DNA of 64,000 nt from Maribacter arenosus (GTDB taxonomy: Bacteria > Bacteroidota > Bacteroidia > Flavobacteriales > Flavobacteriaceae). Location of the stretch: the NCBI RefSeq assembly GCF_014610845.1, contig NZ_JABTCG010000003.1, positions 248,001 through 312,000 on the forward strand, given 5' to 3'. Both the position numbers and the translations under genes were made by a program. Under the pieces are notes generated by a model that was not told the origin of the DNA, made no database searches, and worked only from the letters and a program-made list of their open reading frames with translations. Shown piece after piece: positions 1 through 64,000 of the stretch. Position 1 is the first letter of the stretch. Each line of letters starts with the position of its first letter.

Positions 1-1
1 C

Positions 2-838
2 TTGGATATAAAGGAAGGCTATGCAGAAGGCAAGGCAATGGACTTAATGCAAACAGCTTCTTTAAACGGATTTGACACAAAAATTACTGGAACCACCAAC
101 GATTATTCTAAAACCGCAGGAAGCGATATCGCTGTCATTACCTCTGGTATTCCAAGAAAACCTGGAATGACCCGGGAAGAATTGATCGGGATCAATGCGG
201 GAATAGTCAAAACAGTGGCAATGAGCCTTATTAAGCATTCGCCTAAGGTAATTTTAATCGTAGTGAGCAACCCTATGGATACAATGACCTATTTGGCGCA
301 TAAAGTTACCGGACTACCAAAGAATAAGATTATAGGAATGGGTGGTGCCTTGGATAGCGCCCGTTTTAAATATCGTTTGGCTGAGGCCTTGGATGCTCCC
401 ATTTCTGATATAGATGGAATGGTAATCGGTGGGCATAGTGATACCGGAATGGTACCATTGGCATCGCATGCGACCCGTAATAGTATCAAGGTTACGGAAT
501 TTATCGGCAAGGACCGTTTAGAACAAGTAGTTGAAGACACAAAGGTTGGTGGCGCCACATTGACAAAATTATTAGGGACCAGTGCTTGGTATGCCCCAGG
601 TGCTGCAGTTTCTTCTTTGGTCCAAGCTATCGCATGCGATCAGAAAAAAATGTTCCCTTGTTCTACCCTTTTGAACGGGGAATACGGTTTAAAGGATATC
701 TGTATCGGTGTCCCCGTCATATTAGGAAAGAACGGTATAGAGAAAATCGTAGATATTCCTTTATCCGATGAAGAAAAAACCAAAATGCAGGAAAGCGCCA
801 AGGGTGTTGCCAATACCAACGCGCTTTTAGAGGTATAG
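2..838 (+). CDS. mdh: malate dehydrogenase, 5'-truncated by window edge
   Basis: NAD-dependent malate dehydrogenase of the LDH-like class, interconverting malate and oxaloacetate in the cytoplasmic TCA cycle. The reading frame is already open at base 2, so the first roughly 30 residues (the Rossmann GxGxxG part) lie outside the window; 278 residues of an expected 305-310 are present. Visible landmarks are the mobile-loop arginines in PRKPGMTREE, the substrate arginine region LDSARFKYRLAEAL and the catalytic histidine in GGHSDTGMVPL. The protein ends normally at LLEV. A strong hairpin terminator follows directly, so it is the last gene of its transcript. The identification is secure; only the start is missing. 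Confidence 0.96.
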   Translation: MDIKEGYAEGKAMDLMQTASLNGFDTKITGTTNDYSKTAGSDIAVITSGIPRKPGMTREELIGINAGIVKTVAMSLIKHSPKVILIVVSNPMDTMTYLAHKVTGLPKNKIIGMGGALDSARFKYRLAEALDAPISDIDGMVIGGHSDTGMVPLASHATRNSIKVTEFIGKDRLEQVVEDTKVGGATLTKLLGTSAWYAPGAAVSSLVQAIACDQKKMFPCSTLLNGEYGLKDICIGVPVILGKNGIEKIVDIPLSDEEKTKMQESAKGVANTNALLEV

Positions 839-863
839 TACAAAGCTAAACTTTTAAATTCAT

Positions 864-903
864 GAGGCATCCTGACCAAAAAGTGAGGATGCCTCCGTTT
901 TTT
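864..903 (+). terminator. Rho-independent terminator of mdh
   Basis: A perfect 10-bp stem (864-873 with 886-895, GAGGCATCCT and its complement) with a 12-nt loop is followed by a T run. It lies 26 bases after the mdh stop and ahead of the secDF promoter, separating the two transcripts. Confidence 0.9.
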
Positions 904-922
904 ACAATAACTTATAAATATA

Positions 923-953
923 TTGCCAATTCTTAGTGTAAATCATATATTTG
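923..953 (+). promoter_or_regulatory. Bacteroidota-type promoter for secDF
   Basis: TATATTTG at 946-953 matches the TAnnTTTG -7 box. A TTG at 923-925 sits 20 bases upstream as the -33 element. Transcription would start near 960, giving a leader of about 34 bases before the secDF ATG at 994. The call is by consensus only. Confidence 0.6.
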
Positions 954-993
954 CAGGCTGTTGAGAAAAGCACATATAAAATATTCATAACCC

Positions 994-3966
994 ATGCAAA
1001 ATAAAGGACTTATAAAGCTTTTTGCCTTCTTATTCGGGCTTGTTAGTATCTACCAATTATCATATACCTTCATTACGGCTAAAATTGAAAAAGATGCCGA
1101 AGAATATGCAATCAATAAAATTTCCAGTGCTGAGGAAAATTACCTTGCCCAAAGAGAGATATTGGAAGCCAATTATTTAGATTCAATAGGAGGTAATCCA
1201 ATACTTGGCTATACTTCTTATGATGATGCCAAGAAAAAGGAGTTGAACAAGGGTCTTGACCTCAAAGGGGGCATCAATGTAACCCTTCAAATATCAGTAA
1301 AGGATATATTGAAAGGATTAGCGGACAATTCCAATAGTCCGATTTTCAATAAGGCCTTAGCTGATGCGGACTTAGCTTCCAAGAATAGTGACAATACCTA
1401 TGTAGAACTCTTTTTTGAAGCATTTGACAACATTAAGGGAAATACCAAATTGGCCTCTCCGGAGATTTTCGCGAATAAGGGATTGAGCGATGAGATCAAT
1501 TTTCAAATGACCGATGATGAGGTTAAACCCATCATTCGTAGAAAGATAGATGAGTCTATTGTTTCGGCCTTTGAGGTGTTGCGGGAACGTATTGATGGTT
1601 TTGGGGTGACACAACCCAATATTCAACGGGAGGGTAGTTCAGGTCGTATATTGGTAGAATTGCCTGGGGCAAGGGATATTGCTAGGGCACAGGAGCTATT
1701 GTCTAGTACGGCCCAATTGGAGTTTTGGGAAACCTATGAGCAAAACAATCCTAGTTTCGGCAATTTTATCGTAGCCGCTAATGAGAAGCTTAAAACGCTA
1801 GTAAAGGTCGATGATATTGAAGAACCGGTCAAGGAAGAATCCGAGTTGGATTCCCTGCTTTCCGATGTTACCGATTCCTTGGATTTGACAAATCAAATTA
1901 ATCCATTATACGATATATTACTTCCTGCTAATCCCGGTACGCATGCTATGTTCAGGGCTGCAGTAAAAGATACGGCCAAAGTTGGGGAATACCTCAGAAT
2001 GCCTGAGATTCAAAGGCTACTGCCAGCGGATATCCAATTCACCAAGTTTTTATGGGAACGACCTTCTACGGATAATGTGGAAATACTTGATTTATATGCT
2101 TTAAAATCGAATAGAAATGGCGAACCAAGAATAAGCGGTGATGTTGTAAGTGATGCCCGTGATACTTATGATGAATTTGGAAAACCGGCCGTAAGTATGA
2201 GTATGAATTCCAGAGGGGCCAAGGAATGGCAGAAATTAACAAGCGATGCCAATATCAATAATACAGGAATTGCGGTGGTCCTTGACAATAAGGTTTACAC
2301 GGCACCTGGTTGTTCCGTTGTTGGGGGTATTTCCGGTGGTGGAACTGAGATTACCGGTAGTTTTACCGTAGAGGAAACCAAGGATATTGCCAACGTATTG
2401 CGTGCGGGTAAACTGCCTGCAAAAGCAGAAATTATACAATCCAATGTAGTAGGGCCCTCTTTAGGGCACGAAGCTATAAATAGTGGGTTTATGTCGTTCT
2501 TGATCGCGATGGCCATTGTATTGGTCTGGATGGTCTTCTACTATGGTAAGGCGGGACTATTTGCCGATATTGCTTTACTGTTGAATATTCTTCTGATATT
2601 TGGTGTGCTGACCAGCCTAAGTGCGGTATTGACCTTGCCTGGTATTGCCGGTATCGTTTTGACCATTGGTATGTCGGTCGATGCGAACGTACTGATCTTT
2701 GAACGGATCAAGGAGGAATTGGATAGGGGAAAAGGAAAGTCACAAGCCGTTGCTGATGGTTTTGGTAATGCCCTTTCATCGATTTTAGATGCGAATATCA
2801 CGACGGGATTAACCGCTTTGATCTTATTTTTGTTCGGAACCGGTCCTATAAAAGGCTTCGCTACGACTTTATTAATAGGTATCCTTACATCATTGTTCAC
2901 CGCCATTTTTATCACGCGACTTTTGGTCGACTGGTATTTAAGCGGGAAAGGGAGAACCCTGGATTTCTCTACGGTTCTTACAAAGAATCTATTCAAAAAC
3001 TTGAATATCGACTTCTTGAGCAAGCGAAAAATCGCTTATGTAATGTCATTTATTTTGGTGGCCATAAGCGCATTCTCTTTGTTCTTTGGTGCCGGTTTGC
3101 AACAAGGGGTCGATTTTGTCGGCGGTCGTTCGTACCAAGTTCGTTTTGAACATGAGGTAAGTCCCTCTGAGATTGCCTCGGAGTTAAATACTGTTTTCGG
3201 AAGTGGTACCAATGTAAAAACATATGGCGAGGCCAACCAAATTAAAATTACAACACCTTACAAAGTAGATGTTGAAGGCGTTGAGGTTGATGATGAAATA
3301 CAGGATAAGTTGTTTACGTCTCTTCAAAAATACCTTCCAGACGGTATTTCAAAAGAGGATTTCATTATCGGTAGTGATGATAAGGCCATCGGAATAATGC
3401 AATCAGTAAAGGTCGGACCGACCATTGCGGATGATATCAAAAAGAATGCTTTCTTGGCGATTATCGGGTCACTAGCCGTAGTGTTCCTCTATATTTTATT
3501 GCGATTTAAAAAATGGCAATTTTCTTTAGGTGCCGTGGTCGCAGTTTTCCATGATGTTTTGATCGTGTTGGGTATATTTTCGATTACGGGGAAAATAATG
3601 CCCTTTAATATGGAAATTGATCAGGCCTTTATCGCTGCCATATTAACGGTAATAGGGTACTCTTTGAACGATACCGTAGTTGTTTTTGACCGAATACGTG
3701 AAACCTTAGCGGAGCGTGGTTGGCGTGGAGGTGAGAACGTCAATGCTGCGGTGAACAGTACTTTGGGTCGTACATTGAACACCTCTTTGACTACATTGGT
3801 GGTGTTGTTGGCCATATTTATTTTTGGGGGAGAATCCTTAAGAGGTTTTATGTTCGCTATGATCGTAGGTGTTGTTGTAGGTACCTACTCTTCAGTGTTC
3901 ATCGCTACTCCTATCATGTTCGATACAATAAAGAAAAAGATTTCTGACGGGAAGAAGGCTAAATAA
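994..3966 (+). CDS. secDF: protein translocase subunit SecDF (fused)
   Basis: Membrane component of the Sec machinery that uses the proton motive force to pull secreted proteins across the inner membrane. SecD and SecF are fused in one 990-residue chain, the usual Bacteroidota form. After an N-terminal membrane segment comes the SecD signature LDLKGGIN (about residue 90). The periplasmic P1 region follows, with RERIDGFGV and ELPGARD (190-225) and a charged insert around 270-300. The SecD membrane block around residues 495-660 contains TIGMSVDANVLIFERI. The SecF half opens near residue 704 with GVDFVGGRSYQVRFE and ends with SLNDTVVVFDRIRE in its membrane block. The ATG start follows a recognisable promoter and a bidirectional terminator closes the gene. 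Confidence 0.97.
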   Translation: MQNKGLIKLFAFLFGLVSIYQLSYTFITAKIEKDAEEYAINKISSAEENYLAQREILEANYLDSIGGNPILGYTSYDDAKKKELNKGLDLKGGINVTLQISVKDILKGLADNSNSPIFNKALADADLASKNSDNTYVELFFEAFDNIKGNTKLASPEIFANKGLSDEINFQMTDDEVKPIIRRKIDESIVSAFEVLRERIDGFGVTQPNIQREGSSGRILVELPGARDIARAQELLSSTAQLEFWETYEQNNPSFGNFIVAANEKLKTLVKVDDIEEPVKEESELDSLLSDVTDSLDLTNQINPLYDILLPANPGTHAMFRAAVKDTAKVGEYLRMPEIQRLLPADIQFTKFLWERPSTDNVEILDLYALKSNRNGEPRISGDVVSDARDTYDEFGKPAVSMSMNSRGAKEWQKLTSDANINNTGIAVVLDNKVYTAPGCSVVGGISGGGTEITGSFTVEETKDIANVLRAGKLPAKAEIIQSNVVGPSLGHEAINSGFMSFLIAMAIVLVWMVFYYGKAGLFADIALLLNILLIFGVLTSLSAVLTLPGIAGIVLTIGMSVDANVLIFERIKEELDRGKGKSQAVADGFGNALSSILDANITTGLTALILFLFGTGPIKGFATTLLIGILTSLFTAIFITRLLVDWYLSGKGRTLDFSTVLTKNLFKNLNIDFLSKRKIAYVMSFILVAISAFSLFFGAGLQQGVDFVGGRSYQVRFEHEVSPSEIASELNTVFGSGTNVKTYGEANQIKITTPYKVDVEGVEVDDEIQDKLFTSLQKYLPDGISKEDFIIGSDDKAIGIMQSVKVGPTIADDIKKNAFLAIIGSLAVVFLYILLRFKKWQFSLGAVVAVFHDVLIVLGIFSITGKIMPFNMEIDQAFIAAILTVIGYSLNDTVVVFDRIRETLAERGWRGGENVNAAVNSTLGRTLNTSLTTLVVLLAIFIFGGESLRGFMFAMIVGVVVGTYSSVFIATPIMFDTIKKKISDGKKAK

Positions 3967-3990
3967 TAATATATCACAAACTAACTCAAT

Positions 3991-4020
3991 AAAAAAAGCC
4001 GCTAAAAAGCGGCTTTTTTT
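3991..4020. terminator. bidirectional terminator
   Basis: AAAAAAAGCCGC, a short loop, then GCGGCTTTTTTT form a symmetric hairpin with A and T runs on both sides. It can stop secDF on the plus strand and the STAS-like gene on the minus strand, whose stop lies 8 bases away. Confidence 0.9.
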
Positions 4021-4027
4021 AGGCTGA

Positions 4028-4408
4028 TTAGGATTTCATAAGCCAATTTTTGGCATCTTTAATGGTATTGAACATTTTACATTCGTAACCAAAATTTCGA
4101 ATAAAGGTCGCCAATAACTCATAATCCCTTAGAAGTTCCTCATCAAATGCCACTCCCGCCAGCTTATAATGAGGCTTCCACCCGATTGCATTGAACTGCT
4201 CTGCAAAGACAAAGGTATTATCCAGTTTCAATCTTCTGTTTAATCTAGAGATAGCAAGAATCTTATCCAAGCCATGCTTTTCACAAGCAAGAGGTATTTT
4301 GGACCATATTCGAATACTTTCTTCCAACTCATCATCGGCATCGCGATTCCCAATAAATTCAGCTTCTAGATAATTTTCTTGGGTTTTCAATTTTAGTTCA
4401 ATGGGCAT
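4028..4408 (-). CDS. STAS/SpoIIAA-like domain protein
   Basis: A 126-residue soluble protein with no signal peptide or membrane segment. Its alternating beta-alpha pattern and the C-terminal segment FNTIKDAKNWLMKS resemble the SpoIIAA-like (STAS superfamily) proteins that are common single-domain proteins in Flavobacteriia. A long helix with RIWSKIPLACEKHGLDKIL is followed by a strand and FVFAEQF, as in that fold. The serine phosphorylated in true anti-sigma antagonists is not evident, so a sigma-factor role should not be assumed. It is monocistronic and convergent with secDF. The fold assignment is moderate and the cellular role is unknown. Confidence 0.7.
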   Translation of the reverse strand: MPIELKLKTQENYLEAEFIGNRDADDELEESIRIWSKIPLACEKHGLDKILAISRLNRRLKLDNTFVFAEQFNAIGWKPHYKLAGVAFDEELLRDYELLATFIRNFGYECKMFNTIKDAKNWLMKS

Positions 4409-4781
4409 ACAATGAGCAGTTTTTGGATATTATAATTTCTTTAACCTACATTTTAAATATAAAGAGGTTTTATAGTAAAATCCAAAAAATAGATGGAATT
4501 GTTCCGATTTATTTAAGTTGTGTGAATAATCAATTTTTAGGCCACATGTTTTTTGGGAGATCTTGTTTCCTTGATATAATTAAATTGTTGCCTAACCTCA
4601 ATATAGCAACCATCATTCGCATCTAAATCGCAAACAGTGCGTAACGTGATTTACGTTAGAACTTTCTGTTGAAAAACTAAGAATTATTCTAGGAATAACC
4701 CTTAGACCTAGATTGCATTATCGGTATGTCAGCACCTGGCATAAGACGGATAGGATAAGAATCAAGAGACCCTAAGAGCAA
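4409..4781. other. intergenic region without recognisable gene
   Basis: 373 AT-rich bases lie upstream of the STAS-like gene and downstream of the ABC gene, both on the minus strand. A 67-codon plus-strand frame at 4423-4626 has no recognisable features and is not credible. No clear terminator, RNA or repeat was seen. Confidence 0.5.
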
Positions 4782-6023
4782 TCAGGGTAGTACTACTTTA
4801 CCTTGTGAACCATCTTCACCTACTTCGAGCCTGATTATAAATTGAGGTTGTAAAGCGGATTCCTTCCTATGGGAGACAAAAATGATGGTGGACTTGCTTT
4901 CCTGGGCCATCTTATTGACCAAAGAGACCAAGAGTTTTGCGGAATTGTCGTCAAGTCCTACGGTAGGCTCATCCAAAATCAACAACAAAGGATGTTTTAT
5001 CATAGCCCTGGTAGTCATTATCAAACGCCTTTGACCTAGGGTAAGATCGTGGAAAAGGGTGTCTTTAAGATGCCACATATTTATCAGTTGCAACCATTCT
5101 TTGGCGAGCCTCAATTGGGCTTCGGTAGGCCGTACGTATAGGCCAACGGAATCTAATATCCCAGAGATCATCATATGCTCCAAGGAGTGGTACCCCGTAA
5201 ATTTATCGGTCATAGTGGGTGTAAAGTAGCCGATATTTTTTTTAATGTCCCAAACACTTTCCCCACTGCCTTTTTTATACCCAAAAAGATAAAGCTCCTG
5301 CCCATAGCCTTTTGGATTCTCGCCTGTTATCATGGAAAGTATCGTGGTCTTTCCACTTCCATTGTTGCCGCTAAGTTCCCAAAACTCCCCCCTACCTATA
5401 TCCCAAGTTATGTTCTTTAAAATAGGCCTGTCATTATAACTAACATTAACATTCTTAAGAGTGATCAAGGTGTCTCCATTATAGTGCATGGGCTTCAAGG
5501 GTAGGGGTATTTTGCCTAAAAAGGTATTATGGGTTTCAGTAGGTGTTAGGGCTTTTAAGCTTGGCAGCTTTTCTATGGTATTACCTATAAGTTTTGCATA
5601 ATGGGTGATAAATGGTAAAAGGTCTTCCTTTCTACTTATGATTTGGATCATTACAATATCTTTTGAGATATGGCGAAGTTGTTTTCTAAATTCTTTCAGG
5701 AAGTATTGGTCCAAATTGTCAAATGGGTTATCCAAAACCAAAAAATCAGGATTGGATTGTAATAAATGGTCGAGAAGCACTTTTTTTTGTTCCCCGCTAG
5801 ACATGGATTGTAAACTCTGTTGGCGATTAGCAGTTATTCCACTTTCGCCGTGTCGACTTTCCTCCTTGATAAATTCGATCAACGCTAGTTTAGAAAATAG
5901 ACCCCCTTGTAATCCTTTCAACGCGGTAAAATTCAGGATGTTTCCTGACATTAATCTGTCAATAAAATCCATTGTTTTGGAATCATTATTAATGAAAACC
6001 GCCCAATGTTCACCTTTCTTCAT
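4782..6023 (-). CDS. ModF/PhrA-like protein with two ABC ATPase domains, first one degenerate
   Basis: A cytoplasmic protein of 413 residues with two ATP-binding-cassette domains in tandem and no membrane part, as in the ModF family. The second domain is canonical: Walker A GNNGSGKTT (219-227), signature LTLGQ (327-331), Walker B LLLILDEPTVGLD (346-358) and the switch histidine in VSHRKES. The first domain is eroded. GEHWAV leads into NNDSKTM where Walker A should be (12-18), while the signature MSSGEQ (74-79) and a Walker B strand survive with LDNP in place of LDEP. An in-frame stop 15 bases upstream of the ATG rules out a longer N-terminus. In E. coli, ModF is a molybdate-associated accessory protein, but no mod genes are nearby, so the substrate link is open. 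Confidence 0.85.
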   Translation of the reverse strand: MKKGEHWAVFINNDSKTMDFIDRLMSGNILNFTALKGLQGGLFSKLALIEFIKEESRHGESGITANRQQSLQSMSSGEQKKVLLDHLLQSNPDFLVLDNPFDNLDQYFLKEFRKQLRHISKDIVMIQIISRKEDLLPFITHYAKLIGNTIEKLPSLKALTPTETHNTFLGKIPLPLKPMHYNGDTLITLKNVNVSYNDRPILKNITWDIGRGEFWELSGNNGSGKTTILSMITGENPKGYGQELYLFGYKKGSGESVWDIKKNIGYFTPTMTDKFTGYHSLEHMMISGILDSVGLYVRPTEAQLRLAKEWLQLINMWHLKDTLFHDLTLGQRRLIMTTRAMIKHPLLLILDEPTVGLDDNSAKLLVSLVNKMAQESKSTIIFVSHRKESALQPQFIIRLEVGEDGSQGKVVLP

Positions 6024-6217
6024 GCCATGACATTTTTATTAAATATACGCCGAATGGAAAGCATATAAAAGTGCGAAACCTTATGGATAATGCTTTTATT
6101 TCCAAAAATCGGGAATGATCGTACTATCGACACATTTTTTGTAGTTCGGCAACTTTGTTTTTTGAGAATTATAAGGTATTTTCCATTTTCAGATTGGCGG
6201 ACAAAAACGGCCTGAAT

Positions 6218-8986
6218 ATGGAAGAAAAGATGACACTTATTACGGTGGAGAAAGAAATGGGCAAGGCCTATAAAGGACTAAGGTTTTTACTAGAGTCCTT
6301 AAATGAAGTTTTGATTGAAAATGGGGAAGAGGATATCGCAAAATACATACCCTGGATCAATCATGATCAACTTCATGAAACATCTATCACCCCTAAAATC
6401 ATACAATTGTATTCGCTTATATTTCAAATGGTGAATATGGTAGAAATTAATAATGCTGTCCAAAATCGCCGGTCAATGGAAGAAACTGACCTTGCTGGGG
6501 TAAATGGTCTTTGGGCCTCGAACCTAAAGGATTTGAAGGCCAAGGGGATGAGCGAAAAAGAGATCATCCCAATTTTAAAGGAAATATCCATAGAACCTGT
6601 TCTTACGGCACATCCTACAGAGGCAAAAAGAGCTACTGTTTTGGAGCATCATCGAGAACTTTATCTCCTTTTGGTAAAACTTGAGAATACCATGTATTCC
6701 CAACATGAAAAGGCAAATATTAGGAATACCATTAAACTTAGCTTGTATCGCCTATGGAAAACAGGGGAGATTTATTTGGAAAAACCGGATGTGGAATCTG
6801 AACTGCGGAACATTGTGCATTATTTGGTCAATGTATTCCCAGAGGTCATCCCTATTGTGGATCAGCGGTTAGAGCAAGCAGCCCATATTTTGGACTTGAA
6901 TAAAGGGGCGATTCAGAGCAATCACGCCTATCCCAAAATCACCTTTGGAAACTGGGTAGGGGGCGATCGGGATGGTCATCCGTTGGTGACCTCAGAGGTA
7001 ACCCAGAACACACTGTTGCATTTAAGACTCAATGCCTTCGTGGTTATTGGTCGAAAATTGAATGAATTGGTTCGGCGTCTTAGTTTTAGTATACCCTTGG
7101 AGAAATGCTCCAATGACTATCAAAAACGCATTGACGAAATGGTTACTGAATTGGGCGAACGCGGACACCAGGCCTTGCATCGCAATGTGGGAGAAGCTTT
7201 TCGGCAAATGATTTCTTTAATGATCGCAAAATTACCCGTTGATACAGAACGGGGACATGCGACAAAATTATCCAATATCCAGGGGGCATATATACATTCC
7301 TCCCACCTGCGAAGGGATCTGGGATTATTGCAAAAAGAATTATTGGACTATGGTGCAAAGTCTACAGCCTATGAAGAAGTAACTTCAGCCCTGCGTATTG
7401 TAGAGGTTTTCGGTTTCCATCTTGCGGCCTTGGATATACGACAGAACAGTGATTTTCACGATAAGGCCATTGGGCAGCTTTTGAAGGCGGCACATTGGGA
7501 AGAAAGTTCGTATATAGACTGGGATGAAGAAAAAAGAGCGGCTTTTTTATTAGCGGAATTACAGCATGCCAGACCTTTCGTACATGTCAAAACTCCGTTA
7601 GATAGTGAAGCGAAAGCAGTTATGGATTGTTACCGAACAATTGAGGCGCATACTGCTATCTATGGTTTCAACTGTATTGGGTCGTTTATAGTGAGTATGA
7701 CGCGTTCGTTCTCTGACCTTATGACCGTTTATCTTTTGGCCAAAGAAGCCGGACTTACTTTTATGTCTGAAGAAGGTTTGGTCTCAAAGATACATGTGGT
7801 ACCATTATTGGAGACCATAGAAGATTTAGAAAATGGTCCCGTTATCTTGGAGGCGTACTTTTCGAACCCAATAGTGCAAAGATCTTTAAAATATCATCAG
7901 GAACAACAAGGTCATAAGAGACCTATGCAACAGATTATGATAGGTTACAGTGATAGCAATAAGGATGGTGGGATCATGTCAAGTAACTGGCATTTGTACA
8001 AAGCCCAATATAAATTGGCCCAGTTGGGGGAAGCATACAATATCGATATACGATTCTTCCATGGTAAGGGAGGGTCTATAAGTAGAGGTTCAGGTCCCAC
8101 GCATTATTTCATAAAGGCATTGCCTTATAAATCTCCCAACGGAAACATTCGATTGACCGAACAAGGGGAGACCATTGCCCAAAAATATGCCCATAAAATA
8201 AATGCCGCATTCAATCTGGAATTATTGGTAGCCAATACCCTAAGTAAAACATTATTGGATAAAAGCAAAGAGCGTAGTTATCATGAGAATGCCGATATTA
8301 TTGAATGGTTGGCGGAAGAAAGTAAAAATCAGTATACCAGCCTTATAAAGTCCGATGGTTTTATAGATTATTTTAGGGCGGCCACCCCGATAGATGCGAT
8401 TGAAACCAGTAAAATTGGCTCAAGACCATCCAAAAGAACCGGAGCCAATACCTTGGCGGATTTAAGGGCCATTCCATGGGTTTTTTCTTGGAGTCAAGCC
8501 AGTTATCATATGACCAGTTGGTACGGATTAGGTTCTGCGCTGAAAAAATTGAAGTCCGAACGACCAAAAGAATACCAAGAGTTGAAACAGTCTATAGAAA
8601 CAGATGCTTTTTTAAGATATGTATTTACCAATGTCGATAGTAGTCTAGTTGCAACTGATGAGGAAACCATGAAACTGTATTCAGAATTGGTGCCAGACAC
8701 ATCATTGAAGGATTTATTCCTTTCAAAATTTTTGGACGAATTGAAATTGATGCATCAGCATATGGATGACTTATCGGGAAAACGAATAGAGGAGAGGAGA
8801 AAAGAATTGTACTTTTCCAATCATTTAAGGGCTCCATTGATGTACAGTTTACATAAGAAACAAGTGGAATTATTGCGTAGGTGGAGAATGGAAAAACCTC
8901 AAAATCCAGTCGCCGCCCAAAACACCCAAATAGAACTTATGCTTACCATCAACGCTATAGCAGGGGCCAACCGAAATACGGGTTAA
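6218..8986 (+). CDS. ppc: phosphoenolpyruvate carboxylase
   Basis: Anaplerotic enzyme that carboxylates phosphoenolpyruvate with bicarbonate to oxaloacetate. All signature blocks are present: VLTAHPTEAKRA (catalytic His), GNWVGGDRDGHP, MIGYSDSNKDGG, the glycine/arginine loop FHGKGGSISRGSGP, and the C-terminal AGANRNTG that forms part of the active site. The GSRPAKR motif reads GSRPSKRTGA. I start at ATG 6218 (MEEKMTL, 922 aa). The frame is open back to a TTG at 6155, which would add 21 residues, and another ATG lies at 6230, so the exact N-terminus is uncertain. The gene is divergent from the ABC protein and convergent with the GNAT gene. It complements mdh at the window start in feeding oxaloacetate. 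Confidence 0.95.
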   Translation: MEEKMTLITVEKEMGKAYKGLRFLLESLNEVLIENGEEDIAKYIPWINHDQLHETSITPKIIQLYSLIFQMVNMVEINNAVQNRRSMEETDLAGVNGLWASNLKDLKAKGMSEKEIIPILKEISIEPVLTAHPTEAKRATVLEHHRELYLLLVKLENTMYSQHEKANIRNTIKLSLYRLWKTGEIYLEKPDVESELRNIVHYLVNVFPEVIPIVDQRLEQAAHILDLNKGAIQSNHAYPKITFGNWVGGDRDGHPLVTSEVTQNTLLHLRLNAFVVIGRKLNELVRRLSFSIPLEKCSNDYQKRIDEMVTELGERGHQALHRNVGEAFRQMISLMIAKLPVDTERGHATKLSNIQGAYIHSSHLRRDLGLLQKELLDYGAKSTAYEEVTSALRIVEVFGFHLAALDIRQNSDFHDKAIGQLLKAAHWEESSYIDWDEEKRAAFLLAELQHARPFVHVKTPLDSEAKAVMDCYRTIEAHTAIYGFNCIGSFIVSMTRSFSDLMTVYLLAKEAGLTFMSEEGLVSKIHVVPLLETIEDLENGPVILEAYFSNPIVQRSLKYHQEQQGHKRPMQQIMIGYSDSNKDGGIMSSNWHLYKAQYKLAQLGEAYNIDIRFFHGKGGSISRGSGPTHYFIKALPYKSPNGNIRLTEQGETIAQKYAHKINAAFNLELLVANTLSKTLLDKSKERSYHENADIIEWLAEESKNQYTSLIKSDGFIDYFRAATPIDAIETSKIGSRPSKRTGANTLADLRAIPWVFSWSQASYHMTSWYGLGSALKKLKSERPKEYQELKQSIETDAFLRYVFTNVDSSLVATDEETMKLYSELVPDTSLKDLFLSKFLDELKLMHQHMDDLSGKRIEERRKELYFSNHLRAPLMYSLHKKQVELLRRWRMEKPQNPVAAQNTQIELMLTINAIAGANRNTG

Positions 8987-9031
8987 CGGGTTTGTTGAAA
9001 TCTTGAAATGTATTTCAATTTAAATAAAGCC

Positions 9032-9553
9032 TTAAAAGATGTTCACCCGAAAGATATAAACCGGATTGTTTTTGTACGTCGTGGTCTTATCCAATGACAT
9101 TCCATTTTTTAACGCAACCTTTTGTGATGGTAAATTGTCGATATGGATGATAGAGATCAGCGAATTAGCCAATTGGTGTTCTATGGCAAAAGACTTGCAT
9201 TTTTTGGCCGCTTCAATGGCATATCCTCTTTTTCTGTAGATAGGGAGCAAAGAATAACCGATTTCCAGCTCTTGAATGCCGTCTACGGTTTGTTTCAGTA
9301 ATCCGCATTGGCCAACCAATAAGCCGGTTTTTTTGTCGACAAGGGCATTCAGTCCCCCAAGGTGGTTGTCATACCGATAGAAGATATTTTTAAACCAATT
9401 ATGACAGGCTTCTTTTGGATCTAATGACTCTTCAGCCCAATACTGGGTGCTAGTTGGATTTTCATGAAAAGGTAGCCAGGCATCAAAATCAGAGGGTTCT
9501 AACTTTCGATAGGACAATCTTTCGGATTCCTCACCGGTCAAAAGAAAATCCAT
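9032..9553 (-). CDS. GNAT family N-acetyltransferase
   Basis: A RimJ/RimL-type GNAT acetyltransferase of 173 residues that would use acetyl-CoA to acetylate an amino group. The N-terminus ESERLSYRKLEPSDFDAWLPF is typical of this branch. The central strand GLLVGQCGLL is followed by the acetyl-CoA loop RKRGYAIEAAKKC, matching the R/QxxGxA motif. I use ATG 9553 (MDFLLTG), four bases after the upstream stop codon. A longer frame to 9595 would overlap the preceding gene. It is the last gene of the folE-to-GNAT minus-strand run. The acceptor substrate cannot be inferred from sequence. Confidence 0.88.
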   Translation of the reverse strand: MDFLLTGEESERLSYRKLEPSDFDAWLPFHENPTSTQYWAEESLDPKEACHNWFKNIFYRYDNHLGGLNALVDKKTGLLVGQCGLLKQTVDGIQELEIGYSLLPIYRKRGYAIEAAKKCKSFAIEHQLANSLISIIHIDNLPSQKVALKNGMSLDKTTTYKNNPVYIFRVNIF

Positions 9554-9557
9554 TGCC

Positions 9558-10052
9558 CTATAACTTATTGAATTCGACCCTATCGCCAACTTCAAGTAAC
9601 CATTTTTCCGAAAGGCCTGCCTTTATTTCCAAGGCATATTTTACTGGGACTTGTGAAGGCAGTAACTTTTCATCGAAAGGTTGGGCATTTTCCTGAAAAC
9701 TTGCAATTCTTAAGTCCTCATTCAAGAAAATGATATCCAGACCGAATTCGGTATTCTTCATATGAAAAAAATGTTGCCGCACATCTGGGAATATAAACAA
9801 CATTCCTTGGTTTTCGGCCATACTCTTTCTATACATCAATCCGGTTTCGGTCTCGTAATCCGAATCGGCAATTTCGATATCGAGCGTAGTAAGGACAGAA
9901 TCAGTTTCTGCTTTATAAATTGTCAGTATACCTTCTTTGGTGAAAGTCACAGTTTCGGTTTTGATTGCTTTCTTTGTTTCATCCTTGCATGCCGAAAAGA
10001 ATATGAAAGAACCTAGTAAAATGGATGCTTTGAGCGTATTGATTTTTATCAT
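9558..10052 (-). CDS. DUF192 domain lipoprotein
   Basis: A 164-residue secreted protein with a lipoprotein signal (hydrophobic stretch ending FFSAC, Cys about residue 21). It is followed by a DUF192 domain: TGLMYRKSM, GMLFIF and HMKNTEFGLDIIFL are its conserved blocks, and it ends with the LEVGDRVEF strand. DUF192 proteins are small beta-rich extracytoplasmic proteins of unknown activity. It lies 17 bases downstream of lgt, whose product would attach the diacylglyceryl anchor to this very protein, and 4 bases before the GNAT gene. Confidence 0.9.
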   Translation of the reverse strand: MIKINTLKASILLGSFIFFSACKDETKKAIKTETVTFTKEGILTIYKAETDSVLTTLDIEIADSDYETETGLMYRKSMAENQGMLFIFPDVRQHFFHMKNTEFGLDIIFLNEDLRIASFQENAQPFDEKLLPSQVPVKYALEIKAGLSEKWLLEVGDRVEFNKL

Positions 10053-10069
10053 TACTATCTGACTTCCGA

Positions 10070-11032
10070 TTACGACCGATTACTACTTGGCCTGAACATA
10101 AAATACAGCCCGATTAAAATAAAGGGAATGCTCAGCCATTGTCCTGTTGATAATAGACCCAAGGTTTCCTCGAATCCACCTTGACTTTTCTTGACAAATT
10201 CAACAAAGAACCGAATGGTCCAAAGCAAAACCAGGAACAACCCAAAAAGGTACCCCAATTTATTTTTCTTATCGGTTTTCCAGTACAGATAATACAAAAG
10301 GATGAAAACGAAAATATAGCAAATACCCTCATATAATTGGGTAGGATGCCTATAGGGGATTTGGGCTAAATATTCTGAAAATTGGGCATTGTGCTCAATA
10401 GCATCATAGGCCGCATTGACCGTTTTTTCCTTGGTAATGGCCAGGGCTTTTGATGGATGCATGTCATCTGAATCACGAATGAATTTTGTAGCGAAAATAA
10501 AAGATTCATCCGTCACTTTCCCATTAATCTCCGAGTTGAAAAAATTGCCCAAACGAACGCAAAAGGCCCCAATGGCAACGGGTATAACAACACGGTCTAA
10601 AACCCAAAGCAGTTTGAATTCGGGAAATTTACGGGTATAGAGGTACATGCCAATAATCACACCTATTGCCGCCCCATGGCTTGCTAGCCCTGTGAAACCG
10701 GTGAACTCGTACCCATTTATAATTCCAAATAGACTGCTGTCGGCACTCTCCCGTATCGGCAAAAGAATTTCCGCAATATGATTTTTGTAATAGGGCCAAT
10801 CGTAGAATAGCACATGTCCTAACCGGGCACCTAACATGGTCGCTAAGACCGAATAAATAAATAGGGAATCGAGTTGTTCAACGGATTTTTTTTCATGGGT
10901 AAAAATACGTTTCATGATAAACCACCCAAGAGCGAAGGCAACAATCCATAGCAGATTGTAATATTTAATCTGTAGAAAACCTATTTTGAACAATGTTTCG
11001 TTAGGATTCCATATTAAGCTTAAAAAGTGCAT
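10070..11032 (-). CDS. lgt: prolipoprotein diacylglyceryl transferase
   Basis: Inner-membrane enzyme that transfers diacylglycerol from phosphatidylglycerol to the lipobox cysteine, the first step of lipoprotein maturation. At 320 residues it has the expected seven or so membrane segments. Family landmarks are GARLGHVLFYDWPYY, the HGAAIG motif, the Lgt signature RLGNFFNSEINGK and HPTQLYEG near the C-terminus. An insert between signature and HPTQLYEG (about 50 residues, with DSDDMHPSKAL) is longer than in E. coli Lgt but usual for Bacteroidota. Lipoproteins are numerous in this window, so the enzyme has many local clients. Confidence 0.96.
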   Translation of the reverse strand: MHFLSLIWNPNETLFKIGFLQIKYYNLLWIVAFALGWFIMKRIFTHEKKSVEQLDSLFIYSVLATMLGARLGHVLFYDWPYYKNHIAEILLPIRESADSSLFGIINGYEFTGFTGLASHGAAIGVIIGMYLYTRKFPEFKLLWVLDRVVIPVAIGAFCVRLGNFFNSEINGKVTDESFIFATKFIRDSDDMHPSKALAITKEKTVNAAYDAIEHNAQFSEYLAQIPYRHPTQLYEGICYIFVFILLYYLYWKTDKKNKLGYLFGLFLVLLWTIRFFVEFVKKSQGGFEETLGLLSTGQWLSIPFILIGLYFMFRPSSNRS

Positions 11033-11114
11033 ATGTAAAATTTGAATGGCTAAGATAACTATTTAGTCCAAAGTACTTCCTATGAGAACCATGGTATTTA
11101 CTACAACTTGCCCA

Positions 11115-11360
11115 CTAGGGAACAGGATCATACCCTTTGCCACCCCATGGGTGACAACTGAAGATGCGTTTCAGCGCCAACCAACCCCCTTTAAATAATC
11201 CATGTTTTTGTAAGGCCTCTAGAGTGTAGTGAGAACAGGTAGGTGAGTACCGGCATGTTGCCGGAGTATATGGGGAAATGGCATATTGATAAAATTTCAC
11301 CAAAAGCACAAAAGGGGCAATAAGAATTTTTTTTAAACTGAGTTTGGTATCCAGTCCCAT
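11115..11360 (-). CDS. yidD: membrane protein insertion efficiency factor YidD
   Basis: Small (81 aa) membrane-associated protein of the YidD/Hcp family, thought to aid YidC-dependent insertion of inner-membrane proteins. The conserved core [20 protein letters not shown] is complete and is followed by YTLEAL and [12 protein letters not shown], so the three conserved cysteines are present. The N-terminal amphipathic segment [15 protein letters not shown] would anchor it. It sits in the folE-cysS-yidD-lgt run, between the cysteinyl-tRNA synthetase and lgt genes. Confidence 0.95.
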
Positions 11361-11392
11361 AAGCCGCTGAACTTTGTTATTTTGATTGTCGT

Positions 11393-12874
11393 TTAGGAAA
11401 CACTGAAAGTGGTGCCTTCCTTACCGTCTTTCAATTGAATGCCTAAAGCCGCCAATTGATCGCGAATCTTGTCAGAAGTAGCAAAATCCTTATTGCTACG
11501 TGCCTCATTGCGCAATTGGATCAAGAGTTCAACAACCCCCTGAAGCTTGTTCGAATCCTGGTTCCTTTCCGTTTTTTGTTCCAAGCCCAATACTTCGAAT
11601 ACGAAATCATTCATGGTTTGTTGAAGCAATTCCTTGTCCGTGGTGGTAATTTTCTCCTTATCTTCTTTGATGAGATTGATATGTTTTACGGCCTCGAACA
11701 GATGGGCAATGAGTATTGGGGTATTGAAATCATCATTCATGGCATCATAACATTTCTGCCGCCACTCAGAAACATTGAAATCCGAAAGCTTGTTGGTCTT
11801 CAAATCCTTAAGATTGTCAATGGCATCCATTAATCTATAAAAGCCTTTTTCAGAGGCCAAGAGTGCATCATTGCTAAGGTCTAAAATACTGGTATAATGA
11901 GCCTGCATCATAAAAAATCGTACTACGGAGGGGCTAAATGGCTTACTTAATACTTTATTATCACCCGAAAAAATCTCACCGGGTAGGATATTGTTGCCTG
12001 TGGATTTTGCCATTTTCTGTCCATTCATGGTCAGCATATTGGCATGCAACCAATAGTTCACAGGGGAATGGCCATTGCTGGCTTCTGCCTGGGCTATTTC
12101 ACATTCGTGATGCGGGAATTTCAGGTCCATCCCACCACCATGAATATCAAAGGTTTCCCCAAGATATTTGGTGCTCATCGCAGTACATTCCAAATGCCAT
12201 CCGGGAAAACCATCCCCCCATGGCGAAGGCCATCGCATGATGTGCTGAGGCTCGGCTTTTTTCCAAAGCGCAAAATCTTGTGGGTTTTTTTTCTCGCTTT
12301 GGGCGGCCAATTCACGGGTACTGGCAATCATGTCTTCCAACTTTCTGCCACTCAATTTCCCATAATCGTAGTCCTTATTGAACTTTTTAACATCAAAATA
12401 TACAGAACCATTTACTTCATAGGCATATCCTTTCTCGAGAATTTCCTTAATGATTTCAAGTTGTTCAATGATATGTCCGGTTGCCGTTGGCTCTATACTT
12501 GGGGGTAAGAAATTGAATTGATCCAGGATATAATGAAAGTCAACGGTGTACCGCTGCACAACCTCCATGGGCTCAATTTTTTCCAATCGTGCCTTTTTTG
12601 CAATTTTATCCTCACCTTCATCGGCGTCATCTACCAAATGTCCCGCATCGGTGATATTGCGCACGTACCTAACTTTATAGCCCAAATGTCTTAGATACCT
12701 GAAAATCATATCGAACGACATAAAGGTGCGGCAGTTTCCCAAATGCACATTGCTGTATACCGTAGGACCACAAACATACATGCCCACATGACCTTCATTT
12801 ATAGGTCTGAAGATTTCTTTTTTACCGGAAAGTGAATTTGTGATTTTTAAGATTTGTTCCTGGTACAATTGCAT
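11393..12874 (-). CDS. cysS: cysteine--tRNA ligase
   Basis: Class I aminoacyl-tRNA synthetase that charges tRNA-Cys. The ATP-binding HIGH motif appears as HLGN in [13 protein letters not shown], and the KMSKS loop as KMAKS in [10 protein letters not shown]. The zinc-binding set is visible from GPTVY with its nearby Cys through WHLECTAMS and the HHECEIAQ block. I use ATG 12874 (MQLYQEQ, 493 aa). A TTG five codons upstream is possible but would abut the folE stop exactly. It follows folE in the same transcript. Function is secure. Confidence 0.96.
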
Positions 12875-12889
12875 TTGAGGTGAAGACAA

Positions 12890-13570
12890 TTAAAATTTTG
12901 TATCTAGATTCAAATATTCCAAAAATTCGATTCGAAGGGCTTCGTTTTTGAATTTGCCCCCGTACTCCGCTGTCACCGTACTACTTTCGATATCCCTAAT
13001 GCCTCTGGAGTTCACACATAAGTGCTTGGCATCGATTACACATGCAACGTCATCGGTGTTCAATACTTTTTGAAGCTCTCGTACGATCTGTATATTCAAA
13101 CGTTCCTGAACTTGTGGCCTCTTGGCAAAATAGTCGACAATTCGATTCATTTTTGAAAGTCCAACAACGGTCCCATTGGAGATATATGCCACATGGGCCT
13201 TACCAACTATTGGGAGTAAATGATGTTCGCAGGTGGAATATAGGGTGATGTTCTTCTCAACCAACATTTCACCGTATTTGTATTTGTTTTCAAAGGTCGA
13301 GGATTTCGGTTTTTTTTGCGGGTCCAATCCACCAAAAATCTCTTTTACAAACATTTTTGCAACCCTATTTGGAGTGCCATTTAGACTATCATCATCTAAA
13401 TCGAGCCCTAAAGTGAGCATAATCTCCCGAACGTTTGCCCGAATGCGTTTGATTTTTTCATCCTCGTTCAACACAAAGGCATCATCGCGTAATGGGGTGT
13501 CCTCAGCTGAAGCAACGTGGTCATTTCCCATTTCTTCGAAGTGCTGTTCCAAAGTACTATCCATTTTCAT
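12890..13570 (-). CDS. folE: GTP cyclohydrolase I
   Basis: Converts GTP to 7,8-dihydroneopterin triphosphate, the first step of tetrahydrofolate synthesis. The 226-residue chain has the expected disordered acidic N-terminus. It is followed by the catalytic block STCEHHLLPIVGKAHV (zinc Cys and His residues), GLSKMNRIVDYFAKRPQVQERL and the zinc Cys in HLCVNSRG. The start at ATG 13570 fits a -7 box 22 bases upstream. It heads a minus-strand run with cysS, yidD, lgt, DUF192 and GNAT. folP, acting later in the same pathway, is at 31298. Confidence 0.96.
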   Translation of the reverse strand: MKMDSTLEQHFEEMGNDHVASAEDTPLRDDAFVLNEDEKIKRIRANVREIMLTLGLDLDDDSLNGTPNRVAKMFVKEIFGGLDPQKKPKSSTFENKYKYGEMLVEKNITLYSTCEHHLLPIVGKAHVAYISNGTVVGLSKMNRIVDYFAKRPQVQERLNIQIVRELQKVLNTDDVACVIDAKHLCVNSRGIRDIESSTVTAEYGGKFKNEALRIEFLEYLNLDTKF

Positions 13571-13591
13571 TCAAAAAACTTTACAGAACGG

Positions 13592-13599
13592 CAAAGATA
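13592..13599 (-). promoter_or_regulatory. -7 promoter box upstream of folE
   Basis: Read on the minus strand, TATCTTTG matches the Bacteroidota -7 consensus TAnnTTTG and lies about 22 bases upstream of the folE ATG. No convincing -33 TTG is seen at the expected distance, so the call is tentative. Confidence 0.45.
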
Positions 13600-13679
13600 T
13601 ACATTATATGGCACTTTATGACCTAATTGCCGTAATACACAACATAAATTAGTGTTAAGGGTGATCGCAGATTATTTTT

Positions 13680-15512
13680 ATGATTCTCAAGTTTAACCTG
13701 CCAATGAAGTATAAGGGTATTAGGTTCTTTTTAGTTTTACTGTTGGGAGTTTCCGGTGTATATGCGCAGGTAGCACCTGATTGTGGCACTGCTATTCCCA
13801 TTTGTAACAATACCCCGGTAAATGGGGGAACTATGGGTTATGGTGTCGATGACTTCGATGGGGCATTAATGTCCGGTTGTTTGGAAGAAACTACAACAGG
13901 GGCCATCGAATCCAATTCGGCTTGGTATCGTTTCAGGACGGGGGCATCTGGTCAATTAGGCTTCAATATCGGATTTGATACTTCTGAAGATTGGGATTTT
14001 GCACTGTACAAAACGAGTGATTGCAACACATTGGGAGAGCCTGTTCGTTGCAATTTTTTCGATAATCAAGATCAGAATGCATTTATTGGAGTGGGGGAGG
14101 ACCCGACAGGAACTACCGTTAATGTACAATATGAGGATTGGTTACAAGTAGAGCCAGGAGAGGATTATTATTTGTTGATCAATAATTTCAGCAACAGCAA
14201 TTCCGGTTTTTCAATACAATTTTCAGGAAGCATTTTCATCAGCAATCCTTATGATGCTTTGGATTGTTCCATTATCAGTAACTTACTGGGGCCGCCGATT
14301 TCAGCCTGTGAAAATGATATCATTACACTTGATGCAACAACAACTGATGCAACTGCATATAACTGGTTCATGGATGGTGGGAGTGGTTTTCAACCCATTA
14401 TTGGGGAAAATAACCCAACCCTTGCAGTTACAACAAATGGTGCTTACAGGGTAAACGTTACACTGCCTGATGGAAGTACCGTAATAAGTGATGTGGAAGT
14501 GGTTTATTCGGCAATGCCATTAGCAAACCCCTTGACTGATGATGCATCCTGTTCAGGAGCGACAACATATGATCTTTCACAAAAGGATACAGAGGTTTTG
14601 GGAACACAAAATCCGGCCGAATTTATCGTCAGTTATCATGCGACTTATACGGACGCCACCAATGGGACCAATGTTTTGCCCAAGGCTTTCGTTACTGGTA
14701 ATGGTTCACAGACAATTTTTGTACGGTTGTCATCGATAAGCAATCCTATGTGTTTTGACGCTAGCCAGCAATTTCAATTGACCCATCTTGAATCCCCGAT
14801 TATGGATTTCGATACGGAGGCTTACCTTTGCGCCGAAAACGCAAGTGTGGTGATTGGGGAGACCCTTCCACCAAATCCAAATTATACCTATTTGTGGGAT
14901 TCGGGAGAAACAACCGCCAATATTGAGGTGTTCCAAGCTGGCACATATACTGTAACGGCAACCAATTCACAAGGTGGGGTAACCTGTAATGACTCAAGGA
15001 CAATTAATGTTACCACATCTGTAACACCCGTAATAACCGATGTATTGATTGAGGATTTACAGGTAAAGAACACGGTTACGGTTTTGACCAATATCACTGA
15101 TCACATTGAATTTCAATTGGATGGTGGGGATTTTCAATCTTCTAACGTTTTTAGCGACGTCCTCCCAGGAATACATACGATTACCATCAATGATGTGAAT
15201 GGATGTGGCACAGTCACTGAGCAGATTGTGGTCGTGGGTTTCCCAAAATTCTTTACGCCAAATGGGGATAATCACAATGATTTATGGCATATAGATGGAA
15301 TTTCTGAACTTGAAGCCCCTATTGTGCATATTTATGATCGTTTCGGAAAATTTTTAAAACAGCTCAATGCAAGCGATATAGGTTGGGATGGCCGTTTTAA
15401 TGGCAACCCCCTACCCTCGTCTGACTATTGGTTTAAATTAAGTTATATCGATACCACGGGGCAAAGGTCAACGGCAAAATACATTAACAACCATTTCTCT
15501 CTTAAAAGATAG
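13680..15512 (+). CDS. T9SS type B sorting domain surface protein (first of tandem pair)
   Basis: A 610-residue exported protein. An N-terminal signal peptide (KGIRFFLVLLLGVSGVYAQ) is followed by a cysteine-bearing module starting PDCGTAIPIC with NSAWYRFRTGASGQLGF. Ig-like repeats of about 80 residues come next. The C-terminus is a gliding-motility-type (type B, CHU_C) sorting domain: FPKFFTPNGDNHND, IYDRFGKFLKQL, GWDGRFNG, SSDYWFKL, ending HFSLKR. Such proteins cross the outer membrane through the type IX secretion system and stay on the surface. ATG 13680 is used; ATG 13704 (MKYKGIR) gives an equally good signal peptide. The next gene is a paralog with the same ends. Ligand or function is unknown. 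Confidence 0.9.
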   Translation: MILKFNLPMKYKGIRFFLVLLLGVSGVYAQVAPDCGTAIPICNNTPVNGGTMGYGVDDFDGALMSGCLEETTTGAIESNSAWYRFRTGASGQLGFNIGFDTSEDWDFALYKTSDCNTLGEPVRCNFFDNQDQNAFIGVGEDPTGTTVNVQYEDWLQVEPGEDYYLLINNFSNSNSGFSIQFSGSIFISNPYDALDCSIISNLLGPPISACENDIITLDATTTDATAYNWFMDGGSGFQPIIGENNPTLAVTTNGAYRVNVTLPDGSTVISDVEVVYSAMPLANPLTDDASCSGATTYDLSQKDTEVLGTQNPAEFIVSYHATYTDATNGTNVLPKAFVTGNGSQTIFVRLSSISNPMCFDASQQFQLTHLESPIMDFDTEAYLCAENASVVIGETLPPNPNYTYLWDSGETTANIEVFQAGTYTVTATNSQGGVTCNDSRTINVTTSVTPVITDVLIEDLQVKNTVTVLTNITDHIEFQLDGGDFQSSNVFSDVLPGIHTITINDVNGCGTVTEQIVVVGFPKFFTPNGDNHNDLWHIDGISELEAPIVHIYDRFGKFLKQLNASDIGWDGRFNGNPLPSSDYWFKLSYIDTTGQRSTAKYINNHFSLKR

Positions 15513-15621
15513 TCGGCCAAATTATTAGGATAGGCTTGCATTTTATCGATTAACTGCATAAAATATCGCCAAAATATAATAAAATATAAGTGGTTGAGTT
15601 ATACTAGTTGTTACTGGTATA

Positions 15622-17100
15622 ATGTTAGCCCCATTTTCTATGCGAACACTTTTTTTTGTTATAGGTTGTTTTTTCCTGTTCTTAACGGGGATAAAAGCCC
15701 AAAATTCACCCGATTGTCGAAGTGCTATTCCCGTTTGCGCCGATGGGCAACCCATTATGCCTTTTGTTGATGGAACTGGTGATATCGATGATTTTGACCC
15801 CGATGTTGTTCGGCAAAGTGGTTGCTTGGAAAAAGGAAGCGTTAGTTCTGCCAATATTGAGCACAACACCTCATGGTTCGTTTTTAGGGCTGGCACAGGG
15901 GGGCAAGTAGGTTTTGATATTGAAGCATTGCCAGTTGGTGGTGTGGGAACCCCAACAGCGGAGTGGGACTTTGCGGTTTATGGTCCTTATGACCAAACCA
16001 GTGGTCAAAACTTTTGTACTATTATAGGTGATGGTACTTCTGAACCCATACGATGTAACTATGAAGTGAACACTACCAATTTTACGGGGATTGGTGTGAA
16101 TCCTGAAAATGGAGTGCCTGGGGGCCCTTTTGTAAAAGGAAGTCAGAACACCTACGATGAATGGTTGGATGTATTGCCAGGAGAGATCTACTATATATTT
16201 GTAAATAATTTTAATACGAATTTCGATGGGGATCCAGAACAATTTTCGCTGACCTTTACAGGTAGTTCGGTTGATGCCGATCAAGACAATGCCTTGGATT
16301 GTACCCTTAGGGATGAATTTTTGGGGCTGGATATCATTGCCTGCGAAGGCGACCCCGATATAGTGTTGACCGCCTTAAACTCTCCTGCAGGACCGGATAT
16401 CGCCAATGTAACTTGGACCGTGGACTATGATGATGATGGAACTATTGACGATACCTTGACAGGAACGGGAACATATGGAGCTGAGTATGTGGTGACAAGC
16501 CCCAACTCAGGTCGTTATTTTGCCGAAATCACAACAGCTTCAGGAACCCCACCTACGGTGGCTGACGTCGGAGGTATTTTGATTACTTTCTATGGGATTC
16601 CTGTACTGGAACTTGGTAACGAGGTAACAATATTAGATGACTTAGCGGATAGTAATAATGTACAATTCAATGTTGTAGGTAACGGCGACTATGAATATGC
16701 CATTAATGGGGGGGATTTTCAAGATGACCCTATTTTTAATGATGTGCCTCCGGGCATTAATACAGTGATCGTTAATGACAAAAATGGTTGTGGTACCACA
16801 GAACCCTTAGAGTTTTTAGTAGTGGGCTATCCTAAGTTCTTTACGCCCAATACCGATGGGTTCCACGATTACTGGAACGTACTGGGTATTGAGACCCTTA
16901 TTGATCCCGTTGTTCATATTTTTGACCGGTACGGGAAACTGATAAAACAATTGGATGCCACGACCATTGGCTGGGACGGCACCTTTAATGGAAGGCCTAT
17001 GCCATCCTCGGATTATTGGTTTAAGATGGAATATTCCCGTGATGAGGAAGGGGTAGTGGTTGCAAGGTCGTTGCGAACCCATTTTACTTTAAAAAGATAA
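15622..17100 (+). CDS. T9SS type B sorting domain surface protein (second of tandem pair)
   Basis: A 492-residue paralog of the preceding gene. A signal peptide ending GIKAQ leads into the same first module (PDCRSAIPVCADGQP, then NTSWFVFRAGTGGQVGF). This copy carries a longer loop with GSQNTYDEWLDVLPGEIYYIF. A middle region has one Ig-like unit fewer than its neighbour. The type B sorting domain includes YPKFFTPNTDGFHDYW, IFDRYGKLIKQL, GWDGTFNGRPMPSSDYW and ends HFTLKR. ATG 15622 is taken; ATG 15640 (MRTLFF) is a plausible shorter start. A strong terminator follows. It should be a type IX secretion substrate, possibly in adhesion or glycan binding; that role is inference only. Confidence 0.9.
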   Translation: MLAPFSMRTLFFVIGCFFLFLTGIKAQNSPDCRSAIPVCADGQPIMPFVDGTGDIDDFDPDVVRQSGCLEKGSVSSANIEHNTSWFVFRAGTGGQVGFDIEALPVGGVGTPTAEWDFAVYGPYDQTSGQNFCTIIGDGTSEPIRCNYEVNTTNFTGIGVNPENGVPGGPFVKGSQNTYDEWLDVLPGEIYYIFVNNFNTNFDGDPEQFSLTFTGSSVDADQDNALDCTLRDEFLGLDIIACEGDPDIVLTALNSPAGPDIANVTWTVDYDDDGTIDDTLTGTGTYGAEYVVTSPNSGRYFAEITTASGTPPTVADVGGILITFYGIPVLELGNEVTILDDLADSNNVQFNVVGNGDYEYAINGGDFQDDPIFNDVPPGINTVIVNDKNGCGTTEPLEFLVVGYPKFFTPNTDGFHDYWNVLGIETLIDPVVHIFDRYGKLIKQLDATTIGWDGTFNGRPMPSSDYWFKMEYSRDEEGVVVARSLRTHFTLKR

Positions 17101-17120
17101 TTTGGATAAAAATTATATAA

Positions 17121-17155
17121 AAAGACCCTTAGGTATACCATAAGGGTCTTTTTTT
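17121..17155. terminator. bidirectional terminator
   Basis: An 11-bp stem (17121-17131 AAAGACCCTTA with 17141-17151) and T runs on both strands lie between the plus-strand T9SS gene and the minus-strand FadL-type gene, serving both. Confidence 0.9.
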
Positions 17156-17176
17156 GTTCCTTAGAACTTTATTGCC

Positions 17177-18679
17177 TTAAAAATTCAATGTATAGCTTAA
17201 AGTTACATTCGTATTTGACTTGTTGATAAGGGCTGGTGTCGTAACTCCAGTATCGAACAATTGCATATTGTAATCCTGTTCGATCCTGTTCACTGCGAGA
17301 TCTAATCGACTTCCCCCGAAGTTAAAACCAATTCCCCCGGAATAACCGTTTAAATCCCCAATATTGTTGCCGTCGGCGTATGGACTTTGTTCAAACCGAT
17401 ATCCTGCCCTTAAGCTCACTTGATCAATACGATATTCGCCTCCTAATCTAAAGGAAGATACCCCATCGAGATTATTGGCAATCTGGGAATTTACTAAGGA
17501 GAAACTAGTATCACCGGCAGGTCTTAATTCTGCCTGGGACATGTCTTGGTAGCTATAGTCAAAACTTAGAAGTCCGTCTTTGCCGAAAATCATAGCCATG
17601 CTACCAGTCCACTTAGCTGGTGTCTTAATGGTGTATTCTTCAAAAAGGTTTATTATGTCATGGTTGATAAAATTAATATCATCATCGGCCAAATCTGAAT
17701 TGATGCGTTGCGAAAAATCATCGGTCAGACGATACCAGGTCGGGGATTGATAACTACCTCCCACTCTAAAATTTTCATTCACTTTCGCTATTGCCCCTAA
17801 ATTCAAAGAGAACCCCGAACCTTCGGTATGTAGAAAGTTGGAAAACTCTGTCCGTTGTATCAGAGATCCTGTATCATACCCACTTTCACGGAATTCATCG
17901 AATTGATCATAGAAAATGGTGTGAAAATTCAATGAGGCTCCCAAATATAGGTTGTCTTGGTATTGGGTAGCGAAATTCACAGTGAATTTACCATTGTATC
18001 CCGAGGTCAATCGTAAGAAATCCTGATTCACAGTATTATACAAAGCATTGCTATTGTATATTGTGGTGGCATCATCATCACTTTGGGGATCTATTATACC
18101 CCCATAATACCCTAAAAAAGCCTGTTGATCCCCAAATCCCTGAACAGCTCCGATATCCAGGTAGCCATCTTCAATATACTCACCATCCTGTAATAAAATG
18201 GAACCAAAGGGAACCCCTTGGGCGAAATTCAAGAAATAATTATCGATGCCTTGGTCACTGGTGCCCACGATACTGAATTCATCGTCGAAATTCCGTACCA
18301 GATCGTAATTGACCGCAAGGGCCATTTTTTTCCAATCCGAACCGCTATTACTTTTAAAAACAAATACCCCACCAATTTGATTAAGATCCAAATTATTGGT
18401 TTTAACACCCGAGGATGTGCCGAAATAAGTAGCCAAATTGTCCATTTGGTAATGTGAACCGGAAATCGTAAACAAGCTATTATTGAATACTGCCGCCCCT
18501 GCCGGATTGATATTGAGTGCTGATAGATCACCGCCTAAAGCGCCAAATGCCCCACCCATACCTTGAAAACGGGCAGTTCCTTGTAAATTTTCATGACTAT
18601 AACGAAGCACGTCATTAATATTTTGGGCACTTGAGATCGTGCATACCAAAAGCACTATGAAAGTTATATACCTTTTCAT
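17177..18679 (-). CDS. FadL/OmpP1-type outer membrane transport protein
   Basis: A 500-residue outer-membrane beta-barrel with a cleavable signal peptide (ITFIVLLVCTISSAQ). The N-terminal plug region is typical of the OmpP1/FadL/TodX family: QGTARFQGMGGAFGALGGD followed by LNINPAGAA. Then come many alternating amphipathic strands and a C-terminal strand ending LSYTLNF with the terminal Phe recognised by the BAM complex. Family members import long-chain fatty acids or other hydrophobic compounds; the substrate is not known here. It lies immediately downstream of the W/G/Y-rich lipoprotein gene on the same strand, with a 39-base gap. Confidence 0.87.
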   Translation of the reverse strand: MKRYITFIVLLVCTISSAQNINDVLRYSHENLQGTARFQGMGGAFGALGGDLSALNINPAGAAVFNNSLFTISGSHYQMDNLATYFGTSSGVKTNNLDLNQIGGVFVFKSNSGSDWKKMALAVNYDLVRNFDDEFSIVGTSDQGIDNYFLNFAQGVPFGSILLQDGEYIEDGYLDIGAVQGFGDQQAFLGYYGGIIDPQSDDDATTIYNSNALYNTVNQDFLRLTSGYNGKFTVNFATQYQDNLYLGASLNFHTIFYDQFDEFRESGYDTGSLIQRTEFSNFLHTEGSGFSLNLGAIAKVNENFRVGGSYQSPTWYRLTDDFSQRINSDLADDDINFINHDIINLFEEYTIKTPAKWTGSMAMIFGKDGLLSFDYSYQDMSQAELRPAGDTSFSLVNSQIANNLDGVSSFRLGGEYRIDQVSLRAGYRFEQSPYADGNNIGDLNGYSGGIGFNFGGSRLDLAVNRIEQDYNMQLFDTGVTTPALINKSNTNVTLSYTLNF

Positions 18680-18718
18680 TTTATATGATTTTTAATGTCA
18701 GTATTGATAATATAGGAT

Positions 18719-20068
18719 TTAATTTCTCCTTCCACCGCTACTCCTACTAGAACCGCTACTTCTGCTAGAACCTGAAGATGAGGAACGACCGGCAGATGAT
18801 CGTGAAGAACTACTGCTGGAGCTTCTATAGCTTCCGCTACTTCTAGTGCTCGAACTTCTACTACCAGACGATCTATAAGTACTTGTCCTTGGTGCTGAAC
18901 TTCTGTAAGACTGCGAACTTCGCGTGTTGCTTCCAGAACTTCTATATGTACCAGAGTTACCAGTGCGGCTTCCCGAACTTCTGTAGGTAGAAGTTCTAGG
19001 AGTTGTTGCCCTAGTAGGACTACCTGAACGTGTGGCACCACTTCTATAAGTATTGCTCCTGGAATTAGAACTCCTATAATATGGACTTGTCCTGGATGAG
19101 GTGTTATATCTTGGTGTTGCCCTGGTACTTCTACTGGTACGATATGCCCTATTTTGATCTACACCTACTGTTCTACGGGTGGTAGAATTACTTCGATAGG
19201 TATTCGACCTTCCTGTATTGTTATTGCTTCTGATGCTACTCGTTCTTGTTGAGGTACTGTTACTTCGGTATCTTGGTGAGGTTCCCCTGGTATTTACATT
19301 GGATCTTCCCCTTAAGCTACTCGAATTGTTGGCAAGTGAATTGGAGTTATAGTATCCTCTACGACTTCGGTTCAAGGCGTAATTTCCATAATTCCCATAT
19401 CGGCCATAGTACCTATTTCCATAATATCGATTATAATATCGGTTACCATAATAACCATAACCATATCCAAAACCATAATAGTAAGGGGAATACCATCCTC
19501 CCCATCCGTAACCATAGTAGCCTCCCCAGCCCCAATTGTTCCAGCGCCATGGACGGTAATATCCACCCCAACCATAGTATCCTGCATAACCCCAGTTATC
19601 CCACAGCCATGGGTTATTAAAACCCCAACCATAGGCACTCCAGCCCCAATTGTTCCAGCCACTTGTATAAACATTGATACTCACGTCAGTGGCATTGTCT
19701 CCCCAACCACCATAACCTTCATAATCGTTTTCAGGTTTGTAATAATCGGTCAACTCATCTTTCTGTGGAATGCTGTCGAATTCGGATTCACTTGAATAGG
19801 AATCGATATCAGTAAAGACTTCACTATCCAATATTTCGTTATACTCTTCGGCCTTTTGTCCAAAATAGTCTTGGTAGGGATCGTGGCTTTTTTTCTTCAC
19901 TACTTGTTGAGGGGCCCTTTCAACCACTCTGACATTATCATCTTCGTAAATGCCATCATTGTCGTAGTATGAGGCTTGCTGGTAAGAACCACAGGATGCT
20001 GCAAATATGCCTATAAAAGCAAAAAGCGCCACGGTGCGGATTCTATGGTGAGGTAGCGAATGTATCAT
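18719..20068 (-). CDS. low-complexity lipoprotein, W/G/Y-rich then S/R/T-rich
   Basis: A 449-residue lipoprotein of unknown function. The signal peptide ends FAASC (Cys26). An acidic region of about 90 residues follows. Residues about 120-245 are extraordinarily rich in Trp, Gly, Tyr and Asn, as in NNWGWGGYYGYGWGGW. The C-terminal half (245-449) consists almost only of Ser, Arg, Thr, Gly and Tyr, with recurring TYRSS, SGSRS and RSSGS units. The overall charge of that half is strongly positive. No enzymatic domain is seen, and the composition suggests a disordered, self-associating or polyanion-binding surface protein. It is divergent from proS and upstream of the FadL-type porin gene. The low-complexity DNA also opens a long second frame, which is not a gene. 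Confidence 0.8.
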   Translation of the reverse strand: MIHSLPHHRIRTVALFAFIGIFAASCGSYQQASYYDNDGIYEDDNVRVVERAPQQVVKKKSHDPYQDYFGQKAEEYNEILDSEVFTDIDSYSSESEFDSIPQKDELTDYYKPENDYEGYGGWGDNATDVSINVYTSGWNNWGWSAYGWGFNNPWLWDNWGYAGYYGWGGYYRPWRWNNWGWGGYYGYGWGGWYSPYYYGFGYGYGYYGNRYYNRYYGNRYYGRYGNYGNYALNRSRRGYYNSNSLANNSSSLRGRSNVNTRGTSPRYRSNSTSTRTSSIRSNNNTGRSNTYRSNSTTRRTVGVDQNRAYRTSRSTRATPRYNTSSRTSPYYRSSNSRSNTYRSGATRSGSPTRATTPRTSTYRSSGSRTGNSGTYRSSGSNTRSSQSYRSSAPRTSTYRSSGSRSSSTRSSGSYRSSSSSSSRSSAGRSSSSGSSRSSGSSRSSGGRRN

Positions 20069-20163
20069 GGTTTCAATTTTTATTGTTGAACATATTAAAA
20101 ATAGTTAGTTTTACCGAACTATTTCGATAATATTAACACAAGATTTGTGCCAAACTACGCATA

Positions 20164-21639
20164 ATGGGTAAAAAATTAACAAAGAGGGATGAGGATTATT
20201 CCAAATGGTATAACGAGCTCGTTGTAAGGGCTGATTTAGCCGAAAACTCGGGGGTTAGGGGATGTATGGTCATCAAACCATACGGCTTTGCCATATGGGA
20301 AAAAATGCAAGCTGGATTGGATAGGATGTTCAAGGAAACCGGCCATGAAAATGCCTATTTTCCCCTGTTTATTCCAAAATCTTATTTAAGTAAGGAAGCA
20401 AGTCATGTTGAAGGGTTTGCAAAGGAGTGCGCGGTAGTAACCCATTATCGTTTGAAGAATGCCGAGGACGGAAGTGGTATCATTGTGGATCCCGATGCAA
20501 AATTGGAAGAAGAGCTTATAGTTAGGCCAACTTCCGAAACCATTATTTGGGATACCTATAGACGATGGATTCAATCATATCGGGATTTACCTTTGTTGAT
20601 CAACCAATGGGCCAATGTAGTACGATGGGAAATGCGTACCCGACTTTTTTTACGGACATCAGAGTTTTTATGGCAGGAAGGCCATACGGCACATGCCACA
20701 GAAAAAGAGGCTATAGACGAAGCGGAAATGATCATGGACCTTTACGCTGATTTTGCTGAAAACCATATGGCCATGCCGGTGATAAAGGGGGTGAAAACTG
20801 AAAGCGAGCGGTTTGCCGGTGCCGTGGAGACTTATTGTATCGAGGCATTAATGCAGGATGGCAAAGCCTTGCAAGCGGGAACCTCCCACTTCTTAGGGCA
20901 GAATTTTGCCAAGGCCTTTGATGTGAAGTTCGCTACCAAAGAAGGTAAGCAGGAGTATGTATGGGCAACTTCATGGGGAGTATCCACCCGATTGATGGGA
21001 GCTTTGGTGATGACCCATAGTGATGATCATGGGTTGGTATTGCCTCCAAAACTGGCACCTATACAGGTTGTAATCGTACCCATTTACAAAGGCCTTGATC
21101 AATTGGAGGCCATTTCAGAAAAGGTCGAACCTTTGGCAAAGGAGTTGCGGGCTAAAGGGTTTTCGGTGAAATATGATAATCGGGATACCCAGAAACCGGG
21201 ATTTAAGTTTAATGAATATGAATTAAAAGGGGTTCCTGTACGCTTGGCCATTGGTCAGCGCGACATGGAAAATGGCACCTATGAGATAGCACGTCGCGAT
21301 ACCTTTGAAAAGGAAACCGTGCCGATGGATGAGGTTGTCCCCAAAATTGAATTCCTTATGGAGGATATTCAAAAGAATATCTATACCAAAGCGTTTGATT
21401 ACCGACAGCAACATATCACCGAAGTCGATTCCTATGAAGAATTTAAAAAAGTCCTGGAAGAAAAGGGTGGATTTATTGCGGCCCACTGGGATGGTACGGT
21501 AACAACTGAGGATAAGATCAAGGAAGAGACCAAAGCTACCATACGTTGTATTCCAATAGAAGGGGATACTACTGCTGGCCATTGTATGGTTACGGGCGAA
21601 CCATCGGTTAGAAGGGTATTGTTCGCCAAGGCATACTAA
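20164..21639 (+). CDS. proS: proline--tRNA ligase (ProS type 3, no editing insert)
   Basis: Class II aminoacyl-tRNA synthetase that charges tRNA-Pro. At 491 residues it lacks the 180-residue editing insertion of the E. coli form and belongs to the archaeal/eukaryotic-like ProS type 3. Motif 2 ([21 protein letters not shown]), the [13 protein letters not shown] block and the anticodon-binding C-terminal domain ([21 protein letters not shown]) are clear. It ends with the type-specific zinc-like tail region and [12 protein letters not shown] 20164 gives the normal N-terminus [13 protein letters not shown]. The two tRNA genes that follow have their own promoter. Confidence 0.96.
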
Positions 21640-21756
21640 GGCAAAAGATGCCTTTAATTATAATAAAAGATGATTTTTGAAAGTTCACCAAACCTGTCAT
21701 AATCTTTTACAGGATTCCTTATCTTCGGGAATCGGTAAAAAAATAATAAGCAGGTG

Positions 21757-21786
21757 TTGCGATAGTTAAAAATAATTGTATTTTTG
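21757..21786 (+). promoter_or_regulatory. promoter of the tRNA-Glu/rpsT unit
   Basis: TATTTTTG at 21779-21786 is a perfect TAnnTTTG -7 box. A TTG at 21757-21759 lies 19 bases upstream. The predicted start is just before the first tRNA-Glu at 21811. This is the best promoter match in the window. Confidence 0.65.
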
Positions 21787-21810
21787 CATCCGCATTTTGT
21801 GCAAAGTAAT

Positions 21811-21882
21811 GGTCCGTTCGTCTAGGGGTTAGGACGCCAGGTTTTCATCCTGGTAACAGGGGTTCGATTCCCCTACGGACTA
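21811..21882 (+). tRNA. tRNA-Glu (anticodon TTC), copy 1
   Basis: A 72-nt cloverleaf. The acceptor stem is GGTCCGT with ACGGACT and discriminator A at 21882. The anticodon stem CCAGG/CCTGG encloses loop TTTTCAT, so the anticodon is TTC. The T arm reads AGGGG-TTCGATT-CCCCT. CCA is not encoded. It differs from copy 2 by one acceptor base pair. Confidence 0.97.
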
Positions 21883-21976
21883 CAAGGGAAGTAAGAGGGA
21901 AGTGGTACGATTTAAGAAGTGGGGATTTTAAAACTAATTTTCGTACTTCGTATTTCTAACTTCGAACCTTTAAAAC

Positions 21977-22048
21977 GGCCCGTTCGTCTAGGGGTTAGGA
22001 CGCCAGGTTTTCATCCTGGTAACAGGGGTTCGATTCCCCTACGGGCTA
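21977..22048 (+). tRNA. tRNA-Glu (anticodon TTC), copy 2
   Basis: A 72-nt cloverleaf identical to copy 1 except that acceptor pair 3-70 is C-G instead of T-A (GGCCCGT with ACGGGCT). The anticodon loop TTTTCAT gives TTC. The discriminator A at 22048 is followed by CCA in the genome, unlike copy 1. The rpsT gene starts 47 bases downstream, probably in the same transcript. Confidence 0.97.
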
Positions 22049-22094
22049 CCAAATTAAAGAGACGATTGTCTTAAAAACATAATTTAAAGAAAAG

Positions 22095-22346
22095 ATGGCA
22101 AACCATAAGTCGGCATTAAAGAGAATTAGAAGAAATGAAGCTGTTCGATTACGTAACAGGTACCAGCACAAGACTACCCGTAATGCAATCAAGAAGTTGC
22201 GCGGTGAGGAGAATAAGAAAGATGCCGAGAAAATGTTGCCCGAGGTTGTTAGTATGATCGATAGGTTGGCAAAGCGCAATATCATCCATGCTAATAAAGC
22301 CGCAAATCTAAAGAGTAAGTTGGCAAAGCATATTGCTGCCTTGTAA
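22095..22346 (+). CDS. rpsT: 30S ribosomal protein S20
   Basis: An 83-residue basic helical protein that binds 16S rRNA in the small subunit. The N-terminus [15 protein letters not shown] is the family signature, followed by [13 protein letters not shown] and the C-terminal helix [18 protein letters not shown]. It follows two tRNA-Glu genes and precedes a strong terminator, so it is likely co-transcribed with the tRNAs. Confidence 0.98.
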
Positions 22347-22371
22347 GAACGAACGCTTTTGAACAATTTAG

Positions 22372-22406
22372 AAAAGCCCTGAAGGTACTACCTTCAGGGC
22401 TTTTTC
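22372..22406. terminator. bidirectional terminator after rpsT
   Basis: A long perfect hairpin built on AAAGCCCTGAAGG and its complement is flanked by A and T runs. It lies between rpsT (plus) and the membrane-protein gene ending at 22494 (minus). Confidence 0.92.
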
Positions 22407-22493
22407 ATTCCATTGACTATGGGTGGATGTCCTTCATTTATGAATCGTTTAGAAAATCAATACCATAAGGTCTACTGCCAAATTGCTGTTCTT

Positions 22494-23174
22494 TCAAGAA
22501 TCTTCAGGAGCGCGTATGGGTCTCATTAATAGAAAGCCCAGAATAAAACAAGCATTCATAATTACAATGAGGAGATAATGGAATTGCCTTAGGCTTAATT
22601 TTTCATATAGCGCATAATCATATCGGGCGAAAATTGAAATCAAGGGAAAGAAAAGATTGAAAACCAAAAGTCCGGAACTTATCCATACCAATAGATTATA
22701 TTGTTTTCCATTTTGCCCCTTAATTTGATGGTAATAAAGAACTATTGAAATGATCAATACTATGGAGCCTATGGTGGAGGCATAAATTTGTGGAAAAATC
22801 AAGACATTTTGAAAAAACGGATTTATCAGTGTTGCTATGATATAAACAGCACCCCCATATTTGATAATAACCTTATGTCTTTTATTGTTTATGGTTTTCC
22901 AAAATAAAAGGTAGAAATACAAAAAGAATACGACATCATAAATATTGAAGATGATATAGTTGGCGTATTGATACTTATCCTGATAAACAACCTGAAAGTT
23001 TTCAAAATCACGAATGAAATAACCCAGTATTTCCGATACCAGGGTGTATGCGATCAACATAGGTAGGTATTTTAGGACACTTGTACTAAAATAGCGGTTA
23101 TAGCGGAGTAATGAAACCACCAATGTAATCGCATACAGGGGTAAGAAATAATTATCTTTTAAAAATGCGTACAT
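22494..23174 (-). CDS. polytopic membrane protein of unknown function
   Basis: A 226-residue integral membrane protein with about seven hydrophobic segments (for example LPLYAITLVVSLL, YIIFNIYDVVFFLYFYLLF, TIGSIVLIISIVLYY, YLLIVIMNACFILGFLL) joined by short loops. I recognise no catalytic motif or named family with confidence. The seven-segment layout resembles small flavobacterial membrane proteins often found beside signalling genes, but none is adjacent here. The start of the lipoprotein gene's 3' end is 12 bases upstream, and the two are probably co-transcribed. Confidence 0.75.
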   Translation of the reverse strand: MYAFLKDNYFLPLYAITLVVSLLRYNRYFSTSVLKYLPMLIAYTLVSEILGYFIRDFENFQVVYQDKYQYANYIIFNIYDVVFFLYFYLLFWKTINNKRHKVIIKYGGAVYIIATLINPFFQNVLIFPQIYASTIGSIVLIISIVLYYHQIKGQNGKQYNLLVWISSGLLVFNLFFPLISIFARYDYALYEKLSLRQFHYLLIVIMNACFILGFLLMRPIRAPEDS

Positions 23175-23186
23175 CCAAATACGAGC

Positions 23187-23954
23187 TTAATTCTGTTCCT
23201 CATATGGCGGCGGGGCTGCAGTGCCCTTATTCATCGTTAAGCTTGAACCGGCATAAAATGATGAATTTAAAGTGGTGTTTATAGTATTGTTGGTCAGATT
23301 GGGCATTATAGAGGCATATGACCGGATACCATGTGTAGGGGTGGCACCCATTCCTTCTGTTTTAATCGGTCCAAAACTATCAGTGAGCAATATAGCTTCT
23401 TGTTGTGCTTCGGTGCCTCCGATATAAAATAAATACTCCCGTTTTCCTTTTTTTAAGGTGGGTGATAGCATCACCGAATTCTGCCTTGGATGTAAAACAG
23501 AATCCTTGTTGTCGAAAAATGGTTTGTCGGGATAATTCGAAAAATAAAATCGCAATCCTGAAATCTCTACATTGGCCTTTTTAGCTTCTTGTTCTATAAA
23601 TGCCAAGTACTGTTTTATGGTTTTATAATCATAGGAAACATAGCGTGCTACATCGAATTTTTTTTCGTCGTTATCATTCCCTGATTTTACATTGGCTTTC
23701 TTTTGCTGGCGGATTTTATCGTTATACTTACTACGGTTGATGGAATCTTCATAGCGCTGAATCAAGGGTACGCGCCTGTCGCCATAGAAATCATACATTT
23801 GCTTGGCTTGTGCTATCTCTACGATTTGGTCAGGGGCCATGACCTCAGGGAGATCCTCTTTTTCTTTTTCCATTTTCTCCTCGCAACTTGAGAGGTTTAA
23901 AACACTAAGGGAAAGCACACAAAGGCATAACAAGGAATTTTTTGCTTTGATCAT
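23187..23954 (-). CDS. hypothetical lipoprotein
   Basis: A 255-residue lipoprotein of unknown function. Using ATG 23954, a compact signal peptide (KAKNSLLCLCVLSLSVLNLSSC) precedes a lysine/glutamate-rich linker. A longer frame to 23984 adds ten residues ahead of the signal and is less likely. The mature part begins with a helix (QIVEIAQAKQMYDFYGDRR) and contains SGLRFYFSNYPD and REYLFYIGG, which suggests a small alpha/beta domain. The C-terminus is low complexity, ending APPPYEEQN. Its gene precedes the membrane-protein gene by 12 bases, hinting at a membrane-associated pair. Confidence 0.72.
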   Translation of the reverse strand: MIKAKNSLLCLCVLSLSVLNLSSCEEKMEKEKEDLPEVMAPDQIVEIAQAKQMYDFYGDRRVPLIQRYEDSINRSKYNDKIRQQKKANVKSGNDNDEKKFDVARYVSYDYKTIKQYLAFIEQEAKKANVEISGLRFYFSNYPDKPFFDNKDSVLHPRQNSVMLSPTLKKGKREYLFYIGGTEAQQEAILLTDSFGPIKTEGMGATPTHGIRSYASIMPNLTNNTINTTLNSSFYAGSSLTMNKGTAAPPPYEEQN

Positions 23955-24082
23955 AACAAGGGGTTTTAGGTTATAAATGTTCATGCAAAAATGTGGGGGA
24001 AGGCAATCTTTGCCTTATAAAGATATTAAAATAAGAGTAAGATGTTAAATTTGGGATCATTATTAAATCCTAACCTGAGAAA

Positions 24083-24119
24083 CAAAAAAAATCCCTTGAA
24101 TCTAAGATCCAAGGGATTA
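24083..24119 (-). terminator. Rho-independent terminator of rho
   Basis: On the minus strand, AATCCCTTG and CAAGGGATT form a 9-bp stem with an 11-nt loop, followed by eight T residues. It starts about 30 bases beyond the rho stop, so the gene for Rho is itself closed by an intrinsic terminator. Confidence 0.88.
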
Positions 24120-24149
24120 TTTGAAATCAATTATGATTTTAAGTCTCTC

Positions 24150-25763
24150 CTACTGATTCATAGTCAGTAAGAATTCCTCATTGTTCTTAGTTTGTTTAAT
24201 GCGCTGCTCAATGAATTCCATGGCCTCGATTGGGTTCATGTCCGCTAGGTATTTACGCAAGATCCACATACGTTGAATGGTATTGTCATCCAACAATAAA
24301 TCATCCCGACGTGTACTCGAGGAAGTCAAATCGATGGCAGGGAATATTCTTCTGTTGCTGATTTTTCGATCTAATTGAAGTTCCATGTTACCGGTTCCTT
24401 TGAATTCCTCAAAGATAACCTCATCCATTTTGGATCCGGTATCGGTCAATGCCGTGGCAATGATCGACAATGATCCACCACCTTCAATATTACGTGCAGC
24501 ACCGAAGAAACGTTTTGGTTTGTGCAATGCGTTGGCATCAACACCACCACTCAATACTTTCCCAGACGCTGGTTGTACCGTGTTATACGCACGAGCCAAT
24601 CGTGTAATTGAATCCAAAAGGATAACGACATCATGACCACATTCGACCAAACGTTTGGCTTTTTCCAATACAATATTGGCTACCCGAACATGTTCGGTTG
24701 CTTCCTTATCAAACGTGGAAGCAATAACTTCGCCTTGTACATTACGCTGCATATCGGTCACCTCTTCAGGACGCTCATCGATAAGCAAAACAATTAGATA
24801 TACCTCGGGATGATTTGCTGCAATCGCGTTTGCTATGTCTTTCAACAGCATGGTCTTACCCGTTTTAGGTTGGGAAACGATCATACCCCTTTGTCCTTTT
24901 CCTATTGGGGAGAACAAATCGATAATACGGGTCGAGATACTGCTTTGGCGCTCCGAAAGATTGAATTTTTCCTGTGGGAACAATGGAGTCAAGTGCTCAA
25001 AGGATACCCGGTCGCGGACGACCTGGGGATCAATACCGTTAATTTTGTTCACCTTGATCAATGGGAAATATTTCTCGCCCTCTTTAGGCGGTCGTACATT
25101 CCCTAGAACCGTATCACCGGTTTTAAGTCCAAACAATCTGATCTGTGATTGCGAAACATAAATATCATCTGGTGATGAAAGGTAATTGTAATCCGAGGAT
25201 CTTAAAAAACCATAGCCATCTTGCATAATATCGAGGACCCCTTCACTTGCAATAATGCTGTCGAATTCATATTCAGGTTCCTTATATCGGTTCTTGAGAT
25301 CTTTGTCAAAATTGCTATTGCGTTTGTCCTGTCCGTTTTTTTGATGATGGGACTTTTTGACACTTTGGGTTTTATGTTGCTGTGGCCCTTTTTGATGGTC
25401 TTTCTTGGTGCTTTGGCCAGTGGCTGCCCTTGGGTTGGGTCTGTTGCCTTCCTTTTGTGGCTTCTTAACTGGTTTTTCAGCAGCGGACGGGGCTTCTGTT
25501 TTGGTATTGTCCGTCGCTTTTCCTTCAGCTTTTTCTGCATGGGAAACTCGGGATCTTTTTGGTCGTTCTGTTGGTTTTTCTTGTGCAAGGTCGGGAACTG
25601 AAGCGATAGCTTCCGCAACCTTCGGATTTGCCGCCTGTACATCCAAAATTTGATAGACTAGGTCTAGTTTTTTTAAGGTCTTGAATTTGGGTACTTTTAA
25701 CCCTTTCGCTATTTCCTGAAGTTCAGGAAGTTTTTTCGATTTTAAATCTGAAATCTCAAACAT
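24150..25763 (-). CDS. rho: transcription termination factor Rho with long disordered insert
   Basis: Hexameric RNA-dependent ATPase that terminates transcription. The N-terminal helical Rho_N domain covers residues 1-45. A hydrophilic segment rich in K, Q, P, N, S and T (about 55-165) has no counterpart in E. coli Rho and is typical of Bacteroidota. The RNA-binding cold-shock-like domain follows ([16 protein letters not shown], about 173-240). The RecA-like motor has Walker A SQPKTGKT (297-304), [28 protein letters not shown] and the Q-loop/R-loop region. Total length is 537. The start at ATG 25763 gives the normal [14 protein letters not shown]. It is divergent from the DUF4293 gene. Confidence 0.97.
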
Positions 25764-25923
25764 TAAGTGTGATATAAATTATACGTCTTTAGACAATTAA
25801 GAAGTGTATTGTTATTTGGGTTTACAAGGGGAAGAATCCCCGCTTTGGTAAGTGTTATAACTAATAACGCCACAATATTACAAATTATTTTCAATAATTC
25901 GGGGATATTTTTTAAAAGACATG

Positions 25924-25931
25924 TATTTTTG
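25924..25931 (+). promoter_or_regulatory. -7 promoter box upstream of DUF4293 gene
   Basis: TATTTTTG matches TAnnTTTG and sits 24 bases before the ATG at 25956. The upstream -33 element is not clear. The 192-base divergent region also carries the rho leader. Confidence 0.45.
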
Positions 25932-25955
25932 CGCTTCAAATCGTTCTAAAAAGCA

Positions 25956-26366
25956 ATGATTCAAAGAATTCAGTCCATTTATCTAATCATTGTCGCCTTA
26001 TTGGGAGGTGTTGCCCCCTTTCTGGCCTATCTCTGGTTAGATTCCAAAGGAGCGGAGTTTTTTGCCAAAAATGAACTATGGATCTCAATTGCTTTTTACA
26101 TTTCGGCGATTTTGGCCATGATTGCTATTTTTTTATTCAAGAAGAGACAAAATCAATTTGTGATTAACAGATTGAACATCATATTGAATCTTTTTTTACT
26201 AGGATTTTTCGTTTACCGATCGCTAAACTTATCCGGAGAAACTTTGGTTTCTGAGAAGGGTATTGGGATGTTGATTCCTGTATTTTCTATCGTTTTTTTG
26301 GTCCTGGCCAACAGGGCTATTAAGAAGGATGAGGATCTTGTAAAATCTGTGGATCGTTTGCGTTGA
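25956..26366 (+). CDS. DUF4293 family membrane protein
   Basis: A 136-residue membrane protein with four predicted helices. The N-terminus MIQRIQSIYLIIVALLGG is diagnostic of DUF4293, a family widespread in Bacteroidota and repeatedly found divergent from rho. The remaining segments are WISIAFYISAILAMIAIFLF, RLNIILNLFLLGFFVY and GMLIPVFSIVFLVLANRAI, with a basic/acidic tail. No function is established for the family. The gene appears monocistronic, with a hairpin 28 bases past the stop. Confidence 0.9.
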   Translation: MIQRIQSIYLIIVALLGGVAPFLAYLWLDSKGAEFFAKNELWISIAFYISAILAMIAIFLFKKRQNQFVINRLNIILNLFLLGFFVYRSLNLSGETLVSEKGIGMLIPVFSIVFLVLANRAIKKDEDLVKSVDRLR

Positions 26367-26394
26367 ACCTAACATCTTAGTAGTATTAGTGCGT

Positions 26395-26423
26395 AAACCC
26401 TGATGGAAGCATCAGGGTTTTTA
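26395..26423 (+). terminator. terminator after DUF4293 gene
   Basis: An 11-bp stem (26395-26405 AAACCCTGATG with 26410-26420) with a GAAG loop is followed by a short T run. It separates the gene from the convergent methyltransferase gene and may work in both directions. Confidence 0.85.
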
Positions 26424-26462
26424 CGTTTTATGCAGGTTCAACCCTAAATGCCCCCTAATGGG

Positions 26463-27269
26463 TTAATTATCCTTTTTTGTGGCGACTATCGAATACACCA
26501 TAGGAATCTTATTACCCAGGTGTTCAATATGATATTTCCCGGGTTCAAATTCTATGGTCTTATTAAAGCAATTGTAGGGTGAATAATCAAACTCATCCAA
26601 TGACTGTATTTCCAGGTTGTTTCGGATTAAATTGTTCACCACTTCGCTAATTCCATGATTCCACACAATACATTTCTGATGTATATTGGCATTTTTATCC
26701 GCATATGTGCCTTTCTGCATTTCAATGATTGCACCAGAATTGAAATAGTTGTATCCAATTTCAGTGAAATTATCATCGAACATCCATACTACCGGATGAA
26801 ATTCCACGAAAACGAATTTGCCGTTTGGTTTCAAAAATCGCGATACGATTTGGCCCCACTTGTTTAGGTCCGGAAGCCAGCCTATAGTTCCATAACTGGT
26901 AAAAACAATATCGAAGGTTTTATTTAAATGATGGGGTAGGTCATAAATATCACAACAGATGAATGTAGTGTCTACATTACACGTTTTGGCAAGTTTTTCA
27001 GCTTGCTCTATAGCCTTATCCGAGAGGTCAACTCCCGTAACACTAGCTCCCAGTCTTTCCATTGATATGGAGTCCTGGCCAAAATGGCATTGAAGGTGAA
27101 GGATGTTTTTTCCTTTTACGTCACCCAATAGGTTTAACTCAATTTCTTTCAATGAGGACTTTCCTTTTAAAAACCCATCGAGATCATAAAAATCCGATTT
27201 CAAATGAAAATCAGTTGAATTATTCCATAAATCCCTGTTTATTTCGATGTAGTTTTCTTTAGCCCCCAT
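26463..27269 (-). CDS. class I SAM-dependent methyltransferase
   Basis: A 268-residue soluble methyltransferase. Motif I appears as NILHLQCHFGQDSISMERLG, the acidic residue binding the SAM ribose as VTGVDLSDKAI, and the post-motif strands as DIVFTSYGTIGWL and GKFVFVEFHPVVWMFDD. The C-terminal third (CIVWNHGISEVVNNLI, LDEFDYSPYNCF) would form the substrate part. It belongs to a widespread family of uncharacterised small-molecule methyltransferases; the acceptor is unknown. It is a single gene on the minus strand, convergent with DUF4293. Confidence 0.87.
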   Translation of the reverse strand: MGAKENYIEINRDLWNNSTDFHLKSDFYDLDGFLKGKSSLKEIELNLLGDVKGKNILHLQCHFGQDSISMERLGASVTGVDLSDKAIEQAEKLAKTCNVDTTFICCDIYDLPHHLNKTFDIVFTSYGTIGWLPDLNKWGQIVSRFLKPNGKFVFVEFHPVVWMFDDNFTEIGYNYFNSGAIIEMQKGTYADKNANIHQKCIVWNHGISEVVNNLIRNNLEIQSLDEFDYSPYNCFNKTIEFEPGKYHIEHLGNKIPMVYSIVATKKDN

Positions 27270-27362
27270 TTTGTACCCAAATTTTTAACCCCACTTCAAA
27301 ATTCCTGTTTTAGAAAATAAAACTATCTTTTTTAAGGCTGGAATTTCAAAACTAGCTTATTT

Positions 27363-27857
27363 TTATCGCTTGCCTAATTCAATGACCTCCAAATCCTTGA
27401 TCTCCTTTCCATCGATCACAAATCGCAGCATAGTTCGTACTTGATGAAATCCGTATTTACCGCAAGCGCCGGGATTCATGTGCAGAATTCCCCTCGTCTT
27501 GTCGTGCATTACCTTTAATATATGCGAATGGCCACAAATGAACAGTTTCGGTGGGTTCGCCCTTATTTCTTTGATTACATTACTATTGTATTTGGGAGGA
27601 TATCCGCCAATATGGGTTATCCAGACATCGACCTCTTCACACATGAACCGTTTATGCAATGGAAATTCTTTTTGAATAATATGATCATCGATATTTCCAT
27701 AGACCCCTTTCAATGGTTTTATTCTTTCAATGGTATCGGTTACCTGCAAACTCCCAATGTCACCGGCATGCCATACTTCATCGGCCTGTCGAACATATTT
27801 TAAAATGGCGTCGTCAATATGTCCATGGGTATCCGACAGTAATAGAATTTTGGTCAT
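27363..27857 (-). CDS. YfcE/MJ0936-type metallophosphoesterase
   Basis: A 164-residue calcineurin-like phosphodiesterase with a two-metal site. All ligating motifs are present: LLLSDTHGH (D, H), WHAGDIG (D), VYGNIDDH (N, D), THIGGYPP (H) and ICGHSHI (H, H). Members hydrolyse phosphodiester model substrates; the physiological substrate is unknown. I use ATG 27857 (MTKILLLSD), which puts the first strand at the N-terminus. A frame extending to 27932 would add 25 residues unlike the family and run into the truA promoter. It is divergent from truA. Confidence 0.9.
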   Translation of the reverse strand: MTKILLLSDTHGHIDDAILKYVRQADEVWHAGDIGSLQVTDTIERIKPLKGVYGNIDDHIIQKEFPLHKRFMCEEVDVWITHIGGYPPKYNSNVIKEIRANPPKLFICGHSHILKVMHDKTRGILHMNPGACGKYGFHQVRTMLRFVIDGKEIKDLEVIELGKR

Positions 27858-27916
27858 AAAACTTAAATTAAGCTTAAAATTAAGGATTTTTGGACCTCTC
27901 TTTAGATGGAACGAAG

Positions 27917-27924
27917 TATCTTTG
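27917..27924 (+). promoter_or_regulatory. -7 promoter box upstream of truA
   Basis: TATCTTTG matches TAnnTTTG. Transcription would begin near 27931, leaving about 19 bases before the TTG start of truA. A TTTTTGG tract near 27885-27891 could serve as the -33 element, though the spacing is longer than usual. Confidence 0.45.
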
Positions 27925-27949
27925 ATCACCACAAAAATAGACCATTCAC

Positions 27950-28699
27950 TTGAGATATTTTATCGTTTTTTCATACTTTGGAAAGTCGTACCATGGATGG
28001 CAAAGCCAGCCGAATGCCATAACAATACAGGCCGTTTTGGAAGATTCGATTTCCAAGCTTTTGGGGGAAAATATAGCTGTGGTCGGTGCCGGCAGAACCG
28101 ATGCAGGCGTACATGCCAAACAAATGTATGCCCATTTTGATTTTGAAGGGGAATTGGCCGTAGACGATTTTGTATTTCGCTTAAATGCTTTTTTGCCCGA
28201 TGATATTGCCGTTGTTGGAATACACCCGGTGGCGAACGATGCCCATGCACGATTTGATGCAATCGAACGCACCTATGAATATTGGATAACACAAAGGAAG
28301 AACCCTTTTTATATGGACACGGCCCATTACGTAAGGCATGAATTGGATATCGATGCCATGAACAAGGCCGCCCAATTAATTCGGGCCCATAACGATTTCG
28401 AATGCTTTTCAAAATCGAATACCGAAGTGCGTACCTTCCTATGTAAGATAAAAAAGGCGGAATGGACACGGCATACCGATAGATTGGTATTCAAGATAAC
28501 AGCGGACCGTTTTCTTCGGAATATGGTAAGGGCCATTGTAGGAACCCTTCTCGATGTAGGTATTGGGAAGTCGAATCTGGAGGATGTCAGGATAATTTTA
28601 AAAGGGAAAGACAGATCCCTTGCTGGGGCTTCTGTCCCCGCAAAAGGGTTATATTTGACCAAAATCGTATACCCCGATACAATAAAAGGAAATGAGTAA
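27950..28699 (+). CDS. truA: tRNA pseudouridine(38-40) synthase TruA
   Basis: Isomerises uridines 38-40 in the tRNA anticodon arm. The catalytic aspartate lies in GAGRTDAGVHA, with YFGKSYHGWQ at the N-terminus and the C-terminal core FLRNMVRAIVGTLLDVG. At 249 residues the length is normal. The start must be the TTG at 27950 (RYFIVFSYFG follows). An in-frame stop at 27938-27940 leaves room for no ATG, and the family fold begins at once. It overlaps the ABC transporter gene by 8 bases (ATGAGTAA), so the two are translationally coupled. Confidence 0.95.
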   Translation: MRYFIVFSYFGKSYHGWQSQPNAITIQAVLEDSISKLLGENIAVVGAGRTDAGVHAKQMYAHFDFEGELAVDDFVFRLNAFLPDDIAVVGIHPVANDAHARFDAIERTYEYWITQRKNPFYMDTAHYVRHELDIDAMNKAAQLIRAHNDFECFSKSNTEVRTFLCKIKKAEWTRHTDRLVFKITADRFLRNMVRAIVGTLLDVGIGKSNLEDVRIILKGKDRSLAGASVPAKGLYLTKIVYPDTIKGNE

Positions 28700-30458
28700 A
28701 GAATTAGGAAAAGCATTTGATACCGGATTATTCAAGCGCCTACTAAGGTATACCAAACCGTATAGGTTTACTTTTTATGGCGTGGCCCTTTCCGCGATTT
28801 TACTGTCTGCTTTTGCTGTGATGACCCCCTTTTTATTGCGCATGCTTATTGATGATGCCATAATGAAATCCGACGCCGAAAAATTGTTCTACTTGGTGGT
28901 GGCTATGTTGGTGGTTTTATTGGCTCAAGTCATCTTTCAATTACTTTTTAATTATTATGCGAACTGGTTGGGTGAATCGGTCATAAAGGATGTGCGTATT
29001 AAATTATTTCAGCATATGCTCGATTTTAGAATGACCTATTTTGATAAATCCTCATTAGGTGTTCTGGTCACCAGGGCAGTGGCCGATATGCAGCGTATTG
29101 GGGAAATCTTCAGCCAAGGATTTTTTGTTATTGTTGCCGATTTGTTGAAAATGTTCGCCGCGGCTGCGTTGATGATATATATGAATTGGAAATTGGCCTT
29201 GCTCGTTTTCGCCCTGCTTCCGTTGATTTTATATGCCACGCGTTTGTTCCAAAAGGCGATGAAGGTGGCCTTTATCGAAGTTAGGGCCGAAGTTGCCAAT
29301 TTAAATTCTTTTGTTCAAGAAAGGATAGCGGGCATGAAAATAGTTCAACTATTTACCCGTGAAAAGATCGAGAGTGCAAAATTCCGGGAAATCAATGAAA
29401 AGCATAAGAAAGCCTGGTTGAAAACGGTCTGGTACAACTCCATATTTTTCCCTGTTGCTGAGATCGTTACTTCACTGGCCATCGGTTTGGTGGTTTGGTA
29501 TGGTGGACTCATGAATGTCGCCAATATCTCAGCTAGTGAGGCAGGAACCATATTTGCCTATATCCTTTGTATTGAGATACTTTTTAGGCCTTTGCGACAA
29601 ATCGCCGATAAGTTCAATACTTTACAAATGGGCATGGTGGCGGCCAACAGGGTTTTTTCCATTTTGGATACGGAAAGCACCATGGATGATTCAGGAACGT
29701 TTGAGGATACCCATGTAAGGGGCGATATTAGCTTTAAGAATGTCCGGTTCGGATATGTGCCAGACGAAGAAGTACTACATGGCATTTCTTTCGAGGCCAA
29801 GGCAGGTGAAACCATTGCTATCGTTGGTGCCACAGGGGCCGGAAAATCGACCATAATCAATTTATTGAACCGCTTTTATGAAATACAATCAGGACAGATT
29901 TTAATTGATGGTATAGACAGTAAATCCTTTAAACTGGCTTCGTTACGTTCCCATATAGCCGTGGTATTGCAGGATGTCTTTCTTTTTGCCGATACCATTG
30001 CCAACAACATTTCACTGAAAAACAACAACATAGCTTTAAAAGATATCAAGGAAGCTGCCAAGCAAATCGGGGTAGATGAGTTCATCGAAAGCCTTCCTGG
30101 AGGATATCAGTTCAATGTAAAGGAACGAGGCTCCATGTTGTCGAGCGGTCAACGTCAATTAATTGCATTTCTTAGGGCTTATGTCAGTAATCCAAGTATC
30201 CTTATTTTGGATGAGGCCACTTCCTCGGTCGATACGTATTCCGAACGATTGATCCAACGCGCCACCGATAAGATTACGGAAGGAAGAACTTCGATTATCA
30301 TTGCCCACCGATTGGCTACGGTCAAGAAGGCCGATAAGATTTTGGTTATGGAAGCCGGGAAAATAGTCGAGTCTGGCACCCATAGCGAGCTATTGAAAAA
30401 AGGAGGATACTATAACAAACTTTATGAAGCCCAGTTTTTGGAGGAGGAAGCGGCTTAA
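28692..30458 (+). CDS. MsbA-type ABC exporter (permease fused to ATPase)
   Basis: A 588-residue half-transporter that would act as a homodimer in the inner membrane. Six membrane helices occupy residues about 20-320, including the loop YFDKSSLGVLVTRAVADMQRIGE. The nucleotide-binding domain has Walker A VGATGAGKST, Q-loop VLQDVFLFADTI, signature MLSSGQRQL, Walker B ILILDEATSSVD and switch IIAHRLATV. Family members export lipids, lipopolysaccharide precursors or drugs; the substrate is undetermined. Its start overlaps truA and its stop overlaps the stop of the convergent cdaA gene. Confidence 0.93.
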   Translation: MSKELGKAFDTGLFKRLLRYTKPYRFTFYGVALSAILLSAFAVMTPFLLRMLIDDAIMKSDAEKLFYLVVAMLVVLLAQVIFQLLFNYYANWLGESVIKDVRIKLFQHMLDFRMTYFDKSSLGVLVTRAVADMQRIGEIFSQGFFVIVADLLKMFAAAALMIYMNWKLALLVFALLPLILYATRLFQKAMKVAFIEVRAEVANLNSFVQERIAGMKIVQLFTREKIESAKFREINEKHKKAWLKTVWYNSIFFPVAEIVTSLAIGLVVWYGGLMNVANISASEAGTIFAYILCIEILFRPLRQIADKFNTLQMGMVAANRVFSILDTESTMDDSGTFEDTHVRGDISFKNVRFGYVPDEEVLHGISFEAKAGETIAIVGATGAGKSTIINLLNRFYEIQSGQILIDGIDSKSFKLASLRSHIAVVLQDVFLFADTIANNISLKNNNIALKDIKEAAKQIGVDEFIESLPGGYQFNVKERGSMLSSGQRQLIAFLRAYVSNPSILILDEATSSVDTYSERLIQRATDKITEGRTSIIIAHRLATVKKADKILVMEAGKIVESGTHSELLKKGGYYNKLYEAQFLEEEAA

Positions 30459-31267
30459 ATCAAATCTTCTTTCATCAGATTGCCCAATTCTTCAATATCC
30501 TTAAAGTGTACGAACCCCCCATTTTTGATATAAGAAATATCACCTGTTTCTTCACTGACTACAAGTGCCAATGCATCCGTACGTTCGGTAATCCCTACCG
30601 CGGCCCTATGGCGTAATCCAAAACGAAGGGGAATACTGCGTTCATTTGAAATCGGAAGTATCACGCGGGTAGCCACAATATTATTGTCTTCTATGACCGC
30701 AGCACCATCGTGTAAGGGGCTATTTTTAAAAAAAATACTTTCCAAAAGAGGTTGATTGACCTCGGCGTACATGCTATCCCCGGATGACTTTACAAAATCG
30801 AGGGAGTTATTCCGTTTAATAACTATGATGACACCGGTTCTAGATCGTCCCATACTCCTGCAGGCTTTCAAAATAGCGTCGATATCCGTGCTTGTCGTCA
30901 GGCCTTCCGGTTTTAAAAACCGAAACCAACGATGGAAGTTTCGTTTATTCGCAAAGTTCGTGGACCCGATCATCAACAGGAATTTCCTTATTTCTTGCTG
31001 AAAGACAATGATCAGAGCGATCAGTCCGACCTGCATAAACCCACCAACCATACTACTGATCATTTCCATCTCGAGCAACTCGGTAAGTTTCCAAAAGCCC
31101 CAAATAATGACAATTCCTATGAATATGTTGATGGCAACCGATCCACGTACCAATTTGTAGATATAATAAAGAAGTAAGGCGACTAAGATAATGTCGAGAA
31201 TATCGGTAATCTTAAAGTCGAGAAAATTCAAAAAATCCAATCCTAGCCGTTTTTGTAAAATTAACAA
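30455..31267 (-). CDS. cdaA: diadenylate cyclase CdaA
   Basis: Membrane-bound enzyme that makes the second messenger c-di-AMP from two ATP. Three N-terminal membrane helices (DIILVALLLYYIYKLV, INIFIGIVIIWGFWKL, GLIALIIVFQQEI) lead into the DAC domain. That domain has both catalytic motifs: DGA in SPLHDGAAVI and RHR in FGLRHRAAVGITE. No ATG exists before residue 69, so translation uses TTG: either 31267 or, more like its relatives, TTG 31240 (giving DFLNFLDFKI at the N-terminus). It lies 30 bases after folP, probably one transcript. The last bases overlap the convergent ABC exporter gene. c-di-AMP typically controls potassium, osmotic and envelope homeostasis. Confidence 0.94.
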   Translation of the reverse strand: MLILQKRLGLDFLNFLDFKITDILDIILVALLLYYIYKLVRGSVAINIFIGIVIIWGFWKLTELLEMEMISSMVGGFMQVGLIALIIVFQQEIRKFLLMIGSTNFANKRNFHRWFRFLKPEGLTTSTDIDAILKACRSMGRSRTGVIIVIKRNNSLDFVKSSGDSMYAEVNQPLLESIFFKNSPLHDGAAVIEDNNIVATRVILPISNERSIPLRFGLRHRAAVGITERTDALALVVSEETGDISYIKNGGFVHFKDIEELGNLMKEDLI

Positions 31268-31297
31268 AATTTGATGAACATAAACCCTATTGGATTT

Positions 31298-32119
31298 TTA
31301 GTTGAGCTGTTCGTTCAATATAATACATTCGATAGCAGCGGCAACATCATGCACCCTCAGGATCCGTGCTCCCTTTTGTAAGGCGACCATATGAAGGGCC
31401 GTGGTACCATTCAACGCTTCCTGTGGTGTTTTTTCCAGTACTTTGTATATCATCGATTTCCTACTTAAACCAACTAAAATGGGTAGTTCCAATGTTTGCA
31501 GTAAATCCAAATTTTGTAGCAAGGTATAATTCTGTTCCAAGGTTTTGCTAAAACCAAATCCCGGATCGATGATGACGTCGTTTATATGGTATTCCCTTGC
31601 CCGTGCTATTCTCTCGGAGAAGTAATACAGTAGGTCGACCACTAAATCGCTATAATCGGTATTCTGTTGCATGTTCTGGGGAGTGCCTTTCATGTGCATC
31701 ATACAATAAGGTATCCCATGTTCGGCGACCACAGCGAGCATGCGATCATCTTGTATACCTGCGGAGATATCATTGACCATGGTTGCTCCTTCCTTCAGGC
31801 AGGCATCTGCCACTTTACTGCGGAACGTGTCGATGGATAAGTTGATTTTAGGGAACGTTTTTATAAGCATTGTGACTACGGGGACTATTCTTGTTAATTC
31901 GTCTTCCAAAGTGACTATAGCTGCTCCCGGCCTGGAACTATACGCCCCTACATCTATGAAGGTAGCGCCCTCAGCCAGCATTTTTTCTACTTGGCCTAAA
32001 ATCCCCTGTTCGCCCTCGTACTTTCCACCATCATAAAACGAATCTGGGGTAAGGTTTAGAATGCCCATTACTTTAGGGGTTGACAAATCAATCAATTTTC
32101 CATTACAATTCAACGTCAT
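31298..32119 (-). CDS. folP: dihydropteroate synthase
   Basis: Condenses p-aminobenzoate with hydroxymethyl-dihydropterin pyrophosphate in folate synthesis; the target of sulfonamides. The 273-residue TIM barrel begins with KVMGILNLTPDSFYDGGKY. It then has GATFIDVGAYSSRPGA, SIDTFRSKVADA, VNDISAGIQD, YCMMHMKGTPQNMQ, IIDPGFGFSKTLEQNY, LVGLSRKSMI and the C-terminal RVHDV. All active-site blocks are intact. Upstream lies a divergent DUF1599 gene; downstream is cdaA, an association seen in many Bacteroidota. Confidence 0.96.
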   Translation of the reverse strand: MTLNCNGKLIDLSTPKVMGILNLTPDSFYDGGKYEGEQGILGQVEKMLAEGATFIDVGAYSSRPGAAIVTLEDELTRIVPVVTMLIKTFPKINLSIDTFRSKVADACLKEGATMVNDISAGIQDDRMLAVVAEHGIPYCMMHMKGTPQNMQQNTDYSDLVVDLLYYFSERIARAREYHINDVIIDPGFGFSKTLEQNYTLLQNLDLLQTLELPILVGLSRKSMIYKVLEKTPQEALNGTTALHMVALQKGARILRVHDVAAAIECIILNEQLN

Positions 32120-32234
32120 ACGGCAAAAGTAAGATGCAAAGTTGCCCTAATAAAGTTTGATAAACCAACTTTAAAACACGAACTTTGAAGTTTAAAATAT
32201 TTTAGGCGAAATTTACGCAAATTAGTGACACTAC

Positions 32235-32780
32235 ATGCAGCAGACTTCCGAACAATACGACGCCGTAATTAAGATTTGTAGGGAATTATTCCAGAAAAAG
32301 ATGAAAGATTACGGTAGCGCGTGGCGTATTCTTAGATTACCTTCTTTGACCGATCAAATATTCATTAAAGCACAACGCATTAGAGGCCTTCAGGAAAATG
32401 AGGTACGAAAGGTAGATGAGGACGAGCGGTCTGAATTTATTGGAATCGTCAATTATGCGATCATGGCCTTGATTCAGTTGGAAAAAGGCGTGGTAGATCA
32501 ACCGGACCTATCGGAGAAGGAAGCCTTGGAACTCTATGATAAACATGCCAATATCACCAAATTATTGATGGAGGATAAAAACCATGACTATGGGGAAGCT
32601 TGGCGCGATATGCGCGTAAGCTCCTTGACCGATCTGATCCTCCAAAAGCTTTTGCGTGTAAAGACAATGGAGAATAATAAAGGGGTGCCCTTGGTCAGTG
32701 AAGGTATAGATGCCAATTATCAGGATATGGTAAATTATGCGGTTTTTGCCTTGATTCATTTAAAAGAGGATTCCAAATGA
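32235..32780 (+). CDS. DUF1599 protein (two tandem nucleotide-modification-type domains)
   Basis: A 181-residue soluble protein built from two copies of one domain. The first runs from KKMKDYGSAWRILRLPSLTDQI through FIGIVNYAIMALIQLEKG. The second runs from KNHDYGEAWRDMRVSSLTDLI through YQDMVNYAVFALIHLKED. DYGxAW and the VNYAxxALIxL helix recur in both. DUF1599 belongs to the set of domains named for association with nucleotide modification, but this copy sits in a core housekeeping run, and its activity is unknown. It overlaps the next gene by 4 bases (ATGA). Confidence 0.88.
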   Translation: MQQTSEQYDAVIKICRELFQKKMKDYGSAWRILRLPSLTDQIFIKAQRIRGLQENEVRKVDEDERSEFIGIVNYAIMALIQLEKGVVDQPDLSEKEALELYDKHANITKLLMEDKNHDYGEAWRDMRVSSLTDLILQKLLRVKTMENNKGVPLVSEGIDANYQDMVNYAVFALIHLKEDSK

Positions 32781-33871
32781 AATATCTGGTTGCTTTTTCG
32801 CGAATATTCGTAGGGGTATTGTTTATTTTCAGTGGTTTTATAAAGCTTAACGATCCATTGGGCTTTTCCTTTAAATTAGAGGAATACTTTAGTGAAGGGG
32901 TGCTTAACCTCCCTTTTTTGGTACCCTATGCCCTTGGGTTGGCACTCTTTGTCGTCATTTTCGAAGTCCTTTTGGGTGTGATGCTGTTATTGGGTTTCAG
33001 GGCCAAATTTACCCTATGGAGCTTATTCCTGATAATCTTGTTTTTTACTTTTTTAACGTTCTACTCGGCCTATTTCAACAAGGTTACCGATTGCGGTTGT
33101 TTTGGTGATGCCGTGAATTTGACGCCGTGGGGTTCTTTTACGAAGGATGTTGTTCTATTGGTATTCATTATCATTTTGTTCCTAGGAAAGAAATATGTAA
33201 AACCCATTTTTGAATCGAATACAAAACGGATTATTACTGGCGTTTCCTTGCTGATATGTATCCTTTTCGCGAATCATGTGCTGCGACATCTTCCCGTAAT
33301 CGATTTTAGACCCTACAAAATTGGGGCGAATATCATTGAAGGCATGGAAATACCGGAAGATGCCCAAAAACCGGTCTTTGAATACGCTTGGAAGTTCAAT
33401 ATAAATGGGGAGGAAAAAGTGATTGTGACCCAAGGGGATTATCCGTCAGTCGAAGGGGAGTTCATCGACGTGGAAACCACTGAAATCGAAAAAGGGTACG
33501 AACCCCCGATCCATGATTTTACCATTGAGCAAGAGGGCGTGGATTATGCCCCGGAATTATTGGAAGAACCGAAACTGGTGATGATCATCTCCTATGACCT
33601 TCGAAAAAGTAATTTCAAGGTTTATCCCGAATTGGCCAAGATGATTGCCAAGGCAAAGAATATGGGTTACAAGGTAATAGGGATGTCGGCCTCAGGTCCT
33701 GAACATACCGACGGATTGATTAAAAAATACGGTTTGGACATTTCCTTTTATTTTACCGATGAGACCACCTTAAAAACCATTGTCCGTTCCAATCCAGGGG
33801 TTTTGGTTGTAGAAAAGGGAACAATTGTACAAAAGGTACACTATAACGATTTGGAGGATCTTAATTTTTAA
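32777..33871 (+). CDS. BT_3928 family DoxX/MauE-type redox membrane protein
   Basis: A 364-residue protein. The N-terminal half is a four-helix DoxX/MauE-like membrane domain with FSRIFVGVLFIFSGFIKL and the paired cysteines in VTDCGCFGDAVNLTPW, as in membrane components that hand electrons to periplasmic thioredoxins. A further helix (IITGVSLLICILFANHVL) leads into a soluble C-terminal domain. That domain has thioredoxin-like strands (KLVMIISYDLRKSN, YKVIGMSAS, PGVLVVEKGTIVQKV) but lacks a CxxC. The TlpA-like thioredoxin gene follows 4 bases later, so the two probably form a periplasmic thiol-redox unit. Confidence 0.88.
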   Translation: MKYLVAFSRIFVGVLFIFSGFIKLNDPLGFSFKLEEYFSEGVLNLPFLVPYALGLALFVVIFEVLLGVMLLLGFRAKFTLWSLFLIILFFTFLTFYSAYFNKVTDCGCFGDAVNLTPWGSFTKDVVLLVFIIILFLGKKYVKPIFESNTKRIITGVSLLICILFANHVLRHLPVIDFRPYKIGANIIEGMEIPEDAQKPVFEYAWKFNINGEEKVIVTQGDYPSVEGEFIDVETTEIEKGYEPPIHDFTIEQEGVDYAPELLEEPKLVMIISYDLRKSNFKVYPELAKMIAKAKNMGYKVIGMSASGPEHTDGLIKKYGLDISFYFTDETTLKTIVRSNPGVLVVEKGTIVQKVHYNDLEDLNF

Positions 33872-33875
33872 GCTT

Positions 33876-34382
33876 ATGGGGAAGATTAGCAAAGTTGTTA
33901 CAATCGGGGTCATCTTTTTTTCCTTGTTGGCGTGCGCTCAGGAACGTACTTTTTCCGATGAGGCATTGAATGATTCCCTGATAGGTTTAAATGGGGATAC
34001 TGTTACTTTCCAATCCATATTAAAAGCACATGAAGGCAATATGGTACTCTTGGACATTTGGGCCTCCTGGTGCAAGGATTGTGTCGTAGGAATGCCCAAG
34101 GTAAAAGAATTGCAAAAAGAGTTTCCCGATATGACTGTGGTGTTTATTTCCTTGGATAAGGATGAGGCAAGCTGGAAAAAAGGGATCGAAAGGTTCAACA
34201 TCGAGGAAGGTTCCCATTTTTGGGCCAAGGATGGGTGGAAGTCCGAACTTTTCCAGGCAATCGATTTGGATTGGATTCCGAGGTACATGGTATTGGATGC
34301 ACAAGGAAATATAACATTATATAAGGCCATCAAGGCTAGTGATAAAGCAATTATAGAACAATTAAAAGAAAATAGATCATGA
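33876..34382 (+). CDS. TlpA-family thioredoxin lipoprotein
   Basis: A 168-residue periplasmic thioredoxin-fold protein with a lipoprotein-type signal (VVTIGVIFFSLLAC). The active site is WASWCKDC within LLDIWASWCKDCVVGMPKVKEL. The cis-proline region follows at WIPRYMVLDAQGNI. I use ATG 33876 (MGKISK); a longer frame from 33825 would overlap the upstream gene and bury the signal peptide. The stop overlaps the tpiA start (ATGA). It is coupled to the DoxX/MauE-like membrane protein and is likely its redox partner. Thioredoxin function is firm; the substrate proteins are unknown. Confidence 0.9.
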   Translation: MGKISKVVTIGVIFFSLLACAQERTFSDEALNDSLIGLNGDTVTFQSILKAHEGNMVLLDIWASWCKDCVVGMPKVKELQKEFPDMTVVFISLDKDEASWKKGIERFNIEEGSHFWAKDGWKSELFQAIDLDWIPRYMVLDAQGNITLYKAIKASDKAIIEQLKENRS

Positions 34383-35128
34383 GAGACAAAATAGTAGCGG
34401 GAAACTGGAAAATGAACAAGAATATGGAAGAGACCGAAGCATTATTGGCCGAGGTTTCCGCCAAATTGCCGGATACGGATGCGAAGGTCATGGTGTCACC
34501 GACCTTTGTGAATTTGGCCAGTGCCGTAAACCAATTGGAAAGTTCATCAATAGAGGTTATCGCCCAGAACATGCATTTTGCCGAAAGTGGCGCCTATACG
34601 GGTGAAATTTCTGCCGATATGTTATTGAATATTGGCATCAACACTGTTATATTGGGGCACTCTGAGCGTAGGGCCTATTTTGGTGAAACCGATGAGATCT
34701 TAAAGAAAAAAGTAAAAGCCGCCCTTGCCAAAAAGATGACCGTCATGTTCTGTTTTGGGGAGGAATTGAACGATCGAAAATCAGGGAATCATTTCAAGGT
34801 AGTCGAAAGTCAATTAAAAAACGCCCTTTTTGGTTTGGATGCCAAATCATGGAGCAGTATTATTTTGGCTTACGAACCGGTATGGGCCATTGGTACAGGT
34901 GAAACAGCCTCTCCGGAACAAGCACAGGAAATGCATGCCTTTATTCGTAAGACCATTGCTACTGCCTTTACTAAAAATATAGCCGATAACGTTTCCATTC
35001 TTTATGGTGGTAGCGTAAAACCAAGTAATGCCGAGGAGATTTTCTCCAAACCCGATGTTGATGGGGGCCTTATTGGTGGGGCAGCTTTGGTAGCAGATGA
35101 TTTTATCGCTATCGTTAAGGCGATCTAA
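34379..35128 (+). CDS. tpiA: triosephosphate isomerase
   Basis: Interconverts dihydroxyacetone phosphate and glyceraldehyde 3-phosphate in glycolysis. The 249-residue barrel shows the catalytic lysine in AGNWKMNKN, histidine in ILGHSERRAYFGE, glutamate in AYEPVWAIGTGE and the phosphate-binding loop LYGGSVKPSNA with GGLIGGAAL. Its start overlaps the TlpA stop by four bases, which indicates translational coupling with redox genes. It is followed by a repeat-bearing gap and prmA. Confidence 0.97.
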   Translation: MRDKIVAGNWKMNKNMEETEALLAEVSAKLPDTDAKVMVSPTFVNLASAVNQLESSSIEVIAQNMHFAESGAYTGEISADMLLNIGINTVILGHSERRAYFGETDEILKKKVKAALAKKMTVMFCFGEELNDRKSGNHFKVVESQLKNALFGLDAKSWSSIILAYEPVWAIGTGETASPEQAQEMHAFIRKTIATAFTKNIADNVSILYGGSVKPSNAEEIFSKPDVDGGLIGGAALVADDFIAIVKAI

Positions 35129-35190
35129 GGCCTAGTATATTTCTATCAACAAGGCGGATAAAAAGTAAGATTTAATTCACTTAGTCACAT

Positions 35191-35246
35191 TGAGCGCAGT
35201 CGAAAGACCTCAAAACCAGGCAAAATAAGGTCTTCAACTGCGCTCA
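35191..35246. repeat. REP-like palindromic element
   Basis: TGAGCGCAGT at 35191-35200 pairs with ACTGCGCTCA at 35237-35246. Inside it AGACCT (35205-35210) pairs with AGGTCT (35228-35233). The core TGAGCGCAGTCGAAA is a sequence I recall as common between genes of Flavobacteriaceae. It may also act as a terminator-like hairpin between tpiA and prmA, although no T run follows. Confidence 0.7.
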
Positions 35247-35301
35247 TATTAAGAGTCTTAGGTTTTCAGTCCGCCTCTTTCCTTTTCCAGAAAATCTAAA
35301 A

Positions 35302-36138
35302 ATGCCGAATACCATTTACATAGAGTACAACTTCGAGATTTCGCCCTTACAACCTGCAGCAGATATACTGATCGCGGAATTGGGTGAAGTGGGTTTCGAG
35401 AGTTTTGTGGAACACGAAACCGGCATCCAAGCATATATCCAAAAAGGGGAATGGCGGGAAGACATTTTGAGTGAAGTTACGATTTTGGGGAATCCCCAAT
35501 TTAAGTTCGATTATGATGTTAAGGAATTGGAACAGGAAAACTGGAATGCGACCTGGGAACGCAATTTCCAGCCCATTCGTGTTGGTGATCAATGTGAGGT
35601 AAGGGCCCCTTTTCACGAGAAATCGAAGGTAGCCTATGATATTGTCATTGAACCCAAGATGAGTTTTGGGACTGGGCATCATGAGACCACCCATATGATG
35701 TTGCAATTTATTTTGGCGCATGAATTTAAAGGAAAGTGCGTATTGGATATGGGTTGCGGTACGGGGGTTTTGGCTATATTGGCAGAGTTGAAAGGAGCAG
35801 CCTCGGTCGATGCCATAGATATTGATAATTGGTGTTACCTCAATGCCAAAGAGAATATCGAACGAAACGATTGTAAGAATATTAAGGTTTTTGAAGGGGA
35901 TGCAACCCTATTGGAAGGTCAAAAATATGACGTGATCATCGCCAATATCAATAGGAATATCCTGCTATCCGATATTCCTGTTTATAGCAAATGCCTTACC
36001 GAAAACGGACAGTTGTTCCTAAGCGGATTTTATAAGGAAGACATTCCCTTAATCACCGAAAAATGCAATGAAAATGGACTTCGGATTGAAAAAAATCTGG
36101 AAAAAAATAATTGGGTTGCCGTAAAATATGTATTTTAG
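35302..36138 (+). CDS. prmA: ribosomal protein L11 methyltransferase
   Basis: SAM-dependent enzyme that methylates ribosomal protein L11. The 278-residue chain has the L11-binding N-terminal domain. The linker ends in SFGTGHHETTHMMLQF, motif I is VLDMGCGTGVLAILA, the ribose-binding acid follows in VDAIDIDNW, and the catalytic loop is IIANINRNIL. All match PrmA. It is 55 bases upstream of clpS, a pairing frequently seen in Bacteroidota. Confidence 0.95.
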   Translation: MPNTIYIEYNFEISPLQPAADILIAELGEVGFESFVEHETGIQAYIQKGEWREDILSEVTILGNPQFKFDYDVKELEQENWNATWERNFQPIRVGDQCEVRAPFHEKSKVAYDIVIEPKMSFGTGHHETTHMMLQFILAHEFKGKCVLDMGCGTGVLAILAELKGAASVDAIDIDNWCYLNAKENIERNDCKNIKVFEGDATLLEGQKYDVIIANINRNILLSDIPVYSKCLTENGQLFLSGFYKEDIPLITEKCNENGLRIEKNLEKNNWVAVKYVF

Positions 36139-36193
36139 AGAAAGTTAGGACCTATGTAATACAGGTTCTAGATCCGAATTTAAATATTGAATT

Positions 36194-36469
36194 ATGGGCA
36201 CAAAGGAAAAAATTTCGGAAGAATTACTGCTCGAGGAAGAAACAGTAAAGCAAAACGAAATTGTACTTTTTAATGATGAGGTAAATACGTTCGATCATGT
36301 TATAGAAACCTTGATCGATGTTTGCGAACACACTCCAGAGCAGGCAGAACAATGTTCTTTAATTGTTCACTACAACGGTAAATGTACCGTAAAAACAGGG
36401 GATTATAAAGATTTGGAACCCCGATGCAGTCGTTTGCTCCAAGCAGGATTAAGTGCAGAAATCGTATAG
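36194..36469 (+). CDS. clpS: ATP-dependent Clp protease adaptor ClpS
   Basis: A 91-residue adaptor that delivers N-degron substrates to the ClpAP/ClpCP protease. After a charged N-terminal tail, the core has VLFNDEVNTFDHVIETLI with the N-end-rule Asp/Asn pocket residues. It continues with CEHTPEQAEQCSLIVHYNGKC and the C-terminal RLLQAGLSAEIV. The length is slightly short but complete. It closes the tpiA-prmA-clpS run. Confidence 0.94.
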   Translation: MGTKEKISEELLLEEETVKQNEIVLFNDEVNTFDHVIETLIDVCEHTPEQAEQCSLIVHYNGKCTVKTGDYKDLEPRCSRLLQAGLSAEIV

Positions 36470-36533
36470 ATCTAACCACTTCTGGAATTTCATTTAGGAT
36501 TTTAGTGAAAGACTGGGCGATAGGGTCCTGCCA

Positions 36534-36559
36534 AAGGAAAACTCTTAAGGAAAACTCTT
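36534..36559. repeat. 13-bp perfect tandem duplication
   Basis: AAGGAAAACTCTT occurs twice back to back (36534-36546 and 36547-36559) between clpS and the symporter gene. It may be replication slippage; no function is apparent. Confidence 0.8.
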
Positions 36560-36645
36560 ATTTTTTAGCGCATTATTAGACTGTTTTGCATTACAGTGGA
36601 CTATGATTATTGATTACTTTTAAAAGCTAATCAATACCTAAGGCC

Positions 36646-38250
36646 ATGTCGTCATTTGAAAAAATATCCATAAAGGAAAAAATAGGATACGCCTTAGGGG
36701 ATGGTGCCGCCAATATTGCCTGGAGAGGGGTGGCCACCTTTTTATTCATATTCTATACCGATGTTTTTGGCTTGAGTCCTGTAACTGTGGGGGTCTTAAT
36801 GCTTGTCGCCCGTTTTAGCGATGGTATTAGCGACGTAGTGATGGGAATCATTGGCGATCGCACAAAATCGAAATATGGTAAATTCCGTCCATGGATCTTA
36901 TGGACCGCCATACCCTTGGCCGCTATTTTATCTCTTTTGTTCACTAGTCCCGATTTAGGGGAAACTGGGAAGATCGTTTACGCTTATGTCACCTATATAT
37001 TTTTTACGCTAATATACACGGCCAACAACGTGCCATATGGGGCTCTGATGGCCGTAATGACTGGGGATGATAAAGAACGAACGAGTCTGGGGTCTTACCG
37101 GATGGTGGGGGCTTTTGGTGGGGGTATGTTGGTACAGGGGGCATTGCTTTTTTTGGTAGCCTATTACGGAAATGTGAATCCCAAGATAGCTATAGATCAA
37201 GTAACCGATGATACCTATAAAGTAGTCGTTTCGGCACCTTCCGACGTAGAGAACGTGAATATCAAGACAGATGACGGCATTGCCTTGTTTACTTGGGAAG
37301 ATGCCCAAGACGTAAGTGGGGAAGATAGCCCTACCCATGGAAAAAGTTTTTCTATGGAAGCCGATAAGGAGTATGTGTTTTTGGTCGAGGGGGAGCAAAA
37401 CCTATCTACGGATAAAATCACCATTATCGACCAAAAAAGAGGGTATAGCAACGCCATGTATTTGATGTCCATTTTTCTGGCGATATTAATGTTCTTGACC
37501 TTCTATACCACCAAAGAAAGAATACAACCCCCCAAGGAGCAAAAGAACAACCTGAGAAAGGATTTCAAGGATTTGATTTCGAACAAACCTTGGCTGGTAT
37601 TATTGATCATAGGACTTTTGTTCAATGTGTACAATTCGATCAAGCAGGGCATTGTCATCATTTACTTTAGCCATTATCTCCATAATCAACTTTTGTCCGC
37701 CTCGTTCTTGATCGGTCTTATGATTGCCTCTGTACTGGGCGCGATGGCAACCGCTCCCTTAGGAAAGAGATTGGGTAAGCGCAACCTCTTTATTTATGCC
37801 CTTCTTTTTTCCGGTGGGGTAAATGCCTTACTCGCTTTTTGTGGCCCTGAGGATATCACCGCCATTTTCACCATTGGTATTGTTTCAGAATTTGCAGCCG
37901 CTATTTTCCCAACCTTGTTCTTTGCCATGTTGGGCGATGCTGCGGATTATTCAGAGTTCAAGAATGGCCGTAGGGCTACGGGGCTCATTTATTCCGCAGG
38001 TTCGTTTGCGACAAAGTTTGGTGGGGGTATTGCCGGTGCGATTATCGGTTTGGTCTTGGGGGCTTTCGCTTACAATGGTCAAGATCCCGAATCGATTAAA
38101 GGGGCGGTACCGGGAATTATAATGCTGATGAGCTGGGTACCGGCCTTGATCACTGTATTGGCGGCAGGATTAATGTTCCTTTACCCTTTGACACAAAAGA
38201 AATTGGATGAGATCACGTTGGAGTTGAAACAACGAAGGCTTCAAGAATAA
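36646..38250 (+). CDS. GPH-family sugar:cation symporter with periplasmic insert
   Basis: A 534-residue transporter of the glycoside-pentoside-hexuronide (MelB-like) branch of the major facilitator superfamily. EKIGYALGDGAANIAW at the N-terminus, MGIIGDRTKSKYGKFRPWIL between helices 2 and 3, and the later GDAADYSEFKNGRRATGL are family marks. Between helices 5 and 6 (residues about 176-264), an extra segment of about 85 polar residues, rich in beta-type stretches such as YKVVVSAPSD and EYVFLVEGE, is inserted on the predicted periplasmic side. The cellobiose phosphorylase gene follows 27 bases downstream, so cellobiose or a related disaccharide is the likely cargo. Confidence 0.9.
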   Translation: MSSFEKISIKEKIGYALGDGAANIAWRGVATFLFIFYTDVFGLSPVTVGVLMLVARFSDGISDVVMGIIGDRTKSKYGKFRPWILWTAIPLAAILSLLFTSPDLGETGKIVYAYVTYIFFTLIYTANNVPYGALMAVMTGDDKERTSLGSYRMVGAFGGGMLVQGALLFLVAYYGNVNPKIAIDQVTDDTYKVVVSAPSDVENVNIKTDDGIALFTWEDAQDVSGEDSPTHGKSFSMEADKEYVFLVEGEQNLSTDKITIIDQKRGYSNAMYLMSIFLAILMFLTFYTTKERIQPPKEQKNNLRKDFKDLISNKPWLVLLIIGLLFNVYNSIKQGIVIIYFSHYLHNQLLSASFLIGLMIASVLGAMATAPLGKRLGKRNLFIYALLFSGGVNALLAFCGPEDITAIFTIGIVSEFAAAIFPTLFFAMLGDAADYSEFKNGRRATGLIYSAGSFATKFGGGIAGAIIGLVLGAFAYNGQDPESIKGAVPGIIMLMSWVPALITVLAAGLMFLYPLTQKKLDEITLELKQRRLQE

Positions 38251-38277
38251 CGCACTTTAAGAATTAATAGTAAAAAC

Positions 38278-40713
38278 ATGAAATACGGACATTTTGACGA
38301 TAAGAATAGGGAATATGTAATCACGAATCCCCAAACCCCATACCCTTGGATCAATTATTTGGGTAATGAGGATTTCTTTTCCTTAACCTCCAATACCGGT
38401 GGCGGATATACCTTTTATAAAGACGCAAAATTTAGACGGCTGACACGCTATCGGTACAATAATGTTCCCATAGACGATGGTGGAAAATACTTTTATATAA
38501 AGGACGGAGATGTCACTTGGTCCCCAGGATGGAAACCGATGAAGACCCGTTTGGACAGTTATGAATGTCGCCATGGCATGAGCTATACCAAATTCAATAG
38601 TGCAAAGAATGGCGTTGAAGCGCAGATCCTTCAATTCATTCCATTAGGATTTTGGGGCGAGATCCAAAAAGTCTCCTTGAAGAATACCGCTTCAGAAACC
38701 AAAAAGCTGAAATTGTTCTCCTTTATAGAGTGGTGCCTTTGGAACGCCGAGGATGACATGACCAATTTCCAACGGAACTTTTCAACAGGGGAGGTAGAAA
38801 TCGAAGATTCTACCATTTACCATAAAACCGAATTCAAGGAACGCCGCAACCACTATGCCTTTTATTCCGTCAATGCCCCTATTGATGGCTATGATACCGA
38901 TAGGGAATCTTTCTTGGGTCTATACAATGGCTTTGATAACCCCGATGTGGTGAACCAGGGGACTCCCAAAAACACGGAGGCCCACGGATGGTCACCCATT
39001 GCATCACACTATATTGAAGTAGAATTGCAACCTGGGGAATCGCGCGATTTTATCTTTATGTTGGGTTATGTTGAGGTCGACAAGGACGATAAATGGGAAC
39101 GAAAGGCGGTCATCAATAAGAAGCCTGCCAAGGCTATGATGGCAAAATATAATACTGTTGAAAAAATCGATACCGCCTATGACGATTTGCACACCTACTG
39201 GGATAGGTTGCTGGGCAAGATCAATATTGAATCCAGCGATGACCGTTTGGATAGAATGGTAAACATCTGGAACCAATACCAATGTATGGTCACCTTCAAC
39301 ATGTCGCGTTCCGCTTCCTTTTTTGAATCGGGTATTGGCCGTGGTATGGGCTTTAGGGACTCCAATCAGGATTTGATCGGCTTTGTACATCAAATTCCTG
39401 AAAGGGCAAGGGAGCGTATCTTCGATATCGCATCGACCCAATTTGAGGATGGCTCATGCTACCACCAATACCAGCCTTTGACCAAAAAGGGCAATTCGGC
39501 CATAGGTGGCGATTTTAATGACGACCCGTTATGGTTGATCCTCTCCACCACCGAATATATCAAAGAAACCGGGGATTTCTCCCTATTGGATGAGATGGTG
39601 CCATTTGATAATGATGCCTCTAGGGCCAAACCCCATTTCGACCATTTAAAAGCCTCCTTTTACCATGTGGTGAATAATTTGGGTCCCCATGGTCTGCCGC
39701 TTATCGGTCGTGCCGATTGGAACGATTGCCTCAATCTCAATTGTTTTTCGGATGATCCCAATGAGTCTTTCCAAACCACTGGAAATAAAAAAGGGAAGAC
39801 GGCCGAGTCCTTGATGATCGCCGGACTTTTTGTGGTCTATGGAAAGGAATATGTAAAACTTTGTAAGCGAATTGGGAAGGATACCGAAGCAAAGGAAGCC
39901 GAAAAGCATGTAAAGGCCATGATTGAAGCTGTAAAAAAAGACGGTTGGGATGGCGATTGGTATTTAAGGGCCTATGATTATTATGGAAAAAAAATCGGGT
40001 CGAATGAAAATGAGGAAGGTAAGATCTTTATAGAATCCCAGGGCTGGTGTTCCATGGCGGAAATCGGTAAGAAAGAGGGCATGGTGGAAAAATCGCTGAA
40101 TGCGGTAAAAGAGCATTTAGACTGTGAATATGGCATTGTTTTGAATAGTCCAGCATTTACCAAATACTATATCGAATACGGGGAGATTTCGACCTATCCG
40201 GCCGGGTATAAGGAAAATGGCGGTATCTTCTGCCATAACAATCCTTGGATTATGATTGGGGAGACCCTATTGGGTAGGGGAGACCAGGCGTATGGGTATT
40301 ATACCAAAATAGCCCCGAGTTTTCTCGAAGACATTTCGGAACTACATAAGGTAGAACCTTATGTATATTGCCAAATGATCGCGGGCAAGGAAGCTTTTAA
40401 ACCGGGTGAGGCCAAAAACTCCTGGTTATCGGGTACCGCTTCTTGGAATTTCTTTGCGATCACCCAATATATTTTGGGCGTAAAAACGGATTACGACGGA
40501 CTGGTTATCGATCCTTGCATACCCTCTAAATGGGACGGATTTAAAATGAGCAGGGAATTCAGGGGTGCGACCTATAAAATAGAGGTTCAAAATCCCGACC
40601 ACGTAAGTAAAGGAGTGAAGCGCATTTTGGTCAACGGAAAGGAAATCCCCTCGAATACCGTCCCTATTTTAGAGAAAGGAAAGGCACATTCGGTACAAGT
40701 GATCATGGGATGA
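38278..40713 (+). CDS. cellobiose phosphorylase (GH94)
   Basis: Cleaves cellobiose with inorganic phosphate to glucose 1-phosphate and glucose in the cytoplasm, saving one ATP. At 811 residues it is close to the length of characterised cellobiose phosphorylases. The chain matches that group throughout: [22 protein letters not shown] at the N-terminus (read as KYGHFDD then [18 protein letters not shown]), [34 protein letters not shown] and [12 protein letters not shown]. Asp483 in the WND triplet is the expected general acid. Later blocks are [26 protein letters not shown] and [13 protein letters not shown]. No signal peptide is present. It pairs with the upstream GPH symporter. Confidence 0.94.
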
Positions 40714-40714
40714 T

Positions 40715-41128
40715 CTAGTGGGGTAATTTGTCCTTGATGACACCATAAACAAAGGTGCCAAGTATAGCCGCGGCGATGACGATCAGCATGCTAAAAACCC
40801 CTGTACCCACCAAAATATACATGGGTCCCGGACAAGCACCTGCCAGGGCCCAGCCCAATCCGAAAATGGAACCACCCAAAAGATAGCGGGTAAATCCCCT
40901 CTCTTTGGGGGCGATATTAATGGTTTGGCCTGTAAAACTTTTAAGACCGGTACGTTTAATAAACGCGACCGCTAGGATGCCCAGTAGCACGGCAGAACCG
41001 ATAATCCCATACATATGAAAGGACTGGAATTTGAACATTTCAAATATGCGGTACCAGGAAACGGCTTCGGATTTCACCAAAACAATCCCAAAGAACATAC
41101 CGACCAATAGATATTTTATAAAATTCAT
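40715..41128 (-). CDS. YeeE/YedE family half-protein (C-terminal type, DUF6691-like)
   Basis: A 137-residue membrane protein with about four helices and the motif GWALAGACPGPMYILVG, the second conserved cysteine-glycine block of YeeE/YedE transporters. In species with single-chain YeeE (TsuA), thiosulfate passes along conserved cysteines in the two halves; here the halves are separate polypeptides. The start overlaps the stop of the upstream partner gene by four bases (ATGA). Transport of thiosulfate or a related sulfur species is inferred from the family. The gene is convergent with the GH94 gene, with only one base between stops. Confidence 0.85.
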   Translation of the reverse strand: MNFIKYLLVGMFFGIVLVKSEAVSWYRIFEMFKFQSFHMYGIIGSAVLLGILAVAFIKRTGLKSFTGQTINIAPKERGFTRYLLGGSIFGLGWALAGACPGPMYILVGTGVFSMLIVIAAAILGTFVYGVIKDKLPH

Positions 41129-41688
41129 GCACTAAAGATTAAGGGTAGAATAAAATGGGTCATGATCAGGCCACCAATAAAAAAGCCGATTACGGCCACC
41201 AAGGAGGGCTTTTGAAGATTGCTCAATCCGGAAATCGCATGGCCCGAGGTGCATCCCCCGGCATAGCGGGTACCAAAGCCGACCAAAAAACCGGCGATGA
41301 TCAAGATGGCCAGCCCTTTAAACGTCAAAACGGAATCCCAGCTGAAAATTTCAGGGGGTAAAAGCGTTTCCCCAGCACCATTAAACCCCAAGGCATTTAA
41401 ATCATCAATGGTATTGGGGGAAAGCGCGATGGCCGAACCATCGGATAATAAATATACCGCGATGAAACCTCCTGTAATGGCACCAATGACAACAACCAAG
41501 TTCCATCGTTGCGATTTCCAGTCGTACCTAAAAAAATCGGAGTATTTGCCAGCACCACCCATACTGCAAAGTGTTCGCAGGTTCGATGACATGCCGAACG
41601 ACTTTCCAAAATAGAAAAGCAGTAACATAATCGATGTAATCAGTGGCCCGGAAACATACCAAGGCCAAGGTTGCAATATATATTCCAT
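41125..41688 (-). CDS. YeeE/YedE family half-protein (N-terminal type)
   Basis: A 187-residue membrane protein with about five helices. It carries the hallmark FGTRYAGGCTSGHAISGLSNLQ, whose cysteine lies in the substrate path of thiosulfate transporters of this family. I use ATG 41688 (MEYILQPWPWYVSGPL); the frame continues 18 bases upstream without similarity. A periplasmic segment of about 35 residues separates helices 2 and 3. It is co-translated with the downstream half. No sulfurtransferase or rhodanese gene is adjacent, so the metabolic partner is not visible here. Confidence 0.86.
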   Translation of the reverse strand: MEYILQPWPWYVSGPLITSIMLLLFYFGKSFGMSSNLRTLCSMGGAGKYSDFFRYDWKSQRWNLVVVIGAITGGFIAVYLLSDGSAIALSPNTIDDLNALGFNGAGETLLPPEIFSWDSVLTFKGLAILIIAGFLVGFGTRYAGGCTSGHAISGLSNLQKPSLVAVIGFFIGGLIMTHFILPLIFSA

Positions 41689-42022
41689 CCCATGTATTTT
41701 ATGCAAATATAATGGAATGGGATTGGGATTACGAAATTAGTGGGGTAATCACTTGGATTAGGTGCTTCAATCAGACTTTTGCCAATATTAATATGGACAT
41801 TAAAACTAAAATAATTAGCGTAAAATACATAAAAAAGAAGATGGCAGCACATTCAGGCTACGGTGTTATTTGGAATATCATTTTTACTTTTTCAATAAGA
41901 AAAACTCAATATGAAAATAAACTGATCTGGATCATTTGCGAAGTATGATCCGGTTTCTATCTTAATCCTTAGACAAAATTTTCAACCTAATTGTAAATGT
42001 ATCAATCTAAAAAAATAGTATT
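41689..42022. other. divergent intergenic region
   Basis: 334 AT-rich bases between the YeeE gene (minus) and the lipoprotein gene (plus). A 101-codon plus-strand frame at 41643-41948 overlaps the YeeE start and lacks any recognisable feature, so it is not called. No TAnnTTTG box with good spacing was found. Confidence 0.45.
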
Positions 42023-42766
42023 ATGAAACGGTTCAAAATTTCTTATTTGATTTTACTTCTAGGTATGCTGTTGATATCTTGTGAGAATGAAAGCATCGAC
42101 ACTGAGGTAGTCTCCCAAGAGGAGTCCCTTGAGCAATTTGACGTGCCTGAAATTCCGGCAGACATTAAATCTATGATGAGTACCGAAGATTTAGCCTTGT
42201 TTGAAGCAGGTCCAGGTAAAGAATATCTTAGCAACGAGATGAGTAAAGGTACACGCGGGAAACACGGAAGATGGCATCCCATATTGATGAAATTGGGCTA
42301 CAATCTACAAATTGGCCCATTTGTTGGAGAATCTTGTGAAACTCCGGTCCCTTGTTTTGATGAAAATGGACCTACTGGAGCGGAGGGATGTGACGATCCT
42401 GCTAATTTCAAAGGAGCTACCGGAGTAACGGTCGCGGATGGATATTTGTTTTCAAAACCTGTGCATTCCATGTATTTTCCTGTCTTTTGTTTTCCCGATT
42501 ATGCCGGATATGGGGAAGGTTTTTACCAATTGGAAAATGGAATGTTGTGGGTAGAAGCCAAAAACGGTCCCTTTTATTATGATGAAGAGGGCAATAGCAG
42601 CTTTCGACGAATAGGCAAATATAACCCAGACAAAAGTCAAGGTATTTTTTCAGACGTTAGAGGTTGGGAAATTGCCCTACTCTATACTGCGGCCGAGAAT
42701 AATCCTGGTACTAACAATGGCATTGGCTATTCCGATGTAATAATTTTTGGATGGGCGTATTGGTGA
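42023..42766 (+). CDS. hypothetical lipoprotein
   Basis: A 247-residue lipoprotein with a clear signal (SYLILLLGMLLISC, Cys about residue 20). An acidic linker (residues 21-75) contains DIKSMMSTEDLALFEAGPGKEYL. The folded part has four cysteines (ESCETPVPCF, EGCDD, PVFCFPDY), which could form two disulfides in the periplasm or on the surface. Aromatic residues are abundant towards the C-terminus, which ends IIFGWAYW. I recognise no family. It stands alone on the plus strand at the border between core and accessory DNA. Confidence 0.72.
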   Translation: MKRFKISYLILLLGMLLISCENESIDTEVVSQEESLEQFDVPEIPADIKSMMSTEDLALFEAGPGKEYLSNEMSKGTRGKHGRWHPILMKLGYNLQIGPFVGESCETPVPCFDENGPTGAEGCDDPANFKGATGVTVADGYLFSKPVHSMYFPVFCFPDYAGYGEGFYQLENGMLWVEAKNGPFYYDEEGNSSFRRIGKYNPDKSQGIFSDVRGWEIALLYTAAENNPGTNNGIGYSDVIIFGWAYW

Positions 42767-42952
42767 TAAGGTAGCAGTACCTGCTGTTGGCACTAAAGAT
42801 CCCTGAGGTATGCCCAAGTTTAGTTCTGTGTTTCGATTTCGAGAATTTTGAATCCTGGAAATGCAGTTCCTTATGGGGTAAAAGGGATCTTTCACCAGAT
42901 TCATGAATTTTTAGTAACGTAATTAAACAGTGGTAATAAGAGCTGAAATGGT

Positions 42953-43714
42953 TCAGTCTTTTATGCAGCGCACTGAAAATCCGGTTTTTTTACTATCGGT
43001 GAATCTGTGAATTTGTGTCCAATGGGTATTAAGCAATCTGGATAAACTTAAGGTATCGCCCGACTCCGTAGTACTCCAAAATGCGGCTATCTCATGTAAT
43101 TGATACGCACCTCCATTATCAGCGTTTCGATAACCCGAAGGAATCGCCCAAAAACCCGAACTGCCAAAGGCTATATCGGTAACTAGAATGCCTTCATTCC
43201 AAAGCCTTGAATCCCCTGCAATTTTACTACCTTCATTCGTGCCTCGAAAAGTATACATTTCTGTTTCGTTTTGGCTCATTCCCAGATGCATTTCCAGCTC
43301 TTTCCATTCATTATCACTTGGCAAATGCCATCCATCGGGGCAAACTCCCTGAACATTACTCGGGTTGGAGTCACTGCTAGTACTGCCATTCATTGTCGCT
43401 GCCCACGTATATAATGCACCATAGACTTCTTTGTTCGCTATTGAATTTTCATAGTAAGAAATCGTTTTATCAGAAAATGTGAGGTTGCTCCAAGCACTTT
43501 CGTCGGTAACCAATTCGATCTCCGTTCCGTTGGCATAATGCGAAGTTTTGAGATTCTCTGCCATCCAAATCTGATCTCCAATTTGAACTGTTGTATACGT
43601 ATTTCCATCAACATCTGTTACCGTAAGTGTATTCTGGGTATCATCATCCTTTTCGCAATTCGTCAAGATCGGGATTAGCAAGAATAGTAGAACAGGTACT
43701 AGCTTTCTTTTCAT
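42953..43714 (-). CDS. FISUMP-domain lipoprotein
   Basis: A 253-residue lipoprotein (signal ending PILTNC) made of a Fibrobacter succinogenes major paralogous (FISUMP) domain. Hallmarks are DVDGNTYTTVQIGDQIWMAENL near the N-terminus (read as VDGNTYTTVQIG then QIWMAENLKT), YGALYTWAA, CPDGWHLPSDNEWKELE, GFWAIPSGYRN and the final VRCIKD. Domains of this sort are common in Bacteroidota surface proteins and have no proven activity. It is a single-domain, membrane-anchored version. It is on the minus strand, 22 bases downstream of another lipoprotein gene. Confidence 0.9.
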   Translation of the reverse strand: MKRKLVPVLLFLLIPILTNCEKDDDTQNTLTVTDVDGNTYTTVQIGDQIWMAENLKTSHYANGTEIELVTDESAWSNLTFSDKTISYYENSIANKEVYGALYTWAATMNGSTSSDSNPSNVQGVCPDGWHLPSDNEWKELEMHLGMSQNETEMYTFRGTNEGSKIAGDSRLWNEGILVTDIAFGSSGFWAIPSGYRNADNGGAYQLHEIAAFWSTTESGDTLSLSRLLNTHWTQIHRFTDSKKTGFSVRCIKD

Positions 43715-43736
43715 GGGGGATTTTATTAAGCAGTTT

Positions 43737-44222
43737 TTATTTTATCAATGTTATTAACCTGTCCGAAGTATAGGCTTCCCATTTTAAAACATCGTTGCAC
43801 CAAATCTTGGTACAGATTACATGTCCATTACTAAAATCAATTTCACCTTTGATAATATCAAAATCACTTTCTGAAAACTGAATTTTGATCTCGGTAAAAC
43901 CCCTAGTATCATAGTCAGGATTGTTATAATCCGGTGTCAATAATACCCTTAGACGATTTTCTCCATTTATTTCTTCAACGGTCATTCCCTTTGCATTTCT
44001 CTGGTCATAGCCGAAATGTTCGATCCATTCAGAATCCGTTCTATAGAATAGCCTTATATCTTTTGATGCAATTCCATCAACTTTGTCGAGAATATTGACT
44101 CCATCAGCATTAACAATTAGGATATCCAATCCGAAATCAATCGTAGTACAACATGTTATTTCTTTTTTATCACAAGAAACAGAGATTGAAATCAGTATAA
44201 TAAAAGGTACTATTTTTTTCAT
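43737..44222 (-). CDS. hypothetical lipoprotein
   Basis: A 161-residue lipoprotein with a short signal (KKIVPFIILISISVSC). Two cysteines follow directly after the anchor (ITCCTT). Near the C-terminus are CTKIWCND and KWEAYTSDRLI. The central part contains VDGIASKDIRLFYRTD and TEIKIQFSESDFD, a beta-rich pattern. I recognise no family. ATG 44222 is used because it begins the signal peptide; the 31 codons upstream in the same frame look non-coding. It lies upstream of the FISUMP gene in a minus-strand cluster of poorly known envelope proteins. Confidence 0.68.
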   Translation of the reverse strand: MKKIVPFIILISISVSCDKKEITCCTTIDFGLDILIVNADGVNILDKVDGIASKDIRLFYRTDSEWIEHFGYDQRNAKGMTVEEINGENRLRVLLTPDYNNPDYDTRGFTEIKIQFSESDFDIIKGEIDFSNGHVICTKIWCNDVLKWEAYTSDRLITLIK

Positions 44223-44329
44223 TTTTTTGTTAAAAAGGTCTCGGTTAGGAGTAATTTGGGGTTTACGTCCGTGGATTTTCAGAAGTGGCGAAAACAACCA
44301 ATTAGGGATAACCATTTTATGGGCGTTTT

Positions 44330-45556
44330 TTAGAATAATGAATACCCTAGTATTATTGATAATGTCTTAAAATCCGCATCCCAAAACGAATAGTCTCCTA
44401 AAAGTTCCCTACTCGCTTGATATCTCATTTCCAGACTGTATTTGTCTTGGAGTTTATAGCCAATGCCGAACGCCAAATTGTTTCGACTATCAATTTCCAA
44501 ATCATTATCTAAACTTGAGCCATCTGCTCTTTTAAACGTAAGTAAAGATTTTGAACTTAAATCAAATATGAATGAGGCATCCACGAAAATTTTTGAATTG
44601 TTATCAAGAAAGAAATAATGTCTCAAACTTACTGGAACTTCAACAGAACTGTATTCGACTTCGGCCAATATTTCACCCCCTGACACAAAACTTACATTAG
44701 TCGTTTTTTTGGATTTAAAGGTCTGATACGTTGGTTCAATTGCAAATGCCCATTTATTTTTATTAAAAGGTAAAATGAATTCAGTTTCCAATCCAAATCC
44801 AAATCCTATCTTGCTCCCGAAATCTATATTCCTGGAACTAGATATTGAGTTTTGTATTTCTAATGAAGAACTGTTTAAACGAGGTCTGATAGTCAAATTG
44901 AATAAATCCCGTTTTTGTTTTGGTTCAAAATGAACTAAGTCGATGTTATGGCATTCACTGTAATCATTAAATAATCGTACTAATTCCTTTTTTTTATAGT
45001 TTAAACTTTCGAATTTACCCATTTTGAAATATGGACATTTCAAATCATTCCATAGCTGTTGCCTAAATCTATTGTTTTTACCAACGGTATTATTAATGGT
45101 AGTATAGCTTTTAAATACCAGTTGCTCAATATTGGAGTTTTCTTTACTGTAAAAGTATCTTTTTAAATTACTATCAACATATTCAAACAGGTTTGCCTTA
45201 CCTTCAACCAATACCCTTAAAAAAAGCGTTTCTTTATTAAAATTAGGGTTCATGTCATTACTTAAAAAATTGACAATCTCACTTGACCTGTCAATTTCCA
45301 CAGTACTTCTGATGTATTTTGAATTATTATCAATACCAAATTCTTTTATTGATCTTATAGTTGCATTTTTAGAATCACTTTTTTCTGATAATTTATATTC
45401 AAATTCAGTAGGATTGTTCTTCCAATCGCTATTCTTGATCAGACAGTTGATTTTTTGGTTGGCATTATCTATAAAATATCCTTTTTCATAAGAAATTTGT
45501 GAATAGGAATTGAGGCTTAAAACTATGGTTAATAGAATTATTAGTTGGTTTTTCAT
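44330..45556 (-). CDS. outer-membrane beta-barrel protein with N-terminal extension
   Basis: A 408-residue exported protein with a signal peptide ending LSLNSYSQ. The first half is a soluble domain of unknown kind (residues about 25-215, starting ISYEKGYFIDNANQKINCLI). The second half is a run of amphipathic strands (for example FGFGLETEFILPF, WAFAIEPTYQTF, VPVSLRHYFFLDN, AFGIGYKLQDKYSLEMRYQ). It ends with the outer-membrane signature strand LSIILGYSLF. Related proteins are frequent in Flavobacteriia and are sometimes misnamed in databases. ATG 45556 is chosen; the frame extends seven codons further. The gene is visibly AT-rich. Confidence 0.75.
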   Translation of the reverse strand: MKNQLIILLTIVLSLNSYSQISYEKGYFIDNANQKINCLIKNSDWKNNPTEFEYKLSEKSDSKNATIRSIKEFGIDNNSKYIRSTVEIDRSSEIVNFLSNDMNPNFNKETLFLRVLVEGKANLFEYVDSNLKRYFYSKENSNIEQLVFKSYTTINNTVGKNNRFRQQLWNDLKCPYFKMGKFESLNYKKKELVRLFNDYSECHNIDLVHFEPKQKRDLFNLTIRPRLNSSSLEIQNSISSSRNIDFGSKIGFGFGLETEFILPFNKNKWAFAIEPTYQTFKSKKTTNVSFVSGGEILAEVEYSSVEVPVSLRHYFFLDNNSKIFVDASFIFDLSSKSLLTFKRADGSSLDNDLEIDSRNNLAFGIGYKLQDKYSLEMRYQASRELLGDYSFWDADFKTLSIILGYSLF

Positions 45557-45639
45557 AATTATTTTTAATATTAACATTAAAGTCCCGAGGTATCGGGAGG
45601 ACTAGGGCTTTTTATAGGAGGTTTTGTTGGCGGTAGTTT

Positions 45640-46329
45640 TTATTTATTATTCCATAATCTTTTAAAATAAAGCGTGTCAGGATATTTAGAGATTTCATAA
45701 ACCCACTTGGATTTATCAGCTATTAAATGATTGAAAGTCAAAAAATTATGTGATTTTCCTTTATTGTAAAAATTGATTTTATAATGATAGGTTGGATAAA
45801 ACAAAGAATCTAATTCTTTATCACGATAATCAAGTACTTTACATTGTTCCCAATCATTGAGAAGCTTTTTAAACTGTTTATTTGTCAATTTTTTGCTTTT
45901 CCCGGTACTTTTGGAGAAGATAATTATTGAATCAATAGCTGAGGGCAGTAATTTTAATTTGTCAGGTTGTAATTCTATCGCTTGATTATTACAAACATTG
46001 ATTTTTATATATAAATTATTTTTTAGTTGAAAGTCAATTTTACAGGAATCAGATTTGTAGATATTTTCAGCTATTAATTGATTATTTTTAAATATGTCCA
46101 GTCGGTTGAAATGAGGTCCGGCAAAACCAATACAAGTATATTCCTGGATCATGTAATCACCAACTTGCCAATTTTGAGATTTATCGCAATTAGTTCCATA
46201 CGCCTTTCCAACTTTTTTTGCAGCAGAACTTAATCCACTTGAAATAGCCACTGCAAATGATTTAAATACGATGATTACGCCAAATAAAATAGTTACTGTA
46301 ATGAGGGTATTTTTGAGAGTCTTATTCAT
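45640..46329 (-). CDS. hypothetical membrane-anchored protein
   Basis: A 229-residue protein with one N-terminal hydrophobic segment (NTLITVTILFGVIIVFKSFAVA) acting as signal or anchor. A mainly beta-sheet extracytoplasmic part has paired cysteines in YGTNCDKSQNWQ and EYTCIGF. I recognise no family. ATG 46329 is used. The gene is AT-rich. Immediately upstream on its own strand lies the first copy of the 200-bp repeat described below. Confidence 0.6.
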   Translation of the reverse strand: MNKTLKNTLITVTILFGVIIVFKSFAVAISSGLSSAAKKVGKAYGTNCDKSQNWQVGDYMIQEYTCIGFAGPHFNRLDIFKNNQLIAENIYKSDSCKIDFQLKNNLYIKINVCNNQAIELQPDKLKLLPSAIDSIIIFSKSTGKSKKLTNKQFKKLLNDWEQCKVLDYRDKELDSLFYPTYHYKINFYNKGKSHNFLTFNHLIADKSKWVYEISKYPDTLYFKRLWNNK

Positions 46330-46352
46330 AAAAAGAATTACCGCCAACGTAC

Positions 46353-46560
46353 GGATACAGTTACTTCTATCTATAATACTGTTAAAGGCACTATAAATTT
46401 CCTACAAAATAAGATGATAAGCAAGAATAAAAAGACCAATGTAAATAATAACCGTTGATCGGTTATACTTTGAACGTTTAAACAAAGTGCGTGGCGTTTT
46501 TAATCGGGTCTTAGTTAGGGATAAAACCATATATGAAAAACCAACTATTTATTGACTGAG
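46353..46560. repeat. copy a of a ~200-bp dispersed repeat
   Basis: This block resembles 53369-53580 and, more weakly, 50826-51076, all in the same orientation. The best part (46450-46515) shares the run TTGATCGGTTATACTTTGAA and the following ACAAAGTGCG with copy b. A second shared run is CTATAAATTTCCTA. The right end contains the decayed 3' end of a cytochrome-type gene. This block fills most of the gap between the gene at 45640 and the acetoacetyl-CoA synthetase gene. Confidence 0.75.
46511..46549 (-). pseudogene. decayed 3' end of a DUF2231/cytochrome-type gene (copy a)
   Basis: Read on the minus strand, these bases give NSWFFIYGFIPN and a stop. They align in phase with the C-terminus NSWLFVDEIVLN and stop of the intact gene at 53527. 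The shared flanking DNA on the 3' side supports true homology. Upstream coding similarity fades quickly. Confidence 0.55.
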
Positions 46561-46644
46561 GATGGCAGGGGGACTTAATTGACTTATTTCTATGTGTAAT
46601 CTCGACAGGCCTACCTGCAGGCAGCTAAGCGCAATACATCCTTA

Positions 46645-48585
46645 TTAATCCAATATCCCTACAAAAAAATCCAGGCACTCAGGATTTGCCAAAGCGGCCT
46701 TGTTTTTTACCTCCTGCCCGTGAATGATCTTTTTTACGGCTATCTCCACCTTTTTACCATTAAGGGTATAGGGTATATCGGGTACCGCTTTCAATACGGC
46801 CGGAACATGCCGTGGGCTACAGTTGGTCTTTATGGTTTTATTTATTTTTTTGACAAGGGCCTCATCCAAGACAACCCCTTCGTTCAGTTTTACAAAAAGC
46901 ACCACCTGCTCATCGCCATCCACCTTTTTACCTACCACTACGGCGTCGACAATTTCATCCATATTTTCAACAACGTTGTAGATTTCAGCAGTGCCAATAC
47001 GCACTCCCTGGGGATTCAAAGTGGCATCTGACCGGCCATGCATAATAATTCCGCCATGTTCCGTTATTTCGATGAAATCCCCATGGTGCCAGATACCGGG
47101 ATATTCCTCAAAATAGGCAGCCTGGTATTTTTTGCCATCCTTATCATTAAAGAAGTAAATGGGCATGGAAGGGAAAGGTGATTTACAGACCAGTTCCCCT
47201 TGTCCGCCTACCACCGAATTTCCGGCAGCATCAAAGCAATCGACATTCATACCGAGACCTTTGCATTGTATTTCCTCCTTGTAAACCGGTAGGATAGGAT
47301 TACCCAAAACAAAACAGGAAATAATATCGGTACCCCCGGCGATGGAGGCTAATTGAATATCCGCTTTCCAATCGCGGTACACATATTCAAAGCTTTCTTT
47401 CGAAAGGGGTGACCCTGTAGAGGCGATAACCTTCAATTTTGTGAAATCGGAGATCTTACGGGGTTTGACCCCGGCTTGTTCAAGGGAGGCAATGTATTTC
47501 GCACTGGTTCCAAAAAAGGCAATATCCAATTCATCGGCCATTTTCAGCAAGGCATCAGGTCCGGGATAAAACGGGTTACCATCGTATAACACAAGCGTAG
47601 CCCCAATGGCCAGCGAACTAACAAACCAGTTCCACATCATCCAACCACAGGTGGTATAATAAAATACACTTTGGTCACTTTGGATGTTGTTGTGCAGGAT
47701 CAGTTCTTTTAAATGCTGAATGAGCGTACCTCCGGCCGAGTGTACAATGCTTTTAGGCAAACCCGTTGTACCCGATGAGTACATGATATAGAGCGGATGA
47801 TCAAAAGGCAACTGTTCAAATAACAGCGGTTCTTCGGTCAAAGCGGCAAAATCGTCAAACAAGATGGCATTTGGAACCTTTTTCACGTCTGCGTTGCCCG
47901 TATAATCCACTAGAATGGTCTTTTCCACCGAAGGTAGGCCTTGAAGGATATGGGCCAACTTTTGCTGCGAATCAAAAACTTTGCCTTTGTAGTAATAGCC
48001 ATCCGCAGCGAAAATGAGTTTGGGTTTTATTTGGGAAAAACGATCCAGTACGCCTTGGGTCCCAAAATCGGGAGAGGTGGAAGACCAGATGGCACCGATA
48101 GACGAAGCAGCGAGCATACCGATAATTGTTTCTGGCATATTGGGCATAAATGCAGCTATGCGATCCCCTTTTACAACACCCCTATTTTTCATGGCTGCTG
48201 CCACCCGGCGGACCTGTTCGTACAATTCGGCATAGGTAAGTTCGCGATGCACGGAAGTTTCCCCTTTAAAGATTAGGGCCGTGTGATCGTCTTTTCGGGC
48301 CAGCAGATTTTCGGCAAAATTCAGGCGGGCGCCTTCAAACCATTTGGCACCCAGCATTTTATGAATATCGTCTAGTATGGTATCCGATTTTTTTGATGAT
48401 TTGATACCGCAAAAGTCCCATATTTCTGACCAGAAATCGCCGATATTCTTAACGCTCCACTGGTGAAGGGTGGTATACTCGCGATCGGGAAGGCTATATT
48501 TCTCGGCAATACGATGTAGAAATTCGTACATCTTCGAGCCTGTCTTTGTTGACTCGGAAGGTTGCCAGAGTAGGTTTTTATCCAT
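46645..48585 (-). CDS. acetoacetate--CoA ligase
   Basis: Acetoacetyl-CoA synthetase that activates acetoacetate with ATP and CoA, linking ketone bodies or amino-acid breakdown to acetyl-CoA. It belongs to the ANL superfamily; at 646 residues it has the AACS N-terminus (LLWQPSESTKTGSKMYEFL) and ARLNFAENLL. The P-loop is YIMYSSGTTGLPKSIVHSAGG (read YSSGTTGLPKSIVH). Specific marks are AGGTDIISCFVLGN and HGRSDATLNPQGVRIGTAEIY, with the catalytic lysine region NGKKVEIAVKKI. I use ATG 48585; a GTG two codons upstream is possible. It is more GC-rich than its accessory neighbours and lies alone between repeats. Confidence 0.93.
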   Translation of the reverse strand: MDKNLLWQPSESTKTGSKMYEFLHRIAEKYSLPDREYTTLHQWSVKNIGDFWSEIWDFCGIKSSKKSDTILDDIHKMLGAKWFEGARLNFAENLLARKDDHTALIFKGETSVHRELTYAELYEQVRRVAAAMKNRGVVKGDRIAAFMPNMPETIIGMLAASSIGAIWSSTSPDFGTQGVLDRFSQIKPKLIFAADGYYYKGKVFDSQQKLAHILQGLPSVEKTILVDYTGNADVKKVPNAILFDDFAALTEEPLLFEQLPFDHPLYIMYSSGTTGLPKSIVHSAGGTLIQHLKELILHNNIQSDQSVFYYTTCGWMMWNWFVSSLAIGATLVLYDGNPFYPGPDALLKMADELDIAFFGTSAKYIASLEQAGVKPRKISDFTKLKVIASTGSPLSKESFEYVYRDWKADIQLASIAGGTDIISCFVLGNPILPVYKEEIQCKGLGMNVDCFDAAGNSVVGGQGELVCKSPFPSMPIYFFNDKDGKKYQAAYFEEYPGIWHHGDFIEITEHGGIIMHGRSDATLNPQGVRIGTAEIYNVVENMDEIVDAVVVGKKVDGDEQVVLFVKLNEGVVLDEALVKKINKTIKTNCSPRHVPAVLKAVPDIPYTLNGKKVEIAVKKIIHGQEVKNKAALANPECLDFFVGILD

Positions 48586-48787
48586 TTTCACATTGTTTTC
48601 TGTTTTTTAAAATGAAGTAGGCATAACATGCTACAAAGCCGGTAATTCACGGTAAAAGGGTTTACAGTTTTCCCATCTTTGATCATGTTCGCTACCAGGG
48701 GAATTTTTAGTAGAATGTTTCTTTATCCAAATATCTAATTTCATTTTGTCCTTAATTGTGCTCTAACGTATGGAATAAAGAGTCATT

Positions 48788-49240
48788 TTAATGCTGTTTA
48801 TTTTTTGTTATCCATATTTTTCTTGTTTTCAAAAGTCTAACGAAAGTAATTAATGAGACAAACCCGCCTAGAATTAAAGTTAAGGGAAAAATAAAAAATC
48901 CAATAATGTTTCCTTCAAGTGGTGAAAGCCAAATGAAAAAGGACAATAGACCTATTACCTGAAATAAATGTCTTTCGGAAAAAATGTACAAGAAACTATT
49001 AATTCCTTTTACACGGAATGGATGATCTTTGGAAGTAAAGATAAAGCTGTAGATAAGTAGGCGCACAAAAAAAATAACTACTAAAAAGAGGATAAAAGCT
49101 AATGGATTGACTTGATATACGTTGGTTCCTTTTGATGCACCAAGATCCAATTCGTTGCAAATTATATACGACACCATCTGATAAATAGGGTTTCCTACTA
49201 TACTTATTACAAGAAAAAAAACATATTTCAGTTGGTTCAC
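48788..49240 (-). CDS. small membrane protein of unknown function
   Basis: A 150-residue hydrophobic protein with about four membrane segments (YVFFLVISIVGNPIYQMVSYI, FILFLVVIFFVRLLIYSFIF, LFQVIGLLSFFIWLS, IIGFFIFPLTLILGGFVSLI). The frame begins with GTG (NQLKYVF follows), since no ATG lies near the start. No family is recognised. It sits in the AT-rich accessory region between acetoacetyl-CoA synthetase and the repeated hairpin module. A small orphan cassette is the best description. Confidence 0.6.
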   Translation of the reverse strand: MNQLKYVFFLVISIVGNPIYQMVSYIICNELDLGASKGTNVYQVNPLAFILFLVVIFFVRLLIYSFIFTSKDHPFRVKGINSFLYIFSERHLFQVIGLLSFFIWLSPLEGNIIGFFIFPLTLILGGFVSLITFVRLLKTRKIWITKNKQH

Positions 49241-49360
49241 TTTTATTCCAATTATTGATAACGGTTCAACTACGATGCATTGTGGACGCCGTCTGCGAAG
49301 CAGTGGGCGAATTGGCCCGCTGGCATTTAGACTTTTACGCCTAATACCAGGCCATTGAAT

Positions 49361-49410
49361 AAAGTTAAGGATTTCCGTCTAGGAAATCCGCCGCAATGAA
49401 TTTTAGCCAT
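49361..49410. repeat. intergenic hairpin module, copy 1
   Basis: AAAGTTAAGGATTTCCGTC, then a hairpin (GGATTTCC 49369-49376 with GGAAATCC 49382-49389), then GCCGCAATG. The same order of elements recurs at 52793-52838. The preceding 100 bases (49260-49360) are GC-richer than neighbouring genes and form part of the same intergenic unit. Confidence 0.7.
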
Positions 49411-49426
49411 TTTTATTCACATGTTT

Positions 49427-50761
49427 TCAATTAAATAGGTCTAAAAGAGCCAAACTTCTTACTAAATGTTGCATACTGTGATTTTCATCATATGATGTTT
49501 TAGGAGAGCTATTAAAGGCAATGATTAACCTTTTACTTGGTGAGATGTATAGCGCCTGACCTCCAACACCATGTTTTATGAAATCCCCATCTTCAAATAC
49601 AACATCCCAATGATAGCTCTGAAACATTGCTCCTTGGTCCTCATATTTTCGCGACCATACTAAATCTCCAAAACCGCCCTTAGACAGAAATAATTCATGA
49701 TTACCTTTCCTAATTTCCTCTAAATATCTATCAGAAGCAATTTTGATGTCGGCATCCTCAGTAAATGCCAAACCATACCTTGCCATGTCTCTCAAAGTCA
49801 TCATCATAGGACCATAACTTCCTGTTATACCACTACTAGCCATAGAGATTAGTGCATCTTGCTCCGCTCCAATTTTAGACCATATAAATGAAGACACCAA
49901 TTCGTGGTAAGGGGTAGCTGTTATTCGCTCTGCAATCATAGCAAGCAGTACTGAATTTACTCCGCTATAATCATATGTAATACCAGGTGGTTCGGCAATA
50001 CCAGACTCCTTTATGACTTGAAGAAAGTCTTTTTTGATTCCAGCCTTAGGTTCTGGAAATAAGCCCGTTTGTTCAAGAAGCTGATAAAAACAAGATTCAG
50101 GATTGGTAAATGACTCCATGTTGGGTAAATGCTCCTTGCAATTAATTCCAGAGGCCATTCTCAATAAATGTTCAATTGTAATATCCTCAAAACCTGCACC
50201 TCTTAGCTCTGGTAAATATTTGGTAATGGAATCCTGTTCATGTAATAGTCTCTGGTCTGCGAGAATTGCTGTTACCGTACCCACAAATGATTTGGCAATC
50301 GATGCGGTAATATGTCTGTCATCCGGATTCATGTCTGGGTATTGTTCGTATTTGATTTTTCCTTTGTGAAGAACAATCACCCCATTTATAGCCTTACGAG
50401 CGCAAATGTCATCCAAAGTAGTTTCTTTTTTGAAAAAGGTACTCGTTAACAATTCCTGCCCTAATGTTTCTGACAGATTTTCTTCTAGTCGCTTGATTTT
50501 TGTATCTCTCTTACTTATGGTAACGGTAGGTAAATAATATTCAAAATGTCTGTTTAGTTCGGCAATATCTGGACTTATCAAAGTAATCCAATCTGGAGAT
50601 TCAAAACTTACCAATTGTTTGGTAGTGTCTGGCATTTGCCTTGAATTTACTGCTGCTTCAATCCTGTTTTTTAACAACTGATTTTTAGTCTCTTTTTGGC
50701 AGCCATAAAGCATTACGAATGTAAAAAGGAGAAGGCTATATTTTTGTAAATAATTAATCAT
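49427..50761 (-). CDS. serine hydrolase, beta-lactamase class C / NylB-like family
   Basis: A 444-residue lipoprotein (signal ending FVMLYGC) with a penicillin-binding-protein-like esterase/amidase domain. The nucleophile motif SxxK is SIAKSF in ITASIAKSFVGTV. The second motif reads YSGVN in TYDYSGVNSVLL, where class C enzymes have YxN. The third is HGVGGQ, matching the HxG type. This pattern resembles 6-aminohexanoate-dimer hydrolase-like enzymes more than true beta-lactamases. About 110 residues precede the catalytic domain. Substrate unknown. It lies between two repeat units in the accessory region. Confidence 0.88.
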   Translation of the reverse strand: MINYLQKYSLLLFTFVMLYGCQKETKNQLLKNRIEAAVNSRQMPDTTKQLVSFESPDWITLISPDIAELNRHFEYYLPTVTISKRDTKIKRLEENLSETLGQELLTSTFFKKETTLDDICARKAINGVIVLHKGKIKYEQYPDMNPDDRHITASIAKSFVGTVTAILADQRLLHEQDSITKYLPELRGAGFEDITIEHLLRMASGINCKEHLPNMESFTNPESCFYQLLEQTGLFPEPKAGIKKDFLQVIKESGIAEPPGITYDYSGVNSVLLAMIAERITATPYHELVSSFIWSKIGAEQDALISMASSGITGSYGPMMMTLRDMARYGLAFTEDADIKIASDRYLEEIRKGNHELFLSKGGFGDLVWSRKYEDQGAMFQSYHWDVVFEDGDFIKHGVGGQALYISPSKRLIIAFNSSPKTSYDENHSMQHLVRSLALLDLFN

Positions 50762-50825
50762 TTCGTGGCTTGATGCGTCTATAATTATTAATTCGTTTCA
50801 ATATTTTAATTGTGCATAACAAGTG

Positions 50826-51076
50826 AATATAGTTGCCAGTAACTATATTTCTTTATATGATTACCCTAAATTTCCTATAAAAAATAGCGGTAAACAAGCT
50901 AAGACCCATAAACTTTATAAACGGTTTATTAAGAATTGGATGGTTAATAAGGTAGTTTTAAGGATTGCTTTTTTCGGTACCTTAGTTAAGTACGATCTCA
51001 TCCACAAACAGTCAGCGGTTACCACCGGGGTTGGGGTGTTTCAAAGGACATATTGTTGTAACACGTTTTTGCGAAG
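50826..51076. repeat. copy c of the ~200-bp dispersed repeat
   Basis: Shares AATATAGTT, CTAAATTTCCTATAAAA and GGTAAACAAG with copy b at 53369. Its right end, CTTAGTTAAG then ACGATCTCATC, is almost identical to the terminal codons of the gene at 53527. The middle is more diverged than in copy a. It fills the gap between the serine hydrolase and PD40 genes. Confidence 0.7.
50982..51076 (-). pseudogene. decayed 3' end of a DUF2231/cytochrome-type gene (copy c)
   Basis: Minus-strand translation reads HPNPGGNR, a stop, then LFVDEIVLN and a stop. This matches the C-terminus HPNPGGNSWLFVDEIVLN of the intact gene at 53527. The conserved Trp codon TGG has become TGA. Further upstream the similarity continues with gaps (TSQKRVT against TSAKYVRV). 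The nine terminal codons are unchanged in sequence meaning, so decay is partial. Confidence 0.75.
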
Positions 51077-51079
51077 TAT

Positions 51080-52042
51080 TCAGTCTAATTGGTCAAATCC
51101 GATTTTATAAATATTACCAAAACCGTTTAAGGTACTATTCGATAGTTCTTTTAATTCACTAATACTTTCCAATTTCTTGTTGTCAAGGGTTATTCGCTCA
51201 CTTGTAAAATAGAAATTACGGGACTTCCAATCTACAAACGGACAATAATCCAATTTATCGGAATTTACCGATTCGCCTAGGTTTTTCGATTTTGTCCATT
51301 TGCCTGAATCGTCCTTGCGACTTATATATAAGTCTCCTCCCCCAAAACCATCTTCCCTTCCGAATGAACTAAAAATAATCAGATCCTCTTCGGGATTTAT
51401 ATAGGCATTAAACTCAAATGATGCGGAGTTTATCTCAATAGGCAATGGTATTGGCGATTGAAATTTACTATCGACAAATTCGGACCTAAAAATGTCTTCC
51501 CTGCCCATACCATTATCCCTTGTTGCTGTGAAAAATAAATTTCCCTTGTTACTTAAGGAAGGATAAAACTCATCACCTCTGGTATTGATGATCGAATCTA
51601 AAGCAACGGGTTCTGACCAAGTACCATTGATGCGATCACTATACCAAATATTGTAATCGTCTCTTGTTTTATCATTGTAAATGGGTCTATTGGATGCAAA
51701 ATACAACCTGTCCCCATTAGGGCTATAAAATGGTTCTATATCCTGATATTTTCCGGAGATATTCAATATCTCGGCATTCGACCAATTTCCATTTTCTTGG
51801 TTTAATACCACCAAACATCTTTTATTTTGTTTGTAATCGCCCAAGGTATAGATAAGTTGATCGCCTTGGGGGGAAATTGCCAAATCCCTTTCATACAAAG
51901 ATGTGGATATTACATGCTCCCCAAACAAGGTCAAACCTTTTGCCGTAGTTTCGATGTCTATGGAATATGCTTCTGATCGGTCGTTTTTGGATTGACAGTT
52001 GAACAGCACTAATGATAAGAATAGTATTACCTTATATTTCAT
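51080..52042 (-). CDS. PD40 (WD40-like beta-propeller) lipoprotein
   Basis: A 320-residue lipoprotein (signal ending LVLFNC) whose body is a TolB-like propeller of PD40 repeats. Repeats include ISPQGDQLIYTLG, YSPNGDRLYFASNRP, LSNKGNLFFTATRD and NPEEDLIIFSSFGRED with GGGDLYISRKDDSGKW. Such proteins usually bind partners or glycans at the cell envelope and have no catalytic site. The gene begins four bases past the decayed copy c. It belongs to the accessory stretch with mainly orphan genes. Confidence 0.85.
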   Translation of the reverse strand: MKYKVILFLSLVLFNCQSKNDRSEAYSIDIETTAKGLTLFGEHVISTSLYERDLAISPQGDQLIYTLGDYKQNKRCLVVLNQENGNWSNAEILNISGKYQDIEPFYSPNGDRLYFASNRPIYNDKTRDDYNIWYSDRINGTWSEPVALDSIINTRGDEFYPSLSNKGNLFFTATRDNGMGREDIFRSEFVDSKFQSPIPLPIEINSASFEFNAYINPEEDLIIFSSFGREDGFGGGDLYISRKDDSGKWTKSKNLGESVNSDKLDYCPFVDWKSRNFYFTSERITLDNKKLESISELKELSNSTLNGFGNIYKIGFDQLD

Positions 52043-52118
52043 TTTGTCCGATCTCTGTTTTATACATGGGGTTGTATGCTGGCATTATTGTGTTGTTCTA
52101 TTCTAGTCCGTATTGGTT

Positions 52119-52691
52119 TTATTCAATTATGAGGTTGTATTTTGTTAAAAGCCCCTTGACGGATTCTAAGGAAAATTTTGCACCTTTAATTTTATTCTGT
52201 TCGGGATCAATAATAAAATTATCGGAACTTCTTAAATCGGCATTTTGCAAATCCGTGTTTTTAAATACAGCATTCAGTAAATCGCAATTTTCAAAAACAG
52301 ACGTATTCAGATTACATTCGGTAAAATCCACTTCATGTAATTTTGATTTAGTAAACACGGTTTTTGAAAGTTTCTTTTTGAAAAATGAGGAGTGATTTAG
52401 TTGGCAATGATCAACTTTAATCGAAAAAGCAAAATCACTACAGGTATCGAAACGCATACCTAACATCTTACAATCTTTAAATGTTACTTCTTGAAGCCCT
52501 GTTTCGTGAAGATTAACCAAACTTAAATCGCAATCAATAAATTGGCATTCCAAAAATCGAATTTTTGATACGTCGGAATTAGAGAAGTTACAATTTGAAA
52601 AAGTACACGATTCATAATCGCCTTTGTCTAATTTATTTTTTGAGAAATCTTTTCTTTCAAATTTTATGTCTTCAATAAATTGTAGTTCCAT
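52119..52691 (-). CDS. pentapeptide-repeat protein
   Basis: A 190-residue soluble protein with pentapeptide repeats of the A(D/N)LXX type forming a right-handed beta-helix. Units include CTFSNCNFSNSDVSK, CQFIDCDLSLVNL, SSFFKKKLSKTVF and CNLNTSVFENCDLLNAVF. The layout with a break near residue 85 and length near 200 resembles Qnr/McbG-like proteins that mimic DNA and protect gyrase. Quinolone protection should not be inferred without testing. It is preceded by the second copy of the intergenic hairpin module. Confidence 0.88.
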   Translation of the reverse strand: MELQFIEDIKFERKDFSKNKLDKGDYESCTFSNCNFSNSDVSKIRFLECQFIDCDLSLVNLHETGLQEVTFKDCKMLGMRFDTCSDFAFSIKVDHCQLNHSSFFKKKLSKTVFTKSKLHEVDFTECNLNTSVFENCDLLNAVFKNTDLQNADLRSSDNFIIDPEQNKIKGAKFSLESVKGLLTKYNLIIE

Positions 52692-52792
52692 TAATTCTAG
52701 TTGTTTTTATCGGCTGGCCTATAACGGGTGGGCAATGATGTCGGAGTGGTAAATCCGTCTGGATTTTTCCGCCCAGATCCGAGCCATAACTT

Positions 52793-52838
52793 AAAGTTAA
52801 GGATTTTCGGTATGGAAAATCCGCCGTAATGGATTATA
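52793..52838. repeat. intergenic hairpin module, copy 2
   Basis: AAAGTTAAGGATTTTCGG, then a hairpin (GGATTTTC 52801-52808 with GAAAATCC 52815-52822), then GCCGTAATGGATTATAGG. It parallels the module at 49361-49410. Another small stem (AAATCC/GGATTT) lies just upstream at 52751-52766. Confidence 0.7.
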
Positions 52839-52842
52839 GGTG

Positions 52843-52854
52843 TTGTTACCTACA
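52843..52854. repeat. 12-bp inverted repeat, left arm
   Basis: TTGTTACCTACA is the exact reverse complement of TGTAGGTAACAA at 53355-53366. The two arms bracket the small membrane-protein gene; this arm includes that gene's stop codon (52850-52852). Confidence 0.75.
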
Positions 52855-53338
52855 GTTTTTTGTACTTAATTTTTTCGGTCATCATTACTTTCTCCACCGT
52901 TTTAATCAATGATGATACTTTAAGTCCCGCAATTAATTCGACTATAAGCAAGTAAATCATTCCGAAAGCAGGCATAATTAAAAACTCGGCTTTGTCAAAT
53001 CCGTATTCAGTTAATTGATATACCGCAATTATTAATGCCAGTCCGACAAAAATGATTGTAAACCAAAAATGCATCTTATAAGTGATTCCGTTAATTCTTT
53101 TTAGAATTAGTTTACTTTCGATTCCGTTTTCATTTGTATTTGCCGTACTTACATTAAGTTTCACTAACGGCCCTAGGTTCGGTGTAAAAGCGAAGAATGA
53201 TAAATTTCCATAGATTTCTATTCCGCCGTAGTCAGAAAATCCTCCAGCAATATTATTCCGTCCTATTTCAGAATGAATTATTTCTGTAATGCGATTAGCC
53301 GAATCGTTTATTTTATATTCTTTTGTTTGGTCGTTCAA
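52850..53338 (-). CDS. hypothetical membrane protein in inverted-repeat cassette
   Basis: A 162-residue protein with two membrane helices (MHFWFTIIFVGLALIIAVYQL and a segment ending IYLLIVELIAGL). The N-terminal polar domain of about 85 residues contains GGIEIYGNLSFFAFTPNLGPLV. The only usable start in frame is TTG at 53338 (NDQTKEYKIND follows); the first ATG is at residue 87. No family is recognised. A perfect 12-bp inverted repeat brackets the gene, and the outer arm is followed by copy b of the dispersed repeat. Confidence 0.6.
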   Translation of the reverse strand: MNDQTKEYKINDSANRITEIIHSEIGRNNIAGGFSDYGGIEIYGNLSFFAFTPNLGPLVKLNVSTANTNENGIESKLILKRINGITYKMHFWFTIIFVGLALIIAVYQLTEYGFDKAEFLIMPAFGMIYLLIVELIAGLKVSSLIKTVEKVMMTEKIKYKKL

Positions 53339-53354
53339 AGGTATTATTTGAAAT

Positions 53355-53366
53355 TGTAGGTAACAA
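53355..53366. repeat. 12-bp inverted repeat, right arm
   Basis: TGTAGGTAACAA, the reverse complement of 52843-52854. It lies 17 bases upstream of the TTG start of the bracketed gene. Confidence 0.75.
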
Positions 53367-53368
53367 TT

Positions 53369-53580
53369 GTATATAGTTACTAGGATCTATATTTTTATTT
53401 TAGGTACTATAAATTTCCTATAAAATATGGTGGTAAACAAGTCTACAAAGGCCTATGTTATAAATACCGGTTGATCGGTTATACTTTGAACGTATACACA
53501 AAGTGCGTTGCATTTAGAATCGCGTCTTAGTTAAGGACGATCTCATCAACGAACAACCAGCTATTGCCCCCAGGGTTCGG
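53369..53580. repeat. copy b of the ~200-bp dispersed repeat (intact gene end)
   Basis: The reference copy. It comprises about 158 bases of 3' flank and the last codons of the intact gene at 53527. Similar blocks lie at 46353 and 50826, both with the coding end decayed. Confidence 0.75.
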
Positions 53581-55590
53581 ATGCCATTCGGGGTTTTTCA
53601 ATTGACTGTTTACCTGTACCCGTACATATTTTGCAGACGTTGGGGCAATGTCCATATCGAAGAACCGGAATTTCGTATTCGTATTGATCTCCTCCGGCCC
53701 CACATTCAGGGTTTTTGCGAGTTTAAAATCCGTACCGTTCATGGAGGTCCAGACCTTAAACCCCGTAGGATAAAAGATCCATTTTTCAGGGGATGAAAAC
53801 GCCCCCACCGAGACCGAGGATACCTGTTCTTCTTTTCCGAGTTGGATCGTGGCGGTAAAATTACTGCCTTCAAAGCCGATCCAATTGCCATCCACAAAAT
53901 TGACGGTTCCCCTTTTCTGGTCGATCAGCGTTTGGGCCCCATGCCCTTTATAACGTTCATTAGGATTTTTATTCAAGGTAATGGCGTTTACATCGAAGGA
54001 TATTTTCTTAAAACTGGAGGCGGTTACCTCGCTCAAATTCCATCCCGGGGCATGGGTCACCGCTTTTACCTCCGTAGATCGGTGGATCGTAAGTGGTTTT
54101 GAATATGGTAATGACGTGGAATCGGGTATGGAACCATCTAGGGTATAAAAAATCTGGGCATCATTAAAAACATACTCCATCGCTATTTGTAACGAATCCT
54201 TAAAGAAATCGGTATCTGCGATTATCGTGGGGGGTTCCAACTTTGTGGCCTTGAAAATGTCACTATCGATCTGTCCCTGTACGTTCACTTCGGGATGGGC
54301 GTTCGCGAAGGCATCCATAGCCTCTTTTGTAATATTGGTTTGCCAAAGATAGAGATGGGTTAGTTTGGGTAAGTTTTCTAGTTTTTCGAACGCCTTATTG
54401 TCGACTTCGGTACCATACAGGTTTAAGGATTCCAAATGTTCAAATTCCGTGATGACGTCAATGGATTTCTCCGCAATGGCCGTTTTTTGTAGTTGCAGTT
54501 TGGTCAGGTTTTTAAAAGCTTTCAGGGATGGGGCCAATGTATCGTTGAAATTGGTGTGCCCCAGATTCAATTCCACGATATTCTTGGCATATTTTTTTAG
54601 GGCCTTAAAATCCCCAGGGGTCAAATCGGTCCGCCCATATAGATTGATTAAGATCAACGGGCTCTTTATCGCCAATCGGGAAGCCGAAATATTGGAACTG
54701 TTCAGATCGGCCAACCAGGCATTGGGCACTACACTGACCTCCTTGGCAATCATGGCCCGGGTGGAGGTGTCTTCTTCCAAGTTCTTTAAAATCTTTTGCA
54801 GTTGCTCCGTTTTCTCCATAGTACCGACCACACAATCGAAGCAATGGCCGTGGGCCATCCACCACTCCAATAGCGCCAATTCGTCCGCTGTGGGCTGTAC
54901 CTTGCCCTTTGGGGGCATATGGTCCTCATCTTCCAAAGGTAATTGCAGGTGGTGTAGAAACAGGGAAGGTTTATCGGGGGCCACCGAATCGAGAATACTC
55001 CCCGAATCACCACCCGCCAAGAGGTTTTCCTTCGTATCCATCAACAAGCCTCCCTTTATCTTGGAGGTATTGTGACAACTTACACATTTGTTGTCGAAAA
55101 TGGGTTGTATGATATCGTTGTAGACAAGGGCTTTGTCCACATCCTCAATGACCACTTTTTGGGTTGTCTTGTCCGCAAAAAGGAAATCCTCCCCATGGGT
55201 CATGCTGCCCCCGTAATGCCCCGTAATGCCAATGAGTATGAGCACCACAATATAGAGGGGCATATAGAGTTTTTTCGCGATTGCCGTGGCCGACCTTTTA
55301 AGAAAATATAGTCCGGCAGTCAGAACCGTAAAGGCTACCGCCAACCAGCGATGGCGAAAGAGCAATGTTTCGTCATACCCGCCATTGTCGGCCAATAACC
55401 ATCCCGTACCTAAGGAAATGATTGCGGTTAGGGCCCCAAACCCTAAAACCATCAAGAGTATATCCCTGACCGCATCGGAGGGTTTTTTTCGAAACCCGAT
55501 TTCCAAAACAAAACCAATAATCAAAATCCCGATGGGCAGATGTATCACCAAGGGGTGTAAATTTCCTATTTGCAGGGTTTGTGCGATCAT
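53527..55590 (-). CDS. membrane c-type cytochrome protein: DUF2231, cytochrome, LRR, chitobiase-C and discoidin-like domains
   Basis: A 687-residue multidomain protein, last in its operon. Residues 1-130 form a four-helix DUF2231 membrane domain (LHPLVIHLPIGILIIGFVLE). Residues 155-250 are a planctomycete-type cytochrome with the heme motif CVSCH (169-173) and distal MPPKG. A non-heme CFDC follows at 250-253. Leucine-rich repeats cover about 310-425. A chitobiase/hexosaminidase C-terminal domain lies at about 465-525 (FYTLDGSIPD), and a discoidin-like carbohydrate-binding domain at 535-687. The protein therefore puts a heme and sugar-binding modules outside a membrane anchor. The start adjoins the upstream stop exactly (TAAATG). 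Confidence 0.9.
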   Translation of the reverse strand: MIAQTLQIGNLHPLVIHLPIGILIIGFVLEIGFRKKPSDAVRDILLMVLGFGALTAIISLGTGWLLADNGGYDETLLFRHRWLAVAFTVLTAGLYFLKRSATAIAKKLYMPLYIVVLILIGITGHYGGSMTHGEDFLFADKTTQKVVIEDVDKALVYNDIIQPIFDNKCVSCHNTSKIKGGLLMDTKENLLAGGDSGSILDSVAPDKPSLFLHHLQLPLEDEDHMPPKGKVQPTADELALLEWWMAHGHCFDCVVGTMEKTEQLQKILKNLEEDTSTRAMIAKEVSVVPNAWLADLNSSNISASRLAIKSPLILINLYGRTDLTPGDFKALKKYAKNIVELNLGHTNFNDTLAPSLKAFKNLTKLQLQKTAIAEKSIDVITEFEHLESLNLYGTEVDNKAFEKLENLPKLTHLYLWQTNITKEAMDAFANAHPEVNVQGQIDSDIFKATKLEPPTIIADTDFFKDSLQIAMEYVFNDAQIFYTLDGSIPDSTSLPYSKPLTIHRSTEVKAVTHAPGWNLSEVTASSFKKISFDVNAITLNKNPNERYKGHGAQTLIDQKRGTVNFVDGNWIGFEGSNFTATIQLGKEEQVSSVSVGAFSSPEKWIFYPTGFKVWTSMNGTDFKLAKTLNVGPEEINTNTKFRFFDMDIAPTSAKYVRVQVNSQLKNPEWHPNPGGNSWLFVDEIVLN

Positions 55591-56388
55591 TTATTCAACT
55601 AAGATTTCATCCATAAAAAGCCAGGGTACCGTGCCTTTGCCCTGGTGCCATTGGGGTATTTCATCCAAGGGATACACTTTTACCGTCAATTGGGAATAGG
55701 TTCCTTTTTTAAGGGGGACAGCAGTCATTACCAGTCGATTGCGCTGTTGTTCCCCTACGTTTTCAAAGATCGTTTCCCCTAAGGCCTGGGAGCCCGAGAA
55801 TACTTCGATTTTCTGTGGACCAAAAATCCACCCACCCTGATTTTGCAGTGTACTTACCTTGAGCATCGAAAGTTCCATTTCGTTTTTCAGATCGATATCG
55901 ATGGTAACCGGATTGGCTTGGAAGCCCAACCATGGATCGCTTCCCCTGAACTGTAATCTGCCTTTTTTCATATCGACCAACCCTTGGGTACCCGAACCTT
56001 TATAGCTGTCATGGGGAGAAGGGGTGAGGGTAACCGCAGCGTCGGAAATATCATGGATCAGTTTTTCAACCTGTAAGCTGATTTGGTCACTGGCTTTAAA
56101 ATCGGGATGAAAGGCCTTGGCGTTTATGATCGTGGAATGCTTTACGTGTACGGGCCCCTCATAAATGGGGCTATGGCCGTCTACGTCATTTCCATCCAAG
56201 GTGTATCGGATTCGGCTTTCGGGAAAACCAAATTGAAGGGTGAAGGTGGTGGCATTTTTAAAAAGGGCGGAATCAACAGTAAGTATAGGTGGTGCCAACT
56301 GAAATGTACCAGTTGTTTCATAGGTATTGTTTTCCGTAGTACAGGAACCAAGGACAGCCAAAAACAATAAGATCATTATAGTTCTCAT
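55591..56388 (-). CDS. lipoprotein with chitobiase C-terminal and discoidin-like domains
   Basis: A 265-residue lipoprotein (signal ending FLAVLGSC). The first domain (about 40-115) has RIRYTLDGNDVDGHSPIYEG as in chitobiase/hexosaminidase C-terminal domains. The second is a discoidin-like beta-sandwich (YKGSGTQGLVDMKKG, WIFGPQKIEVFSG, final WLFMDEILVE). Its whole length is paralogous to the last 230 residues of the downstream gene. I take ATG 56388, two bases after the upstream stop; a frame to 56436 would overlap that gene. It should be a glycan-binding accessory protein on the envelope; binding is inferred from the domains. Confidence 0.88.
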   Translation of the reverse strand: MRTIMILLFLAVLGSCTTENNTYETTGTFQLAPPILTVDSALFKNATTFTLQFGFPESRIRYTLDGNDVDGHSPIYEGPVHVKHSTIINAKAFHPDFKASDQISLQVEKLIHDISDAAVTLTPSPHDSYKGSGTQGLVDMKKGRLQFRGSDPWLGFQANPVTIDIDLKNEMELSMLKVSTLQNQGGWIFGPQKIEVFSGSQALGETIFENVGEQQRNRLVMTAVPLKKGTYSQLTVKVYPLDEIPQWHQGKGTVPWLFMDEILVE

Positions 56389-56390
56389 AC

Positions 56391-57425
56391 CTAAACCCTG
56401 AATAATTTTATCGGATAAGTTTTTCCGGAATTCCATTGGGCCACATACAGGTTTTCATCTTCGTCCACACAAACATCATGGGGATGGTGAAACACCTTAA
56501 CAGTCTGATGCATGCGTTCCAATACATCTCCCTGATATGTGGGAATGCTACCCCCTGGGGCAGAAATAAGTCGGTTGTCCTGGTCCAAAATAGAAATAAA
56601 CCCTGTGCCCTCGCTACCATCCCCGGACCAAATGGTGGCCAAATACACATGCGTGCCATGGATGACCGGTCGGCAAATGTAGGCACCCGGTAAATCAGAA
56701 CTTTCAATGTATTCCCCATCCATCGAAAATCGTTTCAATTTATTCTGTTGTCTGGCGGTAATCAATAGGGTAGGGTCAGTCACATTTCTGGTGTCGATAC
56801 AGATGCCATGGGCATTATTGAACTTACCATCTTCCTCCCCTTTGCCACCAAAGGTATTGAGTAATTGCCCTTGGGCATTGTAATGCATAATATACTGTTC
56901 CCCATACCCATCGGCGATATAGACATCCCCATTTTCGGCAATGGCGGTCTCTGTAGGGATGTACGATTCTTTGGTATTGTATTTTCCGGATTCCTTGGGA
57001 TAGTCGAACACCTGGATCACCTTACCATCGATGGTGGTTTTGATGACCTCATGCCGTGCATTGTCGGAGATATACAATATATCCTCCCCGTTTTCAACAT
57101 GAAGGGTAAGCCCATGTGCCCCGGGATAGTCGGTACCCCAAACTTCGATCAACTTTCCTGATTTATCATAAACGATTGCATTGTTCTTGGTATGGTTGGT
57201 CAACAGTATGATGCGTCCTTTTGAATCCTGTACCATTTCGTGGCAGTCGTTGACCGGATAGAAGTTGGAATTCAGCGCCCCCCAATTCATATCGATCTTA
57301 TATTGATGCGAACCATGACCAATAATCAAGTCTTTATACGGTGCCATCGCATTCAATACGGGCATTCCCGCTAAGATTCCGGTTGTGGCCAAGGCTGTAT
57401 GCTGTATAAAGTTTCTTCGTTTCAT
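56391..57425 (-). CDS. NHL-type six-bladed propeller protein, Tat-type signal
   Basis: A 344-residue exported protein. The N-terminus MKRRNFIQHTALATTGILAG is a twin-arginine signal. The body has NHL-like blades: NDCHEMVQDSKGRIILL, GAHGLTLHVENGEDILYISD, IAENGDVYIADGYG, NAHGICIDTRNV and HHPHDVCVDEDENLYVAQW. The arrangement of HG and H-rich strands resembles peptidylglycine alpha-amidating lyase-type propellers. No catalytic assignment is safe. It lies third in the operon, 21 bases after the DUF1501 gene and before the chitobiase-C lipoprotein. Confidence 0.87.
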   Translation of the reverse strand: MKRRNFIQHTALATTGILAGMPVLNAMAPYKDLIIGHGSHQYKIDMNWGALNSNFYPVNDCHEMVQDSKGRIILLTNHTKNNAIVYDKSGKLIEVWGTDYPGAHGLTLHVENGEDILYISDNARHEVIKTTIDGKVIQVFDYPKESGKYNTKESYIPTETAIAENGDVYIADGYGEQYIMHYNAQGQLLNTFGGKGEEDGKFNNAHGICIDTRNVTDPTLLITARQQNKLKRFSMDGEYIESSDLPGAYICRPVIHGTHVYLATIWSGDGSEGTGFISILDQDNRLISAPGGSIPTYQGDVLERMHQTVKVFHHPHDVCVDEDENLYVAQWNSGKTYPIKLFRV

Positions 57426-57446
57426 GTATTCAGGACTCGTTTTGGG

Positions 57447-58940
57447 CTAGGTCAAAATATCTTTTACCACATGGCCATCGACATCGGTCAACCTAAACCG
57501 TCTTCCCTGGTATTTATACACCAACTTTTCATGGTCGATACCCAATTGATGCAATAGCGTGGCCTGAAAATCATGTACATGCACCGGATTCTGGGTAATA
57601 TTATAGCCAAAATCATCGGTCTGCCCATAGACGATACCGGGTTTAATGCCTCCACCCGCCATCCAGATACTGAAAGACCTTGGGTGGTGGTCACGCCCGT
57701 AGTTCGTATCGGTCAATACCCCCTGTGAATAGTTGGTTCTTCCGAATTCACCGCCCCAAATGACCAAGGTGTCCTCGAGCATTCCACGTTGTTTTAAATC
57801 GGCCACAAGGGCTGCGGAGGCCTGATCCACATCCTTGGCCTGTTTGGCAATGGCCCCAGGGAGATTATCGTGTTGGTCCCAACCCATATGGTATAATTGG
57901 ATAAAGCGTACGTCTTGTTCCGCCAACCTTCTTGCAAGCAAACAATTTGCCGCATACGTTCCCGGAATTTTAGCATCGGCACCGTACATTTTATAAATAT
58001 AATCAGGTTCGTTATCCGTATTGATGACTTCGGGAACAGAAGTTTGCATGCGATAGGCCATTTCGTATTGGGCAATTCTACTCTGGATCTCTGGATCGCC
58101 ACTCTCTTGGAAATGCCTATCGTTCAAAGCCGCAATCTGATCCAACATGGCCCTTTTTCCTTCCTTGGTCATCCCCTTAGGGTCGTTAAGATACAAGACC
58201 GGATCTTTGGCCGCCCTGAATTGTACCCCTTGGTGCAAGGAATGGAGAAAACCATTCCCCCAAAGGCGGGTATACAAAGGTTGACCATTAGGCCGACCAG
58301 ATCCCCTGGATAATAAAACGGTGAATGCAGGTAGGTTTTCATTTTCGCTGCCCAACCCATAACTCAGCCAGGAACCAATACTCGGTCTACCGGGTTGTTG
58401 TGAACCGGTTTGAAAAAAGGTTACCGCGGGATCATGGTTAATGGCCTCGGTATACATCGATTTAATGATACAGATATCATCCGCCATTTTAGCGGTATAG
58501 GGTAAGAGGTCACTGATCCATGTCCCGTTTTTGCCGTGTTGTTGAAAACCGAATTGAGAGCCTACCAAAGGGAATTTGTCCTGTCCGGAAGTCATTCCGG
58601 TCAAACGCTGCCCATTTCGAATGGATTCCGGCAGATCTTCCCCTCGTCGTTGGTTCAATAGGGGTTTATAATCGAAGAGTTCCAATTGGGAAGGGCCTCC
58701 ACTCTGAAATAAATAGATTACCCTTTTTATCTTTGCAGGGTGGTGTAATGAATCCAGTATACCTTTAACACCGGCCGGGCCTTCGTCTGCGGTCAAAAGA
58801 CCTTTAGGACTTTTTCTAAAGAAACTATTACCTAGAAGGGAAGCTAAAGCCACACCTCCGACCCCTAAGGCCGTTTTTCCTAAAAATGACCGTCTATTAA
58901 GGATCAAGGATCTTTCTTCTAAAATTTTTTTCTCGCTCAT
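57447..58940 (-). CDS. DUF1501 protein, Tat-exported, sulfatase/phosphatase-like fold
   Basis: A 497-residue protein of DUF1501, related to the alkaline-phosphatase/sulfatase superfamily. A twin-arginine signal lies at LNRRSFLGKTALGVGG (residues 14-29). Conserved blocks are VIYLFQSGGPSQLELFDYKP, GTWISDLLPYTAKMADDICI, SMYTEAINHDPA, IQLYHMGWDQHDNLP, VIWGGEFGRTNYSQG and GRDHHPRSFSIWMAGGGIK. The Asp, His and Glu residues in those last blocks are plausible metal ligands. DUF1501 genes regularly follow DUF1549/DUF1553 genes, as here with a two-base gap. The reaction is not established. Confidence 0.92.
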   Translation of the reverse strand: MSEKKILEERSLILNRRSFLGKTALGVGGVALASLLGNSFFRKSPKGLLTADEGPAGVKGILDSLHHPAKIKRVIYLFQSGGPSQLELFDYKPLLNQRRGEDLPESIRNGQRLTGMTSGQDKFPLVGSQFGFQQHGKNGTWISDLLPYTAKMADDICIIKSMYTEAINHDPAVTFFQTGSQQPGRPSIGSWLSYGLGSENENLPAFTVLLSRGSGRPNGQPLYTRLWGNGFLHSLHQGVQFRAAKDPVLYLNDPKGMTKEGKRAMLDQIAALNDRHFQESGDPEIQSRIAQYEMAYRMQTSVPEVINTDNEPDYIYKMYGADAKIPGTYAANCLLARRLAEQDVRFIQLYHMGWDQHDNLPGAIAKQAKDVDQASAALVADLKQRGMLEDTLVIWGGEFGRTNYSQGVLTDTNYGRDHHPRSFSIWMAGGGIKPGIVYGQTDDFGYNITQNPVHVHDFQATLLHQLGIDHEKLVYKYQGRRFRLTDVDGHVVKDILT

Positions 58941-58942
58941 AG

Positions 58943-61309
58943 TTATCCTCTGGTTATGGTTTCATCCAAATTCAGGATGGTGTGTGCGGTTAATGCTAGC
59001 GCAGCCCATTCCTCTTTTGGAATTTGCTCCTCCGTTCTAAAAGCCCCAATGGACAGATATTCATCCGCATTGATTTCTTGGGACTTTATCTTTAAGAGTG
59101 TTTGGTCATAATAGTCTTGTAACATGGTTATCTCATCTGCTTCAGGCAATCTTGAGGTTGCTTTTTGAAACAAAGTGGCAATTTGCTTATTTATGTCGTT
59201 TTGGTTCACAAGTATTTCATTGTATGCCATAACCCTGGCCGCTTCAATGAGCTGGGGGTCGTTCAAGAGCACCAAAGCTTGTAAGGGGGTGTTGGTTTGC
59301 TGCCGCTGTACGGAACATAGGTCACGGGATGAGGCATCGAAGGTCATCATACTCGGGGGAGGAACCGTGCGTTTCCAAAAGGTATAAAGGCTTTTTCGAT
59401 AAAGGTCGGCACCTTTGCCCTGAACATAGGTTGCCGTAGTGCCCCCACCACCGCCGGTGGTTTCTTCCCAAATTCCTTCGGGTTGGTAGGGTTTTACACT
59501 CGGGCCACCGATTTCTTTGCTTAACAGTCCGCTTAAATGCAGCGCTTGGTCTCTAATGGTTTCTGCCGGTAGTCGTAATCTTGGGGCGTGGGCCAACCAC
59601 TTGTTTTCAGGATCTTGTTGTAAACCTTCCTCTGACATCTTGGTGCTTTGTTGATAGGTGGCGGATAAGGCCATATATTTCAACATCTTTTTTAGATCCC
59701 AACCTTCATCTTGCAATTTGAGGGCTAGGAAGTCCAATAATTCCGGATGGGTCGGTAAGGCACCCTGATTCCCAAAATCGAAGGAAGTACTGACCAAGCC
59801 CGAACCGAACATACGTTGCCAAAGTCTGTTTACGGCCACCCTTGCCGTTAGAGGATTGTCTTTATGGAACAACCATTTTGTTAGTCCCAACCGGTTTTTT
59901 GGCAGGGCTTCTGAAAACGGCAGCAATGATTCAGGTGTATTGGGATACACTTGTTGGGAAGGTTGGTCATAGGCACCACGATTCAATATAAAAGTGGGCC
60001 GCGATTCTTCCATTTCTTTCATCACCATGAGTGGAATCTCCTTTTTTTCACTCTTCTGAAAGTTGATAAAGTCATACACCCCCTGCTGTTCCTTCTCGGA
60101 AATGATCATGTAGGGCTCCGGGGTTTCTGTCTGATTGGATATCAACCCTTTTTCGTTGATGTTATTAAAAAAGCTAAAGAGTTCAAAATGGTCTTGTTGG
60201 CTAATAGGATCATATTTATGGTCATGGCAACGGGCACATTCCAAGGTAAGCCCTAAAAAGGCAGTGCCAAAGGTTATGGTGCGGTCTTCAACATATTCCA
60301 CCCGATATTCTTCGGGAATGACCCCTCCTTCGTAGGTAATTTTATGGTTTCTATTAAAACCAGTGGCTAAAATCTGTTCTTTGGTGGCATTTGGCAAAAG
60401 GTCCCCGGCCAATTGATAAGTGACAAAACGGTCGTAGGGCATATTCTTATCGAAAGCATGAATGACCCAATCGCGCCATGGCCACATGATCCGTTCAAAA
60501 TCATCTTGATACCCATGGGTATCCGCATATCGTGCAATATCCATCCATTCCGCAGCCATGTGTTCCGCATAATCCTTTGAGCCTAAGTAGTGGTCTATCA
60601 TTTTTTCAAAGGCTTTTGGGGAAGCATCGTTTTTGAACTGTTCGAGTTCTTCGATACTTGGTGGTAGGCCAGTTAGGTCAAAGGACAATCGTCTTAGTAA
60701 TTTTTCTTTTCGCGCGGGTTCACTCGGGGATAGCCCATTTTCACTAAGTTTGGCCAGAATGAAAGTATCTATTTCATTAGCACCCCATGAGGAATTTTCA
60801 ACCTTGGGAAGGGTTGGTTTATTGGGAGCGATAAATGCCCAATGCTCCTTATACTCCGCTCCGTCTTCAATCCATTTGGTCAATATTTTCTTTTCATAAT
60901 CGGTCAATTCCAAATTGGATTCGGGTGGGGGCATTAAGACATTGGGGTCTTTGGAATAAATACGTTTAATGAGTTCGCTACTCTCAATATCCCCGGGTAC
61001 AATGGCGAAGTGGTCCTTTTTGTCGCCAAGGGCCTTATAGGCATCTTCGGCGGTATTGAGTGAAAGTCCGGCCTCAATGGCATTTTTGTCGGGCCCATGG
61101 CATTTAAAACAACGATCGGAAATAATAGGTTTTACATGAAAGGTAAAGTCCACTTTATCCGGGATTTTGGTTTTCCCAAAGGTCTTGTCCATTGCCGTAA
61201 TTTGGGGATTTTCATTTTTACAGCTGGAACAAAGAACAAGGAGTACTGTAAAACAGGACAGATATATTTTTTCCAAAAACCTAAGGTTGGATGCCATGCT
61301 TCTGCTCAT
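58943..61309 (-). CDS. DUF1549/DUF1553 (PSD1) cytochrome c lipoprotein
   Basis: First gene of the operon, 788 residues. An N-terminal signal ends LCSSC, probably a lipoprotein. A planctomycete cytochrome domain follows with heme motif CFKCH (67-71) and VLMPPPES as possible distal ligand. DUF1549 begins near residue 185 (EIDTFILAKL, LRRLSFDLTGLPPS, YAEHMAAEWMDIARYADTHGYQ). DUF1553 fills the C-terminal half (NPLTARVAVNRLWQRMFG, GLVSTSFDFGNQG, PSMMTFDASSRDLCSVQR, QALVLLNDPQ). Such proteins are numerous in Planctomycetes and scattered in marine Bacteroidota; their reaction is unknown. ATG 61297 is an alternative start. Confidence 0.92.
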   Translation of the reverse strand: MSRSMASNLRFLEKIYLSCFTVLLVLCSSCKNENPQITAMDKTFGKTKIPDKVDFTFHVKPIISDRCFKCHGPDKNAIEAGLSLNTAEDAYKALGDKKDHFAIVPGDIESSELIKRIYSKDPNVLMPPPESNLELTDYEKKILTKWIEDGAEYKEHWAFIAPNKPTLPKVENSSWGANEIDTFILAKLSENGLSPSEPARKEKLLRRLSFDLTGLPPSIEELEQFKNDASPKAFEKMIDHYLGSKDYAEHMAAEWMDIARYADTHGYQDDFERIMWPWRDWVIHAFDKNMPYDRFVTYQLAGDLLPNATKEQILATGFNRNHKITYEGGVIPEEYRVEYVEDRTITFGTAFLGLTLECARCHDHKYDPISQQDHFELFSFFNNINEKGLISNQTETPEPYMIISEKEQQGVYDFINFQKSEKKEIPLMVMKEMEESRPTFILNRGAYDQPSQQVYPNTPESLLPFSEALPKNRLGLTKWLFHKDNPLTARVAVNRLWQRMFGSGLVSTSFDFGNQGALPTHPELLDFLALKLQDEGWDLKKMLKYMALSATYQQSTKMSEEGLQQDPENKWLAHAPRLRLPAETIRDQALHLSGLLSKEIGGPSVKPYQPEGIWEETTGGGGGTTATYVQGKGADLYRKSLYTFWKRTVPPPSMMTFDASSRDLCSVQRQQTNTPLQALVLLNDPQLIEAARVMAYNEILVNQNDINKQIATLFQKATSRLPEADEITMLQDYYDQTLLKIKSQEINADEYLSIGAFRTEEQIPKEEWAALALTAHTILNLDETITRG

Positions 61310-61515
61310 AATTAGGGTTACGATTGTAATGATTTAAGGGTCTCTACTACTACGGTTCGACTAACTTAAAATTAGCCTAAGCTAAGCTAGGCTACAATCA
61401 AAATCGGAACTTAATAACGATATGACAATTAAATTCGACTAATGACGGCTGCTAAAGGTTGAATACGGGTCATTCAGGTAAATCGTGGTACAAAATCAAT
61501 GGTATTTTGGTAGGC

Positions 61516-62232
61516 TTATGTAATGGAATTGTTCAATATTTTTGCCTTAACATCATTTAAGTAGCTTCTGCCAATAGTATATCGGGTATTATCTATTTCG
61601 AGGCTGTTGCCTTCCACCACCTGGACCTTGTCAATCGAAATAGTAAATGATCGGTGTATGCGTATAAATTGATCAGCGGGCAGTTCATCTGTAAAACTGC
61701 TTAATGTCTTATGTACGATATATTTACCGGTTGTTGTTTTGATCCGAATATAATCCTTTAAACTTTCGACAACCACTATTTCATCCAAGTATATCTTCTG
61801 TAATTTCTTTTTATCGACCTTGACAAAGATACTAGGATGTTCCTTGTTGCCATTCCGATCGGAGACGCCATGATTCTGTTTGAGCTTTATAATGCGATTC
61901 ACCGATTTGAGAAACCTGGGAAATGGAATGGGTTTGACCAGATAATCGATCACTTCCAGTTCAAAACTCTCTAATGCGAATTCTTCATGGGCCGTTGTTA
62001 TGACTACCATCGGTGCTTCATGTAGTGTTTTGAGAAACTCAAGACCGTCTAAGATAGGCATATGGATATCCAAGAAAACAATGTCTACTTCATGGCTTTG
62101 TAAATAGGTAGATGCGTCTACGGCGTTAGAGAATGTACTCACAAGTTGTAGTTCCTTCACCTGATCAACGTAGTTCTTGAGTACATTGATAGCCAATGGC
62201 TCGTCATCGATTACAATCGCTTTAAGTTCCAT
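61516..62232 (-). CDS. LytTR-family response regulator
   Basis: A 238-residue two-component response regulator. The receiver domain (1-120) has the acidic pair in AIVIDDEPLAINVL, the phospho-acceptor Asp in VDIVFLDIHMP, the Thr in MVVITTAHEEFAL and the Lys in YLVKPIPFPRF. The C-terminal LytTR DNA-binding domain (about 140-235) has IFVKVDKKKLQKIYLDEIVVVESLKDY (seen as FVKVDKKKLQKI then DEIVVVESLKDYI) and HRSFTISIDKV. Its start overlaps the kinase stop by one base (TAATG). It probably regulates neighbouring envelope genes, possibly the GH92 gene or the cytochrome operon; this is positional inference. Confidence 0.94.
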   Translation of the reverse strand: MELKAIVIDDEPLAINVLKNYVDQVKELQLVSTFSNAVDASTYLQSHEVDIVFLDIHMPILDGLEFLKTLHEAPMVVITTAHEEFALESFELEVIDYLVKPIPFPRFLKSVNRIIKLKQNHGVSDRNGNKEHPSIFVKVDKKKLQKIYLDEIVVVESLKDYIRIKTTTGKYIVHKTLSSFTDELPADQFIRIHRSFTISIDKVQVVEGNSLEIDNTRYTIGRSYLNDVKAKILNNSIT

Positions 62233-63362
62233 TATACCTTTAAATTTAGTTCAACATTAAATCTATCGTCTTTCTCATATATTCTAAGGTCGTAATCATC
62301 TGGCTCATAACCCAGTTCTAGCCTTTTTTTAACATTTGATAACCCGATACCACCTCCACGGGGATAAGAATTCCCGGCATTTCTTTTTTTCGGGATGGTA
62401 TTCGATACCCTGAAAAACAAATCGTCCCCTTCCACCTTGATCTCGATGTCAATATACATTTTCCCTATATTTTGACTGGCTCCATGTTTAAAACAGTTTT
62501 CGATAAGCGGAATGAGCAACATAGGCGATATTTTTTTATTCTCGAGACTACCTGAAAGCTGCATATTCACTTCAAGGGAATCGTCAAAACGAATTCGTTC
62601 CAAATCGATGTAATTCTGTATGCATTCGATTTCGTTGGTCAGATCCTGTTTGGGTTTTTTGGTGGCATATAAAAGATACCGCATCAAATCGGAAAGTTTT
62701 AGCACCACTTCAGGGGCTTTATCCGATTTTTCCAAGGTCAGCGAGTAAATATTGTTCAAGGTATTAAAAAAGAAATGGGGAGAAACCTGGGATCTTAGAA
62801 ATTTTAATTCTGTGGTCAGCTGTCTTTTCTCCAAGTTATGCAACTTATTATTTTCACGAAGCCAATCGGCCGTTATTTTTATGGCAGTTACAAAAGATAC
62901 CACATACAACTCCCCAAGCATGGTGGTAATCGCATAATTCAGGGTCAATGTATCGACCACCTCAGTGGCTTCGGGCATTACATCGGTGCTTACCAGATAA
63001 TAGGTAAGATTGAATTTGACCAAAAGCATTAATAAAAGTGAACCCAGTACCAAAAGGGCATAAGAGACGTACTTTTTATTGTAAACGAATTTGGGCATGA
63101 GGTAATACACATTGAAATAGGAAAGCGCTATATGGATCGGAAAGCCAATAAGGTTTGTTTTAAGGGAATAAACCAGATCATCATGAATACTTCCCCATCG
63201 TAACGTATTGAAAACAAAATAGATAGCCCAAAATATGATATGGTGAACATAGGTGATATCATAATCTTTCGACACACTCCTGCTAAAAAAACCATCAAGT
63301 CGTTGGTTTAAGTTGCGCTGATATTGTTCAGGATTTAATTCCTTTTTAATGGCGTTGGGCAT
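62232..63362 (-). CDS. LytS/YehU-type sensor histidine kinase
   Basis: A 376-residue membrane histidine kinase of the His_kinase (PF06580) class. Four membrane helices occupy residues about 40-170 (IIFWAIYFVFNTLRW, IGFPIHIALSYFNVYYL, YALLVLGSLLLMLLVKF, MLGELYVVSFVTAIKI). The phospho-accepting His lies in FLRSQVSPHFFFNTLNNIYSL (read LRSQVSPHFFFNTLNNI). The ATPase domain has the N-box PLIENCFKHGA and the G-box GGGIGLSNVKKRLEL. There is no separate periplasmic sensor domain, so the membrane part itself must sense the signal. It is coupled to the LytTR regulator and divergent from GH92. Confidence 0.94.
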   Translation of the reverse strand: MPNAIKKELNPEQYQRNLNQRLDGFFSRSVSKDYDITYVHHIIFWAIYFVFNTLRWGSIHDDLVYSLKTNLIGFPIHIALSYFNVYYLMPKFVYNKKYVSYALLVLGSLLLMLLVKFNLTYYLVSTDVMPEATEVVDTLTLNYAITTMLGELYVVSFVTAIKITADWLRENNKLHNLEKRQLTTELKFLRSQVSPHFFFNTLNNIYSLTLEKSDKAPEVVLKLSDLMRYLLYATKKPKQDLTNEIECIQNYIDLERIRFDDSLEVNMQLSGSLENKKISPMLLIPLIENCFKHGASQNIGKMYIDIEIKVEGDDLFFRVSNTIPKKRNAGNSYPRGGGIGLSNVKKRLELGYEPDDYDLRIYEKDDRFNVELNLKV

Positions 63363-63521
63363 TGGTGCATAGTTGTTGGTCTAAAAATGTTCCGATTTTA
63401 AATAAAAGTGGCAACATTTATTAGGTTGAATTGCGTGGTAAGTTACTTATTTTTTGGATTACGGGTGTAAAAAATGAGCACACTATGTAATACGCACATA
63501 TTAACAAAACCAACCGGAAAA

Positions 63522-64000
63522 ATGAAAATTCACTTTGTTTTAGCTATTGTTTTGATAGGCATGGTTTCCTCATGTGCTAAAAAGGGGAACACTTTAGATG
63601 CAAAAGAATCTATTCAATATGTTGACCCCTTCATAGGAACTGGCGGTCACGGCCATACCTACCCAGGGGCGACCTCCCCTTTTGGGCGTGTGCAACCCAG
63701 TCCGGACAATGGCACTGCTGGGTGGGACTGGTGTTCGGGATACCACATCAGTGATTCGATCATTTCCGGTTTTGCGCAATTACATTTAAGCGGCACCGGT
63801 ATTGGTGATCTCGCCGATGTACTTTTAATGCCGACAAATTCTGAGGTAGACCTTGGTCTTTTCGGAAAGACAAGGGATTCCTTACCCTATACTTCAAAAT
63901 TTTCACATGATCAAGAAGAGGCTTCTCCAGGATATTATAAGGTGCTTTTACAAGACCCTGATATTGAGGTTGAACTTACTGCGAATGATTATGTTGCCTA
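63522..64000 (+). CDS. GH92 family alpha-mannosidase lipoprotein, 3'-truncated by window edge
   Basis: The frame opens at ATG 63522 and is still open at the window end (159 codons visible of an expected 700 or more). A lipoprotein signal (HFVLAIVLIGMVSSC, Cys18) is followed by the GH92 N-terminal domain: YVDPFIGTGGHGHTYPGA, TSPFGRVQPSPDN, WDWCSGYHISD and FAQLHLSGTGIGD with DVLLMP. GH92 enzymes are calcium-dependent exo-alpha-mannosidases, common in Bacteroidota glycan loci. It is divergent from the histidine kinase gene, with 159 bases between them that could hold both promoters. Confidence 0.93.
   Translation, partial: MKIHFVLAIVLIGMVSSCAKKGNTLDAKESIQYVDPFIGTGGHGHTYPGATSPFGRVQPSPDNGTAGWDWCSGYHISDSIISGFAQLHLSGTGIGDLADVLLMPTNSEVDLGLFGKTRDSLPYTSKFSHDQEEASPGYYKVLLQDPDIEVELTANDYVA

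Follow-up and report, generated by a model that had tools for sequence, protein, structure and literature searches.

What does an operon that joins cytochrome, DUF1501 and DUF1553 domains do, and is it tied to glycans? The question was raised by a stretch of 64,000 nucleotides from Maribacter arenosus (the window), in which five such genes, A to E, are encoded (Table 1). Rhodopirellula baltica has 41 representatives of DUF1549 and 41 of DUF1553, according to the available passages of PMC2754498, and the functions of such genes were described as wholly unknown in the available sections of a 2017 survey (PMC5615132). A literature search returned no paper that appears, from the text at hand, to assign a function to such genes, and none combining the terms DUF1501 and DUF1553.

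The operon is genuine and conserved. The five co-directional genes were confirmed at the positions reported by a sequence-only reading, along with compact gaps of 0–21 nt (A–B 2, B–C 21, C–D 2 and D–E 0 nt), the C–D value assuming that D starts at the lipoprotein-like Met at 56388 and not at the longest-ORF start, 56436. In domain profile searches, the operon was the sole one of its kind in the genome, with one genome-wide match for PSD1, two for PSCyt1, and one full and one partial match for DUF1501. Co-occurrence of the five genes was also found in relatives, where A-B-E forms the core and is the short-form unit met most often. C and D go together as a cassette, as D was never found without C (27/27); with two doubtful D calls noted, in L168 (truncated frame) and for one extra D in L073 (hexosaminidase), the number of D genes without C was still zero. 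In the family, at least 78 of 299 genomes carried PSD1, and PSD1 genes of a ~915-aa kind also occur. The named loci are the best 80 of 588 and are biased towards close relatives. Four loci that repeat fetched genomes (L099, L106, L137 and L146) were dropped from the co-occurrence, tree, motif and regulator counts and were included in the alignment, residue-conservation, GH92 and seed-CAZyme counts; L096 and G303/L183 are apparently the same genome.

Table 1. Positions of the operon genes, their haem motifs and neighbouring features in the window.
Feature	Position	Strand	Remarks
Gene A	58943..61309	-	788 aa; PSCyt1-PSCyt2(DUF1549)-PSD1(DUF1553); Pfam
Haem-c motif 1 of A, CFKCH, residues 67-71	61097..61111	-	Possible sixth ligand Met126
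Haem-c motif 2 of A, CARCH, residues 358-362	60224..60238	-	Within DUF1549
Gene B	57447..58940	-	497 aa; DUF1501, Tat signal; Pfam and Tat-signal model
Gene C	56391..57425	-	NHL propeller; Pfam; twin-arginine motif by eye
Gene D	55591..56388	-	CHB_HEX_C_1 and C-terminal module homologous to the end of E; lipoprotein-like by eye
Gene E	53527..55590	-	DUF2231, PSCyt1, weak LRR-like, CHB_HEX_C_1 and F5/8 type C; Pfam
DUF2231 part of E	55195..55563	-	Predicted membrane domain
Haem-c motif of E, CVSCH, residues 169-173	55072..55086	-	
Motif GTCATTAGTCGAA upstream of A	61434..61446	-	Form also upstream of N-glycan-locus SusC
LytTR response regulator	61516..62232	-	Directly upstream of A in close relatives
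His_kinase-family sensor	62232..63362	-	Paired with LytTR regulator
GH92 alpha-mannosidase	63474..64000	+	Runs off window; whole gene in L176

Haem motifs are carried by A and E. Gene A matched PF07635, PF07583 and PF07587, all above the curated cut-offs of Pfam, and its start was lipoprotein-like by eye. One CxxCH motif per haem protein had been reported, which held for E and not for A, where the CARCH motif at residue 358 had been overlooked; exactly two CxxCH motifs were present in 138 of 139 aligned A proteins. From these conserved motifs, covalent haem on A is predicted, and it is from the haem motifs alone that the system may be called 'redox-assisted'. The structure of A was predicted with a pLDDT of 82 and a pTM of 0.85. 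Against the PDB, the predicted fold gave no match at E ≤ 0.001 (best 0.66), and the sequence profile gave four weak matches only (best E 0.05).

A predicted four-helix membrane domain at the N-terminus of E had been overlooked as well. A simple topology prediction, in which the third helix remained below threshold, places E in the inner membrane and its soluble part in the periplasm. The conserved histidines of its DUF2231 part (H12, H17, H80 and H125 in 109/109 proteins, H132 in 108/109) are all predicted on the periplasmic side from hydropathy and loop charge. Because these five lie on one side, a classical diheme cytochrome b, considered for E, was replaced by one putative site near the periplasmic face. 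M225 was kept in 109/109. As a point of likeness to N-glycan utilisation loci, residues 469–687 of E resemble a beta-hexosaminidase C-terminus (6q63, E 1.3e-26).

The export of B by the Tat pathway, claimed previously, is supported by a Tat-signal model matching above its cut-off. DUF1501 was matched at 528.8 bits (PF07394, cut-off 27; E 1.2e-158), and T164, H169, H351, D355, H357, E398, D417, H418 and H419 were kept in 145/145 B proteins. The predicted fold is alkaline-phosphatase/sulfatase-like, resembling members of the alkaline phosphatase superfamily, among them sulfatases and phosphodiesterases (6b0j, 4miv, 4upk), with 193 PDB matches at E ≤ 0.001 in Foldseek (best E 2.5e-7, probability 1.00); TM-scores by query length were 0.26–0.37 in the 50 matches listed, and the model had a pLDDT of 72.8. 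The sequence profile of B matched nothing in the PDB up to E 0.1. Formylglycine sulfatases carry the signature [CS]xPxR. Unlike those sulfatases, B has this signature in 0/145 proteins, by which a formylglycine sulfatase was excluded, and has Thr at the presumed nucleophile position in 145/145.

The propeller of C resembles peptidyl-alpha-hydroxyglycine lyase (PAL), a zinc lyase. The PAL site presumably comprises the zinc ligands H585, H690 and H786 and the active-site residues Y654 and R706 (counted on 5wm0). Likely equivalents of the three His, the Tyr and the Arg of PAL (3fvz, 5wm0) are H104, H206, H316, Y174 and R225 of C, which were kept in 54/54 C proteins, with H37, C61 and H62 as extra conserved residues. 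The aligned ranges of C match 3fvz, the residue-by-residue view being limited to the region around H316, and these searches ranked TRIM-type NHL proteins above PAL. That C binds zinc and acts as a lyase is a prediction from its likeness to PAL. D and the C-terminal part of E are homologues, with 29% identity (E 2e-32).

In the sequence-only reading, these proteins would act at the cell surface, attacking or sensing a polysaccharide. This location was unsupported because E is predicted in the inner membrane facing the periplasm and because B and C carry twin-arginine signals.

The glycan link was drawn by the sequence-only reading, as an inference, from haem domains and glycan-binding modules beside GH92. 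The GH92 gene is the first of a larger divergent N-glycan locus lying mostly past the window edge, and a LytTR two-component pair stands in between. This locus contains four GH92 genes, SSF, GH130, CBM9, PNGase F, GH18, DUF4838, F5/8, GH29 and SusC/D, so that N-glycan enzymes and an importer adjoin the operon in the genome of the window. In the same genus, both kinase and regulator were found upstream of A in G032 and G304, and the regulator in G303. Of 19 type I loci, four (L074, L079, L096 and L097) have a regulator homologue nearby, three of them with the kinase, vs 0 of 113 loci of other types having A.

GH92 was enriched in the fetched stretches of type I and II loci (11/34 vs 2/106 in others, Fisher p 2.3e-6), and in G000, G032, G209, G240 and G006, PNGase F lay no more than about 18 kb from the PSD1 match. 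The association is not constant across relatives. G215 (one contig, 99% complete) has no GH92 genome-wide and carries A-B-C-D-E, the motif described below, SusC/D, CBM9 and the two-component pair, by which GH92 was ruled out as a constant partner of the operon; in G075, a single GH92 lies on another contig. Thus, the trimming of N-glycan mannose is not a constant partner. Seed CAZymes were absent from the stretch in 13/20 type I and 6/14 type II loci, and N-glycan genes occur without the operon in G258.

The motif GTYATTNGTCGAA was found upstream of both gene A and the SusC of the N-glycan locus. Allowing at most one mismatch within 300 bp upstream of A, GTYATTNGTCGA was present in 8/19 type I loci (9/20 including the window) and in 5/13 type II loci vs 1/99 others, against a background of 0.0066 per 330 bp; no motif was found upstream of A in 11/20 type I and 8/13 type II loci. 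As the motif was derived from close sequences, the window, L096, L097 and L079 were left out, which gave 10/29 type I/II loci, and 8/27 when L055 and L100, seen before the pattern was relaxed, were also left out; L047 and L050 are near-identical rows in this count. The exact 13-mer has two genome-wide matches in G032, at A and the N-glycan SusC, and two in G215, at A and a SusC in an unlinked locus. It has five in G000, two of them at A and SusC, and one in G258, where the operon is absent and the match precedes a SusC beside GH92. In G209, the sole exact match lies elsewhere, and in G135, the motif is upstream of the SusC of a GH92 locus and not of A. Across whole genomes the motif shows no excess (9, 9 and 15 hits, where controls with the reversed pattern gave 5, 15 and 19), and its positions alone are informative. 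Its presence in part of the genomes suggests candidate co-regulation of the operon with SusC/D. The glycan link is favoured by position and by the shared motif, and in this genus it points to the N-glycans of glycoproteins, but it is not universal, as G215 lacks GH92.

With confidence slightly above even, the operon is read as a periplasmic, respiration-linked module that is co-deployed with a SusC/D importer. In this genus, and in the majority of the relatives examined that have a linked set, the importer is that of an N-glycan (glycoprotein) locus. Gene content, haem motifs, metal-type residues, the neighbouring locus and the shared upstream motif were read from the sequence. Co-deployment with the importer is likely, and N-glycan fragments are a fairly probable substrate. 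B and C would reach the periplasm via Tat, A and D would be lipoproteins, and E would lie in the inner membrane. A would be a two-haem oxidoreductase that acts on a mono- or oligosaccharide, or on a fragment of a glycopeptide, after its import. Its electrons would pass to haem c of E, then to the five-histidine DUF2231 site, which may hold haem b, a metal or a quinone, and on to the respiratory chain; this coupling through E is somewhat favoured. C, a PAL-like zinc propeller, would cut a bond in the oxidised intermediate, while B, a phosphatase-like hydrolase with a Thr nucleophile, would take an ester group off. Holding GlcNAc-type glycans may fall to D and the tail of E, both beta-hexosaminidase C-terminal-like. 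We infer these reactions, in which A oxidises, C acts as a lyase and B cleaves an ester, and the roles given to A and C are doubtful.

It is less probable, although a serious alternative, that A-B-E is a general sugar-oxidising periplasmic module, a dehydrogenase with electron transfer that is the functional counterpart of glucoside 3-dehydrogenase and its cytochrome and is recruited by varied catabolic loci and co-regulated with N-glycan genes in the present clade. The A-B-E core indeed occurs in several contexts, including hybrid two-component sensors, YceI, FGE-like proteins and sulfatases, and G215 carries the operon without any GH92. The glucoside 3-dehydrogenase (3-keto-glycoside) system has an FAD dehydrogenase subunit. 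In contrast, no such subunit was found among the five proteins, nor any FAD-dependent or Gfo/Idh dehydrogenase domain at E ≤ 0.01, so that A itself would have to be the oxidising centre.

It is improbable that B is the working hydrolase, taking phosphate-type groups off glycans, with A and E maturing or sensing it. The phosphatase/sulfatase-like fold of B would suit this role, and B had the largest fraction of positions shared by 93% of rows or more (188/497 vs 176/788 in A, 83/344 in C and 36/687 in E, each protein having its own row set). B was also present in 60/60 stretches fetched for PSD1 (57 short-form and 3 long-form, picked by open-frame length from a longer, incomplete list, with short forms over-represented). 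However, the retention of both haem motifs of A argues against a subsidiary A.

Still less probable is an operon unrelated to glycans, serving for example envelope stress or cofactor processing, beside N-glycan genes by coincidence. Types III and IV and the remaining short forms have different surroundings, as a rule without N-glycan neighbours, and in the available parts of PMC2754498, an ECF factor of Rhodopirellula baltica suggested to regulate PSD1/PSC2 was up under all three stresses. Against this stand the motif common to A and a SusC in the unlinked locus of G215, the enrichment of GH92 near type I/II loci, and the beta-hexosaminidase-type modules in D and E.

PHM and PAL act together in peptide amidation, PHM with copper, and the same logic with haem, in which A would oxidise or hydroxylate the carbon beside N in GlcNAc-Asn or an amino sugar, C would break the C–N bond and E would carry the electrons to the respiratory chain, is very improbable. 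The five proteins contain no copper monooxygenase domain, in which they differ from the PAL system.

Among known systems, the cytochrome/PSD genes of planctomycetes and Verrucomicrobia (passages of PMC5615132 and PMC2754498) have PSCyt and PSD1 in one protein, as in A. PSCyt2 genes are reported usually to adjoin a family of unknown genes and in some cases to carry carbohydrate-binding modules (PMC5615132, in part). Unlike the planctomycete genes, the operon is single-copy and belongs to Bacteroidota; E is its membrane cytochrome, C its PAL-like propeller and D a lectin-like lipoprotein, and its upstream motif is common to a SusC. In the present case the genes are found once in a genome and form a defined operon, for which an inducer is predicted and a regulator is a candidate, and which is naturally present or absent within the genus. 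Because the operon is single-copy and defined, 'function unknown' becomes a single-knockout question. The N-glycan utilisation loci covered in the available parts of PMC10154615 share the GH92, GH18 and PNGase F neighbours and SusC/D. Their enzymes are described there as hydrolytic, and the word cytochrome is absent from the main text of this review as available. If a redox step is confirmed, hydrolysis alone would no longer describe how bacteria break down N-glycans.

A promoter/terminator scan was not informative (28 vs 22.2, sd 4.6, and 10 vs 12.3, sd 3.7, in shuffles), and the palindrome at 61373-61394 was ruled out as an operator, its exact matches being confined to loci of its own genome. 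Locus types were set from the score and the length of E; on the tree, three changes are required for type II and two for type III. For Pfam, 17 type I loci gave 99 flanking ORFs, 13 type II loci 78, type III loci 135 (without L062, L070 and L072), and type IV and other short loci at least 100. In the type I flanks, sulfatases (6/99) outnumbered GH92 (4/99), and some type I loci adjoin rpsP/rimM.

The operon was as compact as the sequence-only reading had claimed, with gaps of 0–21 nt between its five genes, and a genome-wide search found it in a single copy. In the compared set, the closest A belonged to Maribacter sp. SS_bin_62 (80% identity).

Operon genes and further features (window positions, except for the L002 entry)
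Feature	Position	Strand	Content
Operon A-B-C-D-E	61309–53527	minus	five genes
Gene A		minus	PSCyt1-PSCyt2-PSD1 (domain profiles)
Gene B		minus	DUF1501 (domain profile)
Gene C		minus	NHL propeller (domain profile)
Gene D		minus	CHB_HEX, lipoprotein-like
Gene E		minus	DUF2231-PSCyt1-LRR-like-CHB_HEX-F5/8
Inverted repeat	61373–61394		TAGCCTAGCTTAGCTTAGGCTA, between response regulator and A
Pentapeptide-repeat protein	52119–52691	minus	190 aa (Pfam Pentapeptide_4)
566-aa protein, elsewhere in the window's genome	L002:688-2388		partial DUF1501 match, E 5e-21

The pentapeptide-repeat fold is also that of DNA-gyrase-protecting proteins. The 566-aa protein showed a weak secretion-tail match, below the cut-off, and judged from its sequence is possibly an outer-surface relative of B.

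PSD1 was present in at least 78 of 299 family genomes. Gene sets were compared across 136 loci, namely 60 fetched stretches and 80 named loci (the best 80 of 588) less 4 repeats. The full five-gene set, whose fixed co-occurrence had been proposed earlier as a check, was present in 12/19 loci of type I and 11/13 of type II. The most frequent short-form unit was A-B-E, which occurred in 4/19 type I loci and, in plain form, in 24/30 type III loci. Type I, the window's group, formed one side of a tree branch with an SH-aLRT of 99. D was always accompanied by C (27/27 D calls), yet C occurred without D in 24 of 51 C calls; thus, C-D, positioned between B and E, behaves like a cassette. An A-B-C-E operon on a contig labelled Thalassobius sp. 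(Pseudomonadota; L127) grouped with Bacteroidota sequences, reflecting either horizontal transfer or a mis-binned contig. Locus L101 had the order A-B-A-B-C-D-E, and its stretch also held two GH92 genes; a 1605-aa open frame in L175, possibly a fusion, matched DUF1501.

A conserved block was located between the LytTR regulator gene and A (GTCATTAGTCGAA in the window). Its relaxed form, GTYATTNGTCGA with at most one mismatch, in the orientation of A and within 300 bp upstream, was found in 8/19 type I loci (9/20 including the window), 5/13 type II loci and 1/30 of the remaining short-form loci, and in none of the type III (0/30), type IV (0/9), long-form (0/29) or other (0/1) loci. The background was 49 hits in 2.45 Mb, or 0.0066 per 330 bp, and with the discovery rows excluded the motif was present in 10/29 type I/II loci. 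Genome-wide searches (genomes under G-numbers) used the exact 13-mer. Two matches were obtained in G032, upstream of A and of the N-glycan-locus SusC, and two in G215, 59 bp upstream of A and 97 bp upstream of a SusC. Of five matches in G000, three were in coding frames and the other two preceded A and SusC, the latter by 118 bp. G219, G075 and G250 each had one match, upstream of A. G135 had two, neither of them at A: one preceded the SusC of a GH92/GH130/GH20 locus and the other was elsewhere. Single matches were located elsewhere in G164, G006 and G209, and none was found in the genomes of G240, G203, G201, G024 and G270. In G258, which has no operon, the only match was in a GH92/SusC interval, with the PNGase F locus some 285 kb away. 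Fourteen genomes without a detected type I/II operon gave 15 matches; in no case did a SusC gene start in the 400 bp downstream, and one match was within a SusC-like frame. Reversed-pattern controls gave 5, 15 and 19 hits versus 9, 9 and 15 for the motif in three search sets. As the reversed pattern was equally frequent overall, the motif signal resides in its positions only. Exact matches to the inverted repeat were confined to loci of the window's own genome.

The partners of the operon were also compared. Among 12 genus genomes searched, the best A matches besides the window were in G303, G304 and G032 (73–80% identity), with further matches at 54% identity or less. Directly upstream of A were the kinase and regulator in G032 and G304, and the regulator in G303. 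Near the other type I operons, homologues of the regulator were found in 4/19, the kinase in 3, CBM9 in 3, SusD-like in 3 and FG-GAP in 2. G258 carried the regulator, kinase, GH92, SSF, GH130, CBM9 and PNGase F, with no PSD1 match. In G215, the motif-bearing SusC (L225, L226) was distant from the operon and had SusD, FG-GAP, CBM9 and kinase/regulator homologues beside it (73–75% identity), and its whole genome gave no GH92 match. The only GH92 of G075 was on a different contig from the operon. Accordingly, the SusC/D importer set with its regulator, rather than the mannosidases, seems to be the constant partner. Deployment of the operon together with that importer is the best supported of the claims made here.

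Next in support is a substrate of N-glycan origin. Past the window edge and divergent from the operon were, in order, GH92, SSF, GH130, CBM9, GH92, GH92, PNGase F, GH92, GH18, a DUF4838 protein, an F5/8 frame, GH29, SusC, SusD and an FG-GAP/ASPIC-UnbV protein. PMC10154615 describes GH18, PNGase and GH92 as enzymes of N-glycan release and demannosylation. Type II flanks (78 ORFs scanned) contained GH92 (17), GH20 (8), GH29 (6), Asparaginase_2 (5), GH3 (3) and GH123 (3); type I flanks (99 ORFs) were mixed, with 6 sulfatases, 4 GH92 and some housekeeping genes. GH92 was inside the fetched stretches of 11/34 type I/II loci versus 2/106 others (Fisher p 2.3e-6, with the four repeated loci L099, L106, L137 and L146 kept), and in the genome draw only, 9/21 versus 1/39 (p 1.6e-4). 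Strong PNGase F matches (E < 1e-40) occurred in 29/299 genomes; in G000, G032, G209, G240 and G006, its gene and the PSD1 match of a type I/II operon were no more than about 18 kb apart, and in G195 the two were on different contigs. The glycan link proposed earlier gained support from the adjoining N-glycan locus and the motif common to A and SusC; it is not universal, since G215 lacks GH92. N-glycan origin is supported in the window's genus and 8/14 type II loci, and unsupported in G215. Among the papers searched, none contained both DUF1501 and DUF1553, and the text covered gave no mention of an N-glycan link, of C-D as a cassette, of a resemblance between C and PAL, or of the motif.

Type III A-B-E operons (e.g., L060, L043 and L058) often had YceI, FGE-sulfatase-like and M20 peptidase genes nearby (14, 12 and 8 among 135 flanking ORFs), and GH92 was absent from the 25 commonest families there. 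This second recurring neighbourhood could point to another substrate. Type IV operons (L081, L083, L086, L088–L091) adjoined proteins of about 1300 aa, the one in L081 being a hybrid two-component sensor, a type that controls polysaccharide loci.

In the proposed working, outer enzymes would trim glycans and the importer would carry fragments into the periplasm, the presumed location of A, B and C and of the outward-facing side of E. Electrons would pass from A to the haem c of E, its DUF2231 histidine site and quinone, a path less well supported than co-deployment and N-glycan origin. One CxxCH motif had been claimed for each of two haem proteins, which failed for A: exactly two were present in 138/139 aligned A proteins. 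A had 127 invariant columns (51 sequences), and its confident, mainly helical model (pLDDT 82, pTM 0.85) had no PDB match at E ≤ 0.001. The N-terminus of E was predicted to be a membrane domain, with H12, H17, H80 and H125 conserved in 109/109 proteins and H132 in 108/109; a simple prediction from hydropathy and loop charge placed these histidines at helix ends on the periplasmic side, adjoining the haem-c domain. E residues 469–687 matched a beta-hexosaminidase structure (6q63, E 1.3e-26), and D was homologous to the tail of E. YceI proteins bind isoprenoids; thus, YceI near type III operons fits an electron path to quinone.

The weakest claims are the individual roles, in which A would oxidise, C lyse and B cleave an ester. 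The B model gave 193 PDB matches at E ≤ 0.001, with carrageenan sulfatases on top and a sulfamidase and lipoteichoic acid synthase within the first 21, at low TM-scores and a model pLDDT of 72.8. The formylglycine-type [CS]xPxR signature was found in none of 145 B proteins, in all of which T164, N168, H169, H351, D355, H357, E398, D417, H418 and H419 were invariant. C matched PAL (3fvz) at a profile E of 3.4e-12, and in a second search over residues 10–240 of a 250-residue segment; TRIM-type NHL proteins outscored PAL in both. The zinc ligands of PAL are its residues H585, H690 and H786. By sequence, C has candidate equivalents of the His/Tyr/Arg set of PAL: H104, Y174, H206, R225 and H316, each in 54/54 proteins, were in motif contexts similar to those of H585, Y654, H690, R706 and H786, counted along the 5wm0 sequence. 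PAL is described as a zinc-dependent six-bladed propeller (PMC6529398), with an active site including Arg703 in the numbering of PMC10303134.
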